A stretch of DNA of 64,000 nucleotides, taken from the NCBI GenBank assembly GCA_024102815.1, contig JAGFJJ010000069.1:140950-204949 (forward strand). The letters run 5' to 3'. The DNA comes from Phycisphaerae bacterium. Its GTDB lineage: Bacteria; Planctomycetota; Phycisphaerae; UBA1845. Position 1 is the first letter of the stretch. Each line of letters starts with the position of its first letter. Under the pieces are notes generated by a model. It did no database searches. It was not told the DNA's origin and saw only the letters and a program-made list of their open reading frames with translations. The translations under genes were made by a program, and so were the position numbers. Positions 1 to 64,000 of the stretch are shown in pieces.

Positions 1-1264
1 CGACAATCATCTTGGAGAACATCATCTGCCCGGCGCCCCAGATGCTGCTGATGACCTTCCGGGCCTGCATGGGGTATTCCTTGCGGATGCTCACGAACAC
101 GCAATTGTGAAACGCTCCGAACATCGGCAGGCTGTAATCCACAATGTCGGGAATAAGCATCTTGAGGAGGGGAAGGAAAACGCGCTCGGTGGCTTTCCCG
201 AGGTAATAGTCCTCCATGGGTGGCTTGCCCACGATCGTCGTGGGATACACCGGATCGCGTCGGTGGGTGATGGCGGTCACCTCATAGGCCGGGTAACGAT
301 CCGCCAGGGAGTAGAATCCCGTGTGGTCGCCGAACGGACCCTCGATCAGCTTGCGCTTGGGATCAACCCAGCCTTCAATGACAATCTCCGCATTGGCGGG
401 TATTTCCATGGGAATCGTCTTGCAGGGCACAAGCTCGATGCCGCCGTCGTTGAGGAAACCGGCGAAGAGAAGCTCGCTGACATCCGGCGGCAGGGGACAG
501 GTCGCCGCATAGGGCAGCACCGGCTCGCCTCCGAACACGATGGCCAGCGGCATGCGCTCGCCGCGCCGGGCGTACTTGCGGTGATGGCGGGCGCCGTCGT
601 GGTGCATATGCCAGTGGACCGCCGCGAGTTTCTCGGAGAACACCTGCACGCGGTACATACCCACGTTGCGTTCACCGGAATCGGGGTCCTTGGTGTAGAT
701 TCCGGCAAATGTGATGTAGCGACCGGTGCCCTCGGTTGCCTCGGCCGGCTTACCGGCGTAACCCGCGAGCCCGTCATGCGGCCAGCATTGGATGATGGGC
801 AGGTCGAACAGGCTTGCATCGTCAGTTCGGACGACTTCCTGGCAGATCCCGCGCTTGCCGATGCGCGGACCGAAACTCGCCAGCTTGGCGAGCTGCGGCA
901 GTTTCTTGATCTTGTCCAGCAGCGTCGTCGGCATCTCCGGCTTGACGAGTTGCTGGACGCGATCCGCAAGCTCTTCGAAATCACCCACCCCCAGCGCGAG
1001 TTTCATGCGGGCGTAACTGCCGAACACGTTGATCGCAACGGGGAACCGGGAGCCGCGAACGTTCTCGAAGACGAGGCCGTGTCCGCCATACCGGCCGTGA
1101 ACCGGGTCGGTGCGCGGAGGATCCTCGTTGCCGGCCGCGGGCGACTTCGAGACACGATCGGCGATCGCGCTGATTTCGAGAGCCGGGTCGACCTCGACGG
1201 CCACGCGCCGCAACTGCCCGCGTCGCTCGAGCTCCCGCAAAAAGGATTGCAAATCGGTGAACAC
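1..1264 (-). CDS. ubiD: UbiD-family prenyl-FMN-dependent decarboxylase (3' end outside window)
   Basis: About 421 residues are present and the frame stays open to the left edge, so the C-terminus is missing. The reading frame carries the long conserved UbiD stretch, including DPVHGRYGGHG near residue 55, a His-rich HMHHDGARHH segment and the EGPFGDHTGFY signature that surrounds the prenylated-FMN site. The family decarboxylates aromatic acids, most often 4-hydroxy-3-polyprenylbenzoate or the equivalent menaquinone-pathway intermediate, and needs a UbiX partner for its cofactor. No ubiX or other quinone gene is visible here, so the substrate is not settled. The GTG start at 1264 is chosen because AAGGAG lies 7 bases upstream. 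It is the outer gene of a minus-strand series but is separated from the next gene by about 215 bases. Confidence 0.9.
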   Translation of the reverse strand, partial: MFTDLQSFLRELERRGQLRRVAVEVDPALEISAIADRVSKSPAAGNEDPPRTDPVHGRYGGHGLVFENVRGSRFPVAINVFGSYARMKLALGVGDFEELADRVQQLVKPEMPTTLLDKIKKLPQLAKLASFGPRIGKRGICQEVVRTDDASLFDLPIIQCWPHDGLAGYAGKPAEATEGTGRYITFAGIYTKDPDSGERNVGMYRVQVFSEKLAAVHWHMHHDGARHHRKYARRGERMPLAIVFGGEPVLPYAATCPLPPDVSELLFAGFLNDGGIELVPCKTIPMEIPANAEIVIEGWVDPKRKLIEGPFGDHTGFYSLADRYPAYEVTAITHRRDPVYPTTIVGKPPMEDYYLGKATERVFLPLLKMLIPDIVDYSLPMFGAFHNCVFVSIRKEYPMQARKVISSIWGAGQMMFSKMIV

Positions 1265-1479
1265 GATTCGGCTCCTTCCAATCTGGTGTGGAGGGAGTGT
1301 AGTGTCGCACGCCCGTTTCCGCGAGCAATTCCAGGATCACCAATGAGCGCGGTTCACCCGAGATGCCGCGCTCCACTCACTCGCTTGAATCCGGGCCGTG
1401 TCTCCGATCCCTGAGCAGTACAGGGGAAGGCAACCCAGACACCCGAATTGCACTCGTGGACACCGCAGCGAGGAGAACA

Positions 1480-2406
1480 CTACGATCGTGCCATAGACGT
1501 TCGGAGTCGCGCGGCGATGGCCAGCAACTCGGCGCACGCCTCCGCATCGCGCGTATTGACGGGGGAAAAGGCAGGCAGTTCGGTTCCTGCCGCTTGGAGG
1601 AGTTCCTCGGCCTCGGTAAGGGCAGCCTCGCATCCCGGCGGGTTCTCATCCGATATCGCTTCCGCATGGGCCAGGAGCAACCTTCCCAGCAGCATCTCCG
1701 CCCGCGCGACCTGCTCCGAACCGGGATCGTGTTTTCGCTCGGCCGCCAGCGCTTCCCGAGCTTCGATCACCGCCTCGGCGTGCAGTTTTATGCCTGCCAG
1801 AACCGTGGCGAGATGTGCCCGCGCGACAGCCGAACATCGGTCCGGGTCAACGGAGCACATGCGGCCCAAATCGGCGGCCCGGGAAAAGTGTCCGCGGGCG
1901 TCCTGCAGACGTTTGGCCACCGCGGCATCCAGGCCGAGGCTTATCCGCGTCTCCCATTGCTCCTCGACCGTTCCGTGCGCTTCGCGAAGACGAAGGGCCT
2001 GCTCGTGCATGCGCTCGGCGTTGGTCAACCGGTCCCGGCGTCTCTGCACGCGTCCGGCGTGCTCCAGGCTGGAAGCGGCCAGCCGCAGCAGCGCGGACCT
2101 CCGAGGGACTCCCCCGTCGTTCGCGGCGATCAGGGCGAGCACCGCTGCCTGAAGAAAGTACGGCTCCGCCTCGGCCGAATGCTCGCGTTCGACAGCGATG
2201 CGACCACGGACCCAAAGCGTCCAGGCCTGGGTCTCCAGGGAATCTTCGGAAACCGCCCTCAAATGGCGCTCCGCATCGTGCAGGCGCCTCTCTTCAACCG
2301 CCTTCCGTGCAAGCTGAGCATGCTCATCATCCGGTTCGAACATCGCCGGTTGAGCGGATGCTGCGGCCGCGGTTGTGCCATCATGTTGGGCCGATGCAGT
2401 ATTCAA
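1480..2406 (-). CDS. Ala/Glu-rich helical (TPR-like) protein of unknown function
   Basis: The 308-residue product is almost entirely predicted helical, rich in Ala, Arg and Glu, with repeated patterns such as ...LRLAASSLEHAGR... and ...ARAHLATVLAGIKLHAEAVIEAREAL... that resemble degenerate tetratricopeptide repeats. No signal peptide or membrane segment is visible. Its TTG start overlaps the stop codon of the upstream thioredoxin-like gene (TTGA), so the two are very probably translationally coupled; a later ATG at about 2343 is an alternative start. I do not recognise a specific family. A scaffolding or counting role alongside the secreted thioredoxin-like protein would only be a guess. Confidence 0.7.
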   Translation of the reverse strand: MNTASAQHDGTTAAAASAQPAMFEPDDEHAQLARKAVEERRLHDAERHLRAVSEDSLETQAWTLWVRGRIAVEREHSAEAEPYFLQAAVLALIAANDGGVPRRSALLRLAASSLEHAGRVQRRRDRLTNAERMHEQALRLREAHGTVEEQWETRISLGLDAAVAKRLQDARGHFSRAADLGRMCSVDPDRCSAVARAHLATVLAGIKLHAEAVIEAREALAAERKHDPGSEQVARAEMLLGRLLLAHAEAISDENPPGCEAALTEAEELLQAAGTELPAFSPVNTRDAEACAELLAIAARLRTSMARS

Positions 2407-4427
2407 TCCCGTTTCCCCTCGCCAAGCAGCTTCTGCAACGATTCGTCGATATCCTCGCCGAACACATTGACCGCGGCAATTCGACCGTCTACATCGATCA
2501 GGAACGTGGACGGCAGGGCGTTGGCTCCGAATTTGTCCGCCGCCCCGGCCGCGCCGCCATTCTCACCGAACACCTGCGGCCAGTCGATTTTCGCCTCTTT
2601 GATATAGCGCCGCAGGGCCTGCTCATCGTGGTCCAGGCTGATTCCGATCATGACAAAATCCGACCGCGCTTTGTACTTCTCATGAAGCTTCTTGAGCGAT
2701 GGGACTTCCATCAGGCATGGTCCACACCAGGTCGCCCAGAAGTCGAGCAATACGGTATTCCCGCGCAAATCCACCAGCTTGATTTCATCCCCGTCCAGCG
2801 TCTTCACCGTAATCTCCGGCGGTGCGTCACCGGGCTTCCACCGCGATCCCGGACGCATACTCGCCTCGAACGCCTTTTCGGGAACCACCAGACGGACGGG
2901 CTCCGTCGCGCCGCCGGACACGCGCACGGGCGGAACAATGGCCGGATCAAGGCCCTGGATGGCGATCTCGAACTCATCCAGCGGAGTGTCGAAGAGCACA
3001 AACCGTCCGGATGGATCGGTCAGCGCCCGAAGACCGAGCGTGTCGTGTGCGCGCCAGCGAACCGCCGCCACGGTTACGCCGGGAAGGGGAGTTCCGTCCT
3101 CTTTCTCAACGACGCCCTCCACGGTGCCCCCGGGTCGGAGCCGGAAATCGACCGAGGCCGTCTCGCCCGGTTTGATGTCCGCAACCTTCAGTTCGGGCGC
3201 AAAACCCGAAAGATAGACGGTGATCGGTGTGCTTCCGGCAGCTACCCCACTGACCTCGTACCGGCCCTCATAGTTCGTCCACGCCCGAGGCCCCTCCGAT
3301 GCGCTTCCGCCGCCTGCCGTCACGCGCGCTCCGTTTCGCGGCCGACCCTCGTCATCAAGCACAATCCCCGCCACACGACCCGCCCGCGACATGGTCAATT
3401 CATGTTTTGATCGCGTTTTTTCCGGGGGGAGCTCGACCGTCAAGGAGAAACCCTCTCCGGCCACATATTCCGTGTGCGACAACCGAACGAGCAATTGCTT
3501 CGCGTCAAACGACAAACCGCGAAACGAAACGTGCCCGGTGGAATCCGTGGCGAGCGTCCGGAAGTCATCGTGCTCACGATCGAGAATCTCCACTGTGGCT
3601 GCGGCGATTGCCTCCCCCGTATCGCCCTTGATGTCGAATTCAACGATCCGCTCGGGCTTCAGCACGAATTCCAGCGGAGCCTCCGGCTCAGCCCCGACTT
3701 GAATCGTCCGCTGTTCTTTGGCGTAGCCCTCTGCTTCGACCACAACCTGAGCCCGGCCGGGGGGAAGTCGCTCGATATGGAATCGCCCCTGCTCATCCGT
3801 CCGCCCCCGCCATTCTCGGAAAAAGGCCTGCACCACAACGCTCGCGCCGGCGACCGGTTCTTCCGGGGCGGCGCTTCGAACAACGCCGCTGATTTCGTGG
3901 GCACCTTCCAGCGTGACGCCGACGAAAGGAGATGGCTTCCCCTTCTCGAGATGAAGCTCCTCCCGGTAGGGGGCATAACCCGCTTTCGTGAGTACGAGCA
4001 CAAAGGCGCCCTCGAGCGGCTCGGCCGCGCGCAAGGTGAAGTCGCCCATTTCGTCGGTGGTCCCTTCCAGGACGGGCTCCTTGCCACTCTCGGAGTCCTG
4101 TGTGGGGAACAGTTGAACGGCAACATCGAGCTGGCCCTGTCCCAGGTCATCCGTCACCTGTCCCGATACGACGACGACCGCCGGGCTCTTGTCCACGTCG
4201 GCATCCGTCTTGTCGCCGTTTTCGGGCGTTGCCAGCTGACCGGGCGCAGTGGCCAGGACGGAACAGAACAGCAGTGCCGATAAAAATGCCGTACGCCATC
4301 GGGACAACGCTGACTCGCCGTGCCTGCGCGCCCGGCCGTGTGCGCCGCACAACAGCGGAATCCCTCGCCGTCGTGCTAACGCCGGTCCGCCCTGAGCGTC
4401 TTCAAGTTGGCGAGTCTGCTGTCTCAC
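2403..4427 (-). CDS. Secreted TlpA-like thioredoxin with carboxypeptidase-regulatory-like repeats
   Basis: The 674-residue protein has a hydrophobic signal segment around residues 45-63 and then about five beta-sandwich repeats of the carboxypeptidase-regulatory (CarboxypepD_reg) type, recognisable by motifs such as VSGQVTDDLGQGQLDVAVQ, ISGVVRSAAPEEPVAGASV, VAGIVLDDEGRPRNGARV and VEGVVEKEDGTPLPGVTV. The last ~130 residues are a TlpA/ResA-type thioredoxin domain with WATWCGPC (WCGPC at 567-571) and the cis-proline loop ALPSTFLID. It should act as an extracytoplasmic thiol:disulfide oxidoreductase or redox sensor on a long stalk. The first ~40 residues are Arg-rich and not signal-like, so translation may start later, for example at a TTG just before SRWRTAF. 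It overlaps the next gene by four bases. Confidence 0.85.
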   Translation of the reverse strand: MRQQTRQLEDAQGGPALARRRGIPLLCGAHGRARRHGESALSRWRTAFLSALLFCSVLATAPGQLATPENGDKTDADVDKSPAVVVVSGQVTDDLGQGQLDVAVQLFPTQDSESGKEPVLEGTTDEMGDFTLRAAEPLEGAFVLVLTKAGYAPYREELHLEKGKPSPFVGVTLEGAHEISGVVRSAAPEEPVAGASVVVQAFFREWRGRTDEQGRFHIERLPPGRAQVVVEAEGYAKEQRTIQVGAEPEAPLEFVLKPERIVEFDIKGDTGEAIAAATVEILDREHDDFRTLATDSTGHVSFRGLSFDAKQLLVRLSHTEYVAGEGFSLTVELPPEKTRSKHELTMSRAGRVAGIVLDDEGRPRNGARVTAGGGSASEGPRAWTNYEGRYEVSGVAAGSTPITVYLSGFAPELKVADIKPGETASVDFRLRPGGTVEGVVEKEDGTPLPGVTVAAVRWRAHDTLGLRALTDPSGRFVLFDTPLDEFEIAIQGLDPAIVPPVRVSGGATEPVRLVVPEKAFEASMRPGSRWKPGDAPPEITVKTLDGDEIKLVDLRGNTVLLDFWATWCGPCLMEVPSLKKLHEKYKARSDFVMIGISLDHDEQALRRYIKEAKIDWPQVFGENGGAAGAADKFGANALPSTFLIDVDGRIAAVNVFGEDIDESLQKLLGEGKRD

Positions 4428-4704
4428 GGCGTCGTTTCAGGCTCCGTTCGGTTGTCAGGAATTGTAATGCCCAGGATGCTGAACACATAGTAACGGTCAC
4501 CATCATATTAACCGGCGGTCCCCATCTTGGAGTCCAGTATAATGGTCGACACCTTCGTGCGGGAGTCAATTGCCGCAGTTGCGCGAGTGAGATAGTATTG
4601 AAATGAGTCAACTCAATCCTGACCGGGCGACACACTCGATGCTTGTGGCCATTCGCCAAGTGTCACGGGAAGCATAGTCCGGTCCGCCGAGAGGAGCAGG
4701 TCGC

Positions 4705-6513
4705 ATGAGCCCCCTGGATCAGCGAATCCGCGCCGCCCAGCGCCGCCTGTGGTTGAGCCGCTGGCTACAGTTGATTTCGTTCTGCGTCGCGATCGGGGGT
4801 CTGACGTTCGCCGCGTTTATCGCCGTGCAGCGTGGGCTGGAATGGGCCGTCTCACCGGCACCGGTATTCGGCGTCGTGGCGGGGGCTGCGCTGATCGCTT
4901 CGCTGATCATGCTCTGGGTCCGGAGAGAATCCCGGCTGGAAGCGGCGGCGCGCCTGGACGAAGCCGCCGGTCTGCGCGAGCGCATCAGCACCGCGACATA
5001 CTTCGATGGCGCCGACGACCCCTTCGCCCGGGCCGTTGTCGTCGACGCGGAGAAGGTCAGCAATGCCCTGAGCGTGCGCCGTCACCTCAGGCTGGCGGTC
5101 CCGCGCAGTTTGGGTTGGGCAGGCTGCTCGGTTCTCGTGGCGCTGCTCGCGTTTCTCCTGCCCCTGGGCTGGTTGCGATCCGAAAGCGCGGAGGCCGCCG
5201 CCGATCGGCAGGTCGAAGTGCAGGAAACGAATCTCCAGATTCGCAAGAAGATGGATGAGATTCGCAAGCTGGCCGACGAGACGCCGGCGCTGGCCGAATT
5301 CCGTGACGACCTGGAAAAGCCTGAAAAACCCGAAGCATCATCCCCCCAGACCCCTTCGGGCATCCGCCACGAGGCCGTGAAGAAAATTGATCGCATGGAG
5401 GATCTCCTCAAGCAGAAGCGGACCGAGGCGGAGCAGGAAGGCGTCCAGGGGCTGAAGAAAATGCTGCGACGGCTCAATCCGCCCAAGTCGGAGGAGGCGG
5501 CCACACAGAAGCTGGCCAAGTCCCTTCAGCAGGGTGACTTCCAGGCGGCCAAGGAGGAGCTTCAGAAGCTGCGTGAGCAGCTCGCCACGCTGAAGTCTCC
5601 CGAGCAGCGGGCTGCGGCCGAGCAGATGACCAAGCAGATCGAGGAAGTCGCCAAGCAGTTGGAGGAGCTTTCCAAGAACAAATCGCTGGAGCAGAAGCTC
5701 ACCCAGGCCGGCGTCAAGGAAGAAGACCTCAAGCGCATGCTCGAGAATCTCCGCAAGGAGGACATCGATCAGCTCAAGAACCAGCTCGAAAAAGAGGGCT
5801 GGACGCAGGAACAGATCGAGCAGATGGCTCAGCAGCTCAAGGAGCAGCAGACCGCCGGGGCCATGGCCCAGAAGTTGGCGCAGGCTCTCAAGTCCGGCGC
5901 CGCAGGAGCGGGGCAATCCGGTGATGCCATGGCGGGCATGAGCCAGGCCGAGCAGATGCTCAGCGACCTGGAAATGGCCGAAATGGAAATGGCCCAGATG
6001 GAAGCGGCATTGGCCCAGCTTCAGAACGCCCGCAGTCAACTGGGATGTAAATCCTGCGGCGGAAAGGGCTGTTCACAGTGTGGCGGTTCGGATCAGGGAA
6101 AGGGCCCGGGCATGGGTCGCAAGCCCGGGCAGGGTCGCGGCGGCATCGCTCCCGAGGAAGTCACCGATGTCGGCTTCAAGATAGAAAAAGGGAAAGTCCA
6201 CACCGGCCAGGGGGCAATCATCGGGCAGACGCTCGTCGAGGGTGAGCAGATTGCAGGAGAGGCAGCCGCCTCCCCCCAGGAGGTCATCGCCGCGGCGGAG
6301 CGCGATGCCAGCGACCGGATCAACCGGGACCGCATTCCCCGCCAATACCACAAAGCCATTCGGGAGTACTTCTCGACCAAGCCCGATGCGGGTCAGCCCG
6401 CGACCGCCCCCGGTCCCGCCCAGGAGCCCGATTCCCCCACGGACAATGCTGGCGGATCGAACCCATCCGGGTCACAATCCTCCGGTCCGTCCACCGCATC
6501 GCCGCCCAAGTAG
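4705..6513 (+). CDS. Membrane-anchored long coiled-coil protein of a MoxR/VWA operon
   Basis: The 602-residue protein begins with two membrane segments (about residues 20-40 and 52-72) and a third near 131-152, followed by a very long Gln/Glu/Lys-rich coiled coil from about 165 to 440. A small Cys cluster follows (LGCKSCGGKGCSQCGG, near 447-462), shaped like a zinc- or DnaJ-type CxxCGG element, and then a Gly/Pro/Ser-rich tail. The N-terminal architecture resembles the DUF4175-type proteins often found beside VWA and MoxR genes in planctomycetes; that family assignment is tentative. It starts a plus-strand operon with three closely packed genes behind it. An AGGAG lies about 9 bases before the ATG, and a TATAAT at 4538-4543 in the 277-base upstream gap may belong to its promoter, although no good -35 is present. 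Confidence 0.8.
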   Translation: MSPLDQRIRAAQRRLWLSRWLQLISFCVAIGGLTFAAFIAVQRGLEWAVSPAPVFGVVAGAALIASLIMLWVRRESRLEAAARLDEAAGLRERISTATYFDGADDPFARAVVVDAEKVSNALSVRRHLRLAVPRSLGWAGCSVLVALLAFLLPLGWLRSESAEAAADRQVEVQETNLQIRKKMDEIRKLADETPALAEFRDDLEKPEKPEASSPQTPSGIRHEAVKKIDRMEDLLKQKRTEAEQEGVQGLKKMLRRLNPPKSEEAATQKLAKSLQQGDFQAAKEELQKLREQLATLKSPEQRAAAEQMTKQIEEVAKQLEELSKNKSLEQKLTQAGVKEEDLKRMLENLRKEDIDQLKNQLEKEGWTQEQIEQMAQQLKEQQTAGAMAQKLAQALKSGAAGAGQSGDAMAGMSQAEQMLSDLEMAEMEMAQMEAALAQLQNARSQLGCKSCGGKGCSQCGGSDQGKGPGMGRKPGQGRGGIAPEEVTDVGFKIEKGKVHTGQGAIIGQTLVEGEQIAGEAAASPQEVIAAAERDASDRINRDRIPRQYHKAIREYFSTKPDAGQPATAPGPAQEPDSPTDNAGGSNPSGSQSSGPSTASPPK

Positions 6514-6531
6514 GGTCGCGGCAGTATCTCG

Positions 6532-7554
6532 ATGGAACGTGTCGTGCCACGGCCAAACAGCCTACGTCCGATCATCCACCAATTCGCCGACAGAATGTCC
6601 GCGCCGAACAGCAACGAAGGGGAGAGGCCGCGGGCGCTGGGTCGGTTGGTGATGCTGGTCACCGCGCTCGTGGTGCTTCTGCTTCCTTTCGGGTGCAGGT
6701 CACGGCATGATCGGGATCCCCGCGTTGTCGGCGTGTTTGGCGGACTGGGCATGGGTCCCGGCGATTTCAGCTATCCCCGCGCCGTCGCCGCCGACCCCGA
6801 CGGGACAGTCCTGATCGTGGACAAGAGCGGCCGGATCCAACGGTTTTCCTCTGAGGGCAAGTATATCGACGGATGGCGCATGCCCGAGACCGAGGCAGGA
6901 AAACCGGTCGGCCTGACCGTCCATCCCGATCGCCGCGTCTTCGTGGCCGACACCCACTACCACCGCGTCGTCATATTCAGCCCCGAAGGCGAACAGCTCA
7001 CGACCTTCGGCTCCGAAGGAGATGGCGACGGCCAGTTTCGCATGCCCACGGACGTCGCTTTCGACTCCGACGGGAACATCTTCGTCAGCGAATACGGCGG
7101 GAACGATCGCATCACCCGCTGGTCTCCCGCACTGATGTTCGATCGTGTAGTTGTTTCCGGTGAAGTCGCAGGGTTGGGGCTGAGCCGCCCCTCGGCGGTC
7201 GACTTCGACGCGGAGCAGACGCTCTGGATCGCCGACTCCTGCAATCACCGTCTTCTGCGCATCTCCCGAGATGGGAAGCTGCTCGGTGTTTTTGGCAGCA
7301 TGGGTAGCGAGGCGGGGCAGATGCGCTACCCGTACGACATTGCCGTGGCGCCGGGCGGGCGGATCATGGTTTGCGAATACGGCGGCGATCGATTGCAGTG
7401 GTTCGATCAGGAGGGACACGCACAGGGTACGTGGGGCGGAAGCGGTCGTGAGCCCGGACAACTGCACGCCCCCTGGGGCGCCGCGTACGGAGCCAATGGC
7501 ATGATCTACGTCGTCGATTCGCTCAATAGTCGTATTCAGATCCTCCGGCCATGA
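6532..7554 (+). CDS. NHL-repeat beta-propeller lipoprotein
   Basis: After a basic N-terminus and a hydrophobic stretch (LVMLVTALVVLLLPFGC) ending in a candidate lipobox cysteine, the protein consists of repeated NHL motifs: YPRAVAADPDGTVLIVDKSGRIQRF, PVGLTVHPDRRVFVADTHYHRVVIF, PTDVAFDSDGNIFVSEYGGNDRI, PSAVDFDAEQTLWIADSCNHRLLRI and two more. Such repeats form a six-bladed propeller used for protein or carbohydrate binding outside the cytoplasm. The lipobox is not ideal (Pro at -3), so it could instead be membrane-anchored. Translation may begin at 6595 and not at the first ATG. Its stop codon overlaps the start of the VWA gene (ATGA), indicating coupling. Confidence 0.85.
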   Translation: MERVVPRPNSLRPIIHQFADRMSAPNSNEGERPRALGRLVMLVTALVVLLLPFGCRSRHDRDPRVVGVFGGLGMGPGDFSYPRAVAADPDGTVLIVDKSGRIQRFSSEGKYIDGWRMPETEAGKPVGLTVHPDRRVFVADTHYHRVVIFSPEGEQLTTFGSEGDGDGQFRMPTDVAFDSDGNIFVSEYGGNDRITRWSPALMFDRVVVSGEVAGLGLSRPSAVDFDAEQTLWIADSCNHRLLRISRDGKLLGVFGSMGSEAGQMRYPYDIAVAPGGRIMVCEYGGDRLQWFDQEGHAQGTWGGSGREPGQLHAPWGAAYGANGMIYVVDSLNSRIQILRP

Positions 7555-10500
7555 TGTTGCTCGCTCTGGCCTTACCCGTTCACTTTGCCGAGCCGCAATG
7601 GCTCTGGTTGGCGCTGCTCGTTCCCGTACTCGTCTTGGCATCACTTCGAAGTCTGGCGGGGCTGGAGCCCGCCCGGCGCGCCATCGCCCTGGTCGTTCGC
7701 TGCTTTGTGGTCATCGTTCTGATCGCCGCCCTCGCTGGCATCGAGTACGTGCGCCGAACCCACGACCTGACCGTGATCTACCTGATGGACCGCTCGCACA
7801 GCGTGGAGGCGCTCGAGCGGCAAGAGGAAGACTTCATCGTCAATTCCACGGAGGACATCCCCAAAGACGACCGCGTGGGAATGATCGACTTCGCCGGGCA
7901 GGCCTTCCTCCAGCAGTTGCCCATGCGCGGCGGCTATTTCATTGGCGAAGGCCGCCTGCCGGAGATGCCTAACAACGATCGCACGGACATGGGCGCGGCG
8001 TTGCGCCTCGCCATGGCCATGTTCCCCCACGATACCGCCCGCCGCATCGTCCTCCTCAGCGACGGCAACGACAACATGGGCGATGTCATTGGCGAAGCCC
8101 GCCGCGCCGGCGCCAGTGGAATCCCCATTGACGTTGTTCCGCTACGTTACGAGCGCCCCAACGAGGTCTACTTCGAACGCCTTCTCGCCCCCACGTTCGC
8201 CGAGCCCGGGGAGCAGGTTGAGCTGCGCATGCTGCTGGGATCGTCGAAGAAGGCGGTCAGCGGAACCTTGTCCGTCTACGTCAACGGCGAACTGCTCGAA
8301 TTACCGCCCGATGCATCAAGGGTGAATATCAAGCCGGGCCGCGAGCTCTTCGTGCTCAAACTGCCCGTCCAGTCCGAGTCGACCCAATCCTACGAAGTCG
8401 TTTTCCGTCCCGACGATGACAGCCTGGACGGCGTGGCGATGAACAACAGCGCCCGTGCCTTTACCTTCGTGTCCGGAAAGAGCCGCCTCCTCGTGGTCAG
8501 CATGAATCCGCAGTATGACCAGCCGCTGGTCGATGCGCTGCGCAGCGAGCACGTGCTGGTCGACGTCAAGACGCCCGAGGAACTGGGCGAGTTCCTTCTA
8601 CCGGACATGATGAGCTACTCGGCGATTCTCCTGGCGAACGTCCCGGCGACCGTCTTCACCGACGACCAGCAGCAGGCCTTGGCGTCATACGTAAAGGATA
8701 TGGGCAGTGGTCTGATCATGACGGGCGGCGACGAGGGTTTCGGCGCCGGCGGCTGGCTGGGCAGTCCCGTCGAAGAAGTCATGCCCGTTCAATTCGAAAT
8801 CAAGCACAAGAAGGTCATTCCCCGCGGCGCCCTCGTGCTCATCATGCACAGTTGCGAAGCCGCTCGAGGAAATTACTGGGGAAAGGAGATGGCCAAGAAG
8901 AGTGTGGACACCGTCTCCACCCAGGACTACGTCGGCGTGCTAGCGTATACGTATTCGCCCGGCGGAGAGAATTGGGAAGTTCCGCTCGACTTGAACACGA
9001 ATCGCGCGGCCGTCAAGGCGCGCATCGACCGCATGCAGATCGGAGACATGCCGGACTTCAACACCACCATGCGCCTCGCCTACGACGAGCTCACCAAGGG
9101 GCGCGGGCAGGACGCCGCACAGAAACACGTCATCATCTTTAGCGACGGCGACCCCCAAGCCCCAACGCCACAACTCCTCAGCCAGTATGTCGAAGCCAAG
9201 ATCACCGTCAGCACAATCGGTATTGGATGGGGCGCACACGTCATGCAGACGACCATGCGCCAGATTGCCACGGCAACCGGCGGCAATTTCTACGCCCCCC
9301 GCGATCCCCGCCAACTGCCGCAGATCTTCACCAAAGAGTCCAAGGTCGTACGGCGCCCGCTGATCGTGGAAGACCCATTCTCGCCCCAGGTTCTTCAGCC
9401 GGAGAGCGCTCTCCTCGCCGGATTATCTCCGGGCAATTTCATCCCTCAGCTCGACGGCCTCGTCCTCACCTCGCGCCGGGAGAACCCCAACGTCTTCGTT
9501 CCGCTGGTCAAGTCCACGGAAGACGGCTTCGACCCGTTGCTTGCGCATTGGCAATATGAGCTGGGCAAGACGGCCGCGTTCACCAGCGGCTACTGGCCCA
9601 AGTGGGGAACCGCCTGGACCCAGTGGAGCAAATTCGCCAAGCTCTGGTCGCAGATCGTCCGCTGGACCATGCGACAGGACACCCCGGCAAACTTCGACAC
9701 CTACACGCGCATTGAAGGCGACAGGGCCCACATCGTCATCGACGCCCTCGACAAGGACGCGGGTTATCTGAACAACCTCACCCTTCGTTCGCGTCTCGTC
9801 GGCCCGGACAATCGCCCCCTGGATATCCGTTTCACGCAAACCGGCCCCGGAAAATACGAGGCCGAGTTCGACGCCGCCCGCGCCGGACAATACCTGGCCA
9901 ACGTCCAGCTCTACGAAGGAAACACGCCGCTCGGCACGGTTCGTACAGGCGTCTCCGTGCCGTTCTCGCCCGAATACCGCGACCTGGCCACGAATGAATC
10001 CGTCCTGCGACAGGTCGCCGAAATCACAGGAGGCCGGTGGCTGGACATGCCCGGCCGCGAGGCGAATATCTTCGCCAAGGACCGTCCGTCCACCGAAGCC
10101 CGCCGCCCCGCCTGGGAATGGGTGCTCGCCTGGCTGCTTCTGCCCGCATTCCTGCTGGACGTCGCCGTTCGGCGACTGGCCAACTGGCTGGCGCTGTCGA
10201 TCGTTGTCGAGATCGTGGTGCTCGTCGTTCTTCTCTACGGTGTCGGCCTGGCCTATGGAACCCTGTGGGGAATTCTGGGCGCGATTCTTCTTGCCGAACT
10301 CATCGGCTGGACCATTCGCTTCCGGTATATTCCCGTGCTGTTCGACATTCTCACCCATGGGACCGCCGCACTGGAGAAGGCGGGCGAGCGTGGAGCCGCG
10401 GCCCTCGAGCAACTGCGCGAAACGCGGGAGCGGATCCGCCAGGAGAAGGAGCGTCAGTTGGGCGACGCCCCCAAGCGTATCGCCCAGCCGATGGAAGATG

Positions 10501-10715
10501 CCACAGACCGTGCCGCGCGGCGACGCTACGATGTAGGCGACGCAGGCGCCAAGAAGCCCGCAGGCGATCTCTCGAAATCACTCGGCGGCGCCGAGGGCGA
10601 ATCGTCAGGCGACAAATCCGAGAAGGACGCGCCGAAGGGCGCGGAGGAAACGTCAACTTCCCGACTGCTGCGAGCCAAGCGCCGAGCACGGGGGGATACC
10701 GACAAGAAGGAGTAA
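7551..10715 (+). CDS. Large membrane protein with two von Willebrand factor A-type domains
   Basis: This 1054-residue protein has two N-terminal membrane segments (about 16-33 and 44-64), a VWA domain with an intact metal-binding DRSHS motif at 80-84, a glutamine-amidotransferase-like middle region and a second VWA-like domain. The second domain has MHSCE near 432-436 where DxSxS would be expected, so its metal site is altered. A further beta-domain, three C-terminal membrane segments (about 860-930) and a charged Glu/Lys/Arg tail follow. Proteins of this kind work with MoxR ATPases, which remodel VWA partners at the membrane. The MoxR gene follows after six bases. Start and previous stop overlap as ATGA. 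Confidence 0.9.
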   Translation: MMLLALALPVHFAEPQWLWLALLVPVLVLASLRSLAGLEPARRAIALVVRCFVVIVLIAALAGIEYVRRTHDLTVIYLMDRSHSVEALERQEEDFIVNSTEDIPKDDRVGMIDFAGQAFLQQLPMRGGYFIGEGRLPEMPNNDRTDMGAALRLAMAMFPHDTARRIVLLSDGNDNMGDVIGEARRAGASGIPIDVVPLRYERPNEVYFERLLAPTFAEPGEQVELRMLLGSSKKAVSGTLSVYVNGELLELPPDASRVNIKPGRELFVLKLPVQSESTQSYEVVFRPDDDSLDGVAMNNSARAFTFVSGKSRLLVVSMNPQYDQPLVDALRSEHVLVDVKTPEELGEFLLPDMMSYSAILLANVPATVFTDDQQQALASYVKDMGSGLIMTGGDEGFGAGGWLGSPVEEVMPVQFEIKHKKVIPRGALVLIMHSCEAARGNYWGKEMAKKSVDTVSTQDYVGVLAYTYSPGGENWEVPLDLNTNRAAVKARIDRMQIGDMPDFNTTMRLAYDELTKGRGQDAAQKHVIIFSDGDPQAPTPQLLSQYVEAKITVSTIGIGWGAHVMQTTMRQIATATGGNFYAPRDPRQLPQIFTKESKVVRRPLIVEDPFSPQVLQPESALLAGLSPGNFIPQLDGLVLTSRRENPNVFVPLVKSTEDGFDPLLAHWQYELGKTAAFTSGYWPKWGTAWTQWSKFAKLWSQIVRWTMRQDTPANFDTYTRIEGDRAHIVIDALDKDAGYLNNLTLRSRLVGPDNRPLDIRFTQTGPGKYEAEFDAARAGQYLANVQLYEGNTPLGTVRTGVSVPFSPEYRDLATNESVLRQVAEITGGRWLDMPGREANIFAKDRPSTEARRPAWEWVLAWLLLPAFLLDVAVRRLANWLALSIVVEIVVLVVLLYGVGLAYGTLWGILGAILLAELIGWTIRFRYIPVLFDILTHGTAALEKAGERGAAALEQLRETRERIRQEKERQLGDAPKRIAQPMEDATDRAARRRYDVGDAGAKKPAGDLSKSLGGAEGESSGDKSEKDAPKGAEETSTSRLLRAKRRARGDTDKKE

Positions 10716-10721
10716 GCGGAA

Positions 10722-11741
<1,020 letters not shown>

Positions 11742-11775
11742 CTTCTGTTCTTCCTATGCTGACGGAGGACTGAAT

Positions 11776-12564
11776 ATGAAACCAACAGGTATGAAGAAAT
11801 GGTATCCACTGACCTTGTCGATTATCGCGGTTTGCTCAACGAATACACTTGCAACTGGTGAGACGGAGACTCCCTATATCACAGTTTCAGGCGAAGCAGA
11901 GGTGCGGGTTGTTCCTGACATCGTTGTACTGACACTCGGCGTCGAGACAACCGATGATGAAATTGCCAACGCCCGCAGGATTAACGCAGAGCGCGTCAAG
12001 AAGTTGATTGCACTGGCCCAAGAATCCGGCGTCGAGCCACGGCAGATTGCAACCGATTTTCTTGAGATCGAACCGGTATACGACTACCACGACGGTCACC
12101 CCCAACGGAAGCTGCTCTATTACCGGGCCCGCATCACGTTAGCCATCACGCTCGACAAGATCGAGGGATTCGACGACTTGGTCGTCTCTGCTTTGGAGAA
12201 CGGAGCAACCCACATTCACCAAATCCAGTTTCGGACTTCTGAACTTCGCAAGCACCGTGACAGAGCTCGTTCTTTGGCGATCCGCGCAGCACGAGAAAAG
12301 GCGGATGCATTGGCCGGCGAATTGGGGCAAGTGGTTAGCCGCCCCCTCAATATCAATGAAGGCGGTTCGAATTGGTGGTCTTGGTACGGGAGTTCCTGGT
12401 GGGGGGGCGGACGAGTATCCACCATGTCGCAGAATTCTATCATGAACGCGCCCGGACCTGGCATTGGTGGCGAAGAGGGCATAGCGCCCGGGACGATTTC
12501 CGTAACGGCGAGCGTGAGCGTGAGATTTGAAATGGGACCGGGAGGAACCCCCGGCGATCATTGA
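11776..12564 (+). CDS. SIMPL-domain (DUF541) exported protein
   Basis: The 262-residue protein starts with a signal peptide (MKKWYPLTLSIIAVCSTNTLAT) and continues with a SIMPL/DUF541 domain: ITVSGEAEVRVVPDIVVLTLGVET opens it and REKADALAGELG with the final ITVTASVSVRFE strand closes it. SIMPL proteins are periplasmic or outer-membrane-associated oligomers with roles in stress and signalling; the exact job is unknown. A Gly/Trp/Ser-rich insert (about residues 190-215, WWSWYGSSWWGGG) is unusual. GGAGG lies 7 bases before the ATG. It follows moxR by 34 bases and may be the last gene of that operon. A 7-bp-stem hairpin at 12619-12645 lies between it and the convergent receiver gene. Confidence 0.85.
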   Translation: MKPTGMKKWYPLTLSIIAVCSTNTLATGETETPYITVSGEAEVRVVPDIVVLTLGVETTDDEIANARRINAERVKKLIALAQESGVEPRQIATDFLEIEPVYDYHDGHPQRKLLYYRARITLAITLDKIEGFDDLVVSALENGATHIHQIQFRTSELRKHRDRARSLAIRAAREKADALAGELGQVVSRPLNINEGGSNWWSWYGSSWWGGGRVSTMSQNSIMNAPGPGIGGEEGIAPGTISVTASVSVRFEMGPGGTPGDH

Positions 12565-12663
12565 GTGAGAGACGGTCCAGTTTGTCCCGGAGTTAGCCTC
12601 GGATCAAAGGGTTGGAAGCGCGAGGTCCGTTGGGGCCGCCTCGCGAACCATCTTTCGTTGTGC

Positions 12664-13044
12664 TTACGCCCCCGCCCCGGCCGTCCGCTTTGCCATCGTC
12701 TGCGTGATCTTCTCCCCGAGGGACTCGACCGTGAAGGGCTTCACGATGTAGTTGTTCACCCCGGCCTTGATCGCTTCCAGCACGCGGCTCTTCTCCGCCT
12801 CCGTCGTGCACATGATCAGCACCGTCGACTTGTCCGTCTCGCGGATCTTCCTGATCAGCGTGATGCCGTCCATGTTCGGCATGTTCCAATCCACCAGCGC
12901 CAGGTCCGGCTTGCTCTCCGCGAACCGGGCCAGGGCCTGCACGCCGTCTTCGGCCTCCGCCACGTCGGTGAAGCCGAGCTGCTTCAGCACGTTCTTCTGA
13001 ATGTTGCGGATGGTCCGCGAGTCGTCGACCAGGAGGATTTTCAC
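12664..13044 (-). CDS. cheY: CheY-like single-domain response regulator
   Basis: The 126-residue protein is a stand-alone receiver domain with the acidic pair DD at 7-8, phospho-acceptor D52 (LALVDWNMPNMDG), T80/T81 and K102 (IVKPF). All active-site residues are present. The start overlaps the CheX-like gene by four bases, so the pair is co-translated and the product is the likely phosphatase substrate of its neighbour. The sequence is typical of CheY proteins of chemotaxis or of related adhesion/motility outputs, but there is no kinase or receptor gene in the window. It ends in a short Ala/Gly tail. Confidence 0.93.
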   Translation of the reverse strand: MKILLVDDSRTIRNIQKNVLKQLGFTDVAEAEDGVQALARFAESKPDLALVDWNMPNMDGITLIRKIRETDKSTVLIMCTTEAEKSRVLEAIKAGVNNYIVKPFTVESLGEKITQTMAKRTAGAGA

Positions 13045-13544
13045 GCCGTTGCTCCTGCGGTTGCGGGGGCCACTGCTGCGCCCGCCTTCTTGAGAACCAT
13101 GCCGACCTCAACGTGAAACACGCCGGCTTCCGTCGTACAGGGAATGATCAGACGCGGCGAACTCCTCGACGCCGAGACATTGTGCTTCTCCCCGACGATG
13201 ACGCTCGGCAGCGAAATGCTGATGTCCAGGCCCTCGAAATGCGCCTTGGCCCCGCCCGCCACCATGTTGGCCAGTTCGCCGACCGCATCGGCAAAATCCG
13301 GATGCTGCGGCGTGATGTCGATCCCCGCGAAACGGCTCGCGATTTTCGAGGCCGCGTCGAATCGGAAGTGCAGAACCACGCTGCCCGCCGCATCACCGGA
13401 AAACCCGATGACACCGGTTACGTCGCTGGACGGATCAACGCCCGTTTTCAGCTCCGGCTTGCCCATGGTGATCGGCAGGGAGCACATGGTCTCGAACGTA
13501 TTCCGGATCGACTTGGCGAACGCGTTGATATATCGGACGTCCAT
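13041..13544 (-). CDS. cheX: CheX/CheC-family CheY-P phosphatase
   Basis: The 167-residue protein shows the CheX fold with the catalytic ExxN motif GELANMVAGGAK (E90, N93), which positions a water for dephosphorylation of a CheY partner. Only one ExxN motif is present, as in CheX and unlike the duplicated CheC. The C-terminus is a low-complexity Ala/Gly/Thr tail. It is the first gene of a two-gene minus-strand operon with the CheY-like regulator, overlapping it by four bases. The upstream gap to the divergent PilZ/REC gene is about 380 bases and contains no other convincing gene. Confidence 0.9.
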   Translation of the reverse strand: MDVRYINAFAKSIRNTFETMCSLPITMGKPELKTGVDPSSDVTGVIGFSGDAAGSVVLHFRFDAASKIASRFAGIDITPQHPDFADAVGELANMVAGGAKAHFEGLDISISLPSVIVGEKHNVSASRSSPRLIIPCTTEAGVFHVEVGMVLKKAGAAVAPATAGATA

Positions 13545-13925
13545 GCTGGGAATTTCCTGGTATGCGTGACTGACAATCCCACCGTCCGCATGCTCGTAGC
13601 GGCCGGCTTCGGTTGTATCGACGCCGCACCGCAGGGACTGAAATCGTTGGCAGCGGAGTTTCCGGCTGTTTCCCGTTCTCCCGTCGGCCGGCCCACGCGG
13701 AGCTGTTTCAGGCCCGGGAATGCAGGTTAGTACATGCCCTTATCTGCCCAGGTCCGGAATGAATCTCCGGACCCAACCAGCGATCCAAACGCGTCGATAA
13801 TAGATCTGCCGGAATGGCGTATGACCGGGGCGGGAGCTTCCGAAGCCTCGCGGAAGACGTGGTCTTCGGGCGCATTCCCGGAGCGTGGGCGCTGCGCCCG
13901 CAATCGTCCTTCGTCGAGTTCGACA

Positions 13926-15032
13926 ATGGGGGGTATGGCCTACATGAACGAGGGCAGCGCCACGCAGCATGTCATCCGCACCGTTCGGCTGGATGACGTC
14001 GGCGTGGGGAAAATCCTTGATACGCTCGACGAAGCGGATGTCACCAACGGTTCCGATGCCAGCGTGGTCCGCTACCGGTATCGGCTCAAGGCGCTGGTTC
14101 TGCACATCCAGCAACTGGGAGCCAGCGAGACCTTTCATTATCTCGTGCCCACCCGGAAGCTCTCTCACGTCGACCTCTGCTTTCTGTTCGGCGGATTCAT
14201 CCATCCCGGCACGCGCTGCATGGCCCAGCTCATCACGCCGCACGGTACTTGGAACAACGCGGCGGGTGAGGTCGTCAGTTGCCGTTACGTTTCCAACAAC
14301 ATCCACGACGTCATGATGTGCTTTGACCAGCACGTCGACCCCTCGGTCTATTGTGCCGAGGCCGTGGACTCCCGTGTCCTCGTGGTCGAGGACGATCCTT
14401 CGGAAGCGAAGCTGCTGGCGTTCCACCTGCAGAAACTCAATGCCAAAGTCGAAATCGTCGGCGACGGGCAGCAGGCCTTGGAAATGGTCCAGAGTCACAC
14501 GTTTGATCTGATCCTCATGGACATCCTTCTGCCGAACCTGGACGGCATCGAAGCCGTCAAGGAACTCCGCAAGAGGGGATACAGCGGAACGGTGGTTGCC
14601 GCGACCTCTCTGACGGCCCCCGAGGATCGCGATCGCTGCCTGGCCGCCGGGTTCGACCGCTATCTGGCCAAACCTGTTTCGAGAACGGAGCTGGCCACGG
14701 TCATGGCATCGCTCCGCGAGGAGCCGCTGTTCAGCAGCCTGATGGACAGCCCCGGCATGGAACCGTTGATCGACGAATTCGTGCAGGGTCTGCCGGGGCG
14801 AATCCGCGTGTTGGAAGAGGCCCGCATGCACGGCGACCTGGAAGGGGTCAAGCAGGTGGCCCGCATGCTCAAGGCGCAGGGCAGTGGATTCGGGTTCGAT
14901 CCCATCACAGACGCCGCCGGCAAGATCGAGAAAGCGGTTCTTGCGGGCAGTGCACTCCAGACCCTGGGAGATGACATCACCCAGCTCATTCGACTCTGCA
15001 TGCAGGCCCGCAGCAGCACCCGGGCGGAATAA
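13926..15032 (+). CDS. PilZ-like / receiver / HPt-like three-part signalling protein
   Basis: From the ATG at 13926 the product has 368 residues. Residues ~15-135 match a PilZ-like beta-barrel, including a degenerate TRKLSHVDL element in place of the c-di-GMP motif and a GEVVSCRYV strand. Residues ~148-265 are a receiver domain with D199 (LILMDILLPNLDG) and the conserved Lys (YLAKPVS). Residues ~285-365 form a helical HPt-like domain, but the usual phospho-accepting His is replaced: the motif reads VARMLKAQGSGFGF where AHTLKGSA would be expected. It therefore probably binds partners instead of relaying phosphate. The frame is open further upstream (to 13734), but that stretch is low-complexity and has no ribosome site, so the start is uncertain. 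It is divergent from the CheX/CheY pair. Confidence 0.75.
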   Translation: MGGMAYMNEGSATQHVIRTVRLDDVGVGKILDTLDEADVTNGSDASVVRYRYRLKALVLHIQQLGASETFHYLVPTRKLSHVDLCFLFGGFIHPGTRCMAQLITPHGTWNNAAGEVVSCRYVSNNIHDVMMCFDQHVDPSVYCAEAVDSRVLVVEDDPSEAKLLAFHLQKLNAKVEIVGDGQQALEMVQSHTFDLILMDILLPNLDGIEAVKELRKRGYSGTVVAATSLTAPEDRDRCLAAGFDRYLAKPVSRTELATVMASLREEPLFSSLMDSPGMEPLIDEFVQGLPGRIRVLEEARMHGDLEGVKQVARMLKAQGSGFGFDPITDAAGKIEKAVLAGSALQTLGDDITQLIRLCMQARSSTRAE

Positions 15033-15067
15033 ACAGCCCCAATCGCGGAAACCTCTGCCCTGACGGC

Positions 15068-15096
15068 TTGACTCGCCCGGTAGGTCTTTGTACTAT
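15068..15096 (+). promoter_or_regulatory. Sigma70-type promoter of the sulfur operon
   Basis: TTGACT at 15068-15073 and TACTAT at 15091-15096 are separated by exactly 17 bases, matching five of six and four to five of six consensus positions. Transcription would begin near 15103, about 290 bases before the first enzyme gene, leaving room for the attenuator described below. Confidence 0.6.
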
Positions 15097-15102
15097 CCCG
15101 CG

Positions 15103-15231
15103 TTGACGGATTTCGGGTCAGGATTCCGGCCGTAGCGTTATCGGGCGATTTCGATGTCGAGCCAGCGCCAACTTCATATCCAGCGCCTTGCGGGACGTTG
15201 CGCCTGTTGCTGTTGTTGTCATGGGGCTTAA
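15103..15231 (+). CDS. Putative cysteine-rich leader peptide of the sulfur operon
   Basis: This 42-codon frame ends in Arg-Cys-Ala-Cys-Cys-Cys-Cys-Cys-His-Gly-Ala-stop; six of the seven codons from 15199 to 15219 are Cys (TGC/TGT). It lies between a strong promoter and the APS/sulfite reductase genes and stops one base before an antiterminator strand. This is what a ribosomal attenuation leader needs: scarce Cys-tRNA would stall the ribosome on these codons. The weak point is initiation. The only in-frame start candidates are TTG codons, at 15103 (coinciding with the predicted transcription start, so possibly leaderless) and 15088. An ATG at 15155 is in another frame and encodes Val instead of Cys. 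Poly-Cys leaders controlling sulfur genes are known from mycobacteria; this one is inferred only from sequence. Confidence 0.55.
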
Positions 15232-15308
15232 GGAACCTCCCGAAGGCTGGAAGATTCGATCGAGCGTTTAGACGAATGGCCCGCGGGATGGTTCCTGCGG
15301 GTTTTTTT
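15231..15308 (+). promoter_or_regulatory. Attenuator: competing antiterminator and terminator helices
   Basis: AGGAACC at 15231-15237 is a perfect complement of GGTTCCT at 15290-15296, and after a small internal loop CCCG at 15239-15242 can pair with CGGG at 15284-15287. Forming this long helix takes apart both arms of the terminator at 15280-15301. The 5' strand begins on the last base of the Cys-leader stop codon, so a ribosome that finishes the leader would cover it and let the terminator form, whereas one stalled on the Cys codons would leave it free. A small hairpin (ATTCG/CGAAT, 15254-15277) lies inside the loop. Confidence 0.6.
15280..15308 (+). terminator. Intrinsic terminator in the leader of the sulfur operon
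   Basis: CCCGCGGGA (15280-15288) and TCCTGCGGG (15293-15301) form a 9-bp stem with one G-T pair and a four-base loop, followed directly by seven T residues (15302-15308). It lies upstream of the first enzyme gene and so would cut off the operon unless prevented by the antiterminator. Confidence 0.8.
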
Positions 15309-15394
15309 GTGTTCGGATCCGGGGTTGCCGACCGGAACACCGACCCGGGCGACCGGGTCGCCTCGCCGCCGGGGGGAAAAGAGGAGCAAGAGCC

Positions 15395-16111
15395 GTGGAA
15401 ATGGAGCTTCGAGAATCGCGCCCGATTCTGTCCATCAACGAGGACACGCCGACCGATGAGTTCATTGCCTGGTCGCTGGAACGCTTCGCGGGCCAGAACA
15501 TGGTGATGACGACGTCGTTCGGAATGGAAGGATGCGCCCTGATCGACATGTATGCACGGCACGGGCGGCCCCTGACCGTGATCTATCTCGATACGATGTT
15601 TTTCTTCGAGGAAACGTATCGCCTTCGTGACCGGATGGCCGAGCGCTATCCGCACCTGACGCTCGTCAACAAGGGCACGGAATTCACGCCCGAAGAGCAG
15701 GAACGGCAATTCGGACCCGCCCTGTGGAAGAGCCAGCCGGACCTTTGCTGCCGCATCCGCAAGGTCGATCCGATGTTCGGGGCGATGGAAGGTGTGGACG
15801 TCTGGATCACGGGGCTGCGGCGGAGCCAATCGTCGACGAGAGCGAACATCAAGCTGATCGACTGGGACTGGAAGTACCATGTCCTGAAGATCAGCCCGCT
15901 GGCCAACTGGGAACGTCCGCAGATCTGGGAGTATATTCAGAAGCACGATGTGCCTTTCAATGAATTGCATCTCAAGGGATATCCGACGGTGGGATGCACG
16001 CATTGCACGCAGCCGGTCGAAGGATCGAAAGTGGGTGAATACTCGCGCGACGGTCGCTGGGCCGGCCAGGGCAAGACCGAGTGCGGTCTGCACGGCGGTG
16101 CCGGTATCTGA
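15395..16111 (+). CDS. cysH: Assimilatory adenylyl-sulfate (APS) reductase, [4Fe-4S] type
   Basis: The 238-residue protein belongs to the PAPS/APS reductase family. It has the two Cys pairs that bind a [4Fe-4S] cluster (C118-C119 in DLCCRIRK and C201/C204 in GCTHCTQP), the mark of thioredoxin-dependent APS reductases as opposed to the cluster-less PAPS enzymes, and the catalytic C-terminal ECGLH (C230). It reduces activated sulfate to sulfite, the substrate of the next enzyme. The GTG at 15395 is preferred because GAGGAG lies 8 bases upstream; an ATG follows two codons later. A GC-rich dyad (GACCCG...CGGGTC, 15342-15359) sits just before the ribosome site. First enzyme gene of a four-gene operon. 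No ATP sulfurylase is in the window. Confidence 0.93.
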   Translation: MEMELRESRPILSINEDTPTDEFIAWSLERFAGQNMVMTTSFGMEGCALIDMYARHGRPLTVIYLDTMFFFEETYRLRDRMAERYPHLTLVNKGTEFTPEEQERQFGPALWKSQPDLCCRIRKVDPMFGAMEGVDVWITGLRRSQSSTRANIKLIDWDWKYHVLKISPLANWERPQIWEYIQKHDVPFNELHLKGYPTVGCTHCTQPVEGSKVGEYSRDGRWAGQGKTECGLHGGAGI

Positions 16112-16160
16112 GCAAGCGAAATCGGACAGGAAGAATTGGCGTTGATCGGGAGGCCATGGA

Positions 16161-17897
16161 ATGAGCGACAGCCCGCAGGAAAAGGAATCCAAGGTCGAAG
16201 CGGTGAAGCGGGCCAGCCGGCACCTCCGCGGGACGATCGCCGAGACGCTCGCTTCCGACGCGACCCACTTCGCCAAGCAGGACGAGCCCCTGCTGAAGTT
16301 CCACGGAACGTATCAACAGGACGACCGCGACGTCCGCCACGAGCGACGCAAGCAGAAGCTGGAGGAGGCCTACCAGTTCATGGTTCGCGTGGCCATTCCC
16401 GGCGGCGTTCTCGATGCCGACCAGTATCTCGCACTGGATGCATTGGCGGAGCGCTACGGGGGCGGCTCGCTTCGAGCGACCACGCGGCAGGGTTTTCAGT
16501 TTCACGGCATTCTCAAGAAGAACCTCAAGGCCACGATCAAGGGCATCAACGACGCCCTCTTGACCACCATTGCCGCCTGTGGCGATGTGGAGCGCAACGT
16601 CATGGCCTGCCCGGCACCGCTGCCGGATGCCGCGCACGAGACGCTGCGCCGCGTTTCGCGCGAAATCGCCGTCGCCCTTCGGCCGAGCACACGCGCGTAT
16701 CATGAAATCTGGCTCAACGGAGAAAAGCACCTTACGAGCGAGCCCTCGGCGGATGAAGAGCCGTTTTACGGCGAAACCTATCTGCCGCGCAAGTTCAAGA
16801 CCGGCGTCGGCCTGGCGGACGACAATTGTGTCGACATTTACTCGTACGACGTGGGCCACGTGCTCCTGCTCGACGGTTCGCGCGTGCGGGGCTTCAACGT
16901 GCTTGTCGGCGGGGGCATGGGCATGACCCACGGCAAGGCCGACACGTTCGCGCAGATCGCGCAGCCGCTGGGATTCGTCGGGCCGGAGCACGCCGTGGAG
17001 GCGACGCGCGTGATCGCGGCCATCTTTCGCGACCACGGAAACCGGGCGGACCGTCGTCACGCGCGCCTCAAGTACCTTATTGCCGAATGGGGCATGGAGC
17101 GCTTCCGCGAGGAATTCCGGAAACGGGCTTCGTTCCCGCTCGAGCCGTGGGTGGAGATTCCCCGTCCGGGTTTCCACAACCACCTCGGCCGGCATGAGCA
17201 GGGCGGCGGGAAACTGTTCTACGGCATCTATATCGACAACGGTCGTATCCGCGACTTCGATCACGCGCGCATCAAGACGGCGCTTCGCGAGATTGTATCC
17301 CGGCACAAGCCGGGGCTGCGCGTGACCGCGGAGCAGAACATCCTCTTGACCGATCTTTCGGAAACCCAAATCGCGGACATTGAGAGCATTCTCCACGCGA
17401 ACGGAATGAAGACGGCCGGGGAACTGCCGCTTGCCCGTCTGGACTCCATGGCCTGCCCGGCGCTGCCAACGTGCGGTCTGGCGATGGCGGATTCGGAGCG
17501 GGTCATGCCGGGCGTCATGTCGCAGTTCGAGGAAGCGCTGGCCGAGCTGGGACTCGAGGGAGAGCCGATTACCATTCGCATGACGGGGTGCCCGAACGGG
17601 TGCGCGCGGCCGTACAGCGCCGACATCGGACTCGTGGGACGGCGCCCGGGGCTCTATCACGTCTACGTGGGCGGGAGTCTCTCGGGAGATCGCCTGTCCG
17701 ACTTGTACGCCGCCGACGTGGAGATGGACGGGATTGTTCCACTCGTTCGCCCGCTCCTTCAAAGCTGGGCGAAGCGCCGCAGCGCCGGCGAGGGGCTGGG
17801 GGACTTTTACCAGCGGCTCCTTCAGCGCAGGGACATCCGCACGACGCTGACCGGCGGCGAAGAGCCCACGATGGAGACCTTGCGCCCGCTTCTTTGA
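16161..17897 (+). CDS. cysI: Sulfite (nitrite/sulfite) reductase, siroheme [4Fe-4S] hemoprotein
   Basis: The 578-residue protein has the duplicated ferredoxin-like and 4Fe-4S/siroheme domains of the sulfite/nitrite reductase family. The cluster and siroheme ligands are C432-x5-C438 (ACPALPTC) and C477-x3-C481 (TGCPNGC), and the substrate-site ATTRQGFQFHGI and NVMACPAP segments are intact. It reduces sulfite to sulfide with six electrons. Position between APS reductase and siroheme synthesis genes favours sulfite over nitrite. No flavoprotein (CysJ) gene is present, so ferredoxin or another donor may supply electrons. Spacing to cysH is 49 bases. Confidence 0.93.
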   Translation: MSDSPQEKESKVEAVKRASRHLRGTIAETLASDATHFAKQDEPLLKFHGTYQQDDRDVRHERRKQKLEEAYQFMVRVAIPGGVLDADQYLALDALAERYGGGSLRATTRQGFQFHGILKKNLKATIKGINDALLTTIAACGDVERNVMACPAPLPDAAHETLRRVSREIAVALRPSTRAYHEIWLNGEKHLTSEPSADEEPFYGETYLPRKFKTGVGLADDNCVDIYSYDVGHVLLLDGSRVRGFNVLVGGGMGMTHGKADTFAQIAQPLGFVGPEHAVEATRVIAAIFRDHGNRADRRHARLKYLIAEWGMERFREEFRKRASFPLEPWVEIPRPGFHNHLGRHEQGGGKLFYGIYIDNGRIRDFDHARIKTALREIVSRHKPGLRVTAEQNILLTDLSETQIADIESILHANGMKTAGELPLARLDSMACPALPTCGLAMADSERVMPGVMSQFEEALAELGLEGEPITIRMTGCPNGCARPYSADIGLVGRRPGLYHVYVGGSLSGDRLSDLYAADVEMDGIVPLVRPLLQSWAKRRSAGEGLGDFYQRLLQRRDIRTTLTGGEEPTMETLRPLL

Positions 17898-17918
17898 GGA
17901 AACGACATCGCGCTGCAA

Positions 17919-18716
17919 ATGCGTACAACGGCTGTCATCCTCGCCGCTCACGGCTCTTACGCGGAGCCGGCCGTCAATGCCCAGATCAGCGACTGGGCGG
18001 GTCAATTGCGCCACCGCGGCGTTGCCCGGGAAGTTCTTGCTGCATTCCACCAAGGTTCGCCACAATTCCGCGAAGTGCTGGATGGCATCGGCGGTGAGGC
18101 TGGCGTGGTCGTACCGGTGATGACGAGCGAGGGGTTTTTTGCCAGCGAGTTTCTGCCGGCCGAGCTGGCCAGGAATGGGCGATTCGGTTCGATGGACGTA
18201 CGTATCACGCGGCCAGTTGGCACCCATCGCGATGTCGTTTCGTTGATTGCGGATCGGGCCGGGCAAATGGCATCTGCATTCGACATTCGGTTGAGCGAAG
18301 CCGTCATCGCACTGGTGGGTCACGGAACTCCGCGACACCGGGCGAGCCGCCGGGCGACGGAATCGGCCGCGCAACTTCTGGGCGAAGGGCAGCGGTGCAA
18401 CGAGGTCATCACCGCGTTTATCGACGATGAACCGGCGATTTCGTCGGTCCTGGGTCGAACGGAGGGGCGGGATGTCATTGCAATCCCGTTTCTGATTGGC
18501 GCAGGGCCGCATGCCGTTCAAGATGTTCCGGCGGCGCTCGGACTTCCGTCGGAACCGGGTGCGGTGCCGCCGTTCTCCGGACTCGTCGGCGGGCGTCAGG
18601 TCGTCTGTGACGCACCGATCGGAACGCATCCCGGCATCCTCGGGATCATCGAATCGCTGGTTCGAGAGGGAATAGACGCGCCGGTCATGCGTGGAGCAGA
18701 ACCCCATGCCGTTTGA
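17919..18716 (+). CDS. sirB: CbiX/SirB-type sirohydrochlorin chelatase, two-domain form
   Basis: The 265-residue protein shows two tandem CbiX units, each starting with a metal-binding His motif: LAAHGSYAEPA near residue 9 and LVGHGTPRHRAS near residue 130. The family inserts Fe(II) into sirohydrochlorin for siroheme, or Co(II) for anaerobic cobalamin synthesis. Between a siroheme enzyme and a uroporphyrinogen methyltransferase, the iron role is far more likely. It follows the sulfite reductase by 21 bases and its end overlaps the start of the methyltransferase gene. Confidence 0.88.
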   Translation: MRTTAVILAAHGSYAEPAVNAQISDWAGQLRHRGVAREVLAAFHQGSPQFREVLDGIGGEAGVVVPVMTSEGFFASEFLPAELARNGRFGSMDVRITRPVGTHRDVVSLIADRAGQMASAFDIRLSEAVIALVGHGTPRHRASRRATESAAQLLGEGQRCNEVITAFIDDEPAISSVLGRTEGRDVIAIPFLIGAGPHAVQDVPAALGLPSEPGAVPPFSGLVGGRQVVCDAPIGTHPGILGIIESLVREGIDAPVMRGAEPHAV

Positions 18717-19524
18717 CGCAGACACGTCAGCCATACCTCGCAGGGGCGTCGTGTACATCGTCGGAGCCGGTCCCGGTGATCCGGGTTTGATCACGGTCCG
18801 CGGGCTTGAATTGCTCGGCCGAGCCGACGTGATTCTCCATGACCGTCTGGTTACGGACGAGATTCTTGCGCTTGCCCATCGTGACGCTCGGCGCATCGCC
18901 GTTTGCACCCTCGGTTCGGATTCCGCCACGCGCCAGAGCCGCATCCACGAGTTGTTCGTTGAGTACGCGGCCGCGGGGCAGACCGTGGTCCGGCTCAAGG
19001 GCGGCGACCCGTTCGTGTTCGGGAGAGGGTTCGAAGAGGTCCGGGCCTGTCGCGATGCGGGCATTCCGTGCGTGGTTGTGCCGGGGGTTTCAAGCGTGAT
19101 TGCCGGACCGGCCGCCGCGGGCATTCCACTAACCGATCGCAACCTGGTTCGCACGGTGGCTTTCGTCACTGGACGCATTTCGCCCGACGCCGAAGCGCCG
19201 CCCATCGATTTTGCGGCGCTTGCGTCGATGGACACGCTCGTGGTGCTCATGGGCCGCGAGAACCTCGGTGCCATCTCCCGGACACTGATCAAGGCCGGAA
19301 AGAATCCGGCCACGCCCGCTGCCTGCGTGGAACGTGCTACGACGCCCGAGCAGCGCGTGATCGTGTCGACGCTGGTCGACCTTCCGGCGGTCGCCGATCG
19401 CGAAGGCCTCACCTCTCCGACGGTCATCGTGGTCGGTCCTGTGGCGGCGCTGGCGGAAGAGGCCAAGGATGTCTGTGCGATGTTCATGGTCGAGCAGTCC
19501 AGCCAATCCCCGCTTTCCCCGTGA
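18706..19524 (+). CDS. cobA: Uroporphyrinogen-III C-methyltransferase (SUMT)
   Basis: The protein shows the SUMT fold with the GAGPGDPGLITVRG P-loop, the RLKGGDPFVFGRG signature and the PGVSSVIAGPAAAGIPLTDR motif, so it should methylate uroporphyrinogen III at C2 and C7 to give precorrin-2. Together with the upstream chelatase this makes siroheme for the sulfite reductase; the dehydrogenase step (CysG-B/Met8 type) is not encoded in the window. The ATG at 18706 is preferred because GGAG (18693-18696) lies 9 bases upstream; a GTG at 18691 is an alternative. Either way it overlaps the end of the chelatase gene. Last gene of the sulfur operon. Confidence 0.93.
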   Translation: MPFDADTSAIPRRGVVYIVGAGPGDPGLITVRGLELLGRADVILHDRLVTDEILALAHRDARRIAVCTLGSDSATRQSRIHELFVEYAAAGQTVVRLKGGDPFVFGRGFEEVRACRDAGIPCVVVPGVSSVIAGPAAAGIPLTDRNLVRTVAFVTGRISPDAEAPPIDFAALASMDTLVVLMGRENLGAISRTLIKAGKNPATPAACVERATTPEQRVIVSTLVDLPAVADREGLTSPTVIVVGPVAALAEEAKDVCAMFMVEQSSQSPLSP

Positions 19525-19683
19525 TCGAACCTGCGGGCGGCGCCGGTCGTCGCGCCGCATGTCCTCTACAGGAAATAACGCGCAAGGGCGCTCAGTCGGC
19601 CGCGCGATTGAAGTGAGCGCCCTGCGTCCGGGACGGCGTAGCAGTATTGTGAAGCGGGTTCCAATGGCTGTAGTATCCACTCC

Positions 19684-19978
19684 ATGTCCGAGACCGAGGC
19701 GCAGAACGTGGCGAGTTCCGTTGCGAGTGGCGGCGATCCGGGGGGCGAATTGAAGGCGGATTCAGCGGTTGAGGTCGATGGGCCGGTCATCGCGGACCGG
19801 CCGTACTTTTCGAAGAGATCGAAGGCCCGCCGAGAGGGGTCTCGGCGAGCATGTGGCAGTGCCACCGAACACGGAACCGAGCGTCAAGGAACTGGCCTGC
19901 GCGACACACAGGCGTTCCAAGATCTGGGAATGCGTTCTCTGCGCCGAGAATCCGCGGTACGTTGTTTCAGCGAGATAA
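19684..19978 (+). pseudogene. Possible frameshifted small gene
   Basis: Frame one from the ATG at 19684 begins with natural-looking sequence (MSETEAQNVASSVASGG...ADRPYFSKRSKA) and then degenerates into Arg-rich nonsense. The +1 frame continues sensibly as GLGEHVAVPPNTEPSVKELAC... with a C-x10-C-x2-C spacing and stops at 19978. The join falls on a perfect 8-bp hairpin (CGCCGAGA/TCTCGGCG, 19828-19847) followed by a GTGGCA/TGCCAC dyad (19853-19865). It may be a small zinc-ribbon-like gene broken by a frameshift, a recoding site, a sequencing error, or chance. The remaining DNA to 20321 holds a 15-base palindrome near 19992-20006 and no gene I can support. Confidence 0.3.
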
Positions 19979-20321
19979 TCGTCAAGCGGGTGCGCAGAAT
20001 CTGCGCTGGCAAGCGCGGTCATCCCTGAGGACTTGGTAATTCTGAGAAGTCGGGGATTATCCGGGTGGGTATCCTGGGAATTGTTGGCGGAGATTTCACA
20101 GGATAAGTCGGTCTTTAAGTTGCATAACGAAGAAGTTGGGGGTGCATTGGCCGTTTCGGTCGCGGTGAACGAAGTGTCGCATGCGGATGGGTTTGCGGCG
20201 GCAGGCATGCCAATTGCCCGGCCATGTAAGTTGCAGACCGGTCGGGGTTTGCGCGCAGGAGGCCGCGCCTTTCGTTCATGGGTGCGGTGCGGAAGACATA
20301 CCGGCTCAGGAGATGCCCGCC

Positions 20322-21554
20322 ATGACGCGATTCAAGTCATCAAGTACGTGGTTGACGGTGATGTTGTGTGCGGTCGGACTTGTCGTGCTGGCCGGTTGTC
20401 CCGTTGTCGTGCCGCCCGGGAACGACAACGACAACACGAACGTGAATGACAACGACAATACGAACACGAACGACAATACGAATACGAACGATAACGACAA
20501 CACCAACGTGAACGACAACGACAACGACAACGGGGAGCCGGGTCCGGCGCAGACCTTCCCGACGAGCCTGCACTTCCAGCGCACCGGCAAGGCGTACTTC
20601 TATGCCGAGGAGAACGGCGGGTTCGAGACGATCACGCAAGTTCCCATGGATGATCTGGAGTGCCAGGCGTGCCACGCTGCCACCCTGGCCGACGGCACGC
20701 CGGTCGATGCCGAGACGTACGTTCCGAGCTGCGCGGATTGCCATGCCGACCCGGGGGATCCCGGGGAGGTGGCCGACAGCACCTGTCTCGGCTGCCACTC
20801 CCGTCAGGGCGCCGAGCAAGGCCTCTATAGTGACGTACACCGGGACATGGGCTTCACGTGCATGAGCTGCCACGCGCTGAGCGAAATGCACGGCGACGGG
20901 ACGGAGTACAACTCGCTGCTGGATGACGGGGCGATGGTCACGCGATGTGAGAACTGCCACAATCCGCCGCCATCCAATTCGGCCCACACCATTCACACGG
21001 CGAGCGTCGATTGCTCCGCGTGTCACGTGCAGTCCGTGATTTCGTGCTACAGTTGCCACTTCGAGAGCGAGGTCGTGGGCACCGGGAAGCGGTTCTTCAC
21101 GCCGCCGCGGAAGGACTTCAAATTCCTGGTCAATTTCCGCGACAAGGTTCACACCGCGACGTTCCAGTCGCTGACGTATCAGGGCGAGTCGTTCTACGTA
21201 ATCGCTCCGTACTACGCCCACACGGTGACGGCCGAAGTCAATTGCGGGGATTGCCACGGGAACGCGGCCGTGCAGGAATACAACGATACGGGCATGATCA
21301 CGGTTACGTCGTGGGACGAAGACACGCGCACGCTGACGGGCCCGTCGGGCGTGATCCCGATTCCGCCGGATTGGGAGACGTCGCTTCTGCTGGATTTCCT
21401 GGACTACACGGGCGATCCTATGACGCCGATCCCGGATACGGATCCGGCGCTGTGGGAGTACCTCAAGACCGGCGCCGACCTCACACAAATGCTCTATGGT
21501 GAGCCGCTGACGGCGGAGCAGATCGGAAGTCTTTCCATCAGCTTCGGCGGCTGA
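20322..21554 (+). CDS. Octaheme c-type cytochrome lipoprotein with Asn-Asp linker
   Basis: The 410-residue protein begins with a lipoprotein signal (LVVLAGC), then an about 37-residue linker of alternating Asn, Asp and Thr, and then a domain with eight CxxCH heme sites: CQACH, CADCH, CLGCH, CMSCH, CENCH, CSACH, CYSCH and CGDCH. It should sit on the outside of a membrane and carry electrons; multiheme proteins of this size often belong to nitrogen, sulfur or extracellular redox chemistry. Here no partner gene is adjacent. The start at 20322 is set by an AGGAG 9 bases upstream and by the signal peptide; the longer open frame upstream is not signal-like. A strong terminator follows. Confidence 0.88.
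   Translation: MTRFKSSSTWLTVMLCAVGLVVLAGCPVVVPPGNDNDNTNVNDNDNTNTNDNTNTNDNDNTNVNDNDNDNGEPGPAQTFPTSLHFQRTGKAYFYAEENGGFETITQVPMDDLECQACHAATLADGTPVDAETYVPSCADCHADPGDPGEVADSTCLGCHSRQGAEQGLYSDVHRDMGFTCMSCHALSEMHGDGTEYNSLLDDGAMVTRCENCHNPPPSNSAHTIHTASVDCSACHVQSVISCYSCHFESEVVGTGKRFFTPPRKDFKFLVNFRDKVHTATFQSLTYQGESFYVIAPYYAHTVTAEVNCGDCHGNAAVQEYNDTGMITVTSWDEDTRTLTGPSGVIPIPPDWETSLLLDFLDYTGDPMTPIPDTDPALWEYLKTGADLTQMLYGEPLTAEQIGSLSISFGG
20421..20532 (+). repeat. Asn-Asp-Thr codon repeat (NDN linker)
   Basis: About 112 bases of reiterated aacgac/aacaat/acgaac units encode the flexible acidic linker between the lipid anchor and the heme domain of the octaheme cytochrome. The same repeat type occurs at 48201-48312 in a second cytochrome. 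Confidence 0.85.
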
Positions 21555-21574
21555 CGTTCACGCGACCAATGGAG

Positions 21575-21618
21575 AGGGTGCTGATGCCGAGTCTTTCTCG
21601 GCCGGCACCCTTTCTTTT
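21575..21618 (+). terminator. Intrinsic terminator after the octaheme cytochrome gene
   Basis: GGGTGC...GCCGAG pairs with CTCGGC...GCACCC around a TCTTT loop and is followed by TTTCTTTTT. It starts 21 bases after the cytochrome stop codon. Confidence 0.85.
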
Positions 21619-21733
21619 TATTGACCGGGTTTCCATCAGGCGGCAACGCGGAAATAATACTCCGGAAGGCGCAGCGCGAAGGCGCGACATGACGTGGGCG
21701 CTTCATGCTCATTTACCCAGGGAGGTGCTGGCG

Positions 21734-22306
21734 ATGCACCGACAGCCGCTGCTGGAGTTGCTCGAAAGGCATGCAGCTTTCGATGCCGCCGAGCGGGCAA
21801 GTCTGGATCGGATGATCCGCTTCGTGCGCGAGACGCCGGGCTGCTTCGAGCGATCCAACGCGGTGGGGCACATGACCGGTGCGGCCTGGTTGCTCAGCCG
21901 GGACGGTCGGCGCGTGCTTCTCCATCAGCACCGCAAGCTGGGCAAATGGCTTCAGCTCGGCGGCCACGCGGACGGCGATCCCGATCTGCTTCGCGTGGCC
22001 ATGCGCGAAGCGCGGGAGGAATCGGGCATTCAGGGGATTGAGGCGGTTCACACGGCGATTTTCGACGTGGACGTGCATGAAATTCCGGCGCGCGGTGACC
22101 GCCCCGCACACCTGCACTTCGACGTGCGTTTTCTTCTTCGCGTAACCGGGAGCGAGGCTTATCAAAGGAGCGAGGAATCTTTCGCCCTGGCCTGGATGAC
22201 CGGAGAGGAAATCGACGTTCTCGATACCGACGAGTCGGTGCGCCGGATGAACCGGAAGTGGAAGTCAGCGCCGTTGCCTGCGCCGTGTACCGGACCGATA
22301 GCGTGA
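21734..22306 (+). CDS. Nudix hydrolase
   Basis: The 190-residue protein contains a Nudix box around residues 80-103 (GGHADGDPDLLRVAMREAREESGI in two pieces: GGHADGDPDLL and RVAMREAREESGI). The catalytic REAREE core is intact, while the preceding consensus Glu is Pro, as in a subgroup with the GGHxDGD form. The family hydrolyses nucleoside diphosphate derivatives; the substrate is unknown. The start is fixed by GGAGGT at 21721-21726, 7 bases before the ATG; the longer open frame runs through the upstream terminator and is not used. It is convergent with the next gene, only 7 bases apart. Confidence 0.87.
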   Translation: MHRQPLLELLERHAAFDAAERASLDRMIRFVRETPGCFERSNAVGHMTGAAWLLSRDGRRVLLHQHRKLGKWLQLGGHADGDPDLLRVAMREAREESGIQGIEAVHTAIFDVDVHEIPARGDRPAHLHFDVRFLLRVTGSEAYQRSEESFALAWMTGEEIDVLDTDESVRRMNRKWKSAPLPAPCTGPIA

Positions 22307-22313
22307 GCGCGCG

Positions 22314-23093
22314 TCAGGAACGATCGATAAACCGAGCCTCCGAGACCTTTCCGTCCTCAACTTCCAGCCGCAGACAACTGCCCATTTCATCCGGCGTGAG
22401 ACCGCCCTCCTCGGAGCGAACGGGGGTGTAGTACAAGAACGCGGGACCGATCTCTCGTGTGGGCTCTCCAAGGATCTGGAGCACCTCCTCGCGCGTCTTG
22501 CCTTTCAGGGGATTGCGGTTGGATAGGTCGATGGCCATGTGGAACCGTGCCAGTTCGCCTCCGGTGGACCATTTCTCTTCTGAAAATGGCGCCGATTGGA
22601 CGTTCTTGAGGTATCCGACATAACCGACATCTTCGAGTCTTCCCTCGACATTGAGGTTCACGAGCATTTCAGGTGTCCGGTCGTGTGAGCCCTCCACGGT
22701 AGGGAAAGCGTAGATCAGGCGATGAAGGTACCTGTAGGCCGGGCCGAGAATCGCCACGGCCTCATCCGTCGAATTCCCAGCAAGCTTGCCGCTTGCCGCC
22801 AGCGACTTTGCGATCGCATTCCATTGTTCGCCCTCGGCGGTTTGAATCCCCGCGAATTCAGATTCGGGCGCCTTCGGCGTCGGCGTGTTCGCGGGCGATT
22901 CCGTCTTGCTCTCCTCCGAGCCAGCAGCGGTTGTCGCGCGGGAACCCGAATCGCCTGCGGGTTCGGTTGAAACGGCGGGCGTCGATTCCGAATTCCGGTG
23001 ATCCGCAGCGGCCGGCTTCTCGCTCTCCTGCCGACAGGCAACGACCGTCAGCATCAGCGGAAGCGCTGCGCAAATCGCTCTCCAAGGTAGCAT
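22314..23093 (-). CDS. Lipoprotein with SmpA/BamE-like segments
   Basis: The 259-residue product has a lipoprotein signal (MLPWRAICAALPLMLTVVAC), a long Ser/Thr/Glu/Pro-rich linker and a C-terminal domain in which two segments resemble the SmpA/BamE pattern: STDEAVAILGPAYRY and KGKTREEVLQILGEPTREIGPAFLYYTP. It is therefore a surface or periplasmic lipoprotein of unknown role. GGAG lies 7 bases before the ATG at 23093; the open frame upstream of it has no signal. It follows the pseudopilin gene by 115 bases on the same strand and could be a distal member of the B12-riboswitch operon. Confidence 0.75.
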   Translation of the reverse strand: MLPWRAICAALPLMLTVVACRQESEKPAAADHRNSESTPAVSTEPAGDSGSRATTAAGSEESKTESPANTPTPKAPESEFAGIQTAEGEQWNAIAKSLAASGKLAGNSTDEAVAILGPAYRYLHRLIYAFPTVEGSHDRTPEMLVNLNVEGRLEDVGYVGYLKNVQSAPFSEEKWSTGGELARFHMAIDLSNRNPLKGKTREEVLQILGEPTREIGPAFLYYTPVRSEEGGLTPDEMGSCLRLEVEDGKVSEARFIDRS

Positions 23094-23207
23094 TCCGATT
23101 CTCCGGTTCGCTTCAATATTTCTGCAACGGCAAGAGACTCGCGCGCGGTCCCAATTGGTCCGGCGCCGGCTCCGATTCGCCACTTGCCATTATGCCGGTT
23201 GGAAAAG

Positions 23208-24023
23208 TCAATTCAAGTCGAAGAGGCTGTTGTCGTCCCGCTCGCCGAACCAGCCGATGTTCCATCGCGCGGGGTCGGCAGGATAGAACCCGCTGGACCA
23301 CGTGAACGTCCGCTCGTGAGCGTCGATGTGCCCGTCGCACCAGGCTGCATTTGCCTTGCCGGCGTGGCGGAAATGAATGGAAGGATCGGGCCGTGCCGTC
23401 GGATACTGCGGATGGAAGCGTGGTTCAATGAAGCTGTACTCGATGAGTGTATTGGCTGCGAACGCGGTGTCAGCGAACATGAGCGTCTCGGCCGGGCGGG
23501 CAACGCGGTCTCGGAGCACGCCCAGACGATCGTTCACGATGACGGCCTCACCGGTCGGGAAGTAGCGTGATTCCGTTCCAATGTAGGACGAGTTGTATCC
23601 GAATCCTCCGGCGCCGCGTTCGAAGCCGCCGCTGGACCGTGCAATTTCCTCGGCGGGAAAGGCCGGGCATTCACGGATCAGCGCATCCGCCCCAAGAAAC
23701 GAAGCGAGCGGACCAGAGGCCGGATCGAATGGATCATTGACGCGCTTTCTCGATCCGTGCCAGCGATGGAGGTTCTTGCGGCGTTCGGCCATGCCGGGGC
23801 AATAGCGTCCCTGGCTGGACTGGGCGTAGAGCTCATTGGCGATATTCAATTGACGGATGTTCGAACTACAGACGGTTCTGTACGCCTGCCGCCGGGCGGA
23901 GGTCAAGCCGGGGATCAGGATCGAAAGCAAGGCCCCAATGATCCCTATCACGACCAGCATCTCCAGGAGGGAGAAGGCCGCGCGGAAGCGGGGGAGGCCT
24001 GCCTGGATTGGTCGAGGAATCAC
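23208..24023 (-). CDS. Type II secretion-like pseudopilin with H-x9-DG motif
   Basis: The 271-residue protein has the prepilin signal AFSLLEMLVVIGIIGALLSILIPGL, cut before the Phe, and the C-terminal FRHAGKANAAWCDGHID, an H-x9-DG motif typical of the large planctomycete pseudopilin families. It should be processed by a prepilin peptidase and take part in a pilus-like or secretion assembly. Its ATG overlaps the stop of the upstream secreted-protein gene by four bases, so the pseudopilin is co-translated with the B12-regulated surface proteins. Confidence 0.88.
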   Translation of the reverse strand: MIPRPIQAGLPRFRAAFSLLEMLVVIGIIGALLSILIPGLTSARRQAYRTVCSSNIRQLNIANELYAQSSQGRYCPGMAERRKNLHRWHGSRKRVNDPFDPASGPLASFLGADALIRECPAFPAEEIARSSGGFERGAGGFGYNSSYIGTESRYFPTGEAVIVNDRLGVLRDRVARPAETLMFADTAFAANTLIEYSFIEPRFHPQYPTARPDPSIHFRHAGKANAAWCDGHIDAHERTFTWSSGFYPADPARWNIGWFGERDDNSLFDLN

Positions 24024-25207
24024 CGCTGTCCTCCGAGGCGCCGCACGAACGCAGACCAGTCCACAAGGGTCACGATGTCATCATTGTCGTCGTCCAGGAA
24101 TGGGCATTCCGCGTTCATCGGACCTGCATGATTCAGACAGCGCTGAAAACACGCAGCATCGGCCAAGTCAATGTCCAAGTCGCCGTCGCAATCGCCGAAC
24201 CGGTCCGGGGCGACGTCCGAAACGGCATCGATCTCGGGTGATTTCTCACCAATAACCTCAATGACGATGTCGGCGGCGTTGGTCAGGCGAATGAAGTCGA
24301 ACCCGCCGATGTTGGCCGATACCCCGGTTTCGGGGTCGACCGCCCAGGCGATATCAAAGGCATCTCCTCCGCCGCAGCGGGGACTGAGACCTGCTCTTCC
24401 GGGATCGTCGGGAACGGTGTAGAACTCGTCCGGTGTCATCGACGTGTCATCGACGTTGTTATCGCCATCGAGGTCACCCAAAAGGAGTGTTGGCGTATAC
24501 TCCGCGTAACCCCAGATACCCTCCACCGCGGGGTCGGGGGACGGATTCTCGACAACCGGCATCGCGAAGATATCCGCGGGGAGCAGAAACCCGGAGGTCT
24601 CCCACGCCCCGGTTTGCCCGGGCGGTATCCAGGAAAGCAGTGTCGGCGGCAGGGGAGTAGCCGGGTTATCGTCCCACGTTTTCTCGGCGCGTTGATCATC
24701 GGGGACATGCAGGTGGGAGCCGGGAATGAGGTACCATCGTTCGCCGCGATCCGCTTCGATCAGACCGCTTCCGTCGGCATCGAGGGCGATTTCGATCGTG
24801 GCGCATTCGGCCCAGCGGCGCTCGCCGTTGTCCGATACGTAATGGGCGTTGCCGAAGACGATCGCATCCATGCCGAAAGGATTGAGCGGATGATCTTGCA
24901 CGACATGATCGAAACGGAGCGTTATCGATCCTCCGAATCCGCCGAGCGTCACCAACGAGCTGAATGCCGGGGCGAATGTCCCGCCGCCCTCGGGCGGGCC
25001 CAGGGCCAGGGAGGGATCATTCAGCTCCGGGTCGTTGACGAACTGTCCGGGAGCCGGATCGTAGGAGATCACCTCGACGGCGAAGGGAGTCTGGGCGAAG
25101 GATTCGACGGCAAGCAGAGCAACAGCTGCGAGCGTTAGAGCGCAACGGCGGCCTTTCCTGCGGGCAGGAGGGGTTGCGAATACGCTCACGCGGTGGGAGC
25201 GACTCAT
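24020..25207 (-). CDS. Secreted protein with dockerin-like C-terminal repeats
   Basis: The 395-residue protein has an Arg-rich N-terminus and signal peptide (CALTLAAVALLAVESFAQ), a beta-rich body with LGPPEGGGTFAPAFSSLVTLGG and GGSITLRFDH motifs, and a C-terminal pair of Ca-binding, dockerin-like repeats (FGDCDGDLDIDLADAACFQRC and FLDDDNDDIVTLVDWSAFVRR). The body is not one I can assign. It is the second gene after the cobalamin riboswitch, six bases from the PEP-CTERM gene, and overlaps the pseudopilin gene, which suggests a shared function at the cell surface. Confidence 0.82.
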   Translation of the reverse strand: MSRSHRVSVFATPPARRKGRRCALTLAAVALLAVESFAQTPFAVEVISYDPAPGQFVNDPELNDPSLALGPPEGGGTFAPAFSSLVTLGGFGGSITLRFDHVVQDHPLNPFGMDAIVFGNAHYVSDNGERRWAECATIEIALDADGSGLIEADRGERWYLIPGSHLHVPDDQRAEKTWDDNPATPLPPTLLSWIPPGQTGAWETSGFLLPADIFAMPVVENPSPDPAVEGIWGYAEYTPTLLLGDLDGDNNVDDTSMTPDEFYTVPDDPGRAGLSPRCGGGDAFDIAWAVDPETGVSANIGGFDFIRLTNAADIVIEVIGEKSPEIDAVSDVAPDRFGDCDGDLDIDLADAACFQRCLNHAGPMNAECPFLDDDNDDIVTLVDWSAFVRRLGGQR

Positions 25208-25213
25208 CGGAAT

Positions 25214-26320
25214 CTACCGTCCTTTCCGCGCGCGAGGCCGGATGGAAAGCGCCAAGCTGCCCGTGATGATGAGGAGAGCGCTGGCGGGCTCAGGAACCGC
25301 GTAGACGTAGACCGTGTCGCCGTCGCGAAGGAGCAGTTCGCCCCTTGGAAGATTGTAATTCACATCGTAGACATTGAGATCGGAGAGGTCATCGGGGTCG
25401 AGCCGGCGAAGTTCGCCTGCGTCCGCCGGGTCGGCCGGGGCTCCGCCCGAAGCGGCCCGCAGCACGACATCGCCGCGAATCAATGCCGCAAAATCGATAT
25501 CGGTTCCGAAGTAGTCGCCTCCCCCGATCAGGAGATTTCCCTCGCCGTCGAAGACCATCGGCGCGGCCGAGAGGGTATCGGCGACGGTGGCCCCATCGTT
25601 CTCGAAGTCCAGCGGGTTGCCAGCGTCGACCGCGTCCTGCCAGTCGGCGAAGGGGAAGTAGCGAATCTCCCCCGTGCCGCTGGGGCCCGTGGTCGCGAAG
25701 CCGTTGCTCGTGTAGAGGTTGCCCGCGGTGTCGAAGGCAATACCGCCGGAAGCGCCGCCAACTGCTTCCACCACGATGGGATTGACGGGATGAACGGGGT
25801 CGGCGCTGGCGGTGTCCAGCAGGCTGACGTAGGCCGGTTGTCCGAACTCGCCGGCTGTAAGTGCCAGATTCTTGGCATCCGACCATTGGGCATCAAAATG
25901 GCTTGCCGAAAGCCATCGGCCATCGAGAGTAGCCGTTTCGAAAACGCCGACTTGATCGTTGGTGAAGCTCGACCCGCCCCCGTTGCCGACTGCGAACGCC
26001 TCGCCGTCGGGGGAGAATCGAAGAAATCCCGCGCCGAAGCTGCTGATATCGGCTTGCGGCAACTGACCCAGCGGGTTGAACAGCCGGGAGCCGGCCTGCG
26101 ATTCCGCGTACAGCGTCGCGCCCGCCAGGGAGAAGATGCGCCCGTCGGGATGCACGTCGAATGTCGACGTACCAGGCGGAAGCGTAAAGGATCCGGTGAG
26201 GTGATAGCCATCGAACGTTCCACCCAACGCGCTGCTTGTCCGGATCGACCAGACTATTCCCGCCAGGAGAATAGCCTTGACCGCTCGAAGCCTCGTGCGT
26301 CGCCGCGAGATCACGTCCAC
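25214..26320 (-). CDS. PEP-CTERM propeller-like surface protein under a cobalamin riboswitch
   Basis: The 368-residue product has a signal peptide (AVKAILLAGIVWSIRTSSALG), repeats of propeller character (FDVHPDGRIFSLAGATLYAES, FLRFSPDGEAFAVGNGG, GIAFDTAGNLYTSNGF, MVFDGEGNLLIGGGDYFG) and a C-terminal VPEPASALLIITGSLALS with a basic end, the PEP-CTERM sorting signal. The GTG start at 26320 is chosen because AAGGAG is 8 bases upstream and because longer versions of the frame would run through the riboswitch terminator. Regulation by vitamin B12 points to a role in cobalamin capture; Bacteroides BtuG is a known B12-binding surface propeller, but I see no sequence proof of homology. Confidence 0.82.
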   Translation of the reverse strand: MDVISRRRTRLRAVKAILLAGIVWSIRTSSALGGTFDGYHLTGSFTLPPGTSTFDVHPDGRIFSLAGATLYAESQAGSRLFNPLGQLPQADISSFGAGFLRFSPDGEAFAVGNGGGSSFTNDQVGVFETATLDGRWLSASHFDAQWSDAKNLALTAGEFGQPAYVSLLDTASADPVHPVNPIVVEAVGGASGGIAFDTAGNLYTSNGFATTGPSGTGEIRYFPFADWQDAVDAGNPLDFENDGATVADTLSAAPMVFDGEGNLLIGGGDYFGTDIDFAALIRGDVVLRAASGGAPADPADAGELRRLDPDDLSDLNVYDVNYNLPRGELLLRDGDTVYVYAVPEPASALLIITGSLALSIRPRARKGR

Positions 26321-26384
26321 TGCATCTGCTCCTTTCTCCGCCGGGCGGCCGATGACCCGCGGCCTGAGCGACGAACAAGGGAAA

Positions 26385-26422
26385 GAAAAAACCCGGCGTC
26401 TCGACGGATCGAGGGCCGGGTT
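26385..26422 (-). terminator. Expression-platform terminator of the cobalamin riboswitch
   Basis: On the minus strand AACCCGGC...CTCGA/TCGAG...GCCGGGTT forms an interrupted hairpin followed by TTTTTTC. It lies between the aptamer and the start codon, so B12 binding should favour termination before the PEP-CTERM gene. Confidence 0.8.
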
Positions 26423-26540
26423 CATCGTTTCACCATGTGGAGCAGCCATTCAGCCCCTGCGGACAGGGTGGAGATTGCATCTCACCAGGGAAAGCGCGGA
26501 ACGCGGCGCCTCAGTCCCCGAAGGCACCACATCAACGCGA

Positions 26541-26735
26541 TTTCGACCGGCAGGTCTTCTGGCTTACGGATCGTCCTACTGACCACGCCTTCTCCGAAGG
26601 ATGCCCGGGCCATATCTGCCCGGCTCCTGCGAATGGCGGTTCGTGGTGTTCGTACCCGATTACAGCGGCGGGTCCGCGGTGGATTTGCACCACCTTCCCT
26701 TTTGACCCGTGACGAGCACGGGCGCACCAGTCATC
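26541..26735 (-). promoter_or_regulatory. Cobalamin (adenosylcobalamin) riboswitch aptamer
   Basis: Read on the minus strand, the conserved elements occur in order: GGTGCGCCCGTG, AAAGGGAAGGTGGTGCAAATC, CGCGGACCCGCCGCTGTAAT, then the B12-box-like AGCCAGAAGACCTGCCGG. These match the class-I/II cobalamin aptamer core closely. It is followed by an intrinsic terminator and a three-gene operon for a PEP-CTERM propeller protein, a dockerin-type secreted protein and a pseudopilin. The usual targets (cobalamin synthesis, BtuB, metE) are absent nearby. Confidence 0.95.
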
Positions 26736-26783
26736 GCGAACTATGCAATTGTCAACGGCCGGGGATCACCCTGCCGATCGCAA

Positions 26784-26812
26784 TCTCTACTCCGGTGGAG
26801 TTTCGGCGTCAA
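26784..26812 (-). promoter_or_regulatory. Candidate promoter of the B12-regulated operon
   Basis: On the minus strand TTGACG and TAGAGA are 17 bases apart in the gap between the saccharopine-dehydrogenase-like gene and the riboswitch. The predicted start would be about 40 bases before the aptamer. The -10 match is modest. Confidence 0.4.
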
Positions 26813-26869
26813 GAGAAATCCTGCGTGCACGGCTCGGCCGACACTGAACGAGGGCATCCTGCAATGACA

Positions 26870-28021
26870 TCATCCGTGCGGGAGGACGGATTCCTCGCGC
26901 GAGATGCGAACGCCGCGATCGCGCAACTCCCGCAAGACAGTCTCGAAGAGGCCGGGACGTGCCGCCACCTGCTCCGGCGCCCAGACGCCTGGCTCGTGAA
27001 AGCGCTCGGATGCCAACATGCGGGCCATGGCCGTGCAGGGGAAGGCCGTGGTTCGAGCCATCGAAGTCGTACCCGTGGGGCGGTCGGTCTCGTCGTACAG
27101 GTCATATGCGATGCGGACCGAATGACCTCCGCGAACGCCCTCGACGTACGCTCGCAACACGGTGAACTCCTCCTCGCCGGGTTGATAGGTCCATTTCGGA
27201 AAGAGGAGTCTCGCGGTCAGATCGATCGGCCGGACGTTGATGCCGGCGACGTCGATCGGCTCTTTCTCGAAGAGACCCGTTTCCCGGAACGCCCGCATCA
27301 GGTCGATGTGTCCGGGATAGCGCAGCGTCTTTTCCCGCATGTGGGGAATATTCATGGTGAAGATCAGGCTGCGGAGCCCGTCGGTATTGAAGGCTTCGAG
27401 CGTGCCGATTGCCGGGAAGTCGAGCGGCTCCGATTCAGAAAGCGCCGGGCGGGTAATGACCTGACCGTTCTCCACGAGGCGCGCCGGGCGCGTGTACTCC
27501 TCGATGACATCGCTCGGAGCGAAAGGCGCCTTGTATTGGAAAGGAAGCATGCGGGCTTTGGGCAACCCGCCGACGAAGATGTCGGCCCGGAGCGTCTTAT
27601 CAAGAACAGAAGCCTCGTAACCCGCGATCATGTTCGAAAAGCCGGGGGCGACGCCGCAGTCGATCACGGCGACGGCACCGCTCGCCTTCGCGCGGTCCGA
27701 GAGGTCGAAGGCGTTCTCGGACATGAAGGATATGTCCGCGTAGCGCTTGCCGGCATCGACCACAGCGCGCAGGGTCTGGAATCCGAGCGCGGAGGGCATG
27801 GCCCCCAGAACAAGATCAAACTCCGCCACGAATTCACGGACGCGAGCCTCTTCAGCGAGATCGATACAGCGTGTGTGGATCGTTGGGTTTTGACCGAGTC
27901 GGCGCAGGTTGCCCTCGCGGACATCCGCCACAGTGACCTCGAACGCCGCATCGGCGGCAAGATCACGAGCCATCGTCGCTCCGACCATCCCGCAACCCAG
28001 CACGACTGCCCTGGTCTTCAT
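26870..28021 (-). CDS. Saccharopine dehydrogenase-family oxidoreductase
   Basis: The 383-residue protein starts with a Rossmann motif (AVVLGCGMVGATMARDL) and keeps the saccharopine-dehydrogenase layout: LVLGAMPSALGFQTLRAVVDAGKRYADISF, IDCGVAPGFSNMIAGYEA and a C-terminal Rossmann-completing region. The family includes lysine-pathway enzymes and carboxynorspermidine synthase as well as uncharacterised members. No lysine genes are adjacent, so the substrate is open. It is coupled to an EamA exporter gene by a four-base overlap, which could mean that its product or substrate is transported. Confidence 0.82.
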   Translation of the reverse strand: MKTRAVVLGCGMVGATMARDLAADAAFEVTVADVREGNLRRLGQNPTIHTRCIDLAEEARVREFVAEFDLVLGAMPSALGFQTLRAVVDAGKRYADISFMSENAFDLSDRAKASGAVAVIDCGVAPGFSNMIAGYEASVLDKTLRADIFVGGLPKARMLPFQYKAPFAPSDVIEEYTRPARLVENGQVITRPALSESEPLDFPAIGTLEAFNTDGLRSLIFTMNIPHMREKTLRYPGHIDLMRAFRETGLFEKEPIDVAGINVRPIDLTARLLFPKWTYQPGEEEFTVLRAYVEGVRGGHSVRIAYDLYDETDRPTGTTSMARTTAFPCTAMARMLASERFHEPGVWAPEQVAARPGLFETVLRELRDRGVRISREESVLPHG

Positions 28022-29022
28022 CGGTGTTCCTTTGGTTCATTCGCCCGGACCGGACTCTCCGCGATCCGCGCCAGCGCGGGCGGCGCGCGTCCCGCCGAAA
28101 TCAGAAATATCAATAGTGCCAGGAAGATAACGCCGGCGCCGGCCAGATTCCACGTCGGCGGAACTTCACCGATGACGAGAAACGTCCAAACCGGGACGAG
28201 CACGGGTTCGACCATGGTAATCAGCGAGGCTCGGTAGGCCTGAACGCGGGCCAGACCCAGTGTGTAGAGATAGTAGGGGAGTCCGAACTGGATCACACCG
28301 AGCAGAACGAGCAGGAGCAGTGACCGAGCGGAGAGGCCCAGCCCGTCCACCAATGCCGCGAACGGCAGAATCAGAAGTGCCGACCCCAGGTTGTTCAGCG
28401 TCGTAACGGCCGCGGAGTTGGCATCCTTCATGCGACGAATCATAAGCGTCAGCAACGCAAAGAAAAGCCCCGCACCGAGTGCGTTCATCAGGCCGAAGAG
28501 ATCGCCGCTTGCTCCGCCTCCGAAGATCATGCCCACGCCGATGATGGCGAGAACGAGTATCCAGATGTCGCGGCCGGCGGCGCGCTCCTTGAGGATCCAT
28601 GGGGAAAGGCCGAACACCCAGAATGTCGAGGTGTATTGCAGGATGATGGCGTTGAGCGCTTCGGTCCGCGTATTGGCCACGACGAAGCAAACGGTCATGA
28701 GCGTGAAATAAAGAACGCAGCTCCACGCAGCCGGTCTGAGCGATAGCAGGGGTTGCGCCTGGCTTTGCGCGCGCTGAGGGCGACGCAACGTGCGAAAGCC
28801 TCTCCAGGCCAGCGGAATGAGAAACAGCCCAGCAAAGAGCGAACGGTAGAAGGCGATGGTCACGCCGCCCGGGCCGCGTCCTTCGTCATAGACCAGTTTG
28901 ATCAGAACGCCGTTGAGGCTCCAGAACAGCCCGGCCAGAAAGAGGACTACGATACCGATACGCTGGCGGCGCGTTTCGGCAAGATGATCGTCAACAGCAA
29001 GTGATGCAGCTCCGGCCGGCAT
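28018..29022 (-). CDS. EamA/DMT-family membrane transporter
   Basis: From the ATG at 29022 the product has 334 residues and ten predicted membrane helices arranged as two EamA repeats; GLFWSLNGVLIKLVYDEG and the second-half NLGSALLILPFAALVDG and YTLGLARVQAYRASLITMVEPV are typical. Members export or import amino acids, nucleotides or other metabolites. The upstream extension to 29049 would start at TTG and is less likely. It overlaps the downstream dehydrogenase gene by four bases. The start lies just after a terminator that belongs to the preceding minus-strand gene. Confidence 0.87.
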   Translation of the reverse strand: MPAGAASLAVDDHLAETRRQRIGIVVLFLAGLFWSLNGVLIKLVYDEGRGPGGVTIAFYRSLFAGLFLIPLAWRGFRTLRRPQRAQSQAQPLLSLRPAAWSCVLYFTLMTVCFVVANTRTEALNAIILQYTSTFWVFGLSPWILKERAAGRDIWILVLAIIGVGMIFGGGASGDLFGLMNALGAGLFFALLTLMIRRMKDANSAAVTTLNNLGSALLILPFAALVDGLGLSARSLLLLVLLGVIQFGLPYYLYTLGLARVQAYRASLITMVEPVLVPVWTFLVIGEVPPTWNLAGAGVIFLALLIFLISAGRAPPALARIAESPVRANEPKEHR

Positions 29023-29081
29023 GCCCCTATCGTACCGGGGTGACTGCAAAATCGTAAACCGATCCTGCCCCGTGGCGGCAA

Positions 29082-29117
29082 AAGAAAACGACCGCCGCTC
29101 GACATGCGAGGCGGCGG
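29082..29117 (-). terminator. Intrinsic terminator after the exported 29.2-31.4 kb gene
   Basis: On the minus strand CCGCCGC and GCGGCGG form a GC-rich stem (with an extra CTCG/CGAG inner part) followed by TCGTTTTCTTTT. It lies 35 bases after the stop at 29152. Confidence 0.7.
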
Positions 29118-29151
29118 CCGCTCTTTGTCGGGATCGGATCCCGGGCGGAGA

Positions 29152-31416
29152 CTAATTCGTGGCCTTGGCGTTCCGCTCGTCCGGAGGCTGGTAATTGGTT
29201 ACCTTGAGGGTTCTCCATTCGGAACCGTCGAAAGTGCTGGTGGAGGCCATTGACCGGTAGAAGTTGATCTTCCGCAAGACCGGCCCGAGTTTGCCAAGGA
29301 TGCCGACAAGCTTGCCGACCATCTGCTGCCCCTGCGGGTCCGGTATGGCCATGGCGGCCATCCCCAAGCCCATGCTCGCGCCACCGACGGCGTCCGCGAG
29401 TTGCGACCCGAGACGCCGCTGATCCGTGAAGCTCATCGACCAGAAATCACCCTTGGGCAGCACGGCTTCCGCCATGACGCGTTCATTCTTCGCGACACTG
29501 GGATGCTCGCCTTTGGCCGTCTGGAGCACGGCATGGACGCCCTCGGCCGAGGTGCCGAATATGACGAAGCCGTCGGCCGTTCCCCAGACGAATGGTTGCG
29601 CGGGAGACATCGCCATCGTGATCCGGCTGAAGCCATCGAGCCCCTCGTAGGTCTCCGGGGAGACCTGCATGCGGAGCATTCCCAGCATGGGCTGCTGAGC
29701 GGCGAGCTGTTGAACCATCGAGCTGATCGCGGCGATACCCTGGCCGATCTTCTCCTTGGCCTTGGCTTCATCCGTCACTTTCATCATCCAGACGTTGGCT
29801 GAGCCCAACTCTTCGGAAAGGGTAAGGGAGATCGATCCTCCCTGAACCCAGTCGAGCACATCACGCTGGACGTTGAACCCGAGACCCTGCTGCATCTGCT
29901 CCCATTGTGTGAGCACGGCCTCGCCTTCCGGACCGTACGACTTGACCGTGTTTCGCAGAAACTCGTACAGGCTGTTCAGATTCGGCCCCGTGCTCAGTGA
30001 GAATGATGCCGTCTCCTTGGGCACGTAGCGATCGAACTTCGCCATCATCTTCTGCTTTCCGAAAACAGGGTAGATGGCGCGCTCGGAGGCGTTCTTGACC
30101 AGCACGGCCCGCGAATCCTCGAACACCGAGTAGCCCTCGGAATAGGTTGTTGAGGCGATGTAATCCACGATGCCAACGGCACTCAACACACGGTCCGCAA
30201 CCGAAAATGCACCGGCCACCGCCGAACGCTGGGACTGGCGCTCCGCCGCGGCAATGGCCGCCTTGTAGGCCTCTTCGCCGCGCAGGCTGGCAAGATCTTC
30301 GTCCTTGCGAATCTGGTTGGGGGCGTAGAATCCGGCGTCCACCGACTTTTGCAGCCATTGAAGGGCTTCCGTCTTGTTTCCCGTCAGCGCGTGGAAGCAC
30401 GCCAGGTTGTACATGACCAGGGAGTTGTTCGGAGCCAGGTCGTATTGTTTCTGAGTGAGCGCCAACGCCTTTTTGTAATCTTTGGCGTCGTAGGCCGCGA
30501 AGGCGGCTTGGTGGAGTTCCTTGACCTCCTCGCTCATTTCCGCGTTGACGGGATGATCCTCGCCGCCGCCTTGCTGCATGGCGACAACCTTCTCCGCGAG
30601 ACCCCGCAGCGGCTCGAGCATGGTCTGCATGTCGAAGAAGACCATCGCGCTCTCGGCGGGCTTGAGCGGCTCGAAGGCCTTCCTGTAGCGGTCGGTTGCC
30701 GCGAGTGACTTCCCGCCGCTCTTGTTCATTAGCGCCAGCGCCTCGTTGGCGATGTCGCCGAAGCCGAGGACGATCACATCGTCCTTTCGGGCGAGCGAAA
30801 TCGACATCGGCGGCTGCATGTCGCGTATACGCAGAACGGTGACGTCGGCTCCCTCCACCTTGGTGGTTTCCATATCCATCGGGTCGTCCGGAGCAAGCTT
30901 GGCGACCTCGTCTTTCAGCGTCTTGAGAATCGCCTTCAGGCCCTGCTCGTTTTTGGCCACGCTGTCGCTCTCGCCGCGGAACAGCCAGAGCATGTCCGGC
31001 GGGCCCATGGAGATGTTGTCCCCTTGCTGCCGGACCTTTGCCATCCGCTGGGCGTAGACCATTTCCTTGGCCGCGAGTCCGCTCCAGTCCACGCCGGTGA
31101 TCAGGTCGTGGATCATGGTCCGGTACTCGTCGACCTGGGCCTGCTGGCTGCTGCCGAGGGCGCCGGTCATCATGCCCATGAGGTCCTCGAGGATGCCGGA
31201 ATTGTGGAAGGCTTCGAAGACTTCGCCCCAGTACTCCTCGACGAACTGGCTTTCCTTGTCCGTCCGCCCCGCGACGCACAGGAAGACGTCGGCCGGGACC
31301 GCCTCCGGCAGTGTGAACTTCTGACCGGCCGCCTGGACCGGTCCCGCCCCGAGCGGAAGCATGGCCGCAACCAGCGCCAATGTGATTGTCCGCAGACCCG
31401 TTGATGCACGTGACAT
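29152..31416 (-). CDS. Exported protein with a TPR-like central region, function unknown
   Basis: From the ATG at 31416 the product has 754 residues with a clear signal peptide (LRTITLALVAAMLPLGAGPVQAA). Residues ~300-390 contain TPR-like helices (HQAAFAAYDAKDYKKALALTQKQYDLAPNNSLVMYNLACFHALTGNKTEALQWLQKSV, in pieces). The flanking parts resemble DUF3352-type secreted proteins with repeated ...VFFDMQTMLEPLRG... and ...GFSRITMAMSP... segments, a resemblance I hold with low certainty. GGAAGGA lies 8 bases before the ATG; the ATG six codons earlier would destroy that site. It stands alone with its own terminator. Confidence 0.8.
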   Translation of the reverse strand: MSRASTGLRTITLALVAAMLPLGAGPVQAAGQKFTLPEAVPADVFLCVAGRTDKESQFVEEYWGEVFEAFHNSGILEDLMGMMTGALGSSQQAQVDEYRTMIHDLITGVDWSGLAAKEMVYAQRMAKVRQQGDNISMGPPDMLWLFRGESDSVAKNEQGLKAILKTLKDEVAKLAPDDPMDMETTKVEGADVTVLRIRDMQPPMSISLARKDDVIVLGFGDIANEALALMNKSGGKSLAATDRYRKAFEPLKPAESAMVFFDMQTMLEPLRGLAEKVVAMQQGGGEDHPVNAEMSEEVKELHQAAFAAYDAKDYKKALALTQKQYDLAPNNSLVMYNLACFHALTGNKTEALQWLQKSVDAGFYAPNQIRKDEDLASLRGEEAYKAAIAAAERQSQRSAVAGAFSVADRVLSAVGIVDYIASTTYSEGYSVFEDSRAVLVKNASERAIYPVFGKQKMMAKFDRYVPKETASFSLSTGPNLNSLYEFLRNTVKSYGPEGEAVLTQWEQMQQGLGFNVQRDVLDWVQGGSISLTLSEELGSANVWMMKVTDEAKAKEKIGQGIAAISSMVQQLAAQQPMLGMLRMQVSPETYEGLDGFSRITMAMSPAQPFVWGTADGFVIFGTSAEGVHAVLQTAKGEHPSVAKNERVMAEAVLPKGDFWSMSFTDQRRLGSQLADAVGGASMGLGMAAMAIPDPQGQQMVGKLVGILGKLGPVLRKINFYRSMASTSTFDGSEWRTLKVTNYQPPDERNAKATN

Positions 31417-31731
31417 GATGAACCGTCCTTCCAATGGTTAAACGCTGCGACGCACCGAGCGTTGACGTGCGAGCTGAACCCGATCCTCGCTCCAAATTCT
31501 CTTCAACACCCGTTAAATCTACCCGATGGATTCGTCCGGAGACAGTACAAGCTTGTCGGCGGAAACAAGTTCTTGCAAGCGGGGCCAAGGTGCAATGAAG
31601 TGTGGGCAGGAGCGGCAGCGGCTAAGCGCATTCTGCAAGTTCTGCGGAGCATCGTCCGTCGGAACCGCGGACCGGCGAGGAAACGCTGCCGGGGTCGAGG
31701 TAGAATCGGCGGACGTGCGGATCGGCGAACC

Positions 31732-32553
31732 ATGCTCGACAAGCCCATGAGCGATGAGCCCCAGCTTCCCCCCGACGCCTGCGTGGCGTTGGATACACCC
31801 TGCATCGGCTGCGGGTACAACCTCAAGACGCTGCCGGTGTCGAGGCATTGCCCGGAGTGCGGAATGAGCATTGATCAGACTCTTCGCACGCCTCGTGGAC
31901 GGTGGGTCGCTCGGCTCTTGGGGTTCACAGCAACGATGATGGTGAGCAACGCGCTGGTGTACGGGTTGGGCCTTTATTGCCTCTACAGTAGACCGAGCTA
32001 CCACGGGCCCGCGCAAATCAGCTTGGTATGCGTCGCGCCCATGCTTTCGGTGCTTGTACTTTCATTGCTGGCCCTACTGACGGGCAGGCTGTTTCTCAAG
32101 TATCGAACCTTTCTGCCAGTTGCGGCTCCCCTATTCGCCGTTTTGTTCCTCCTTTGGCCGTTCGTCCTTTCGTCCAGCTCCCGATTTACCGCAACTCCGA
32201 CGGACGTGGTAGTGATCATTGCGATGCTTGTCGGGCCTGCTTGGCTTAGCGACGTTGTGCGCTCGGTGTTGTCAAACATGAACTTTCCGGACCGTCGGAT
32301 AAGACGGAGAGTGCGTGTTGCCCAAGGCGTCTCGTGGGTCATGCTGCTATTGGGCATGCTCAGTCTGTATAGTGCGTTGGATTTTTCGTACCCCCGCCTG
32401 CTCTTTCTCTTGATCAAATACTGGGAAGATTGGCAAATCGGAACCGCCCTGGGGTTCATGAATGTCGCCTTGGGCTACTGTGTCGGGCGAACGGCTCAAC
32501 ACGTTGCTGGAAGACTAAAGCGGTTTGTCCTACCGCCCTTCCGCGTGAGCTGA
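31732..32553 (+). CDS. Zinc-ribbon polytopic membrane protein
   Basis: From the ATG at 31732 (or the one five codons later at 31747) the product has about 273 residues. It starts with a cytoplasmic zinc ribbon, CIGCGYNLKTLPVSRHCPECG, and then has about six membrane helices. This arrangement, a short double-CxxC ribbon in front of a helical membrane domain, is common in planctomycete genomes, but no function is known to me. The upstream DNA reads through but lacks a ribosome site. It is a single gene, convergent with fabI, separated by a palindromic repeat element. Confidence 0.72.
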   Translation: MLDKPMSDEPQLPPDACVALDTPCIGCGYNLKTLPVSRHCPECGMSIDQTLRTPRGRWVARLLGFTATMMVSNALVYGLGLYCLYSRPSYHGPAQISLVCVAPMLSVLVLSLLALLTGRLFLKYRTFLPVAAPLFAVLFLLWPFVLSSSSRFTATPTDVVVIIAMLVGPAWLSDVVRSVLSNMNFPDRRIRRRVRVAQGVSWVMLLLGMLSLYSALDFSYPRLLFLLIKYWEDWQIGTALGFMNVALGYCVGRTAQHVAGRLKRFVLPPFRVS

Positions 32554-32571
32554 AACCTGGGGCTCGGAAGA

Positions 32572-32624
32572 GGTGCATCGGGGATGCACCCTACAGCGAA
32601 GATGGTCCGCACGGCGGAGCCTAC
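32572..32624 (+). repeat. Short palindromic intergenic repeat units (copy A)
   Basis: GGTGCATC-GGG-GATGCACC (32572-32590) is an 8-bp stem with a three-base loop. It is followed by a 28-base unit (32597-32624) that matches 24 of 28 bases of the reverse complement of 40027-40054. It lies between two convergent genes and reaches into the fabI stop codon. Confidence 0.7.
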
Positions 32625-33400
32625 AACCCCACCATATTGTACCCCGCGTCCACGAACATGTTCTCGCCCGTAACGCCCGAGGACAGGTCGCTGGCGAGGT
32701 AGAGGGCGGTCCGGCCGACCTCCCCGGCGGTGATGTTGCGACGCAAGGGGGCCTTGCGCTCCACCCAGTCGAAGATCTCGTCGATGCCGCCGACGGCCAT
32801 CGAGGATAGCGTCTTGACGGGTCCGGCGCTGATGGTGTTCACGCGGATGCCTTGCTGCCCGAGTTCCAGGGCCAGGTAGCGCATGCAGGCCTCGAGGGCG
32901 GCCTTGGCCACGCCCATGACGTTGTAGCCCGGCACGGCCTTCTGGCTGCCGTAGTAGGTCATGCCCAGGATCGACCCGCCGCGGGGCATGATCTCCCGCG
33001 CCCGGCGGGACATGGCCACGAGCGAGTAGGCCGAGATGTCCAGTGCCTGGAGGAACACCTCGCGGGGGGTCATTACGAACTGCCCGGGCTTGAGGAACGC
33101 CCGGTCGGCGAAGGCGATGGAGTGCACGAGGAAATCGATGGAGTCGAAGCGCTCCCGGGTGGCGGCGAACAGGGCGTCGAGGTCCTCGTCCTTCGAGGCG
33201 TCACAGGGAATTAGCCAAGGCTCCCGAACGCCGATTTCCTCCAGGGCCTTCGACACCCGCCGCTCGTTCTTCTCGCCCGGTAGATACGGAAATCCGCAGG
33301 CCGCGCCCTCCGCCACGAACGCCTGGGCGATGTGGCAGGCGATGCTGCGGTCGTTGGCGATGCCGAAAACGAGTCCCTTCTTGCCTGTGAGCAGTCCCAT
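32621..33400 (-). CDS. fabI: Enoyl-[acyl-carrier-protein] reductase (NADH)
   Basis: The 259-residue protein is a divergent short-chain dehydrogenase of the FabI type: GLVFGIANDRSIACHIAQ binds the dinucleotide, and the catalytic Tyr-x6-Lys is seen in MTYYGSQKAVPGYNVMGVAKAAL. It catalyses the last step of each fatty-acid elongation cycle. GAGGG lies 7 bases before the ATG at 33400; the longer open frame upstream to 33943 is antisense noise. It is a monocistronic gene with convergent and divergent neighbours. Confidence 0.95.
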   Translation of the reverse strand: MGLLTGKKGLVFGIANDRSIACHIAQAFVAEGAACGFPYLPGEKNERRVSKALEEIGVREPWLIPCDASKDEDLDALFAATRERFDSIDFLVHSIAFADRAFLKPGQFVMTPREVFLQALDISAYSLVAMSRRAREIMPRGGSILGMTYYGSQKAVPGYNVMGVAKAALEACMRYLALELGQQGIRVNTISAGPVKTLSSMAVGGIDEIFDWVERKAPLRRNITAGEVGRTALYLASDLSSGVTGENMFVDAGYNMVGL

Positions 33401-33514
33401 GTCGAAGCCCTCTGCTGATTCCGGTCCCGAATCGTTTGACGGGGGATGATAACGCGGCCGGCGGAAGTTGCGAAGCGCCTCGACGGAGGGGGGAAACGGG
33501 CGTAGTTTCACAGC

Positions 33515-33931
33515 ATGTTCTCGCGGCGGAGGTTCAGAACGGCGACGAAGTGGCTGGCGACGGTGTCGGCGCTGCTGCTGGCGGGGGCGTTTTGCTTGAG
33601 CCTGGTGCGCGCGGTGTATTGGACGAGCCCGTCGACGCGGTATCAGGTCGGTCTCCACTCCGGCCTCCTCGGAGTGGGATGGCGGCCGCCGGGGTGGAAT
33701 CGCGCGGAGGAGAAGTATCCGGCGCCGCCGGGATGGTCGATGAAGTACCCGCCATGTATTTCGAGGCCGAGGTTCTGGACGTTTGGAGGTTCTCTGAAGA
33801 CCTGGGAGTGGTTCAACCTGCCGCTGTGGATTCCGTTCCTGCCGACGGCGGTCTTGGCCAGCTGCTTGTGGTTGGTTGATCGCAGGAGAAAACAGGCAGT
33901 TCAATTGGATAGGGAGGATCGCGCGGGCTAA
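33515..33931 (+). CDS. Small membrane protein, unknown function
   Basis: The 138-residue product has an N-terminal membrane segment (WLATVSALLLAGAFCLSLVRAVYW), a Trp/Pro/Gly-rich extracytoplasmic loop, and a second membrane segment (LWIPFLPTAVLASCLWLV) followed by a basic tail. The pattern of two membrane helices around a short domain is frequent in planctomycetes and I do not know its function. No good ribosome site precedes the ATG. It is divergent from fabI by 115 bases. Confidence 0.6.
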   Translation: MFSRRRFRTATKWLATVSALLLAGAFCLSLVRAVYWTSPSTRYQVGLHSGLLGVGWRPPGWNRAEEKYPAPPGWSMKYPPCISRPRFWTFGGSLKTWEWFNLPLWIPFLPTAVLASCLWLVDRRRKQAVQLDREDRAG

Positions 33932-34068
33932 ATCCGGCGGCACACAAGCCTCTCCGCGTAGCAGAACTTGTCAAGGTTGCACGTCTGGGGGGCATCGCCA
34001 CAGCAGAGGGCCGTATCGCGGAATTTGGATCATGCCGTCCGGCAGGTCGCCCGAGCGGTACCCGGTAC

Positions 34069-35409
34069 TCATTTGACCCTGGCGCAGATGGCGTAGACAG
34101 AGATGAAGACAGTCGAATACCGACATTGACAAGCCCAACCCACGCCATCCGTAATGGGGTACGAATCCTGGAGGTAGTTGGCGTCAGTGGAACTCCAGCA
34201 GCCGCCTCCGAGCACCTTCTTTCCCGCAGGACAATGAACAACCGCGTAGTCGGTGTCGCCTTCCGTGTTCGATACAATCTCGTACCCGATGTCAATCGCC
34301 CCGCCGAAGTAGACGTCACCGCCGTCATTGTTTACAAACAACGTGGAGGTTGCGCCGTTGTTGCGGGCCATGATCTCGTTGCCGTCGAGGGCCACGTTGA
34401 TACCGGTTGTCGCGCCGATCACGACGGCGCCGCCTCCGCTGACACCCACATCGTTGGTCGATTGGGCTTCGATCGCGTAGCCGCTGCCGTTGGTCTTGGC
34501 AATGACCGCGGAGGCATCGCTGACGGAATTGTTGATCTCGAATTTTCCGGCCGCGTTTTCTCCGATCGTATAGCCCGAAACGGCCACGCCGTCCCCCGTC
34601 GTCGAAGCAGCTAAGGCATCGGTGTCGTTCGATGCGTTGGTGATGCGGAAATGCGCACAGCGTCCCGTTCCTTTCTGCTCCGCGTAAATGGTGGGACTGC
34701 TGTTGCCGGAAAGCTCGGTCAGGAACGAGGCCGCCCTCCCAGACCCCCAGGCATTGCCCTCCACGGCTGGTCCGGACGAGAAGTTTTTTGCTTGAACGCC
34801 GGGACCCGTGCCGATCGATGACGCCAGGACGGCCGGCTCGCTGTTGCCCAAACTGTTTATGAAAAACTCGCCACCCGGGCCGATGCCGTTCTGAAACACG
34901 TACAAGGTGGGCTCGTCGCTGCCCGCATTGCCCGCGCTGAACGTGGCCGCGCGGCCAGTGCCGGTCTGGGTCAAGGCCACGGCGCTCTGCGAAGTGCTGA
35001 CTGTTGCCGTGTAGGGCAGAACCAGATTCTCCGCGCGAGCTGAGCGGATTGCGTACGGTGCCGGGGCAATGCGCTGGCGTGGCGAAAGCGTTGTCCATGT
35101 GCCCACGGGATACTCAATGCGGACCTCGATCCACAGCGCGGCGCCGGAGAATACCTGATCACCGAAATCGACTGGCGTGACGAAAAGGCCGTTCGTGAGG
35201 TTGACTGAAACGGGGCCATAAATGGCCGGGTACGTACCGCCGGTAGCGTCAGTCCAGAGCCAAAACTGCATGTTAACTGGTCCGTCGACGGGTGCCCCGT
35301 TGTGCTTGAGCTGTCCCTGGTAGGTGAAGGCCGTTCCCATCGGAGCAGCAGCGGCCGCGCCACCTAGGGAAAGGCCCACTACGACAGTCCAGAATCGATG
35401 ATGCGACAT
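34069..35409 (-). CDS. Secreted repetitive beta-rich protein (tail-fibre-like)
   Basis: From the ATG at 35409 the product has 446 residues with a signal peptide (FWTVVVGLSLGGAAAAAP). A conserved N-terminal domain (FTYQGQLKHNGAPVDGPVNMQFWLW...APAPYAIRSARAENL) is followed by Gly/Asn/Ser-rich beta repeats such as SSGPAVEGNAWGSGRAASF and NNSVSDASAVIAKTNGSGYAIEAQ. A C-terminal domain follows with VHCPAGKKVLGGGCWSS and CQCRYS. The type is known from planctomycetes and myxobacteria and resembles trimeric fibre proteins; a role in surface binding is a guess. Confidence 0.75.
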   Translation of the reverse strand: MSHHRFWTVVVGLSLGGAAAAAPMGTAFTYQGQLKHNGAPVDGPVNMQFWLWTDATGGTYPAIYGPVSVNLTNGLFVTPVDFGDQVFSGAALWIEVRIEYPVGTWTTLSPRQRIAPAPYAIRSARAENLVLPYTATVSTSQSAVALTQTGTGRAATFSAGNAGSDEPTLYVFQNGIGPGGEFFINSLGNSEPAVLASSIGTGPGVQAKNFSSGPAVEGNAWGSGRAASFLTELSGNSSPTIYAEQKGTGRCAHFRITNASNDTDALAASTTGDGVAVSGYTIGENAAGKFEINNSVSDASAVIAKTNGSGYAIEAQSTNDVGVSGGGAVVIGATTGINVALDGNEIMARNNGATSTLFVNNDGGDVYFGGAIDIGYEIVSNTEGDTDYAVVHCPAGKKVLGGGCWSSTDANYLQDSYPITDGVGWACQCRYSTVFISVYAICARVK

Positions 35410-35478
35410 GGCATGTTCCCCAGAGGCTTGGCGCCAAGAAACAACTGCGTATGAGCAATCCTTGGCCAACCCGACAAT

Positions 35479-35868
35479 TCAGTTTCCCCTGAACGCGTGC
35501 TGAAACAAGGCAATATCAGCGAGATCGATGTCCAGGTCGTGGTCGAGATTGAGGCAGCCGCAGCCGGTCGCGAACAGGTCGGCGGGCCCTGCGAGGCAAT
35601 TCCGGAGGTCATCGTAATCCAGAAGGTCCACGTTGCCGTCGATGTTGCAGTCGCCGGGGTCCAGCGGGAACCAGAATCCTCCGGCGAGTTCCAGGCTTCC
35701 CCCAGTGAGAAGTCCGGCATCAGGCTGAGCGATCGTTGCGTGGAGCTCAAGACCGCCACCGGTGCTGGAGACCACGCCGCCACCGTCGATCGTCCAGCGC
35801 GTCGTGCCCGGCTGACCATCAGGCTCAAGAACCGGCAGCAGCATCAGCAATATGGGGATAGCAGACAT
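35479..35868 (-). CDS. Small secreted protein with dockerin-like Ca-binding repeats
   Basis: From the ATG at 35868 (GGAG 8 bases upstream) the product has about 129 residues: a signal peptide (AIPILLMLLPVLEPDG), a beta-segment WTIDGGGVVSSTGGGLELHATIAQ and two C-terminal EF-hand-like Asp-rich repeats (GDCNIDGNVDLLDYDDLRNCL and CLNLDHDLDIDLADIALFQ) of dockerin type. Such C-termini are very frequent in planctomycete secreted proteins. It lies 70 bases before the fibre-like gene on the same strand and may share its operon. The 250 bases upstream are AT-richer and contain no gene I can support. Confidence 0.75.
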   Translation of the reverse strand: MSAIPILLMLLPVLEPDGQPGTTRWTIDGGGVVSSTGGGLELHATIAQPDAGLLTGGSLELAGGFWFPLDPGDCNIDGNVDLLDYDDLRNCLAGPADLFATGCGCLNLDHDLDIDLADIALFQHAFRGN

Positions 35869-36121
35869 CGGCTGGCTCCAGACCAATACGATTCAGCAAA
35901 TACACTTTCTGGTCAAGGTACTAAAATTACCAATTTGCTATCGTACGGAATTGAGGCTTGCGATTCAACGGCAATCCATAGCCGGCTCTGCGCACGCAGC
36001 GACTTCACGACTTGCTCACAACGGAGTGCAAGTCCGAGATTCTTCGCAAACCAAAGTATTGGAGGCCCAAGAGATAGGCTGGGTTCAGTCGCGCGAGGGG
36101 AACGCGCGAAGACGATGCTCC

Positions 36122-36883
36122 TTACGATTCCACGCCCCCGAACCGGCGCTCGCGGGCGGCGAAGTCGCGGATGGCGGCGTTGAGGTCGGCCTCGGTGAAC
36201 TCCGGCCAGTGCTTGGGCGTGACGTGGATTTCCGCGTAGCTGATCTGCCATAGCAGGAAGTTGCTCACGCGATACTCCCCCGAGGTGCGTACCAGCAGGT
36301 CGGGATCGGGCAGCCCTGCGGTGTAAAGCGACGAGCCGACCAGCGCCTCGTCGATTTCCGCCGGGTCGAGCCGGCCGGTCTTGATGCCTTCGCCAATCGA
36401 TCGAACCGCGTCGACGATCTCGTCCCGGCTGCCATAGTTCAGCGCAAGGCAGAGCGTCAGGCCGCTGTTGCTTCGGCTTTGTTCGACCGTGCGATCCATC
36501 TCCTTCAGCACGACATCCGGCAGGCCCGCTCGCCGCCCAACGTGCATGAAACGGACGTTGTTGTTCATGATCGTGTCCCGCTCGGCAACGAGATAGCGGG
36601 CGTAGAGGTCCATCAGAAACGAGACCTCGTCCTTCGGCCGTTTCCAGTTCTCCGTGCTGAAGCTGTAGAGCGTGAGCACCTCGATTCCCAGCCGGGCGCA
36701 GTGGGTCACGATGCGGCGGACGGTCTTGGCGCCTTCTTCGTGCCCGCGATAGCGGGGCTCACCATGGCTGCGGGCCCACCGTCCGTTGCCGTCCATGATG
36801 ATGGCGATGTGGCGGGGGAGGCGCTCCCGGTCGATGCCGATTTCGATCCGCGGATCAATGGGGTCGTGGTGCGCGCTGCTCAT
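36122..36883 (-). CDS. uppS: Isoprenyl transferase (undecaprenyl diphosphate synthase)
   Basis: The 253-residue protein has the cis-prenyltransferase signatures HIAIIMDGNGRWARSHG, TLYSFSTENWKRPKDEV and DLLVRTSGEYRVSNFLLWQISYAE. It adds isoprene units to farnesyl diphosphate to make the C55 lipid carrier for peptidoglycan and surface glycans. The ATG at 36883 overlaps the purA stop as ATGA and is preferred over an ATG at 36922 inside purA. A cdsA gene usually follows uppS, but none is present here. Confidence 0.95.
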   Translation of the reverse strand: MSSAHHDPIDPRIEIGIDRERLPRHIAIIMDGNGRWARSHGEPRYRGHEEGAKTVRRIVTHCARLGIEVLTLYSFSTENWKRPKDEVSFLMDLYARYLVAERDTIMNNNVRFMHVGRRAGLPDVVLKEMDRTVEQSRSNSGLTLCLALNYGSRDEIVDAVRSIGEGIKTGRLDPAEIDEALVGSSLYTAGLPDPDLLVRTSGEYRVSNFLLWQISYAEIHVTPKHWPEFTEADLNAAIRDFAARERRFGGVES

Positions 36884-38232
36884 GGTAAAGAGGCGGGCGG
36901 CGGTGGGGGAATTTGTATCCATTTCGACAGTTCACCGCGAACAAGCGTCTGCGACCGCTCCGGCCCGACGCCGACGAGATTGACGGGCGCCCCGACGAGT
37001 TCCTCCAGCCGGGCAAGATAATCCAACGCCGCCCTCGGGAGATCATCGAACTTCGTTACGTCGCGGAGGCTATCGCTCCAACCCGGCATGATATCCAGAA
37101 TCGGCCGGCAGTGCTCCAGCCGTTGAGTATTCGCCGGAAACGTGCCCAGCCGCTCCCCGGCGTGATCGTATCCCGCACAGACGCCGATCTGCTCGAACCC
37201 GCTGAGCGTGTCCAGGTGCATCACCGCCAAATCCGTCGCTCCGGACAACTGAACCGCGTACTTGCAGGCCACCGCATCAAACCAACCGCATCGCCGTGGA
37301 CGGCCGGTGGTCGTGCCGAACTCGTTCCCCTGGCGGCGAATGCGCTCCCCGACGGCGTCGTGCAGCTCGGTGACGAATGGTCCGGAACCCACACGGGTGG
37401 CGTAGGCCTTGCACACGCCGATCCGGCTCGTCACGAGCCCATCCGGAACGCCGGCTCCCGAGCCGATTCCGTGGGGACCGGTGCTGCTGGACGTAACAAA
37501 CGGGTAGGTACCGTGGTCGACATCCAGCAGGACTCCGTTGGCACCCTCGAACAGGATCAGCTTGTTCTGTTCGAGGGCTGCGTGCAGCTCCGCGGTGGTA
37601 TCACCGATGTTCTCGCCAAGCCGCTTGCGAGCCAGGGAAAGCGCCGCAACGACGGCATTCGCCTCAAGTCCGCCGTCGCTCCCGTAAAGAGTCGTGAAGA
37701 CCCGCTTCCGCTGCTCGATGACTCGCCCGACACGGTCCTCCAGTCCGGCGTCGTGCAACAGATCGCCGAATCGTACCGCCGTCGAGCGCCGCGCTTTGTC
37801 AGCATAACAGGGCCCGATGCCCCGCGCCGTTGTCCCGATTTTCGTTCCTTCGCCGGCGGAACTCTCCCCGAGCTGGTCTTCCAGTTTGTGGTAATCGAGC
37901 ACGAGGTGTGCTCGGTCGCTGATTCGTAGCCTGGAGCGGACATCCATTCCCCGGCCGACCAACCCGTCAATCTCCTCAATCAGCTTGATTGGATCGACGA
38001 CGACGCCCGGACCGATAACGATCTCCATATCTTCGTGGAGGGCTCCGGTGGGCAGCAGGTGCAGGGCGAACTTCTCCCGACCGACGAATACGGTGTGGCC
38101 GGCGTTCGCACCGCCGTTGTACCGAACGGCGACGTCAAAGTGGGGGCAGAGGAGGTCCGTGATCTTCCCTTTGCCCTCGTCACCCCAGCCGAGTCCGAAA
38201 ACGCAGCAATGTCCGGGGGGTCGCTGGGGCAC
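36880..38232 (-). CDS. purA: Adenylosuccinate synthetase
   Basis: The protein has the PurA GTP-binding motif GWGDEGKGKITDLL, the IMP-site GTTARGIGPCYADKARR, NGVLLDVDHGTYPFVTSSST and GRPRRCGWFDAVA. It makes adenylosuccinate from IMP, Asp and GTP, the first step to AMP. The frame is open to a TTG at 38295, but the GTG at 38232 gives an N-terminus closer to the family length; neither has a good ribosome site, so the start is not settled. It is co-transcribed with uppS and divergent from glnA. Confidence 0.95.
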   Translation of the reverse strand: MPQRPPGHCCVFGLGWGDEGKGKITDLLCPHFDVAVRYNGGANAGHTVFVGREKFALHLLPTGALHEDMEIVIGPGVVVDPIKLIEEIDGLVGRGMDVRSRLRISDRAHLVLDYHKLEDQLGESSAGEGTKIGTTARGIGPCYADKARRSTAVRFGDLLHDAGLEDRVGRVIEQRKRVFTTLYGSDGGLEANAVVAALSLARKRLGENIGDTTAELHAALEQNKLILFEGANGVLLDVDHGTYPFVTSSSTGPHGIGSGAGVPDGLVTSRIGVCKAYATRVGSGPFVTELHDAVGERIRRQGNEFGTTTGRPRRCGWFDAVACKYAVQLSGATDLAVMHLDTLSGFEQIGVCAGYDHAGERLGTFPANTQRLEHCRPILDIMPGWSDSLRDVTKFDDLPRAALDYLARLEELVGAPVNLVGVGPERSQTLVRGELSKWIQIPPPPPASLP

Positions 38233-38337
38233 AGGGGATCGGTCCGAATCGAATGCCGGGCTCAAAAATGGCGCATCGGGGCCAAATGGTTGCAAATCAA
38301 GGCGTTATCGGCCGATCCCAACCAGCCGATGCCAAGG

Positions 38338-38366
38338 AAGCTACCTTGCGGAAGGCGTGAAGTCAA
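38338..38366 (-). promoter_or_regulatory. Candidate promoter of purA-uppS
   Basis: On the minus strand TTGACT and TAGCTT are 17 bases apart, placing the transcript start about 36 bases before the longest purA frame. An ACTGTCA (38366-38372) next to its -35 is repeated inverted as TGACAGT inside the glnA promoter. Confidence 0.4.
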
Positions 38367-38440
38367 CTGTCAGAAGGGGGCCGCAGGCAGTTGTGAAAGC
38401 TAACATGGCTTTAGACAAAGTTAGTCACGGTTCATTTTAG

Positions 38441-38470
38441 TTGACAGTCGGCCGACACAAAGATAAGAAT
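38441..38470 (+). promoter_or_regulatory. Candidate promoter of glnA
   Basis: A perfect TTGACA at 38441-38446 is followed after 18 bases by AAGAAT (four of six consensus). The start codon of glnA is 60 bases downstream. No glutamine riboswitch consensus is visible in the leader. Confidence 0.5.
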
Positions 38471-38529
38471 GAGGAAATTTATTGTAAGCGACCTGCCAGC
38501 CATGTCGGTGGGCGCGGGAGACGACTGCC

Positions 38530-39972
38530 ATGTCCAGCGATTCACTTCGGTCCTTTCTCGAGATCCCGTACGACCAACTCGAGGAAATGAACCTCGAATC
38601 CAAGTGCATGCGACTCGAGCGCGTCGATCGCGGCATCATCGAGGAAAAGCGCCGCAAGTACCTCGCCGACGAAAAGCGCATCAAGGCCGTGACGCTTTGC
38701 TTTACGGACCTCGAAGGCCGCTTCCACATGCTGGACTACGACAAGAAGTTCCTGCTCGCCGCGGCCGATAACCTCACCTTCGACGGTTCGTCGATCCGCG
38801 GCTTCTCGCCGATCAGCGAGTCCGACCTGAAACTCGAGGCCGATTGGTCGGCGTTCTACTGGACGCCGTCGGACGTGTTCGGCCCGGGCAAAGTCATCTG
38901 CTTCGCGGAGGTGCGCTCGCAGGACGGCTCGCCGTACACCGCCGACTTCCGCTCGCGCCTGCGTCTGCACACCGAGGAGATGTTCAAGAAAGAGCGGACG
39001 ACCATGCACGTCGCGCCGGAGATCGAGGGGTTCCTGTTCAGGGAAACCGACGCCGAGCGGCGCTACCACGAGTTCCGCAAGTTCGAGTTCATTTCCACCG
39101 GCGGGTACTACCACTCCCTGCCGCAGGATCCGCTTCGGCAGTTTATCGATCGCGCGGCCGAGGCCCAGCGGGCGATGGGCTTATCCAACGAGAAGGACCA
39201 CCCGGAGGTCGCCCCCTCGCAATTCGAGATGAATTACGGCTTTTCAGAAGCCGTGATCGCCGCCGATCAGGTTCAGATCTACAAGCTCATTGCCCGGCAG
39301 ATCGCGCGGGGCATGGGCATGACCGCGTCGTTCCTGCCCAAGCCGGTCGCGGGCGTCAACGGCAACGGCATGCACTGCAACATCTCGCTGAACAAGGAAG
39401 GCAAGAACCTGTTCTTCGACGCCAAGGGCGAGGATCGCCTGTCGACTTTCGCCTGGAATTTCGTCGACCGCATTCTCAACAACGCCACGGACATCTGCCT
39501 GGCCCTCAACGCCAGCGTCAATGCCTACCGCCGACTCGATCCTGCGTTTGAGGCACCCAATCAGATCAAGGCGTCCGCAACAAATCGCGCCGCGATGATC
39601 CGCATTCCACTTGGTAACGAACGCTCAGCGCGGATCGAGTTCCGCTCCGTCGCCCCGGACGCGAATCCGTATTTGCTCCTGTACACGCTGCTGCGTACGG
39701 GCCTGGAAGGGGAGATGCCCGCCCCGCCCGACGCCGAAGGCAAGCGCTATCGCACGCGCTTTCTGCCCGACAACATTCACGACGCGATCCGCCTGTTCAA
39801 GAGCAGCCGGCTGGCCGCGGACATCCTCGGCGAGGACTGCCACGGCAAGTACGTGGAACTCAAGCAGCGCGCGGCCGACCGCTGCCCGAAGGAACTCGGC
39901 ACCCGCGTGAAGGAAGGGGAGATCATCTTCCACCACGAGGTGACGAATCAGTTCCTGTGGAGTCAGTTCTGA
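38530..39972 (+). CDS. glnA: Glutamine synthetase (type I)
   Basis: The 480-residue protein carries GS motifs in order: FDGSSIRGFSPISESDL, HVAPEIEGFLF, GGYYHSLPQDPLRQFIDRAA, KPVAGVNGNGMHCNISL and NRAAMIRIP...RIEFRSVAPDANPYLL. It makes glutamine from glutamate, ammonia and ATP. The C-terminus (HHEVTNQFLWSQF) lacks the tyrosine loop (NLYDLP-like) used for adenylylation control in enterobacterial enzymes. The N-terminal ~45 residues are longer than usual and helical. It is a single gene with its own promoter. Confidence 0.95.
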   Translation: MSSDSLRSFLEIPYDQLEEMNLESKCMRLERVDRGIIEEKRRKYLADEKRIKAVTLCFTDLEGRFHMLDYDKKFLLAAADNLTFDGSSIRGFSPISESDLKLEADWSAFYWTPSDVFGPGKVICFAEVRSQDGSPYTADFRSRLRLHTEEMFKKERTTMHVAPEIEGFLFRETDAERRYHEFRKFEFISTGGYYHSLPQDPLRQFIDRAAEAQRAMGLSNEKDHPEVAPSQFEMNYGFSEAVIAADQVQIYKLIARQIARGMGMTASFLPKPVAGVNGNGMHCNISLNKEGKNLFFDAKGEDRLSTFAWNFVDRILNNATDICLALNASVNAYRRLDPAFEAPNQIKASATNRAAMIRIPLGNERSARIEFRSVAPDANPYLLLYTLLRTGLEGEMPAPPDAEGKRYRTRFLPDNIHDAIRLFKSSRLAADILGEDCHGKYVELKQRAADRCPKELGTRVKEGEIIFHHEVTNQFLWSQF

Positions 39973-40026
39973 AGAAAGGCAACAGGCAGTAGGCAATAGG
40001 GGAAGATGCGGCCGATCAACCTTGGC

Positions 40027-40135
40027 GTAGGGTCCGCCCCGCGGACCATCTTCTGAGCCGCTGGCTTCAGGTTGCGCGAACGCGCGCTGCGGCGATTCGC
40101 GTGTCCTACTGCACGCTTGCCCACGAGGCGTGGGC
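40027..40135 (+). repeat. Short palindromic intergenic repeat units (copy B)
   Basis: GGTCCGC-CCC-GCGGACC (40031-40047) is a 7-bp stem with a three-base loop, inside a 28-base unit that is the inverted counterpart of 32597-32624. CCCACG-AGG-CGTGGG (40120-40134) is a second unit of the same shape. They fill the gap between glnA and the convergent FRG gene. Confidence 0.7.
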
Positions 40136-40155
40136 GTGGCGGGCTCCGCGGGGTG

Positions 40156-40977
40156 TCATGTCTTTGTACCTGTGCGTTCCCGCAAAAGATCCGCTGCCAT
40201 TGAGAATCCCAATCGGTCCGCCCCAACGTGCTGAAGCGAGGTTGCCGTAAGGCCTCTCACCTTCAACGCCACAAGTAGTTCGTGTTTCAGGCGTGATGGA
40301 ATTATAAGTTTGCCGAATTCACCTGTTTTCAGTAGCTTCGATAGTAGCACTTCGTGATTCTGGCCGAGAGTGCCGCCGATGGTAAACAATGCTTGTTGTG
40401 CTTCGGCACGGGCAAACGGGATTTTCAGATACACCGGCCCAATGAACTCCAGATGGACTCCCCGAAACGCGAATCGATTGTAGTCGATTTCCTCATTGGG
40501 AGTCCGCCTCATATTCAACCGCTCCCATTGCATGTCTATGGCGGCCCCGAAAGCAGACTCGCTATACCACCAGACCGCGCCGTCAAAGTCCCACCGGTCA
40601 ACTTCTACAGCCGCAAAGAACGCGGCCATCCAAGGGGATTTCGTCCAATCGAGAAGGCGTGTAGGAACTCCAAAATGCTGCATCACCGTCATTGGGCGAA
40701 TTTGATCATCAGGGGCGGCTTCCCTCACAAAACGCCACTCGATCTCGCCCAACAGCCATTCGGCGCGGTGCCGGAATTTCTCGACCAAACACCGTTCTTC
40801 ATCCAAGCGTTTTGAATAAGTGATGTGATCAGGAACGCTTCTATCTATCGAGGGTTGGAGCGGCCAAGACGCGTCGGGCTGCCCGCGACAGATACATCGA
40901 TGCGGCAGATCGCTCAGAATGTCTAACTGCTCAAGGAGTTCACGCAAGGAACTTGGTTGAGGTGTCGTTTCTTGCAT
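40156..40977 (-). CDS. FRG-domain protein
   Basis: The 273-residue product contains the FRG domain: RCICRGQPDASWPLQPSIDR with the Arg-Gly core, and the strongly conserved MTVMQHFGVPTRLLDWTKSPWMAAFFA. FRG proteins are scattered through bacterial and phage genomes, often in mobile or defence contexts; the domain is of unknown biochemical activity. It is flanked by palindromic intergenic elements on both sides, and its codon use looks less GC-biased than its neighbours (more A/T third positions), so it may be acquired. The ATG at 40977 is used; an ATG at 41052 is an alternative. Confidence 0.8.
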   Translation of the reverse strand: MQETTPQPSSLRELLEQLDILSDLPHRCICRGQPDASWPLQPSIDRSVPDHITYSKRLDEERCLVEKFRHRAEWLLGEIEWRFVREAAPDDQIRPMTVMQHFGVPTRLLDWTKSPWMAAFFAAVEVDRWDFDGAVWWYSESAFGAAIDMQWERLNMRRTPNEEIDYNRFAFRGVHLEFIGPVYLKIPFARAEAQQALFTIGGTLGQNHEVLLSKLLKTGEFGKLIIPSRLKHELLVALKVRGLTATSLQHVGADRLGFSMAADLLRERTGTKT

Positions 40978-41062
40978 CAGAGCCAATTCTCTTGGCTGGG
41001 TTATTCTTTGAGTGCCGGCGCCCCACTCTGGCGTTTCTGGTTCGACGTGCATCGCCAGCCCT

Positions 41063-41089
41063 GTAGGGCATGCGAACCGCAGGCCCTAC
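41063..41089 (-). terminator. Hairpin after pgk, probable stem-loop terminator or repeat unit
   Basis: GTAGGGC and GCCCTAC form a 7-bp stem around a 13-base loop, three bases beyond the pgk stop codon. It lacks a clear T tract, so it may be another intergenic palindrome instead of a true terminator. Confidence 0.35.
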
Positions 41090-41092
41090 TTG

Positions 41093-42325
41093 TTACGCCT
41101 CGTCCAGCACTTCCAGCGGGGCGAAGTCCTTGCCTTCGAGGAATTCGAGCGATGCGCCGCCGCCGGTGGAGACGTGGGTGACCTTCTCATCGAGGCCGGC
41201 CTTGTCGATCGCCGCGGCGCTGTCCCCGCCGCCGACGATGGTCTTGGCTCCGCGCCCGGTTGCTTCGGCCAGAGCCTGGGCCATGGCCATTGTGCCCTTG
41301 TCGAACGGGGGCGTCTCGAACACGCCCATCGGACCGTTCCACACCACCGTCTTGGCCGCGCCGATTACCTTGCGGTAGTTCTCGATGGTCTTCGGGCCGA
41401 TGTCCAAGCCCATTTTGCCGTCGGGGATGTCCTCGCCGCAGACCTCCGTTGCCACGCCCGCCTTGATCTCCGCCGCCACGACGGAATCCACCGGCAGCAT
41501 CAGCTTGTCGCCGGCTTTCTTGCGAAGCTCGCGAGCGGTGTCGAGCAGGTCCGGTTCGAGCTTGCTCTTGCCGACCTTGTGGCCCTCGGCCGCGAGGAAG
41601 GTGTAGGCCATCGCTCCGCCGACCAGAATCCGGTCGCACTTCTCCATCAGGGAGTTGATGACGCCGAGCTTGTCCGAGACTTTCGCTCCGCCGAGCAGGC
41701 AGACGAAAGGCCGCTGGGGCTTCCGCACCGCCTCGCCGAGGAATTTCAGTTCCTTCTGCACGAGGTATCCCACGACGCGCGGCTTGCCCTGCATCATCTG
41801 AGGGACGGTGAGCATGGTCGCATTGTCGCGATGGCAGGTGCCGAAGGCGTCGTTGACGTAGGCGTCGCCGAGCTTCGCCAGCCCGCGAGCAAAGGCGTCC
41901 TTCTTCTCGCGGAGGTCGGGCTCCTTCTTGGCGTTCTTGTCCTTGATCGTTTCCGCCTCGTAGAAGCGGACGTTTTCCAGCAGGCAGACGTCGCCGTCTT
42001 TCAATGTGGCCACCGCTTGCCTCGGCTTCTCGCCGACGCAGTCGTCAACAAACGTGACCCGTTTGCCGAGCAGCTCACCCAGTCGGTCCGCGACTGGCTT
42101 GAGCGAGTACTTCTGCTTTTGCTCGGGCTCTTCATCCGGCCGGCCGAGGTGCGACATCACGATCAGCCTGCCTCCACGATCGGCCAGGTACTTCAGCGTC
42201 GGCAGGGCCGAGCGGATGCGGCGATCGTCGGTGATCTTGCGGCCGGCATCCAGCGGAACGTTGAAATCCACGCGAATGAGCACGCGCTTACCGCGCACGT
42301 CGATGTCTTCAATCGTCTTCTTCAT
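41093..42325 (-). CDS. pgk: Phosphoglycerate kinase
   Basis: The 410-residue protein starts with DVRGKRVLIRVDFNVPLDAG and contains RLIVMSHLGRPD, AFGTCHRDNATM, LLGGAKVSDKLGVI, the nucleotide-site NGPMGVFETPPFDKGT and GGGDSAAAI near the end, all typical of PGK. It makes ATP from 1,3-bisphosphoglycerate in glycolysis, directly after the GAPDH reaction of the upstream gene. The two genes are 54 bases apart and almost certainly co-transcribed. Confidence 0.96.
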   Translation of the reverse strand: MKKTIEDIDVRGKRVLIRVDFNVPLDAGRKITDDRRIRSALPTLKYLADRGGRLIVMSHLGRPDEEPEQKQKYSLKPVADRLGELLGKRVTFVDDCVGEKPRQAVATLKDGDVCLLENVRFYEAETIKDKNAKKEPDLREKKDAFARGLAKLGDAYVNDAFGTCHRDNATMLTVPQMMQGKPRVVGYLVQKELKFLGEAVRKPQRPFVCLLGGAKVSDKLGVINSLMEKCDRILVGGAMAYTFLAAEGHKVGKSKLEPDLLDTARELRKKAGDKLMLPVDSVVAAEIKAGVATEVCGEDIPDGKMGLDIGPKTIENYRKVIGAAKTVVWNGPMGVFETPPFDKGTMAMAQALAEATGRGAKTIVGGGDSAAAIDKAGLDEKVTHVSTGGGASLEFLEGKDFAPLEVLDEA

Positions 42326-42379
42326 GGATCGCCTTCCTTGGACAGTTGCCCGGCCCGAACCCAGTGCGACGATTCAAAA

Positions 42380-43405
42380 TCAGAGCTTGCCAATCCGCGC
42401 GATGAGGTCGGCCGTGCGGCTCGCGTAGCCCCACTCGTTGTCGTACCACGAGACGACCTTGATCATCTTGCCCCCGCTGTTGGGCATGGTCATCGTGCTC
42501 TGGGCGTCGACAATCGAGCTGTGCGGATTGCCGATGATGTCCGAGCTCACGATCGGGTCCTCGGTGTACTCGAGGATGCCTTTCAGTTTCCCCTCGGCCG
42601 CGTTTTTCAATGCCGCGTTGATGTCCTTGACCGTGGTCGATTTCTCGACCGTGGCCACGAGGTCCACGATAGAGCCCGTCGGAACCGGAACGCGCAGGGC
42701 GAAGCCGTTCAGCTTGCCGTTGAGCGCGGGCAGAACCTTGCCGACGGCCTTGGCGGCGCCGGTGGTCGTGGGAATGATACTCATTGCTGCCGCACGCGAA
42801 CGGCGCGGGTCCTTGTGAATGAGGTCGAGAATGTTCTGGTCGTTGGTGTAGGCGTGGACCGTGGTCATCAGACCTTCGACGATACCAAAGTTCTCATGAA
42901 CGACCTTGGCCATCGGTGCGAGGCAATTCGTCGTGCAGCTCGCGTTGGATACGCACTTGTGTCCCGCATTGAGCTGGTCATCGTTGACCCCGAGCACGAC
43001 GGTCAGATCCGGCTCGTCCTTGGCCGGGGCGCTGAGCACCACCTTCCTGGCACCCGCCTTGAGGTGATCGCCGTAGCCGCCTTTTTCGCTTTCCTTCGAC
43101 GTGAATACGCCCGTGGACTCGAGCACGACATCCACGCCAAGGTCCTTCCACGGGAGCTTGGCCGGAGCCTTCTCCGCAAGAACCTTGATCTTCTTCCCGT
43201 TCACAATCAGTCCGTCGTCGGCCGACTCAACGGTTCCGGGAAATCGCCGGTGCACGGAGTCGTACTTGAACAGGTTCTGAAGGGCCGCCGGGTTACTGAG
43301 GTCGTTGATGGCGACCACTTCGAACTCTTTTGACCGGGCGATCATCGCCCGCATGGTGAGCCGCCCGATCCGACCAAATCCGTTGATCGCAACTCGCACT
43401 GCCAT
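42380..43405 (-). CDS. gap: Glyceraldehyde-3-phosphate dehydrogenase, type I
   Basis: The 341-residue protein has the NAD-binding [13 protein letters not shown], the active-site [16 protein letters not shown] with catalytic Cys, and the C-terminal [16 protein letters not shown]. It oxidises and phosphorylates glyceraldehyde 3-phosphate. It is the first gene of the gap-pgk operon; an energy-yielding glycolytic role is implied by this pairing. Confidence 0.96.
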
Positions 43406-43836
43406 GATTCAACTCCGTGAATGAACATAAAGCCAGACTGGAACTCGACGCTTTCGCCGAAACAGACTGAGCCGGGCCGCACCTCCCGAAACCCAGATTA
43501 TCGGAACAACCTGCAAGGGGCGTTCCGCCGGCGCAACTGCCAGGCCTCCGGAAATGCATCGGCTCGCCGAGCCGGGCGAGTGCAATCCAGACGCCCCAGG
43601 GAGGATTGTACGGACTCCCCCGCAGGCGACCACCCGCCGGGTCATGCCCCGAGTAACACCAAGGTCGCTACCGCGCGGAGCATCCGAGGGGCCGTCCCGA
43701 TACCCGATCGCGACGCGGGTCCGGAGTCGGTCATGGATGGGACCGTCATCCAATTCATGGACCGTACTGAATCAGGCCCCAGCCGGTTCCGATATTAACC
43801 ACAAAGTTCAACGCGCCCGTTTCGGAGTCGTTACTC
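43406..43836. other. Divergent intergenic region between gap and the sugar operon
   Basis: About 430 bases without a supported gene. It must hold the outward promoters of gap and of the oxidoreductase gene. I see a short hairpin (GGCTCG-CCG-AGCC near 43560) and no recognisable riboswitch, tRNA or clear -35/-10 pair. Confidence 0.5.
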
Positions 43837-44961
43837 ATGGCATCTTCCGCACAGAAGTTGAGCATCGGCGTTATCGGCTGTGGTCACTGGGGTCCCAACC
43901 ACGTTCGCGTGTTCTCCGAGCATGATCGGTCGGTGGTCAAAGCATGCGCCGACACCAACGAAGCGCGCCTGCTGGCAATTCGGCAGCGTTTTCCGCGGGT
44001 CAAGACCACGCGGGACTATCATGAAATTCTGCGGGACTCGGAAATCGAGGCGGTGGTCATCGCCACGCCGACCGGGACGCACCATGCCCTGACCCGAGAA
44101 GCGCTTTCGGCAGGCAAGCACGTGCTCGTGGAAAAGCCCATGAGCCACACGCTGGACGAGGCCATCGAACTTGCGGAGCTGTCCCAATCCACAGGCCGGA
44201 TCCTGATGGTGGGACATATCTTCTTGTTCAACGCCGGGATTCGGCAACTCCGCCAGTCCATCGCCGGCGGCGAGCTCGGACGCGTTCATTACCTGGACGC
44301 CATTCGGACGAATCTGGGGCCCGTCCGCGGCGACGTGAATGCGCTTTACGATCTCGGCACCCACGACATCACCATCTTCAACTACCTGCTCGACGCGACG
44401 CCCGTGGCCGTGTCCGCTCTCGGTCGCTGCATCTCGCAGAAGAACATCGAGGACGTGTGCTTCGCGACGCTTCGTTATCCCGACGGCACCCTGGGACACA
44501 TCCACGTAAGCTGGATGAATCCGCGCAAGGTCCGCACGGTGACGATCATCGGCGAGCGCAAGATGGCCACCTGGGACGACATCGATCCGTCGGACACGCT
44601 TCGCTTGTATGACAAGGGCCTCAACGAGCCGCCGTATTACGATTCGTTCGGGGAATTCCATTACCTCTTGCGCAACGCCGACGTACACATTCCGGCGGTC
44701 CGCAGGACCGAGCCGCTCGTCGCACAGGCGGACGCCTTCCTGCGGTGGACGCTCGACGGTGAAGCGTCGATCTGCAACGCAGAGCAGGGCATCGCGGTCG
44801 CTCGCGTCCTCGAGGCCGCGGCGCTGTCCATGAAGAACGGCGGTGCGATGTGTCCGATCGCCTCGCATGACGGAACAACCTACACAACCGCCACGCGATC
44901 CGCTCAGGAAGTCACCATGCTGGAGCCCGCGGAAGAGCCGGCACACGCGACAACCAAATAG
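43837..44961 (+). CDS. Gfo/Idh/MocA-family sugar-nucleotide oxidoreductase
   Basis: The 374-residue protein starts with the Rossmann motif IGVIGCGHWGPNHVRVF and contains the family signatures VVIATPTGTHHALTREAL, VLVEKPMSHT (catalytic Lys in EKP) and the conserved YDLGTHDITIFNYLL. Enzymes of this kind oxidise C3 of UDP-HexNAc or related sugars (WbpB/GnnA-like) before an aminotransferase acts. It is the first of four genes including such an aminotransferase and a formyltransferase. GGAG lies 9 bases before the ATG. Confidence 0.88.
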   Translation: MASSAQKLSIGVIGCGHWGPNHVRVFSEHDRSVVKACADTNEARLLAIRQRFPRVKTTRDYHEILRDSEIEAVVIATPTGTHHALTREALSAGKHVLVEKPMSHTLDEAIELAELSQSTGRILMVGHIFLFNAGIRQLRQSIAGGELGRVHYLDAIRTNLGPVRGDVNALYDLGTHDITIFNYLLDATPVAVSALGRCISQKNIEDVCFATLRYPDGTLGHIHVSWMNPRKVRTVTIIGERKMATWDDIDPSDTLRLYDKGLNEPPYYDSFGEFHYLLRNADVHIPAVRRTEPLVAQADAFLRWTLDGEASICNAEQGIAVARVLEAAALSMKNGGAMCPIASHDGTTYTTATRSAQEVTMLEPAEEPAHATTK

Positions 44962-45017
44962 TCTGTGGGAGAAATCGCATTTGTTGGCATCGGGCGTGAA
45001 GCGACGCAGGAGAAACC

Positions 45018-45677
45018 ATGCCGATCAACGTCGTACTTCTGGGAAAAGGTGAGCTGGCCTGTCGCATCGGCGACTGGTTCGTGGCCAGCGGGACGCATTC
45101 GCTTCGCTGGGTCGTGCCGGTCATGCCGGAGCCCAAGTGGACACAGTCCCTTCAGCAGTGGTGTCGATCGCGCGACGTCTCCTTCATCGAGAGCGGTCAC
45201 TTCCGCGACATTCCCTGTGTTGAAGCCGAGAACTGGTCGGTCGACCTGATCTTCAGCGTGTTCTACGACAAGGTCATTCCTGCGTGGCTGTTGAACAAGG
45301 CTCGCAGGGCGCTGAACCTGCACAACGGTCCGCTTCCACGTTATCGGGGCATGAATCCCGTCAACTGGGCGCTGAAGAACGGCGAGCGTGAGCACGGCGT
45401 GACCATTCACGAAATGACGCCCGAGCTCGACGCCGGCGACATCGTCGCCCAGGTCAAATTCAGCATATTCCCCGAGCACGACGAGGTCATCGATGTGTAC
45501 CGGCGGGCGCTCACCTTCGGCTACGCGCTGTTCGAGCAGACCATGCCGATGTTGGACCGCATCCGCCCGCGACAGCAGGAGGATTCCTCCGCAACGTACT
45601 ACACCGCCGCCGATGCCGAGCAGCTCGGCGAGCGTCGCAATTTCACGCGCGCGACGTCGACCGTCGCCGCGTCGTAG
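45018..45677 (+). CDS. Formyltransferase (methionyl-tRNA formyltransferase-like), probable sugar N-formyltransferase
   Basis: The 219-residue protein has the formyl-transferase core with the Asn/His/Asp active-site pattern: ALNLHNGPLPRYRGMNPVNWAL and GVTIHEMTPELDAGDIVAQ. It lacks the C-terminal tRNA-binding domain of Fmt and is short, as in N-formyltransferases of dTDP- or UDP-linked amino sugars, which use N10-formyl-tetrahydrofolate. Between the oxidoreductase and aminotransferase genes it probably formylates the new amino group. AGGAG precedes the ATG. Confidence 0.83.
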   Translation: MPINVVLLGKGELACRIGDWFVASGTHSLRWVVPVMPEPKWTQSLQQWCRSRDVSFIESGHFRDIPCVEAENWSVDLIFSVFYDKVIPAWLLNKARRALNLHNGPLPRYRGMNPVNWALKNGEREHGVTIHEMTPELDAGDIVAQVKFSIFPEHDEVIDVYRRALTFGYALFEQTMPMLDRIRPRQQEDSSATYYTAADAEQLGERRNFTRATSTVAAS

Positions 45678-45686
45678 CACACGAAC

Positions 45687-46409
45687 ATGTACAAGGGCAA
45701 GAAGATCATTGTCGTCGCGCCGGCCTTCAACGAGGAAGCCAAGATCGGCCACGTTGTTCGCCGGTGCCGGATCGAGGCGGTCGACACGATGCTCGTCGCC
45801 GACGATGCGTCCACCGACCACACGGCGACGGTCGCCCGCGAGGCCGGTGCCACCGTCTTGACGCTGCCCAAGCGCAGCGGGGTTGGCGCTGCACTTCGTG
45901 CCGGGTTCATGTACGGCAAGGACACGGGTCACGACATCGGCATTATCATCGCCGGCAACAACAAGGATGAACCCAAAGAAATCCCCCGTCTGCTCGACCC
46001 CATCTGCGACGAGGAGATGGATCTGGTGATGGGCTCTCGCCACCTGGCAGGGGGTCGCGCCGGGGGGGACATGCCCCGGTACCGGCGCTTCGCCACGCGC
46101 CTGCATCCCTGGCTGATGGGGGTCTTTACCGGGAAGACGATCACGGAGAGCACGAACGGCTTCCGGGCCTTCAAGCTCTCGCTTCTCGATGACCCGCGCA
46201 TCCGTCTGGACCAGCGCTGGCTCGATACGTACGGACTCGAAGTGTACCTCTTGTGGAAGGTGCTCCGTCTGGGCTACCGCCACACCGAGGTTCCCTGCAC
46301 GAAAATCTATCCGCCACGTTCGATCGGCTACACCAAGATGAAGCCGATCGTGGGCTGGTGGAGCATACTTCGTCCCATCTTCCTGCTGGGGATGGGTGTT
46401 CGGACTTAA
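45687..46409 (+). CDS. Family 2 glycosyltransferase
   Basis: The 240-residue protein shows the GT2 start [21 protein letters not shown], the DDASTDHT metal-binding loop, and [21 protein letters not shown] as in polyprenyl-phosphate glycosyltransferases. No C-terminal membrane domain is present apart from a short hydrophobic end ([14 protein letters not shown]). It is likely to transfer a sugar to a lipid carrier or glycan. It starts nine bases after the formyltransferase gene. Confidence 0.88.
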
Positions 46410-46462
46410 GGACATCGACTGCTGCCGCGAAACGAACACACGAACTGGACAAGGACGGAATC

Positions 46463-47602
46463 ATGTCGAGCATACCGCTGGTAAACCTCAAGGCCATGCA
46501 CGAGTCGTTGCGCGATGAACTGGACACTGCCATTCGAGGCGTCGTCGAACGCGGCGATTTCATCCTTGGGCGCGATGTTTCCGAATTCGAGCAGGCGTTC
46601 GCCCAGTACTGCGGCGTCAAGCACTGCATCGGTGTTGCGAGCGGGCTCGATGCGCTCACGCTTGCCCTGAAAGGCCTGGGGATCGGACCCGGCCACGAGG
46701 TGATCACCGCGGCCAACACGTTCATTGCCACCGCTCTGGCCATCCACCACACGGGCGCGACGCCGGTGCTCGTGGATCATGATCCTCAGACGTATAACCT
46801 GGACTTTCGCCGGTTGTCGGCCGCGATTACTTCGCGCACCCGAGCCATTGTTCCCGTCCATCTCTACGGACAGCCCGCCGAGATGGACGCCATCGACGCC
46901 ATCGCCAACGAGCACGGACTGGTCGTGGTCGAGGACGCCGCGCAGGCCCACGGCGCCAAATACAAGGGGCGTCGTTGCGGGTCTCTTGCCCGGGCCGCGG
47001 GATTCAGCTTTTACCCCGGCAAGAATCTCGGAGGCATGGGCGACGGGGGGGCCATCACAACCAATGACGACGAGCTCGCCCAATGGCTGCGGTCCTGTCG
47101 CAATTACGGCTCCGTCGTGAAGTATTATCACGAGGTGCTGGGCTGCAATTCCCGGCTGGACACCGTCCAGGCCGCGATCCTGCGTACCAAGCTCCCCCAT
47201 CTGGACGGCTGGAATCAGCGCCGGCGGGAGATCGCCGAGCGCTATCGCCAGTTCCTTTCAGGTTCGAACGTGGCACTGCCGGAAGAGCGGGGCGATGTCG
47301 AACACGTCTACCACCTCTTCGTGATCCGCTGCGGCAATCGCGATGAGCTTCTGGCCGCCCTGCAGGAAGCCGGTGTCGGCGCGGGAATTCACTATCCGCT
47401 GCCCATCCACCGCCAAATCGCGTTCAGACGATCCTGCATCGTCCCGCGTCCGCCGGCGTTTACCGATCGTTTCGCTGACGAGATCGTATCCCTGCCCATG
47501 TGCCCCTTCGTTTCGGACGATCAGGTCGAACGTATCGCGCAGATCGTGCGCGAAAAAGCCGTGGTCCCAAGCCAACTGCCTGCACTGGCCTGCGCCATCT
47601 GA
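46463..47602 (+). CDS. DegT/DnrJ/EryC1-family PLP sugar aminotransferase
   Basis: The 379-residue protein starts with [21 protein letters not shown] and has the family signatures [39 protein letters not shown] and the PLP lysine K187 in [16 protein letters not shown]. It transfers an amino group from glutamate to a keto sugar nucleotide. With the oxidoreductase (keto formation) and formyltransferase it completes a pathway to an N-formylated amino sugar. The ATG at 46463 has AAGGACGG upstream. Confidence 0.9.
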
Positions 47603-47789
47603 GGCGGATCCGAAAGGGTGATCGAACTCGTGGCGCCGGCGCCACAGCTCGACTCAAGGCCAGACCTGACAATCCTGCAATCCGCCGTGCTGGCGTGCGC
47701 CGACAGTGCGACTATAATCACCGCTTCGGGCCGGGGCGCGGTCCCCATGCTTGCCGGTTTCTTGCAACAAGAACAGTGAGGAGAAAGCT

Positions 47790-48530
47790 ATGAGGAGAGG
47801 TGCGATCGCCTTGTCTATGCTGGCGTTGTCCGTGACCATGTTCGGCTGTCCGGTCATTTCGGTTCCCTCGGCAGCCAAGCTCGCGGGGACCTGGCTGACG
47901 GACGCGGGCGGGCAGACGTTCGAGCTGCAATTCAATGCGGTTGGGCAGCTTGTTCGGATCAGTACCGAGAACGATCAGGGGGAGCCGGTTCAGGTTGACA
48001 TCAGCGGCTCCACCACGACGGTTTCGGGCAGCAGCGTTACCATCCGCGTTCCCGTCGGCGACACGGATGTCGTGTACATGGGCACGCTCAGTCAGGACGA
48101 GAACACGATCGAAGGCGATCTCGCCCAGGAGCTTTCCGTGGGCGATATGGTCATGATCACCGTCCCCGCAGGCATGCTCGATCTCGTTCGGGAAGAGGGG
48201 AATGACAACGACAACGACAATGCCAATATGAACGACAACGAGAACAGCAATACGAACGACAACACCAATACCAACGACAACATGAACACGAACGACAATA
48301 CCAACGACAATGGCGGCCTTACCGGCGATGCGATGCAGGGAGAGAACCTTGTGGCGGCGAACTGCCAGGCTTGCCACGGCGCCGATGGTGCCAGCGGGTT
48401 TGCGCCGAACATCCAGGGAGAAACCGCGGCGGAGATCATGAGCGTACAATCGGCGGGTGTGCATGCGGCGTGGCCGGACTTCACGGATCAGGATTTCGCG
48501 GACCTGGAGGCGTACTTGGGGAGCTTCTAG
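47790..48530 (+). CDS. Monoheme cytochrome c lipoprotein with Asn-Asp linker
   Basis: The 246-residue product has a lipoprotein signal (ALSMLALSVTMFGC), a beta-rich domain (KLAGTWLTDAGGQTFELQF...GTLSQDENTIEG) that resembles small lipocalin-like sensors, a Asn/Asp/Thr linker (about residues 138-175) and a single-heme cytochrome c domain at the end (CQACHGADGASGFAPNIQG). It should carry electrons outside the cytoplasm. AGGAG lies 6 bases before the ATG; a TATAAT at 47713-47718 may be its -10. A strong terminator follows. The linker is shared with the octaheme protein at 20.3 kb. Confidence 0.85.
   Translation: MRRGAIALSMLALSVTMFGCPVISVPSAAKLAGTWLTDAGGQTFELQFNAVGQLVRISTENDQGEPVQVDISGSTTTVSGSSVTIRVPVGDTDVVYMGTLSQDENTIEGDLAQELSVGDMVMITVPAGMLDLVREEGNDNDNDNANMNDNENSNTNDNTNTNDNMNTNDNTNDNGGLTGDAMQGENLVAANCQACHGADGASGFAPNIQGETAAEIMSVQSAGVHAAWPDFTDQDFADLEAYLGSF
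48201..48312 (+). repeat. Asn-Asp-Thr codon repeat (NDN linker), second copy
   Basis: About 112 bases of reiterated aatgac/aacgac/accaat units encode the acidic linker between the N-terminal domain and the heme domain. Composition and length match the repeat at 20421-20532. Confidence 0.85.
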
Positions 48531-48577
48531 TCGAGGTCCTGTAAACGCTTATTTCGTAGGCAGTTACGGCAATCCAA

Positions 48578-48608
48578 GGCGACCCGGGTTTCGGGTCGCC
48601 TTTCTTTT
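48578..48608 (+). terminator. Intrinsic terminator after the monoheme cytochrome gene
   Basis: GGCGACCC (48578-48585) and GGGTCGCC (48593-48600) form a perfect 8-bp stem with a seven-base loop, followed by TTTCTTTT. Confidence 0.9.
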
Positions 48609-48619
48609 GGGCTGGCATG

Positions 48620-48648
48620 TTGACATGTCAATAGGTGTTGATATATAA
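48620..48648 (+). promoter_or_regulatory. Promoter and palindromic operator of the arsR-rhodanese operon
   Basis: TTGACATGTCAA (48620-48631) is a perfect 12-base palindrome whose first half is a consensus -35 box. TATATA/ATATAA follows after 16-17 bases. The ATG of the repressor gene is about ten bases downstream of the -10, so the transcript is probably leaderless. A dimeric ArsR protein bound to the palindrome would block the polymerase directly. Confidence 0.65.
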
Positions 48649-48657
48649 CTTCCTCGT

Positions 48658-48966
48658 ATGAGCACGACCACCACGCCACGCATTGATGACCGTGTCCTCG
48701 ACCGCGTTGCCAGAATGCTCCGCGTTCTCGGGCACCCGCACCGGCTGAGAATGATTGAACTCCTCGCCGACGGCGAACTGCCCGTCGGCGAACTGGCCCG
48801 GGAGGTGGGCATTGCCCCGAACGCCTGCAGCCAGCACCTCAACATGATGCGGGCCCACGGTCTGCTCGACGCCCGGCGCGACGGAAAAGTGATGTTCTAC
48901 CGCGTCATTCATCCCCAGGCCCTCACCGTGCTGTCCTGCATCCATCAACATGGCGCGGATGCCTGA
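48658..48966 (+). CDS. ArsR-family transcriptional repressor with two cysteines
   Basis: The 102-residue protein is a winged-helix ArsR regulator: VARMLRVLGHPHRLRMIELLADGELPVGELAREVGI leads to the recognition helix APNACSQHLNMMRAHGLL and the wing DARRDGKVMFYRV. Two cysteines are present, C57 in the recognition helix and C94 near the C-terminus (LSCIHQHG); together with the His pair they could sense metal or persulfide. It stands at the head of an operon encoding a rhodanese and a CoA-disulfide reductase-like enzyme, which favours reactive sulfur as signal, as in SqrR/BigR, although the Cys positions are not the same. No ribosome site; leaderless start. Confidence 0.87.
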   Translation: MSTTTTPRIDDRVLDRVARMLRVLGHPHRLRMIELLADGELPVGELAREVGIAPNACSQHLNMMRAHGLLDARRDGKVMFYRVIHPQALTVLSCIHQHGADA

Positions 48967-49057
48967 CCCCGAACCCGTTCGTTGCGATTTGAAGGCCGAC
49001 CCGGACCTGTCTATTCGGATACAGAAGGATTGATCATAGCCCACGATGAGGAGTCCA

Positions 49058-49639
49058 ATGAGCAGTACGTTTGAAGTGATTTCGCCCGACGTTCTCAAGA
49101 ATCACCAGATGACCGACCGTCGAGCACGGCTGATCGACGTTCGCGATCTCGATGAATACGCGGCCGTGCATGTGGATGGGGCGGAGTGCGTTCCGCTCCC
49201 GCGCCTGCTGTCTCAGGCGTCACAATGGTCGCCGGACGAATGCCTGGTCCTGATCTGCCACAGCGGACAGCGTGCCCGGCAGGCGGCCGCGGAACTTCAG
49301 AATGCCGGGTTTCGCAGCCTCCGCGTCGTGGACGGCGGCACCAAAGCGTGCATCGCGGCCGAGGTGTCCGTGGTCCGCGGCAAGCGCATGATCCCACTCC
49401 CCCGACAGGTCTTCATGGCCATGGGCACGGTCTTGCTGCTGGAGCTTGCTCTGGCGACATTCGTCCACCCGTGGCTGATCGCCCTGTGCTGGTTGACGGG
49501 CGGGGCGATGATCGTTGCGGGATACACCGGCTTCTGCCCCATGTCGAGCATGATCGCGGCCATGCCCTGGAACAGGCCTCGGGGCACGGGCGCACTTCGA
49601 CCCAGCGGCTCCTGTGTCGTATCCGGAGACTGCTCATGA
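49058..49639 (+). CDS. Rhodanese with C-terminal DUF2892-type membrane segment
   Basis: The 193-residue protein has a rhodanese domain with the active-site loop CHSGQRAR (C67) and RLIDVRDLDEYAAVHVDGA, followed by two hydrophobic segments (VFMAMGTVLLLELALATFV and LIALCWLTGGAMIVAGYTGFCPM) of the DUF2892 type, which end in a Cys-Pro. It would hold persulfide sulfur at the membrane. GAGGAG lies 4 bases before the ATG. Its stop overlaps the start of the next gene as ATGA. Confidence 0.87.
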   Translation: MSSTFEVISPDVLKNHQMTDRRARLIDVRDLDEYAAVHVDGAECVPLPRLLSQASQWSPDECLVLICHSGQRARQAAAELQNAGFRSLRVVDGGTKACIAAEVSVVRGKRMIPLPRQVFMAMGTVLLLELALATFVHPWLIALCWLTGGAMIVAGYTGFCPMSSMIAAMPWNRPRGTGALRPSGSCVVSGDCS

Positions 49640-51309
49640 GCCAGCGCATTCTGATCGTCGGCGGAGTTGCGGCCGGTGCCAGTGCCGCGACCCGCGCGCG
49701 GCGGATGGATCCACGTGCGGAAATCGTCGTGTTCGAGAAGGGGGGATACCCCTCGTTCGCCAATTGCGGGCTTCCGTACTACGTCGGCGACATCATTCGC
49801 GATCGCGGAGCATTGCTGCTACAGACTCCCGAGCGGTTCAAGAAACGGTTCGACATCGATGTCCATGTCCGCCACGAGGTCCTGCGGATCGATCGAGACG
49901 GGAAACGAATTCTGGTTCGTGACCTCGACCACTCCCGTGAGCGTTGGGAGCGCTATGACAAGCTCATTCTTGCGACGGGAGCGAACCCGATTGTTCCTCC
50001 CTTCAATGGCGTGGGCTCCGAGAACGTGTTCGTCCTGCGATCGATGGAAGACACGGACGCCATGCGCGCTTTCGTGGATGGGAACCCAACGAAACGAGCC
50101 GTGGTTGTCGGCGCGGGTTTCATCGGGCTGGAGGTCGCCGAGGCACTCGTTCATCGCGGAATCAACGTGGATGTCGTGGAGCTCGCCCCGCAAGTGCTCC
50201 CGCCGCTCGATGCCGACATGGCCAGACCTGTGGCCGCGCATCTGAAAACCAAGGGCGTCGGCGTTTACCTTGGACAAGCCGTCGCGAATCTCATTGTCGA
50301 TGGCGCGCGCGTCTCCGGCGTCCGCCTCGCGAACGGCAAGGTCTTGCCGACCGACCTCGTGCTTCTCTCGGTCGGCGTCCGCCCCAATATCCAGTTGGCC
50401 AGGGATGCGGGTTTGGAAATCGGTGCCATGGGTGGCATCCTTGTCAACGAGCATTTGCAGACCAGCGACCCCGACATTCTCGCCGCCGGCGACGCCGTCG
50501 AAGTCGTGCATGCCGTCACCGGAAAACCGGCGCTGGTCCCGCTCGCCGGTCCCGCCAACAAGCACGGGCGTCTGGCAGGCGAGTTCGCGGCCACCGGAAC
50601 ATCCGCTCCCGCGCCCCGTGTTGCGGGAACCGCGATCGTGAAAGTCTTCGACCTGACGGTTGCCGTGACCGGACTCAGCCGCCGCGCTGCGGAGAGGTCC
50701 GGAATCGATGCGGATCACGTCATCGTCAGGCGCGGCCACCACGTCGGCTACTACCCCGGCGCTGAGCCGATGACCATCAAGCTGATCTACGAGCCGGGAA
50801 CGCGCCGCGTGCTTGGCGCTCAGATGGTCGGCGGCGCGGGCGTGGACCGCCGCATCGATGTCGTGGCGACGACGATTCACTTCGGCGGAACCGTGGATGA
50901 CCTGGCCGCGCTCGATTTGGCGTACGCCCCGCAATACGGTGCGGCCAAGGATCCCATTCACATCGCGGCGTTCGTGGCCGGTAACCAGGACCGTGGCCTT
51001 GTGCGGCACATCGATCCGGACGCGGTCCGCGCGTCGAACGGCAACGGCTATCTCTGGATCGATGTTCGCACGCCGGCCGAGCACGCGGCGGGGACGATTC
51101 CTGGGGCCGTTCTGGCCGAAGTGGATGAACTTCGCTCCAGACTCAACGAGCTGACCCCGTCTCGTCCCATCGCCGTGTTCTGCGAGGTCGGCCAACGCGG
51201 CTACTACGCCGCGAGAATATTGAAGGGTCTGGGTCGCAGCGATGTGGTCAATCTGGCGGGGGGATATGCCCACTATCTGACCCAGCAGGATGGCGCCTCG
51301 GCCGGTTGA
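49636..51309 (+). CDS. CoA-disulfide reductase / rhodanese fusion (NAD(P)H-dependent persulfide or polysulfide reductase)
   Basis: The 557-residue protein has a FAD-binding N-terminus (RILIVGGVAAGASAATRARR), the CoADR active-site cysteine C44 in PSFANCGLPYYVG, a second dinucleotide motif AVVVGAGFIGLEVAEAL and a dimerisation domain (YYPGAEPMTIKLIYEPGT...). The last ~100 residues form a rhodanese domain with VFCEVGQRGYYAARIL. Such fusions reduce CoA persulfides and polysulfides. With the ArsR repressor and rhodanese it forms a sulfur-stress unit. ATGA overlap with the previous gene. Confidence 0.92.
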   Translation: MSQRILIVGGVAAGASAATRARRMDPRAEIVVFEKGGYPSFANCGLPYYVGDIIRDRGALLLQTPERFKKRFDIDVHVRHEVLRIDRDGKRILVRDLDHSRERWERYDKLILATGANPIVPPFNGVGSENVFVLRSMEDTDAMRAFVDGNPTKRAVVVGAGFIGLEVAEALVHRGINVDVVELAPQVLPPLDADMARPVAAHLKTKGVGVYLGQAVANLIVDGARVSGVRLANGKVLPTDLVLLSVGVRPNIQLARDAGLEIGAMGGILVNEHLQTSDPDILAAGDAVEVVHAVTGKPALVPLAGPANKHGRLAGEFAATGTSAPAPRVAGTAIVKVFDLTVAVTGLSRRAAERSGIDADHVIVRRGHHVGYYPGAEPMTIKLIYEPGTRRVLGAQMVGGAGVDRRIDVVATTIHFGGTVDDLAALDLAYAPQYGAAKDPIHIAAFVAGNQDRGLVRHIDPDAVRASNGNGYLWIDVRTPAEHAAGTIPGAVLAEVDELRSRLNELTPSRPIAVFCEVGQRGYYAARILKGLGRSDVVNLAGGYAHYLTQQDGASAG

Positions 51310-51317
51310 TCGGGATT

Positions 51318-51346
51318 TTGACAGAAGGGCTTCAAGTCCCAACAAT
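51318..51346 (+). promoter_or_regulatory. Candidate promoter of panD
   Basis: TTGACA at 51318-51323 and AACAAT at 51341-51346 are 17 bases apart, 32 bases before the panD start codon. Confidence 0.45.
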
Positions 51347-51378
51347 ATAGCGGATTCGTCGGTTCGAGGTCCTGACCC

Positions 51379-51786
51379 ATGCAGATCGAGATGCTCAAGT
51401 CGAAGTTGCATCAGGCGTGCATCACACACGCGGATGTCAATTATGAAGGCAGCTTCGGAATCGATACGGAGTTGATGGAGGCGGTAGGGCTCTACCCCTA
51501 CGAGAAGCTTCTGATCGCCAACATCAACAACGGAGCGCGATACGAAACCTACGCGATTCCCGAGCCCTTCGGTTCGCGGCGGATGGTCGCCCGCGGCGCG
51601 GCGGCTCGACTCGGCTGCGTGGGTGACCGCATTATCATCATGTCCTTCTGCATGGTGGAGGAGTCCCAGGTCCGTTCCGGCAAGTTCCGGCCGCGCGCCC
51701 TGCGCCTGGACGAGAACAACGACCCGGTCTCCGACTTGACGCCGCTCCCCACGGCCGACGAAATCGCGTCCATGCTCGGCGGGTGA
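51379..51786 (+). CDS. panD: Aspartate 1-decarboxylase
   Basis: The 135-residue protein shows the PanD pattern MLKSKLHQACITHADVNYEGSFGID, where the Gly-Ser bond in EGS is self-cleaved to form the pyruvoyl cofactor, and NNGARYETYAI, NGAAARLGCVGD-like and IIIMSFC segments. It makes beta-alanine for pantothenate and CoA. No panB or panC is nearby. It may be read with the downstream genes, which follow at 67 bases. Confidence 0.95.
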   Translation: MQIEMLKSKLHQACITHADVNYEGSFGIDTELMEAVGLYPYEKLLIANINNGARYETYAIPEPFGSRRMVARGAAARLGCVGDRIIIMSFCMVEESQVRSGKFRPRALRLDENNDPVSDLTPLPTADEIASMLGG

Positions 51787-51852
51787 GGTATCCGGAAGCT
51801 CCCCCGTCCCGCAGGGCATCCGTGCGCATACGAGCCCATGGTACGTTGACGT

Positions 51853-52866
51853 ATGAGCGAGCGTCCTTCAACGCCCGAACGTGGAGCCGCCGAGAGCAGC
51901 AAGGCGTCCCTGCGGGTCCTTGTTACGGGAGCAACCGGGTTCGTCGGCCGACACGTGGTTCGGGAGCTACTCGCCCAGGGGCATCGGCCGGTCTGCTTCG
52001 TCAGGTCCATATCCAAGCTCTATCAGACCCAGCCCCGCGTCAGTCGTGATCGGATCACCGCCGTCCGAGGTGACCTCGACGATCGCAGCGCCTTGTTCCG
52101 CGCCGCCGAGCAGTCCGACGCCGCCATCCACCTTGTCGGCATCATCATGAATCGCCGGCTCCGCGGGCAGACCTTTCAGCGCGTTCATGTCGACGGCACC
52201 CGAAACGTCGTGGCGGCAGCCTGTTCCGCTGGATTGCGTTACGTGCATATGTCGGCCCAGGGCAGCCGCCCGAATGCTGCGACCGAATATCATCGAACGA
52301 AGTGGGAGGCGGAGCGCATCGTCGCCGAGAGCGGGCTGGATTGGACGATTTTCCGGCCGAGCCTGATTCACGGCCCGGACGGCGAGTTCATGCAGTTGAT
52401 GAAACGTTTCTGGTGCGGCCTCAATCCGCCTTTTGTCCCCTATTTCGGAGAGGGTTCGGCGAAGCTCCAGCCCGTGTTCGTCAAGGACGCGGCTTTCTGC
52501 TTCGTGGCCGCCCTTGCACGCCCGGAAACGGTCGGCAAGGTGATCCCCTTGTGCGGCCCCAAGGCTTATTCATGGAAGGAACTATACGCCGTCTGCCGTA
52601 GCCTGCTTCCAGGAGCAAGGCGTTGGAAGCCCATGCTTTCCCTGCCTGTCCCGCTGGCCAAGATTGCCGCCGTGGTCTCCGCGCCGATCATGGCCCCGGC
52701 CGAGCAACTGATTCCCTCGTTTCGAACATTGCGTTTCGACCGCGGGCAGGTGACGATGTCTCAAGAGGATAACATCTGCGATGCGGGCATTGCTGAGGAA
52801 ATGTTCCGCCTCACAATGCGCGACTTTGAAAGTGAACTGGCCGCCTACGCTGATCAGGTCTCGTAA
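51853..52866 (+). CDS. NAD(P)-binding atypical short-chain dehydrogenase (NDUFA9/epimerase-like)
   Basis: The 337-residue protein has an extended-SDR Rossmann motif RVLVTGATGFVGRHVVREL, NRRLRGQTFQRVHVDGTRNVVAA and the atypical motif ATEYHRTKWEAERIV, in which Tyr/Lys spacing resembles the atypical SDR5/NDUFA9 group. C-terminally it keeps the HGPDGEFMQLM and QPVFVKDAAFCFVAAL segments. Function could be quinone- or sugar-related; the family is poorly characterised. It lies between panD and gpmI on the same strand. Confidence 0.82.
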   Translation: MSERPSTPERGAAESSKASLRVLVTGATGFVGRHVVRELLAQGHRPVCFVRSISKLYQTQPRVSRDRITAVRGDLDDRSALFRAAEQSDAAIHLVGIIMNRRLRGQTFQRVHVDGTRNVVAAACSAGLRYVHMSAQGSRPNAATEYHRTKWEAERIVAESGLDWTIFRPSLIHGPDGEFMQLMKRFWCGLNPPFVPYFGEGSAKLQPVFVKDAAFCFVAALARPETVGKVIPLCGPKAYSWKELYAVCRSLLPGARRWKPMLSLPVPLAKIAAVVSAPIMAPAEQLIPSFRTLRFDRGQVTMSQEDNICDAGIAEEMFRLTMRDFESELAAYADQVS

Positions 52867-52898
52867 GCGTTTCGGTCCTTTCCTGCGAGAAGGCGAGT

Positions 52899-54530
<1,632 letters not shown>

Positions 54531-54692
54531 CTGCGAGCCGCGTTGCCCCTGTAAACGTACCTTCTCGATCTATTCCCCGTTCCTCCCGCTCAACGTGGAT
54601 TCTCGGAACCCGCGCGTCTTGACGGCTTCCCGCAATTCGCTCCTCCGATAACCACGCTTCATTGGCCCATTGCCCCTCCTGTATGCGACGTT

Positions 54693-55979
54693 GTGGTTGT
54701 AGAGCAACGCGCTCGCGCTGAGCAAACGCAACAGCGGGTCGACCTGCTGGGGCCGGTTCTCCGCGCGGCGACCGAACATGCAGGAGTCTTGATCCACGTG
54801 GCCGCCCTGAAACAACAGATGGCTCCAGCGGCAGACCGCTCCGCATCAACAGCCGAGGGAAGCGAGCTGGCCGGATTCGATGCGCTCGGCATGGCCGCGT
54901 TCATGGTCGACCGGACCGGGACCATCCTTCGTCGCAGCGCTCATGCCGCATCGGATTTCCCCTCGGGCACGCGAATTGACCAGGCACTGAGAACGCTTTC
55001 GCCCTCGGGTGAACTACGTGATTGGACCTCAGTCCTGAAATCCTTGCCAACCGGAACTCCGACCCGCCTCCCCGCCACCTTGGCTGATGCCGAGTCCGAG
55101 GAGGGCACGACCTATCTGGTTCGCTGTGCGCGTCTCGGCGACCAGGCTGATAACGCGCCGCGATTCCTCCTCGTTGTCGATCCGGCCTCGAGTGCTCCTC
55201 CGGGCCGCGACGAATGGTCCGATCTCCCCCAGCGGCTCGCTTCCCTCGGTAAGCTCGCCGCCCGCGTCGCCCACGAGCTCAACAACCCGCTCGACGGCAT
55301 CCTTCGATACATCAACCTCGCCATTCGACTCGCGGAACAGTCGTCACAGACCCGCATCGAATCCTATCTCAACGAATCCCGCTCAGGCGTCTTGCGCATG
55401 GCCTCGATCATCACGGACCTGCTGGAGTATTCGCGCAGCGCCGCGGCCGCCCTCGAAGGCATGGACGTCAACCAGGTCATCGAGGAAGCCATCCGCACAC
55501 ACGCGGCCGCTGCCGATGCAACCCGGGTCGTCATCGCCGCCGATTTCCAGTCCTCCCGCATGCCCGTGTTTCCCGGGAACCGCCTCCTTCAAGTCTGCGG
55601 GAACATCATCCGCAACGCCCTGGACGCCATGCCCGACGGCGGACGCCTGACGGTCACCTGCGGCATCCACGACGAACAGATTGTCATTCGCTTTGCGGAT
55701 ACCGGACCGGGACTCCCCGATCCGCCAAACCGCGTGTTCGAGCCCTTCTTCACCACCAAGCCGCCGGGCAAAGGAACGGGGCTCGGGTTGGCCATCTGTC
55801 GCGATTTCATCGAAGACATGGGCGGCTCCATCACCGCCGAACAGGCTGCGCCCGGCGGCGCGGTTTTCCTCATCCGGCTACCGCTTCCGACACAGCCCGA
55901 TGAAGCGTCTGAAACGAGTCAGCGGTGGAGGCCCGCTCCCACCGCGGACCGCATCGATCAACCGGAGGATCACACATGA
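54693..55979 (+). CDS. NtrB-like histidine kinase
   Basis: The 428-residue protein has no membrane segment. A PAS-like part (residues ~65-110, GMAAFMVDRTGTILRRSAHAASDFP) is followed by the phospho-acceptor H194 in LAARVAHELNNPLDGILRYINLAI, and the ATPase domain with NIIRNALDAMPDGGRL (N box), FADTGPGLP (G1) and GKGTGLGLAICRDF (G2). It should phosphorylate the NtrC-type activator encoded next, overlapping as ATGA. The GTG start at 54693 is uncertain as no ribosome site is evident. Confidence 0.9.
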   Translation: MVVEQRARAEQTQQRVDLLGPVLRAATEHAGVLIHVAALKQQMAPAADRSASTAEGSELAGFDALGMAAFMVDRTGTILRRSAHAASDFPSGTRIDQALRTLSPSGELRDWTSVLKSLPTGTPTRLPATLADAESEEGTTYLVRCARLGDQADNAPRFLLVVDPASSAPPGRDEWSDLPQRLASLGKLAARVAHELNNPLDGILRYINLAIRLAEQSSQTRIESYLNESRSGVLRMASIITDLLEYSRSAAAALEGMDVNQVIEEAIRTHAAAADATRVVIAADFQSSRMPVFPGNRLLQVCGNIIRNALDAMPDGGRLTVTCGIHDEQIVIRFADTGPGLPDPPNRVFEPFFTTKPPGKGTGLGLAICRDFIEDMGGSITAEQAAPGGAVFLIRLPLPTQPDEASETSQRWRPAPTADRIDQPEDHT

Positions 55980-57376
55980 GTCCGCCAAGCCGAGCCGCCG
56001 CACGAGTCCTGGTCGTGGACGACGATTCCATCATCGTCGATTCGCTCAGCGAGCTTCTGCGCGTCGAAGGCTACGACGTCCGCACGGCCTCTTCTCTCGA
56101 CACGGCCGTACGATCGCTGGAAAGCGACGATATCGACGTCGTTCTGGCTGACGTCAGCATGCCCGGCGGGAACGGCTTCGAACTGCTCCACGTCATTCGC
56201 AAGCGCTTCTCCGACGCCGCCGTCATCATGATCACCGGCTACGGCACCATCGAGAGCGCCGTGGAAGCCATCAAGCTCGGCGCCTTCGACTACCTCACCA
56301 AACCCATCAACGACGACGAACTGCTCCTCTGTCTCCAGCGCGCGGTCGCCCAGCAGGCCATCGTGCGCGAAAATCGCGACCTGAGGCAGCAGCTCGATGA
56401 GCGCTTTGGACTGGAAAGCATCATCGGCCACGACTACCGCATGCTCAAACTCTTCGACATGGTCGAGAGCATCGCCCCGTCGCCCGTGACCGTTCTGCTC
56501 CACGGCGCCTCGGGCACGGGCAAATCGCTTCTCGCCCGCGTGATCCACCAGCTCAGCGAACGCCGCGACAAGCCCTTCATCGAGGTCAGTTGCGGCGCCC
56601 TCCCCGAGACCCTGCTGGAAAGCGAGCTCTTCGGCCACGCCCGCGGAGCCTTCACCGGCGCCGTCGCCAACAAGATCGGCAAGTTCAAGGCCGCCCACGG
56701 CGGAACCCTCTTCCTCGACGAAATCGCCTCCGCATCGCCGACCATGCAGGTCAAGCTGCTCCGCGTACTCCAGTCGCAGCAGTTCGAACCCGTCGGCAGC
56801 AACCGCACCGAAACCGTCGACGTCCGCGTCGTCCTCGCCAGCAACGTCCTCCTGGAAGACGAAGTCCGCGCCGGCCGCTTCCGTGAAGATCTCTACTACC
56901 GCGTCAACGTCGTCTGCCTGGAGCTGCCCTCGCTCGCCGAGCGCGTGGGCGATATCCCGCTCCTCGCGGAGTTCTTCCTCCGCCGCGCCGCCGGAGAGAT
57001 GCGCCGCGAATGCCTCGGCTTCGACAAGCAGGCCATGAGCCTCATGCAGCGCCACGCCTGGCCCGGCAACGTCCGCGAGCTCGTCAACGTCGTCACCCGC
57101 GCCGTCGTGCTCAGCAAGGGACCCTACGTCACCGTCGACGACCTCCCCGCCGCCCTCGTCGACGGCGCCGAAACCGCGGAGAGCGTCACCCCGCTCACCC
57201 CCATGCCCTTGCGCCAGGCGCTCGAACTCCCCGAACGCCGCATCCTCGAGGCCGCCCTCAAGGCCAACGGCTGGAACCGCCAGCTCACCGCCGAGCAACT
57301 CGGCATCAATCGCACCACGCTCTACAAGAAGATGAAGCGTTACGGGCTCGATGAACGCTCGGTCGGAATTCGCTGA
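55976..57376 (+). CDS. NtrC-family sigma54 response regulator
   Basis: The 466-residue protein contains a receiver domain with D59 (VVLADVSMPGGNG), a sigma54-activating AAA+ domain with Walker A GASGTGKS (about 178), the GAFTGA loop that contacts sigma54 (ARGAFTGAVAN) and LFLDEIASA Walker B, and a C-terminal Fis-type helix-turn-helix (LTAEQLGINRTTLYKKMKRYG). Genes of three pseudopilins follow, a likely but unproven target set. It overlaps the kinase gene by ATGA. Confidence 0.95.
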   Translation: MSPPSRAAARVLVVDDDSIIVDSLSELLRVEGYDVRTASSLDTAVRSLESDDIDVVLADVSMPGGNGFELLHVIRKRFSDAAVIMITGYGTIESAVEAIKLGAFDYLTKPINDDELLLCLQRAVAQQAIVRENRDLRQQLDERFGLESIIGHDYRMLKLFDMVESIAPSPVTVLLHGASGTGKSLLARVIHQLSERRDKPFIEVSCGALPETLLESELFGHARGAFTGAVANKIGKFKAAHGGTLFLDEIASASPTMQVKLLRVLQSQQFEPVGSNRTETVDVRVVLASNVLLEDEVRAGRFREDLYYRVNVVCLELPSLAERVGDIPLLAEFFLRRAAGEMRRECLGFDKQAMSLMQRHAWPGNVRELVNVVTRAVVLSKGPYVTVDDLPAALVDGAETAESVTPLTPMPLRQALELPERRILEAALKANGWNRQLTAEQLGINRTTLYKKMKRYGLDERSVGIR

Positions 57377-57411
57377 TGACGTGTGCGGAACCTCTCCGCA
57401 TCAGGAGATTC

Positions 57412-59061
57412 ATGTTGATCCGGAAGTCGAAGCGATCTTCAGCCTTCACCCTCGTCGAGGTCATCACGGCCCTCGCCATCATGACCATCCTGACGACCGG
57501 ATTGGCCTCCGCCCTCGTGCTCGCCACGCGGGCGCTGCCCGAGACGGACTCCCCTCTCCGCTGCCAGGTCCGCACCGCCGACGCCCTCGACCTCATCGCC
57601 GAAGAGCTCGCCTCCGCCATTCAGGTCCTCGCACGATCCGACCACGGCATCACCTTCCTCGCTCCCGATCGCAACGGCGACGGCGTACCGGAAAAAATCG
57701 TCTACGCCTGGTCGGGGACCCCCGGCGATCCCCTCACCAGACAGGCCGTCGGCTCGCTCCAGGAAAACGTCCTGGAAGACGTCACCAAGCTCGAGTTCCG
57801 CTACGACACGGCCGACCTCGTGGAAACCTATCCCGCGCCGCTGACCGAGTCGGCCGAGCAGGTGCTGGCGTCTTGGACCAATACAGCGGCATTGAACAGT
57901 GGGGAGGTGGACGCTTCCAACAGTTGGGGGCAGTTGTTCATACCGGCGGTCTCCGCCCCGGCCGTGTCGTTCATGGTTACACGCGTGCGGTTGTTCTGCG
58001 AACACAATGGAACAGCCGATGGCACGGCATTGTTGAGTATCCTCCCCGCCGAGGGCAGCGGAGCACCCCAGTTCACGTCTCTCGCACAAGGAAAAATCCT
58101 CGAATCTGAACTGCCCAGTGCCGCCGCGTGGTTCAGTATCCCCGTGAACAGCATGTTGCCCGTACCTCGAGGACAGCGGCTTTGCTTTACGGTCACGACA
58201 GCGGATACGGCGGGAAAAGCGATCACGATTCATTATGACAACGACTCCGTCGTCCAGGGTGGTGGGGCAATACTGTCGCGGACCGGTGGCACCTGGACGG
58301 TTGATGCGTCGCAAGCGCTGGTATACGAGGTATATGGCAAAACGTACGCGAACTCCGGCGCCACCCAGAGCATCACCCGCCGCTACCTCCGCCGCGTTCA
58401 ACTCTCCGCCCAATCCGGCCCCCAGGACGAATCCGCCGTCCTGACCGGGACAACGTTCGGCAACCGCCCCGAGGATCTCACCGCCCTCTGGCGAGCCGAC
58501 TTCAGCTCCAAGCCAACGCTGGATCTGAACGGCGACACTTATGCCGACTGGACCGTCAACGGCGGCGGCGCGTTCTCCGGCCTGCTCAGCGGTGGCAACT
58601 GGACGCCCGGTGCGCAGCAACTCAATTCCTACCCGGACAACGAGTTTTCCTCCGTCACCACCGTCGACGTCCACGCCCGGGCCGCCACGGCCGGCGCCTC
58701 CGCCGTCTTCCAGATCAGCCCGGACTGGACTCTCTCCTCGGCCGGCAGCATTCGCGCCGTCACCCGGCTCGAAGCAACGGGAACACAGACCCTCGAAGTT
58801 CTCCGCGCCACTTCAGCCTCCGCCTTCGAGACCGTCGTCCGCGTCACCGATCTTCCCAAGAGCGCGTTCGTCCGCCTCCGGCTCGTGATCGACCCCACCC
58901 GCGACACCTGCGCCGTCTGGGTCAACGAAATCCACCGCCGGACCTTTACCTATGCCACGTTCCTGCATCTGACGCAGGACAAGTACGCCAGTCTCTCGGC
59001 CTCGGGCGGATCAGCCCAGTTCGACTGGGTCTCCATCCGCGTGGGAGGAACCCCGGGATGA
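57412..59061 (+). CDS. Large pseudopilin (GspJ/PilW-like) with a beta-sandwich insertion
   Basis: The 549-residue product has a prepilin signal with KRSSAFTLVEVITALAIMTILTTGLASALVLATRALP, cut before Phe. The C-terminal region contains about 400 residues of beta-rich sequence, including an ALWRADFSSKPTLDLNGDTYADWTVNGGG element and a jelly-roll-like end with AQFDWVSIRVGG. Ordinary GspJ proteins are about 200 residues, so the extra domain probably binds a glycan or protein. AGGAG lies 5-6 bases before the ATG at 57412. It overlaps the next gene by four bases. Confidence 0.85.
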   Translation: MLIRKSKRSSAFTLVEVITALAIMTILTTGLASALVLATRALPETDSPLRCQVRTADALDLIAEELASAIQVLARSDHGITFLAPDRNGDGVPEKIVYAWSGTPGDPLTRQAVGSLQENVLEDVTKLEFRYDTADLVETYPAPLTESAEQVLASWTNTAALNSGEVDASNSWGQLFIPAVSAPAVSFMVTRVRLFCEHNGTADGTALLSILPAEGSGAPQFTSLAQGKILESELPSAAAWFSIPVNSMLPVPRGQRLCFTVTTADTAGKAITIHYDNDSVVQGGGAILSRTGGTWTVDASQALVYEVYGKTYANSGATQSITRRYLRRVQLSAQSGPQDESAVLTGTTFGNRPEDLTALWRADFSSKPTLDLNGDTYADWTVNGGGAFSGLLSGGNWTPGAQQLNSYPDNEFSSVTTVDVHARAATAGASAVFQISPDWTLSSAGSIRAVTRLEATGTQTLEVLRATSASAFETVVRVTDLPKSAFVRLRLVIDPTRDTCAVWVNEIHRRTFTYATFLHLTQDKYASLSASGGSAQFDWVSIRVGGTPG

Positions 59062-59672
59062 TCCGCACGGTCCCCAACCACATTCTTCTGAACGCTTTCC
59101 GCCCCCGGACTCCCCGCGCGGCCGCTCCTCGCTCGCTGCGCCGCCGCGCCCTCAGCATGGTCGAGTCGGTTGTCTCGGTCGCCCTGGTGAGTCTCCTGCT
59201 CGTCGCCGCCCTGGATGCCCTCGGCGCCTCCAAGACTTCGCAGCGCCTCAGCGCCGAGAAGCGCCTTGGCACGGCCCTCGCCCAGGACCTGCTCGACGAG
59301 ATCATGCACGTGAGTTACCTCAGTTCGGGCTCCTCCGCCACCAAGGTTCTCGGAATCGATCTCGATCCGATCATTGCCCTTCCCGGCTCGTGTACGCCGC
59401 CCGTTCGCGCCTGCTTCGATGAGCTCCACGACTACATCGGCTGGGAGGAGTCTCCGCCCCAGCAACGGGACGGGACCGAAATGACCGAATTCACCGGCTG
59501 GTCTCGAACCGTCAACGTCGAGCACATCAAGATCAAGGATTTCAACAGCATTGCGTCCATGGAATCGGGCTATATGCGCGTTTTCGTGGAAGCGCGCTAC
59601 GAAGGCCGTCTCATCGCCAAGGCCACCGCGCTGCGCGTTTCCGCGCTGCCTCTTGCATCGGAGATGCCCTGA
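59058..59672 (+). CDS. Pseudopilin-like protein (GspI/PilV type)
   Basis: The 204-residue protein has an Arg-rich N-terminus and a type IV-like signal helix, SMVESVVSVALVSLLLVAALDALGA, with E at position +5 (MVESVV), placed after RRRAL. The processing site is non-canonical (Ala-Leu-Ser-Met instead of Gly-Phe), which weakens it. It lies in a co-translated chain with overlap ATGA before and a one-base overlap after, typical of minor pseudopilins. Confidence 0.8.
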   Translation: MIRTVPNHILLNAFRPRTPRAAAPRSLRRRALSMVESVVSVALVSLLLVAALDALGASKTSQRLSAEKRLGTALAQDLLDEIMHVSYLSSGSSATKVLGIDLDPIIALPGSCTPPVRACFDELHDYIGWEESPPQQRDGTEMTEFTGWSRTVNVEHIKIKDFNSIASMESGYMRVFVEARYEGRLIAKATALRVSALPLASEMP

Positions 59673-60595
59673 TGCGCCGCGCCGACATCCACCAACCTGC
59701 GTATCGCCGTCGCGCCGCCATGTACTTCATGGTCCTCATGGTCGGCACGCTCATCGGCACCGTGGCCCTGGCCTCACTCTCCATGGCGCGCATGGGCGGA
59801 CGCATCTCGGCATTGTCCGGAAAAATGTCCATGGCCCGCCAATTCGCCCGGTCCGCCATCGCCGCCGCCGAACAGGAGATGGCCACCGTCTCCACCTGGC
59901 GCACCACCTACACGCACAATGTCTGGTCCACGGAGCGTGCCATCGGCGACGGCAAGGTCCAATGGAAGTTCGCCGACGAGCTCAACGCCAGCCTCACGGC
60001 CGACCCCTTCGCCGCCATCCGCGTCTACGGCCGGGGTACAGTGGACGACGTCGTTCGGACCTACAGCGTACTGGTTAAGCCCGAGCCCACGCCGACCAAT
60101 CTTCTCGACAACCCCGGTTTCGAGCAGGGCACCCTTTACTGGACGGCTACGGGTTCCTGCACCATGTCCACCTGGACCACGGTGCCCAACAGTGGAACCT
60201 ATTGCGTGCTCGTCCAGAATCGGCTCTTGGCCGCCGACGGACCCAGCCAACTGGTCACGGGGAAGATTGCGAATGGTTCCACGTTCAACGCCGAGGCTTG
60301 GGCGCGGTCCTATGGCATATCATTGTCCATGAAGCTCGTGCTGACCGTCACGTCGACAGGTTCCGGTACCCAGCGCCTCGCGGGCAACTCGACCCTTTGC
60401 GGCACAAGTTGGACGAAAATCTCCGCCACCTTCACGCCGACCTGGACCGGCACGCTGACCGAAGCGCGCTTGAGCGTCGAGTCGAATTCGCTGCTCGGCA
60501 GTTTCATCGTGGATGACGTGCGCCTGACCGCACAACCGTCGGCCGTTCCCTATCGCCGCGTCCCCGGCTCCTTCCGCCAGGAGATCGGCCCGTAG
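59672..60595 (+). CDS. PilX/GspK-like minor pseudopilin with carbohydrate-binding-like domain
   Basis: The 307-residue protein has a basic N-terminus with a hydrophobic segment (AMYFMVLMVGTLIGTVALASLSMARMGG), as in PilX/GspK proteins, then a domain NLLDNPGFEQGTLYWTATGS...VDDVRL, the layout of CBM4/9- or CBM22-like carbohydrate-binding modules. It may present a sugar-binding domain on a pilus-like fibre. Start overlaps the previous stop by one base. The C-terminus is an Arg/Gly-rich tail. Confidence 0.8.
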   Translation: MRRADIHQPAYRRRAAMYFMVLMVGTLIGTVALASLSMARMGGRISALSGKMSMARQFARSAIAAAEQEMATVSTWRTTYTHNVWSTERAIGDGKVQWKFADELNASLTADPFAAIRVYGRGTVDDVVRTYSVLVKPEPTPTNLLDNPGFEQGTLYWTATGSCTMSTWTTVPNSGTYCVLVQNRLLAADGPSQLVTGKIANGSTFNAEAWARSYGISLSMKLVLTVTSTGSGTQRLAGNSTLCGTSWTKISATFTPTWTGTLTEARLSVESNSLLGSFIVDDVRLTAQPSAVPYRRVPGSFRQEIGP

Positions 60596-60602
60596 GACGC
60601 AT

Positions 60603-61060
60603 CTCGATGCACCTCTTCGCCGGGTGGCCCACCGCTTAAGCGGTGGGGGAGCGATAGGACCGCACCGTGCACCTCGATGCACCTCTTCAACTCGTCATGG
60701 AAACGTACATTCCTCGACCTTGGGTGGCATGGCCAAGCCCGTCCCGCGAAGCGCGGACGTGGCGCCGCCATGCACTTCCCTCAAGCCGGTCGGTGGGGTG
60801 CCGTGGCCACGCCTCGTGGCCATGCTGAACCGCCTCTACCCGCCCGTTCCCAGGCGCCCCTCAAACGCTACAACTCACCCGCCGGACTGTCAGAATTGTC
60901 TTAACGTGAAAACGTCGCCAATACATGAACACTGAATTATTCAATCGAACGCTCAACTTAGAAAGCGCCCGTTAACGGCGCGCTCACTTTATTCTGCATT
61001 TCGAGCGCGCGCCCATGCGCGTTCTTTCCTATGGAGGGACTCTCCCATAGGCTGAACACG
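60603..61060 (+). repeat. Palindrome-rich intergenic region (copy C of intergenic units)
   Basis: About 480 bases without a gene. A perfect 20-base palindrome (60628-60647, CACCGCTTAAGCGGTG core), TGGCCACG-CCT-CGTGGCCA (60804-60822), and TCCCGCG-AAG-CGCGGA near 60748-60763 lie here, plus a repeated pair of CTCGATGCACCTC (60604 and 60674). The last 160 bases are AT-richer and may hold the promoter of the following gene. No coding sequence can be supported. Confidence 0.6.
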
Positions 61061-61086
61061 ATTGTCCAGGAATCGGGTTGAAAACC

Positions 61087-62496
61087 ATGACCAAACTGCA
61101 TTTCCTCGGCGCCAACCGCCAGGTAACCGGATCGTGCTACCTGCTCGAGCACGATCGCCTGCGCCTGCTGATCGACTGCGGGATGTACCAGGAGCGCGAG
61201 TTCCTTTCACGCAACTGGGCTCCGCTTGCCGTGCCGCCCGGTTCCATTAACGCCGTGCTGCTTACGCACGCCCATCTCGACCACTGCGGGCTCCTGCCCC
61301 GCCTGGTCCACGACGGCTTCAAGGGCAAGATCCACACGACGTCCGCGTCCCGGGATCTCGCCAAGATCATTCTGCTCGACGCCGGCGAGATCCAGCAGGA
61401 AGACGCGGCCTACAAGCGGCGTCGGCACCGCAAGGAAGGGCGGAGCGGCCGCTTTCCCGAAGCGCCGCTGTTCACCCCGGTGGATGCCCGCAAGGTCTTC
61501 CCCCGCATGCGCGCCGTGCCCTACGAAAAGCCGCTCGGCATCGGCAGGAATGTGCGCGTCACCTTTCACGACGCCGGACACATTCTCGGGTCGGCCATGC
61601 TCAAGATCGAAATCGGGGGCGACAACGGCGGCGTGGCGCAACGTCTGCTTTTCTCCGGCGACGTGGGCCCGTGGAACAAGCCCCTTCTGCGCGACCCCAC
61701 GCTCTTCGAGGAAGCGGACTACGTCGTCGTCGAATCCACCTACGGCGATCGCAATCATCCCTCGGCCGGTGACGTAGAGGATCAGCTTGCTGCGGTCATC
61801 AACGAGACGGTCGAGAAGGGGGGCAACATCCTTATCCCGACGTTCGCCGTCGAGCGTTCGCAGGAGGTCATGTACCACATCAGCCGGTTGATCTACGCCG
61901 ACCGCGTGCCCCACGTCCTCGGCTTCCTCGACAGCCCCGTCGGTGTCGACGCCACCTACGCTTTCCGCAAGCATCCCGAGTGTCTCGACGAGGAGGCCGC
62001 CCGCATTGTCAGCAACGGCGAGCGGCTTTTCGTCTACCCGGGCTTTAAGCTCGTGACCTCCGTCGACGAATCCAAGGCCATCAACCGCATTCGCGGTTCA
62101 TGCATCATTCTGGCCGGTTCGGGGATGTGTACCGCCGGCCGCATCAAGCACCACCTGACCCGCAACATCGACCGGCCGGAAAGCGCGATCGTGTTCGTCG
62201 GTTACCAGGCCCACGGAACGCTGGGGCGACAGATTCTCGACGGCGCCCACAAGGTGCGCATCCACGGCCGGGAGTTCCCGGTCCGCGCCCGCATTGTTCA
62301 GATTCACGGTCTTTCGGGACACGCGGACCAGGGGGAGCTGCTTCGTTGGGTCGGAAACCTGCAAAAACCGCCCCGCAAGGTGTTCGTCACCCACGGAGAG
62401 GAGCAAGCCGCGATGACCCTGGCGGAGGAAATCCGCAAGCGCTTCGATTTTGAGACGAACGTGCCGCAATACCGCGACGAAGTGCACCTCGACTGA
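61087..62496 (+). CDS. Beta-CASP metallo-beta-lactamase (RNA metabolising)
   Basis: The 469-residue protein carries the metallo-beta-lactamase motif THAHLDHCG and a second zinc site (HDAGHILGSAML, LLFSGDVGPW) followed by a beta-CASP insertion (VVVESTYGDRNHP..., GNILIPTFAVERSQEVMYHIS) and the final ARIVQIHGLSGHADQGELL with VFVTHGEE. This arrangement resembles CPSF73/YsyH exonucleases that process RNA. The ATG at 61087 is used; a TTG three codons earlier is possible. Confidence 0.92.
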   Translation: MTKLHFLGANRQVTGSCYLLEHDRLRLLIDCGMYQEREFLSRNWAPLAVPPGSINAVLLTHAHLDHCGLLPRLVHDGFKGKIHTTSASRDLAKIILLDAGEIQQEDAAYKRRRHRKEGRSGRFPEAPLFTPVDARKVFPRMRAVPYEKPLGIGRNVRVTFHDAGHILGSAMLKIEIGGDNGGVAQRLLFSGDVGPWNKPLLRDPTLFEEADYVVVESTYGDRNHPSAGDVEDQLAAVINETVEKGGNILIPTFAVERSQEVMYHISRLIYADRVPHVLGFLDSPVGVDATYAFRKHPECLDEEAARIVSNGERLFVYPGFKLVTSVDESKAINRIRGSCIILAGSGMCTAGRIKHHLTRNIDRPESAIVFVGYQAHGTLGRQILDGAHKVRIHGREFPVRARIVQIHGLSGHADQGELLRWVGNLQKPPRKVFVTHGEEQAAMTLAEEIRKRFDFETNVPQYRDEVHLD

Positions 62497-62504
62497 TGGG
62501 ACGG

Positions 62505-64000
62505 CTACGCGGCGCCCGACGGTGCCAGGGACGTTCCCGCAGTGGATTCGCGCCGCCCGATGCGATCTCCGTGAAGCTCGAGCACGATGCCGGGGTAGCG
62601 GGGATGGGATCGGAACCCGAATGGCTCCAGCCAGCTCGCCCGGATGAACTCGGCCGACACCACCTTGACGCCGTCCGCCGCCTGCCGCCGCAGGAACTCC
62701 TCGAGCAGGATTTGCCCGATGCCCCGCCCGCGGTTTCGCGGCAGCACGGCGATCTTGTCGAGAATCACGTGTGACGGCGTCCGGCGAATAAACGCCACCC
62801 CGCCGACCACGTAGCCCGCCTGGTCGGTGCCCACGAGAAGGCGTTCGCGGGAAGTCAGGCCGCCGCCGATGCCGCTCGCGTAGAAAATGCGATTGAGCGT
62901 GTCGACTTCTCGGGAGTTGGCCGCGGGGCGGATTTTCAGGAACCGCCCGATCCGGTCGGTATGGTGCGTTGCCAGTTCGGCGCGGTCCTGTCCGACCTCG
63001 CCGGAGCGCACCAGCTCCGCCCGTGTATCGACTTCGAGGTGCGGATACGTGGCCCGCGTCAGGAAGTACTGTTGATCCTGCGACGGCATGGTCTCCTTCA
63101 GTTCCACGTACAAGCGCCCCAGCACGTCCTTGATGCTCGCGCCGTCGCGCAATCGGACAATCGCCTCGCGAATGGTCCGCTGTCCCTCCGGCGGGGCATT
63201 TCGCAGGACCGTCTCCGCGAAAAGCCACAGGCGCGATCCGGGGAACTTCCGTCGCACCTCTTCGATGCGGTAGTTGTTCTTGATCTCGTGCAACTGCGCC
63301 GCCCGGGCGTGCGTGTTTGCTTCGGGAACCTGCTGTTCCCAGGCGCGATATCGTTCGATCGCGCAATACAGGGCACGCGGCATGTAGCCGTCGCGCCGAA
63401 CGGCTCCAATGTACTTGCGGAGCTCCTCGGCCAGCTCGACGACCTCGCGGTCCGGTTCCACCGTTCTACCCGCCTCGGACAGTGCTTCCTCCAGAAACGA
63501 CAGCCCGTCCCGCATTCCAAGCGCTTCAATCGCCGCTGCAAACAGAATCTCATCCTGCGTGTGCGGGATCAGGGCCGGGAAATGAAAGCGTACGCGGTCC
63601 AGCAGGGCTCGCTTGAGCCGCAGGACCATGTCCAGCGTTCCCTCAAACGGCCGCCAGCCTGCGGCGGATACCACGCGAATGTTCTCATCAAAATCGTTGA
63701 GCGGAACGCTCACATCGCGCGTTACCGTTCCCACGAGCATCCACTGACGTTCGGTGCGCCGATGGAATTCGTAGGCTGCGGTGAGCGCCGCCCAGGAGAG
63801 ATGCCTCCACGAACCCCGCAGGCGCTGCAAGACGTCGCGATCGGGATGGTCGTGCATGTGCCGGGTGAGAGACTCCAGCGGTTCGCCGGGAATGTACTCG
63901 AGCGTGGCCAGTCCGTACTGAGGCCAATATCCCCCGACCTTGGGTGTCAGTGCCGTTTCGCCGGGGCCGCCGGCCGCCACGGTCATCAGGCGCAGATCGG
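62505..64000 (-). CDS. GNAT-domain protein, 5' end outside window
   Basis: The frame is open to the right edge, so the N-terminus is missing. The final ~130 residues form a GNAT acetyltransferase: LDKIAVLPRNRGRGIGQILLEEFLRRQ binds acetyl-CoA. The preceding ~340 residues are a large helical region with EILFAAAIEALGMRDGLSFLEEALSEAG and EVVELAEELRKYIGAVRRDGYMPRALYCAIERYRAWEQQ, not recognised. It is convergent with the RNase-like gene, the stops eight bases apart. Confidence 0.75.
   Translation of the reverse strand, partial: DLRLMTVAAGGPGETALTPKVGGYWPQYGLATLEYIPGEPLESLTRHMHDHPDRDVLQRLRGSWRHLSWAALTAAYEFHRRTERQWMLVGTVTRDVSVPLNDFDENIRVVSAAGWRPFEGTLDMVLRLKRALLDRVRFHFPALIPHTQDEILFAAAIEALGMRDGLSFLEEALSEAGRTVEPDREVVELAEELRKYIGAVRRDGYMPRALYCAIERYRAWEQQVPEANTHARAAQLHEIKNNYRIEEVRRKFPGSRLWLFAETVLRNAPPEGQRTIREAIVRLRDGASIKDVLGRLYVELKETMPSQDQQYFLTRATYPHLEVDTRAELVRSGEVGQDRAELATHHTDRIGRFLKIRPAANSREVDTLNRIFYASGIGGGLTSRERLLVGTDQAGYVVGGVAFIRRTPSHVILDKIAVLPRNRGRGIGQILLEEFLRRQAADGVKVVSAEFIRASWLEPFGFRSHPRYPGIVLELHGDRIGRRESTAGTSLAPSGAA

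Follow-up and report, generated by a model that had tools for sequence, protein, structure and literature searches.

A predicted cysteine-responsive transcription attenuator in the cysH leader of a group of planctomycetes

We analyzed the DNA upstream of the sulfate-reduction operon of a Phycisphaerae bacterium and compared it with the corresponding DNA of related planctomycetes. The cysH leader is very probably a ribosome-mediated transcription attenuator that senses the supply of Cys-tRNA and controls cysH-sir-cbiX-cobA. The whole analysis was comparative and computational, and the species compared are related.

In the proposed mechanism, RNA polymerase would transcribe the leader while a ribosome trails on a short Cys-rich frame. 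With ample Cys-tRNA, the ribosome would reach the stop codon and hide an antiterminator strand that overlaps or abuts it; the terminator hairpin would then form, and transcription would end before cysH. With Cys-tRNA in short supply, the ribosome would stall on the Cys codons, and the antiterminator strand would stay free to capture the 5' arm and loop of the terminator, resulting in read-through into the operon. The terminator would also form when the ribosome is absent, making termination the default. Most relatives are predicted to start translation of the frame leaderless, and the copy studied here would use an internal ATG.

Results

The window (the whole analyzed stretch of 64,000 nucleotides) carries the leader and the operon on the forward strand (Table 1). 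The initial annotation had described a promoter, a Cys-codon run, an antiterminator strand, its complement and a terminator, and we located all of these elements in the sequence. The annotated promoter was present with 9 of 12 consensus positions matched, for which shuffles of 600 bases gave an expectation of 0.2, and the relatives showed TTGAC-17-TAnnnT promoters at the equivalent position. This promoter places the predicted transcription start near 15103. Six of seven codons in the run were Cys as annotated, and the frame was closed by TAA at 15229-15231. AGGAACCTCCCG (15231-15242) begins on the last base of this codon, and the antiterminator strand overlaps the stop of the leader ORF. Its complement CGGGATGGTTCCT sits within the terminator; the strand pairs with the 5' arm of the terminator hairpin, with its loop and with some of its 3' arm. 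The GC-rich terminator with seven Ts was also found, and its hairpin has 11 pairs.

Table 1. Coordinates of the leader elements and of the operon genes in the window
Feature	Position	Strand	Basis
Promoter TTGACT-17-TACTAT, sigma-70-like	15068-15096	+	Consensus match 9/12; same place in relatives
TTG in frame where the RNA is predicted to begin; TAG 15133-15135 ends this frame	15103-15135	+	Sequence, relatives
Leader ORF MSSQRQLHIQRLAGRCACCCCCHGA (stop), 25 codons, ATG start, no clear Shine-Dalgarno	15154-15231	+	Sequence
Cys codons, 6/7 (TGC GCC TGT TGC TGT TGT TGT), presumed regulatory	15199-15219	+	Sequence, conservation
Antiterminator strand (region 2): GGGCTT, AGGAACCTCCCG, GGCT	15224-15248	+	Folding, covariation
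Intrinsic terminator: 11-pair hairpin 15278-15303, T7 15302-15308	15278-15308	+	Sequence, pair counts, folding
cysH, (phospho)adenylyl-sulfate reductase, GTG start, first regulated gene (predicted)	15395-16111	+	NF002537, PF01507
sir, assimilatory sulfite reductase hemoprotein	16161-17897	+	NF010029, PF01077
cbiX, CbiX-type chelatase	17919-18716	+	PF01903
cobA, uroporphyrinogen-III C-methyltransferase (cobA/cysG C-terminal type), siroheme synthesis	18691-19524	+	TIGR01469

The four genes of the operon serve sulfate and sulfite reduction together with the supply of the siroheme cofactor, and the CbiX-type enzyme is probably the sirohydrochlorin chelatase for siroheme. The TGT:TGC ratio was 130:58 in the Cys runs of 37 leaders and 5:15 in the operon genes of the window. 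Shortly after the operon, an ORF at 20181-21554 showed an Asn/Asp/Thr repeat and many CxxCH-like motifs and perhaps encodes a secreted multihaem cytochrome. Elsewhere in the window, a cobalamin riboswitch (Rfam RF00174, 109 bits) was found on the minus strand at 26532-26746. At 15050-15400, the Rfam covariance models matched no family even at an E value of 1, and a riboswitch or T-box before cysH was therefore rejected.

We searched for the leader in 36 genomes of the family to which the window genome belongs, the named members of which are recorded as Phycisphaerae or Planctomycetota MAGs. A close cysH was carried by 29 of them and was lacking in the remaining 7. A Cys-rich short ORF (sORF) preceded cysH in 29/29 of the genomes with a close cysH, and a terminator with a T-run followed 54 to 82 nt past the sORF stop in nearly all of these leaders. 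R1, an RNA model of the leader region trained on many of its own hits, matched the leader locus in 27/29 cysH-bearing genomes, some of these matches being training sequences, and none of its hits was strong in the 7 genomes of the family that lack cysH. A wider regulon was rejected, because the strong hits of R1 amounted to essentially one per genome, in every case at cysH.

The N-terminal parts and the lengths of the sORFs varied among the relatives while the Cys run stayed in place, and the genes upstream of the leader differed as well. Conservation was thus limited to the Cys run, the terminator and the RNA surrounding the stop codon. This pattern bears on the possibility that the Cys-rich peptide is itself active, perhaps as a small protein of metal- or redox-binding type. 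Clusters of Cys residues are able to bind metals, but the sequence and length outside the Cys run were not conserved, Pfam and NCBIfam gave no family for the peptide, and the selection that we observed acted on RNA pairing at the stop codon. An active peptide is thus a very unlikely explanation.

Outside the family, the leader element was present in some families related to this one and also in L065 and L067, two planctomycetes that are more distant, and most cysH genes of other planctomycete families had no such leader. It was not found at about 45 cysH loci from Bacillota, Acidobacteriota, Actinomycetota and other groups. In L101, an Anaerolineaceae MAG (Chloroflexota), two tandem Cys-rich frames were found before cysH at 2560-2950, and a terminator-like hairpin follows each of them. 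The first of these frames (MIKTVEGQRMCLCCCPCAMGAGESLL) is the one at the promoter and starts 7 nt downstream of a -10 box. Searching 392 genomes of the phylum for a pattern of leaderless poly-Cys frames returned only ordinary genes and small unrelated frames, and this search is no census because the gap it used was too short for most real leaders. At a locus from another planctomycete family (L125, 207-1456), a Cys-rich frame (MAMCCCMCPTG...) and a terminator precede a gene for a TauE/SafE-type permease, which itself lies upstream of cysH.

The initial annotation had named an alignment of related planctomycete cysH leaders as a check. Such an alignment showed that the Cys run is conserved and that the terminator and antiterminator helices covary. 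In the terminator, 95.5% of the cells were paired and 5 pairs were changed on both sides; in the antiterminator, 84.4% were paired and 9 pairs were changed on both sides, a level reached in 0/500 shuffles, although these counts are not independent because the species are related. Read as its reverse complement, the consensus at the stop codon (GGAGGAnCGTCCTGACGGG) closely matches the terminator consensus (CCCGCAGGAnnGTTCCTGCGGGTTTTTTT) across the 5' arm, the loop and a portion of the 3' arm. The duplex energy averaged -32.3 kcal/mol for own partners versus -26.7 for partners swapped between species, a difference reached in 0/20,000 permutations. Four control segments further upstream showed no matched-versus-swapped effect (z of -0.8 to 1.5), and shuffled strands gave no coevolution signal. 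The coevolution was seen again in ten leaders fetched with R1, some of which were near-copies of the first set.

The relatives keep a GGAGG motif resembling a Shine-Dalgarno sequence in the antiterminator strand (columns 22 to 26 of alignment A2, in the relatives of 15224-15242), with no evident start codon downstream. The presence of GGAGG in this strand is explained by pairing, and the motif may in addition help to hold the ribosome as it terminates. A putative 1:2 protector hairpin (CCTC...GAGG past the Cys run) was seen in several relatives and was absent from the window.

The same data bear on whether the terminator is instead that of the response-regulator gene upstream, with the Cys run being a chance frame. 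That gene ends at 15032, 246 nt before the hairpin. However, a promoter intervenes between the two, the upstream genes differ among the relatives while the sORF, terminator and cysH stay together, and the coevolution of antiterminator and terminator would be left unexplained. Furthermore, runs of five Cys codons occurred at few places in the same genome (5.09 Mb) and the leader anatomy was present at the cysH run only, indicating that the run is not due to chance. Among the alternatives we considered, this one has the lowest probability.

We folded the RNA beyond a modelled ribosome, beginning 12 nt downstream of the first A-site base and continuing up to the T-run of the terminator, with an equilibrium model in which the ribosome footprint is fixed and kinetics play no part. 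The terminator probability P(term) in the window was 0.09, 0.08, 0.03 and 0.16 when the last four Cys codons in turn occupied the A site. It was 0.95 to 0.96 from 15223 to the stop, 0.96 at the stop and 0.95 without a ribosome. P(term) was also low at two non-Cys codons (15187 and 15190). Averaged over 36 leaders, P(term) was about 0.85 at first, dropped to 0.47 on the Cys run and rose to 0.96 beyond it, and about a third of the relatives' leaders showed little difference between stalled and completed translation in this equilibrium model. Changing the footprint to 9 or 15 nt moved the dip by one codon only. The folding with a modelled ribosome thus reproduced the earlier proposal that stalling on Cys codons frees the antiterminator and finished translation masks it, and predicts that the terminator is lost mainly with the ribosome on Cys codons.

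The start codon was the point at which the initial annotation had to be corrected. Only TTG codons were said to be in frame, one of them at the predicted transcription start, but an in-frame ATG is present at 15154-15156. Furthermore, the TTG at 15103 cannot open the Cys frame, because the in-frame TAG at 15133-15135 follows it. To name initiation as the weak point was a misreading, since this ATG exists and most relatives carry an in-frame ATG at the predicted start.

To examine the starts of the relatives, the best sigma-70-like promoter of each leader was picked without using the reading frame. In 29 of 37 leaders, an in-frame, open ATG followed the -10 box at a distance of 6 to 10 nt, and random positions passed this test in 8% of cases. 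Among the ATGs located 3 to 12 nt past the -10 box, 34 were in frame and 2 out of frame. Seven further loci fit the pattern, these being loci that had been searched for having the feature. On the strength of the 29 leaders, the sORFs of most relatives are predicted to be leaderless. A peptide start at the extreme 5' end of the RNA implies that the ribosome would load without a 5' UTR, in a manner tied to transcription initiation. After such loading, the Cys run would govern the intrinsic terminator.

In the window, the promoter lies at the expected distance, and TTG 15103 occupies the site at which the relatives carry the ATG of the leaderless sORF. Judging from the sequence and from the relatives, this TTG is probably a decayed start or the start of a mini-ORF. 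The missing leaderless ATG may reflect real decay or a sequence error. Translation of the Cys frame may begin at ATG 15154 or restart there after the TAG. The initiation signal in the window is weak, as ATG 15154 has no clear Shine-Dalgarno sequence and lies about 51 nt past the predicted transcription start.

Discussion

The leader combines the features of trp/his-type attenuators: a run of end-product codons in a short predicted frame before the sulfate-reduction operon (29/29), an intrinsic terminator between this frame and the first gene, and an antiterminator that, according to the coevolution and the folding prediction, excludes the terminator and would be masked on completed translation. 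The trp, his and ilv attenuators of Proteobacteria and Actinobacteria (e.g., ilvBNC, PMC11857589) share with it a leader peptide rich in the end product, mutually exclusive antiterminator and terminator structures, and default termination without a ribosome. The planctomycete leader differs from them in the amino acid sensed, in the leaderless start predicted for most members, and in the phylum.

Leader peptides with Cys runs have been published for Actinobacteria, where they lack terminators (PMC1262725). In mycobacteria, leaderless poly-cysteine sORFs have been described as attenuators (Canestrari et al. 2020, doi 10.1111/mmi.14498, as cited in PMC9094748 and PMC13236596). With these mycobacterial sORFs, the planctomycete leaders share the Cys run, the (predicted) leaderless start, the position as the first frame of a sulfur or cysteine operon, and the proposed sensing of cysteine. 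The likeness described here is one of features, and the phyla are different. The start at the transcription start is predicted for the same 29 of 37 leaders and would be replaced in the window by the downstream ATG.

The mycobacterial sORFs before cysteine genes were reported to act by translation in PMC13236596, as first suggested in PMC4633059. By analogy, the planctomycete sORF could govern access to the cysH ribosome-binding site or be translationally coupled to cysH, the hairpin being incidental. However, nearly all relatives have a T-run terminator between the sORF and cysH that covaries with the strand at the stop codon, in contrast to the mycobacterial leaders, which have no terminators (PMC1262725) and are reported to act translationally (PMC13236596). 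Coupling is also a poor fit because the gap between the terminator and cysH ranges from 44 to 342 nt. Translational control of this type is therefore highly improbable, if slightly less so than the other alternatives weighed above. Transcription attenuation remains our preferred reading, with a terminator in the window and in nearly all relatives.

Another published system is the uORFC-8-2 motif before cysS in Rhodobacterales, a predicted attenuator in which a pair of Cys codons is linked to a terminator (PMC8632094). The predicted ribosome-mediated transcription attenuation, the Cys codons and the terminator are common to both. uORFC-8-2 has two tandem Cys codons, targets cysS in Alphaproteobacteria and has no leaderless start described, whereas the planctomycete leaders have 4 to 8 Cys codons before sulfate-reduction genes; in the window, six of seven codons are Cys and the target is cysH-sir.

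The published Cys-run leaders and the terminator-linked cysS case make this a mechanism of known kind. Within the limits of our checks, three aspects are new: the phylum, the operon that is targeted, and the joining of a leaderless poly-Cys frame to an intrinsic terminator. The open-access literature that we searched contained no leader-peptide attenuators in Planctomycetota. Cysteine-sensing attenuators with a full antiterminator and terminator are hardly described anywhere (one prediction for cysS). We lean toward the view that the leaderless-sORF transcription attenuator is an invention of Planctomycetota (plus the Chloroflexota case L101), independent of the mycobacterial translational poly-Cys sORFs. 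The joint occurrence of leaderless starts and control by a terminator suggests more than one origin for poly-Cys sensing.

Whether transcription and translation are coupled in planctomycetes is debated, given their unusual cell plan. The cysH leader element predicts that the coupling in these bacteria would be close enough for attenuation.
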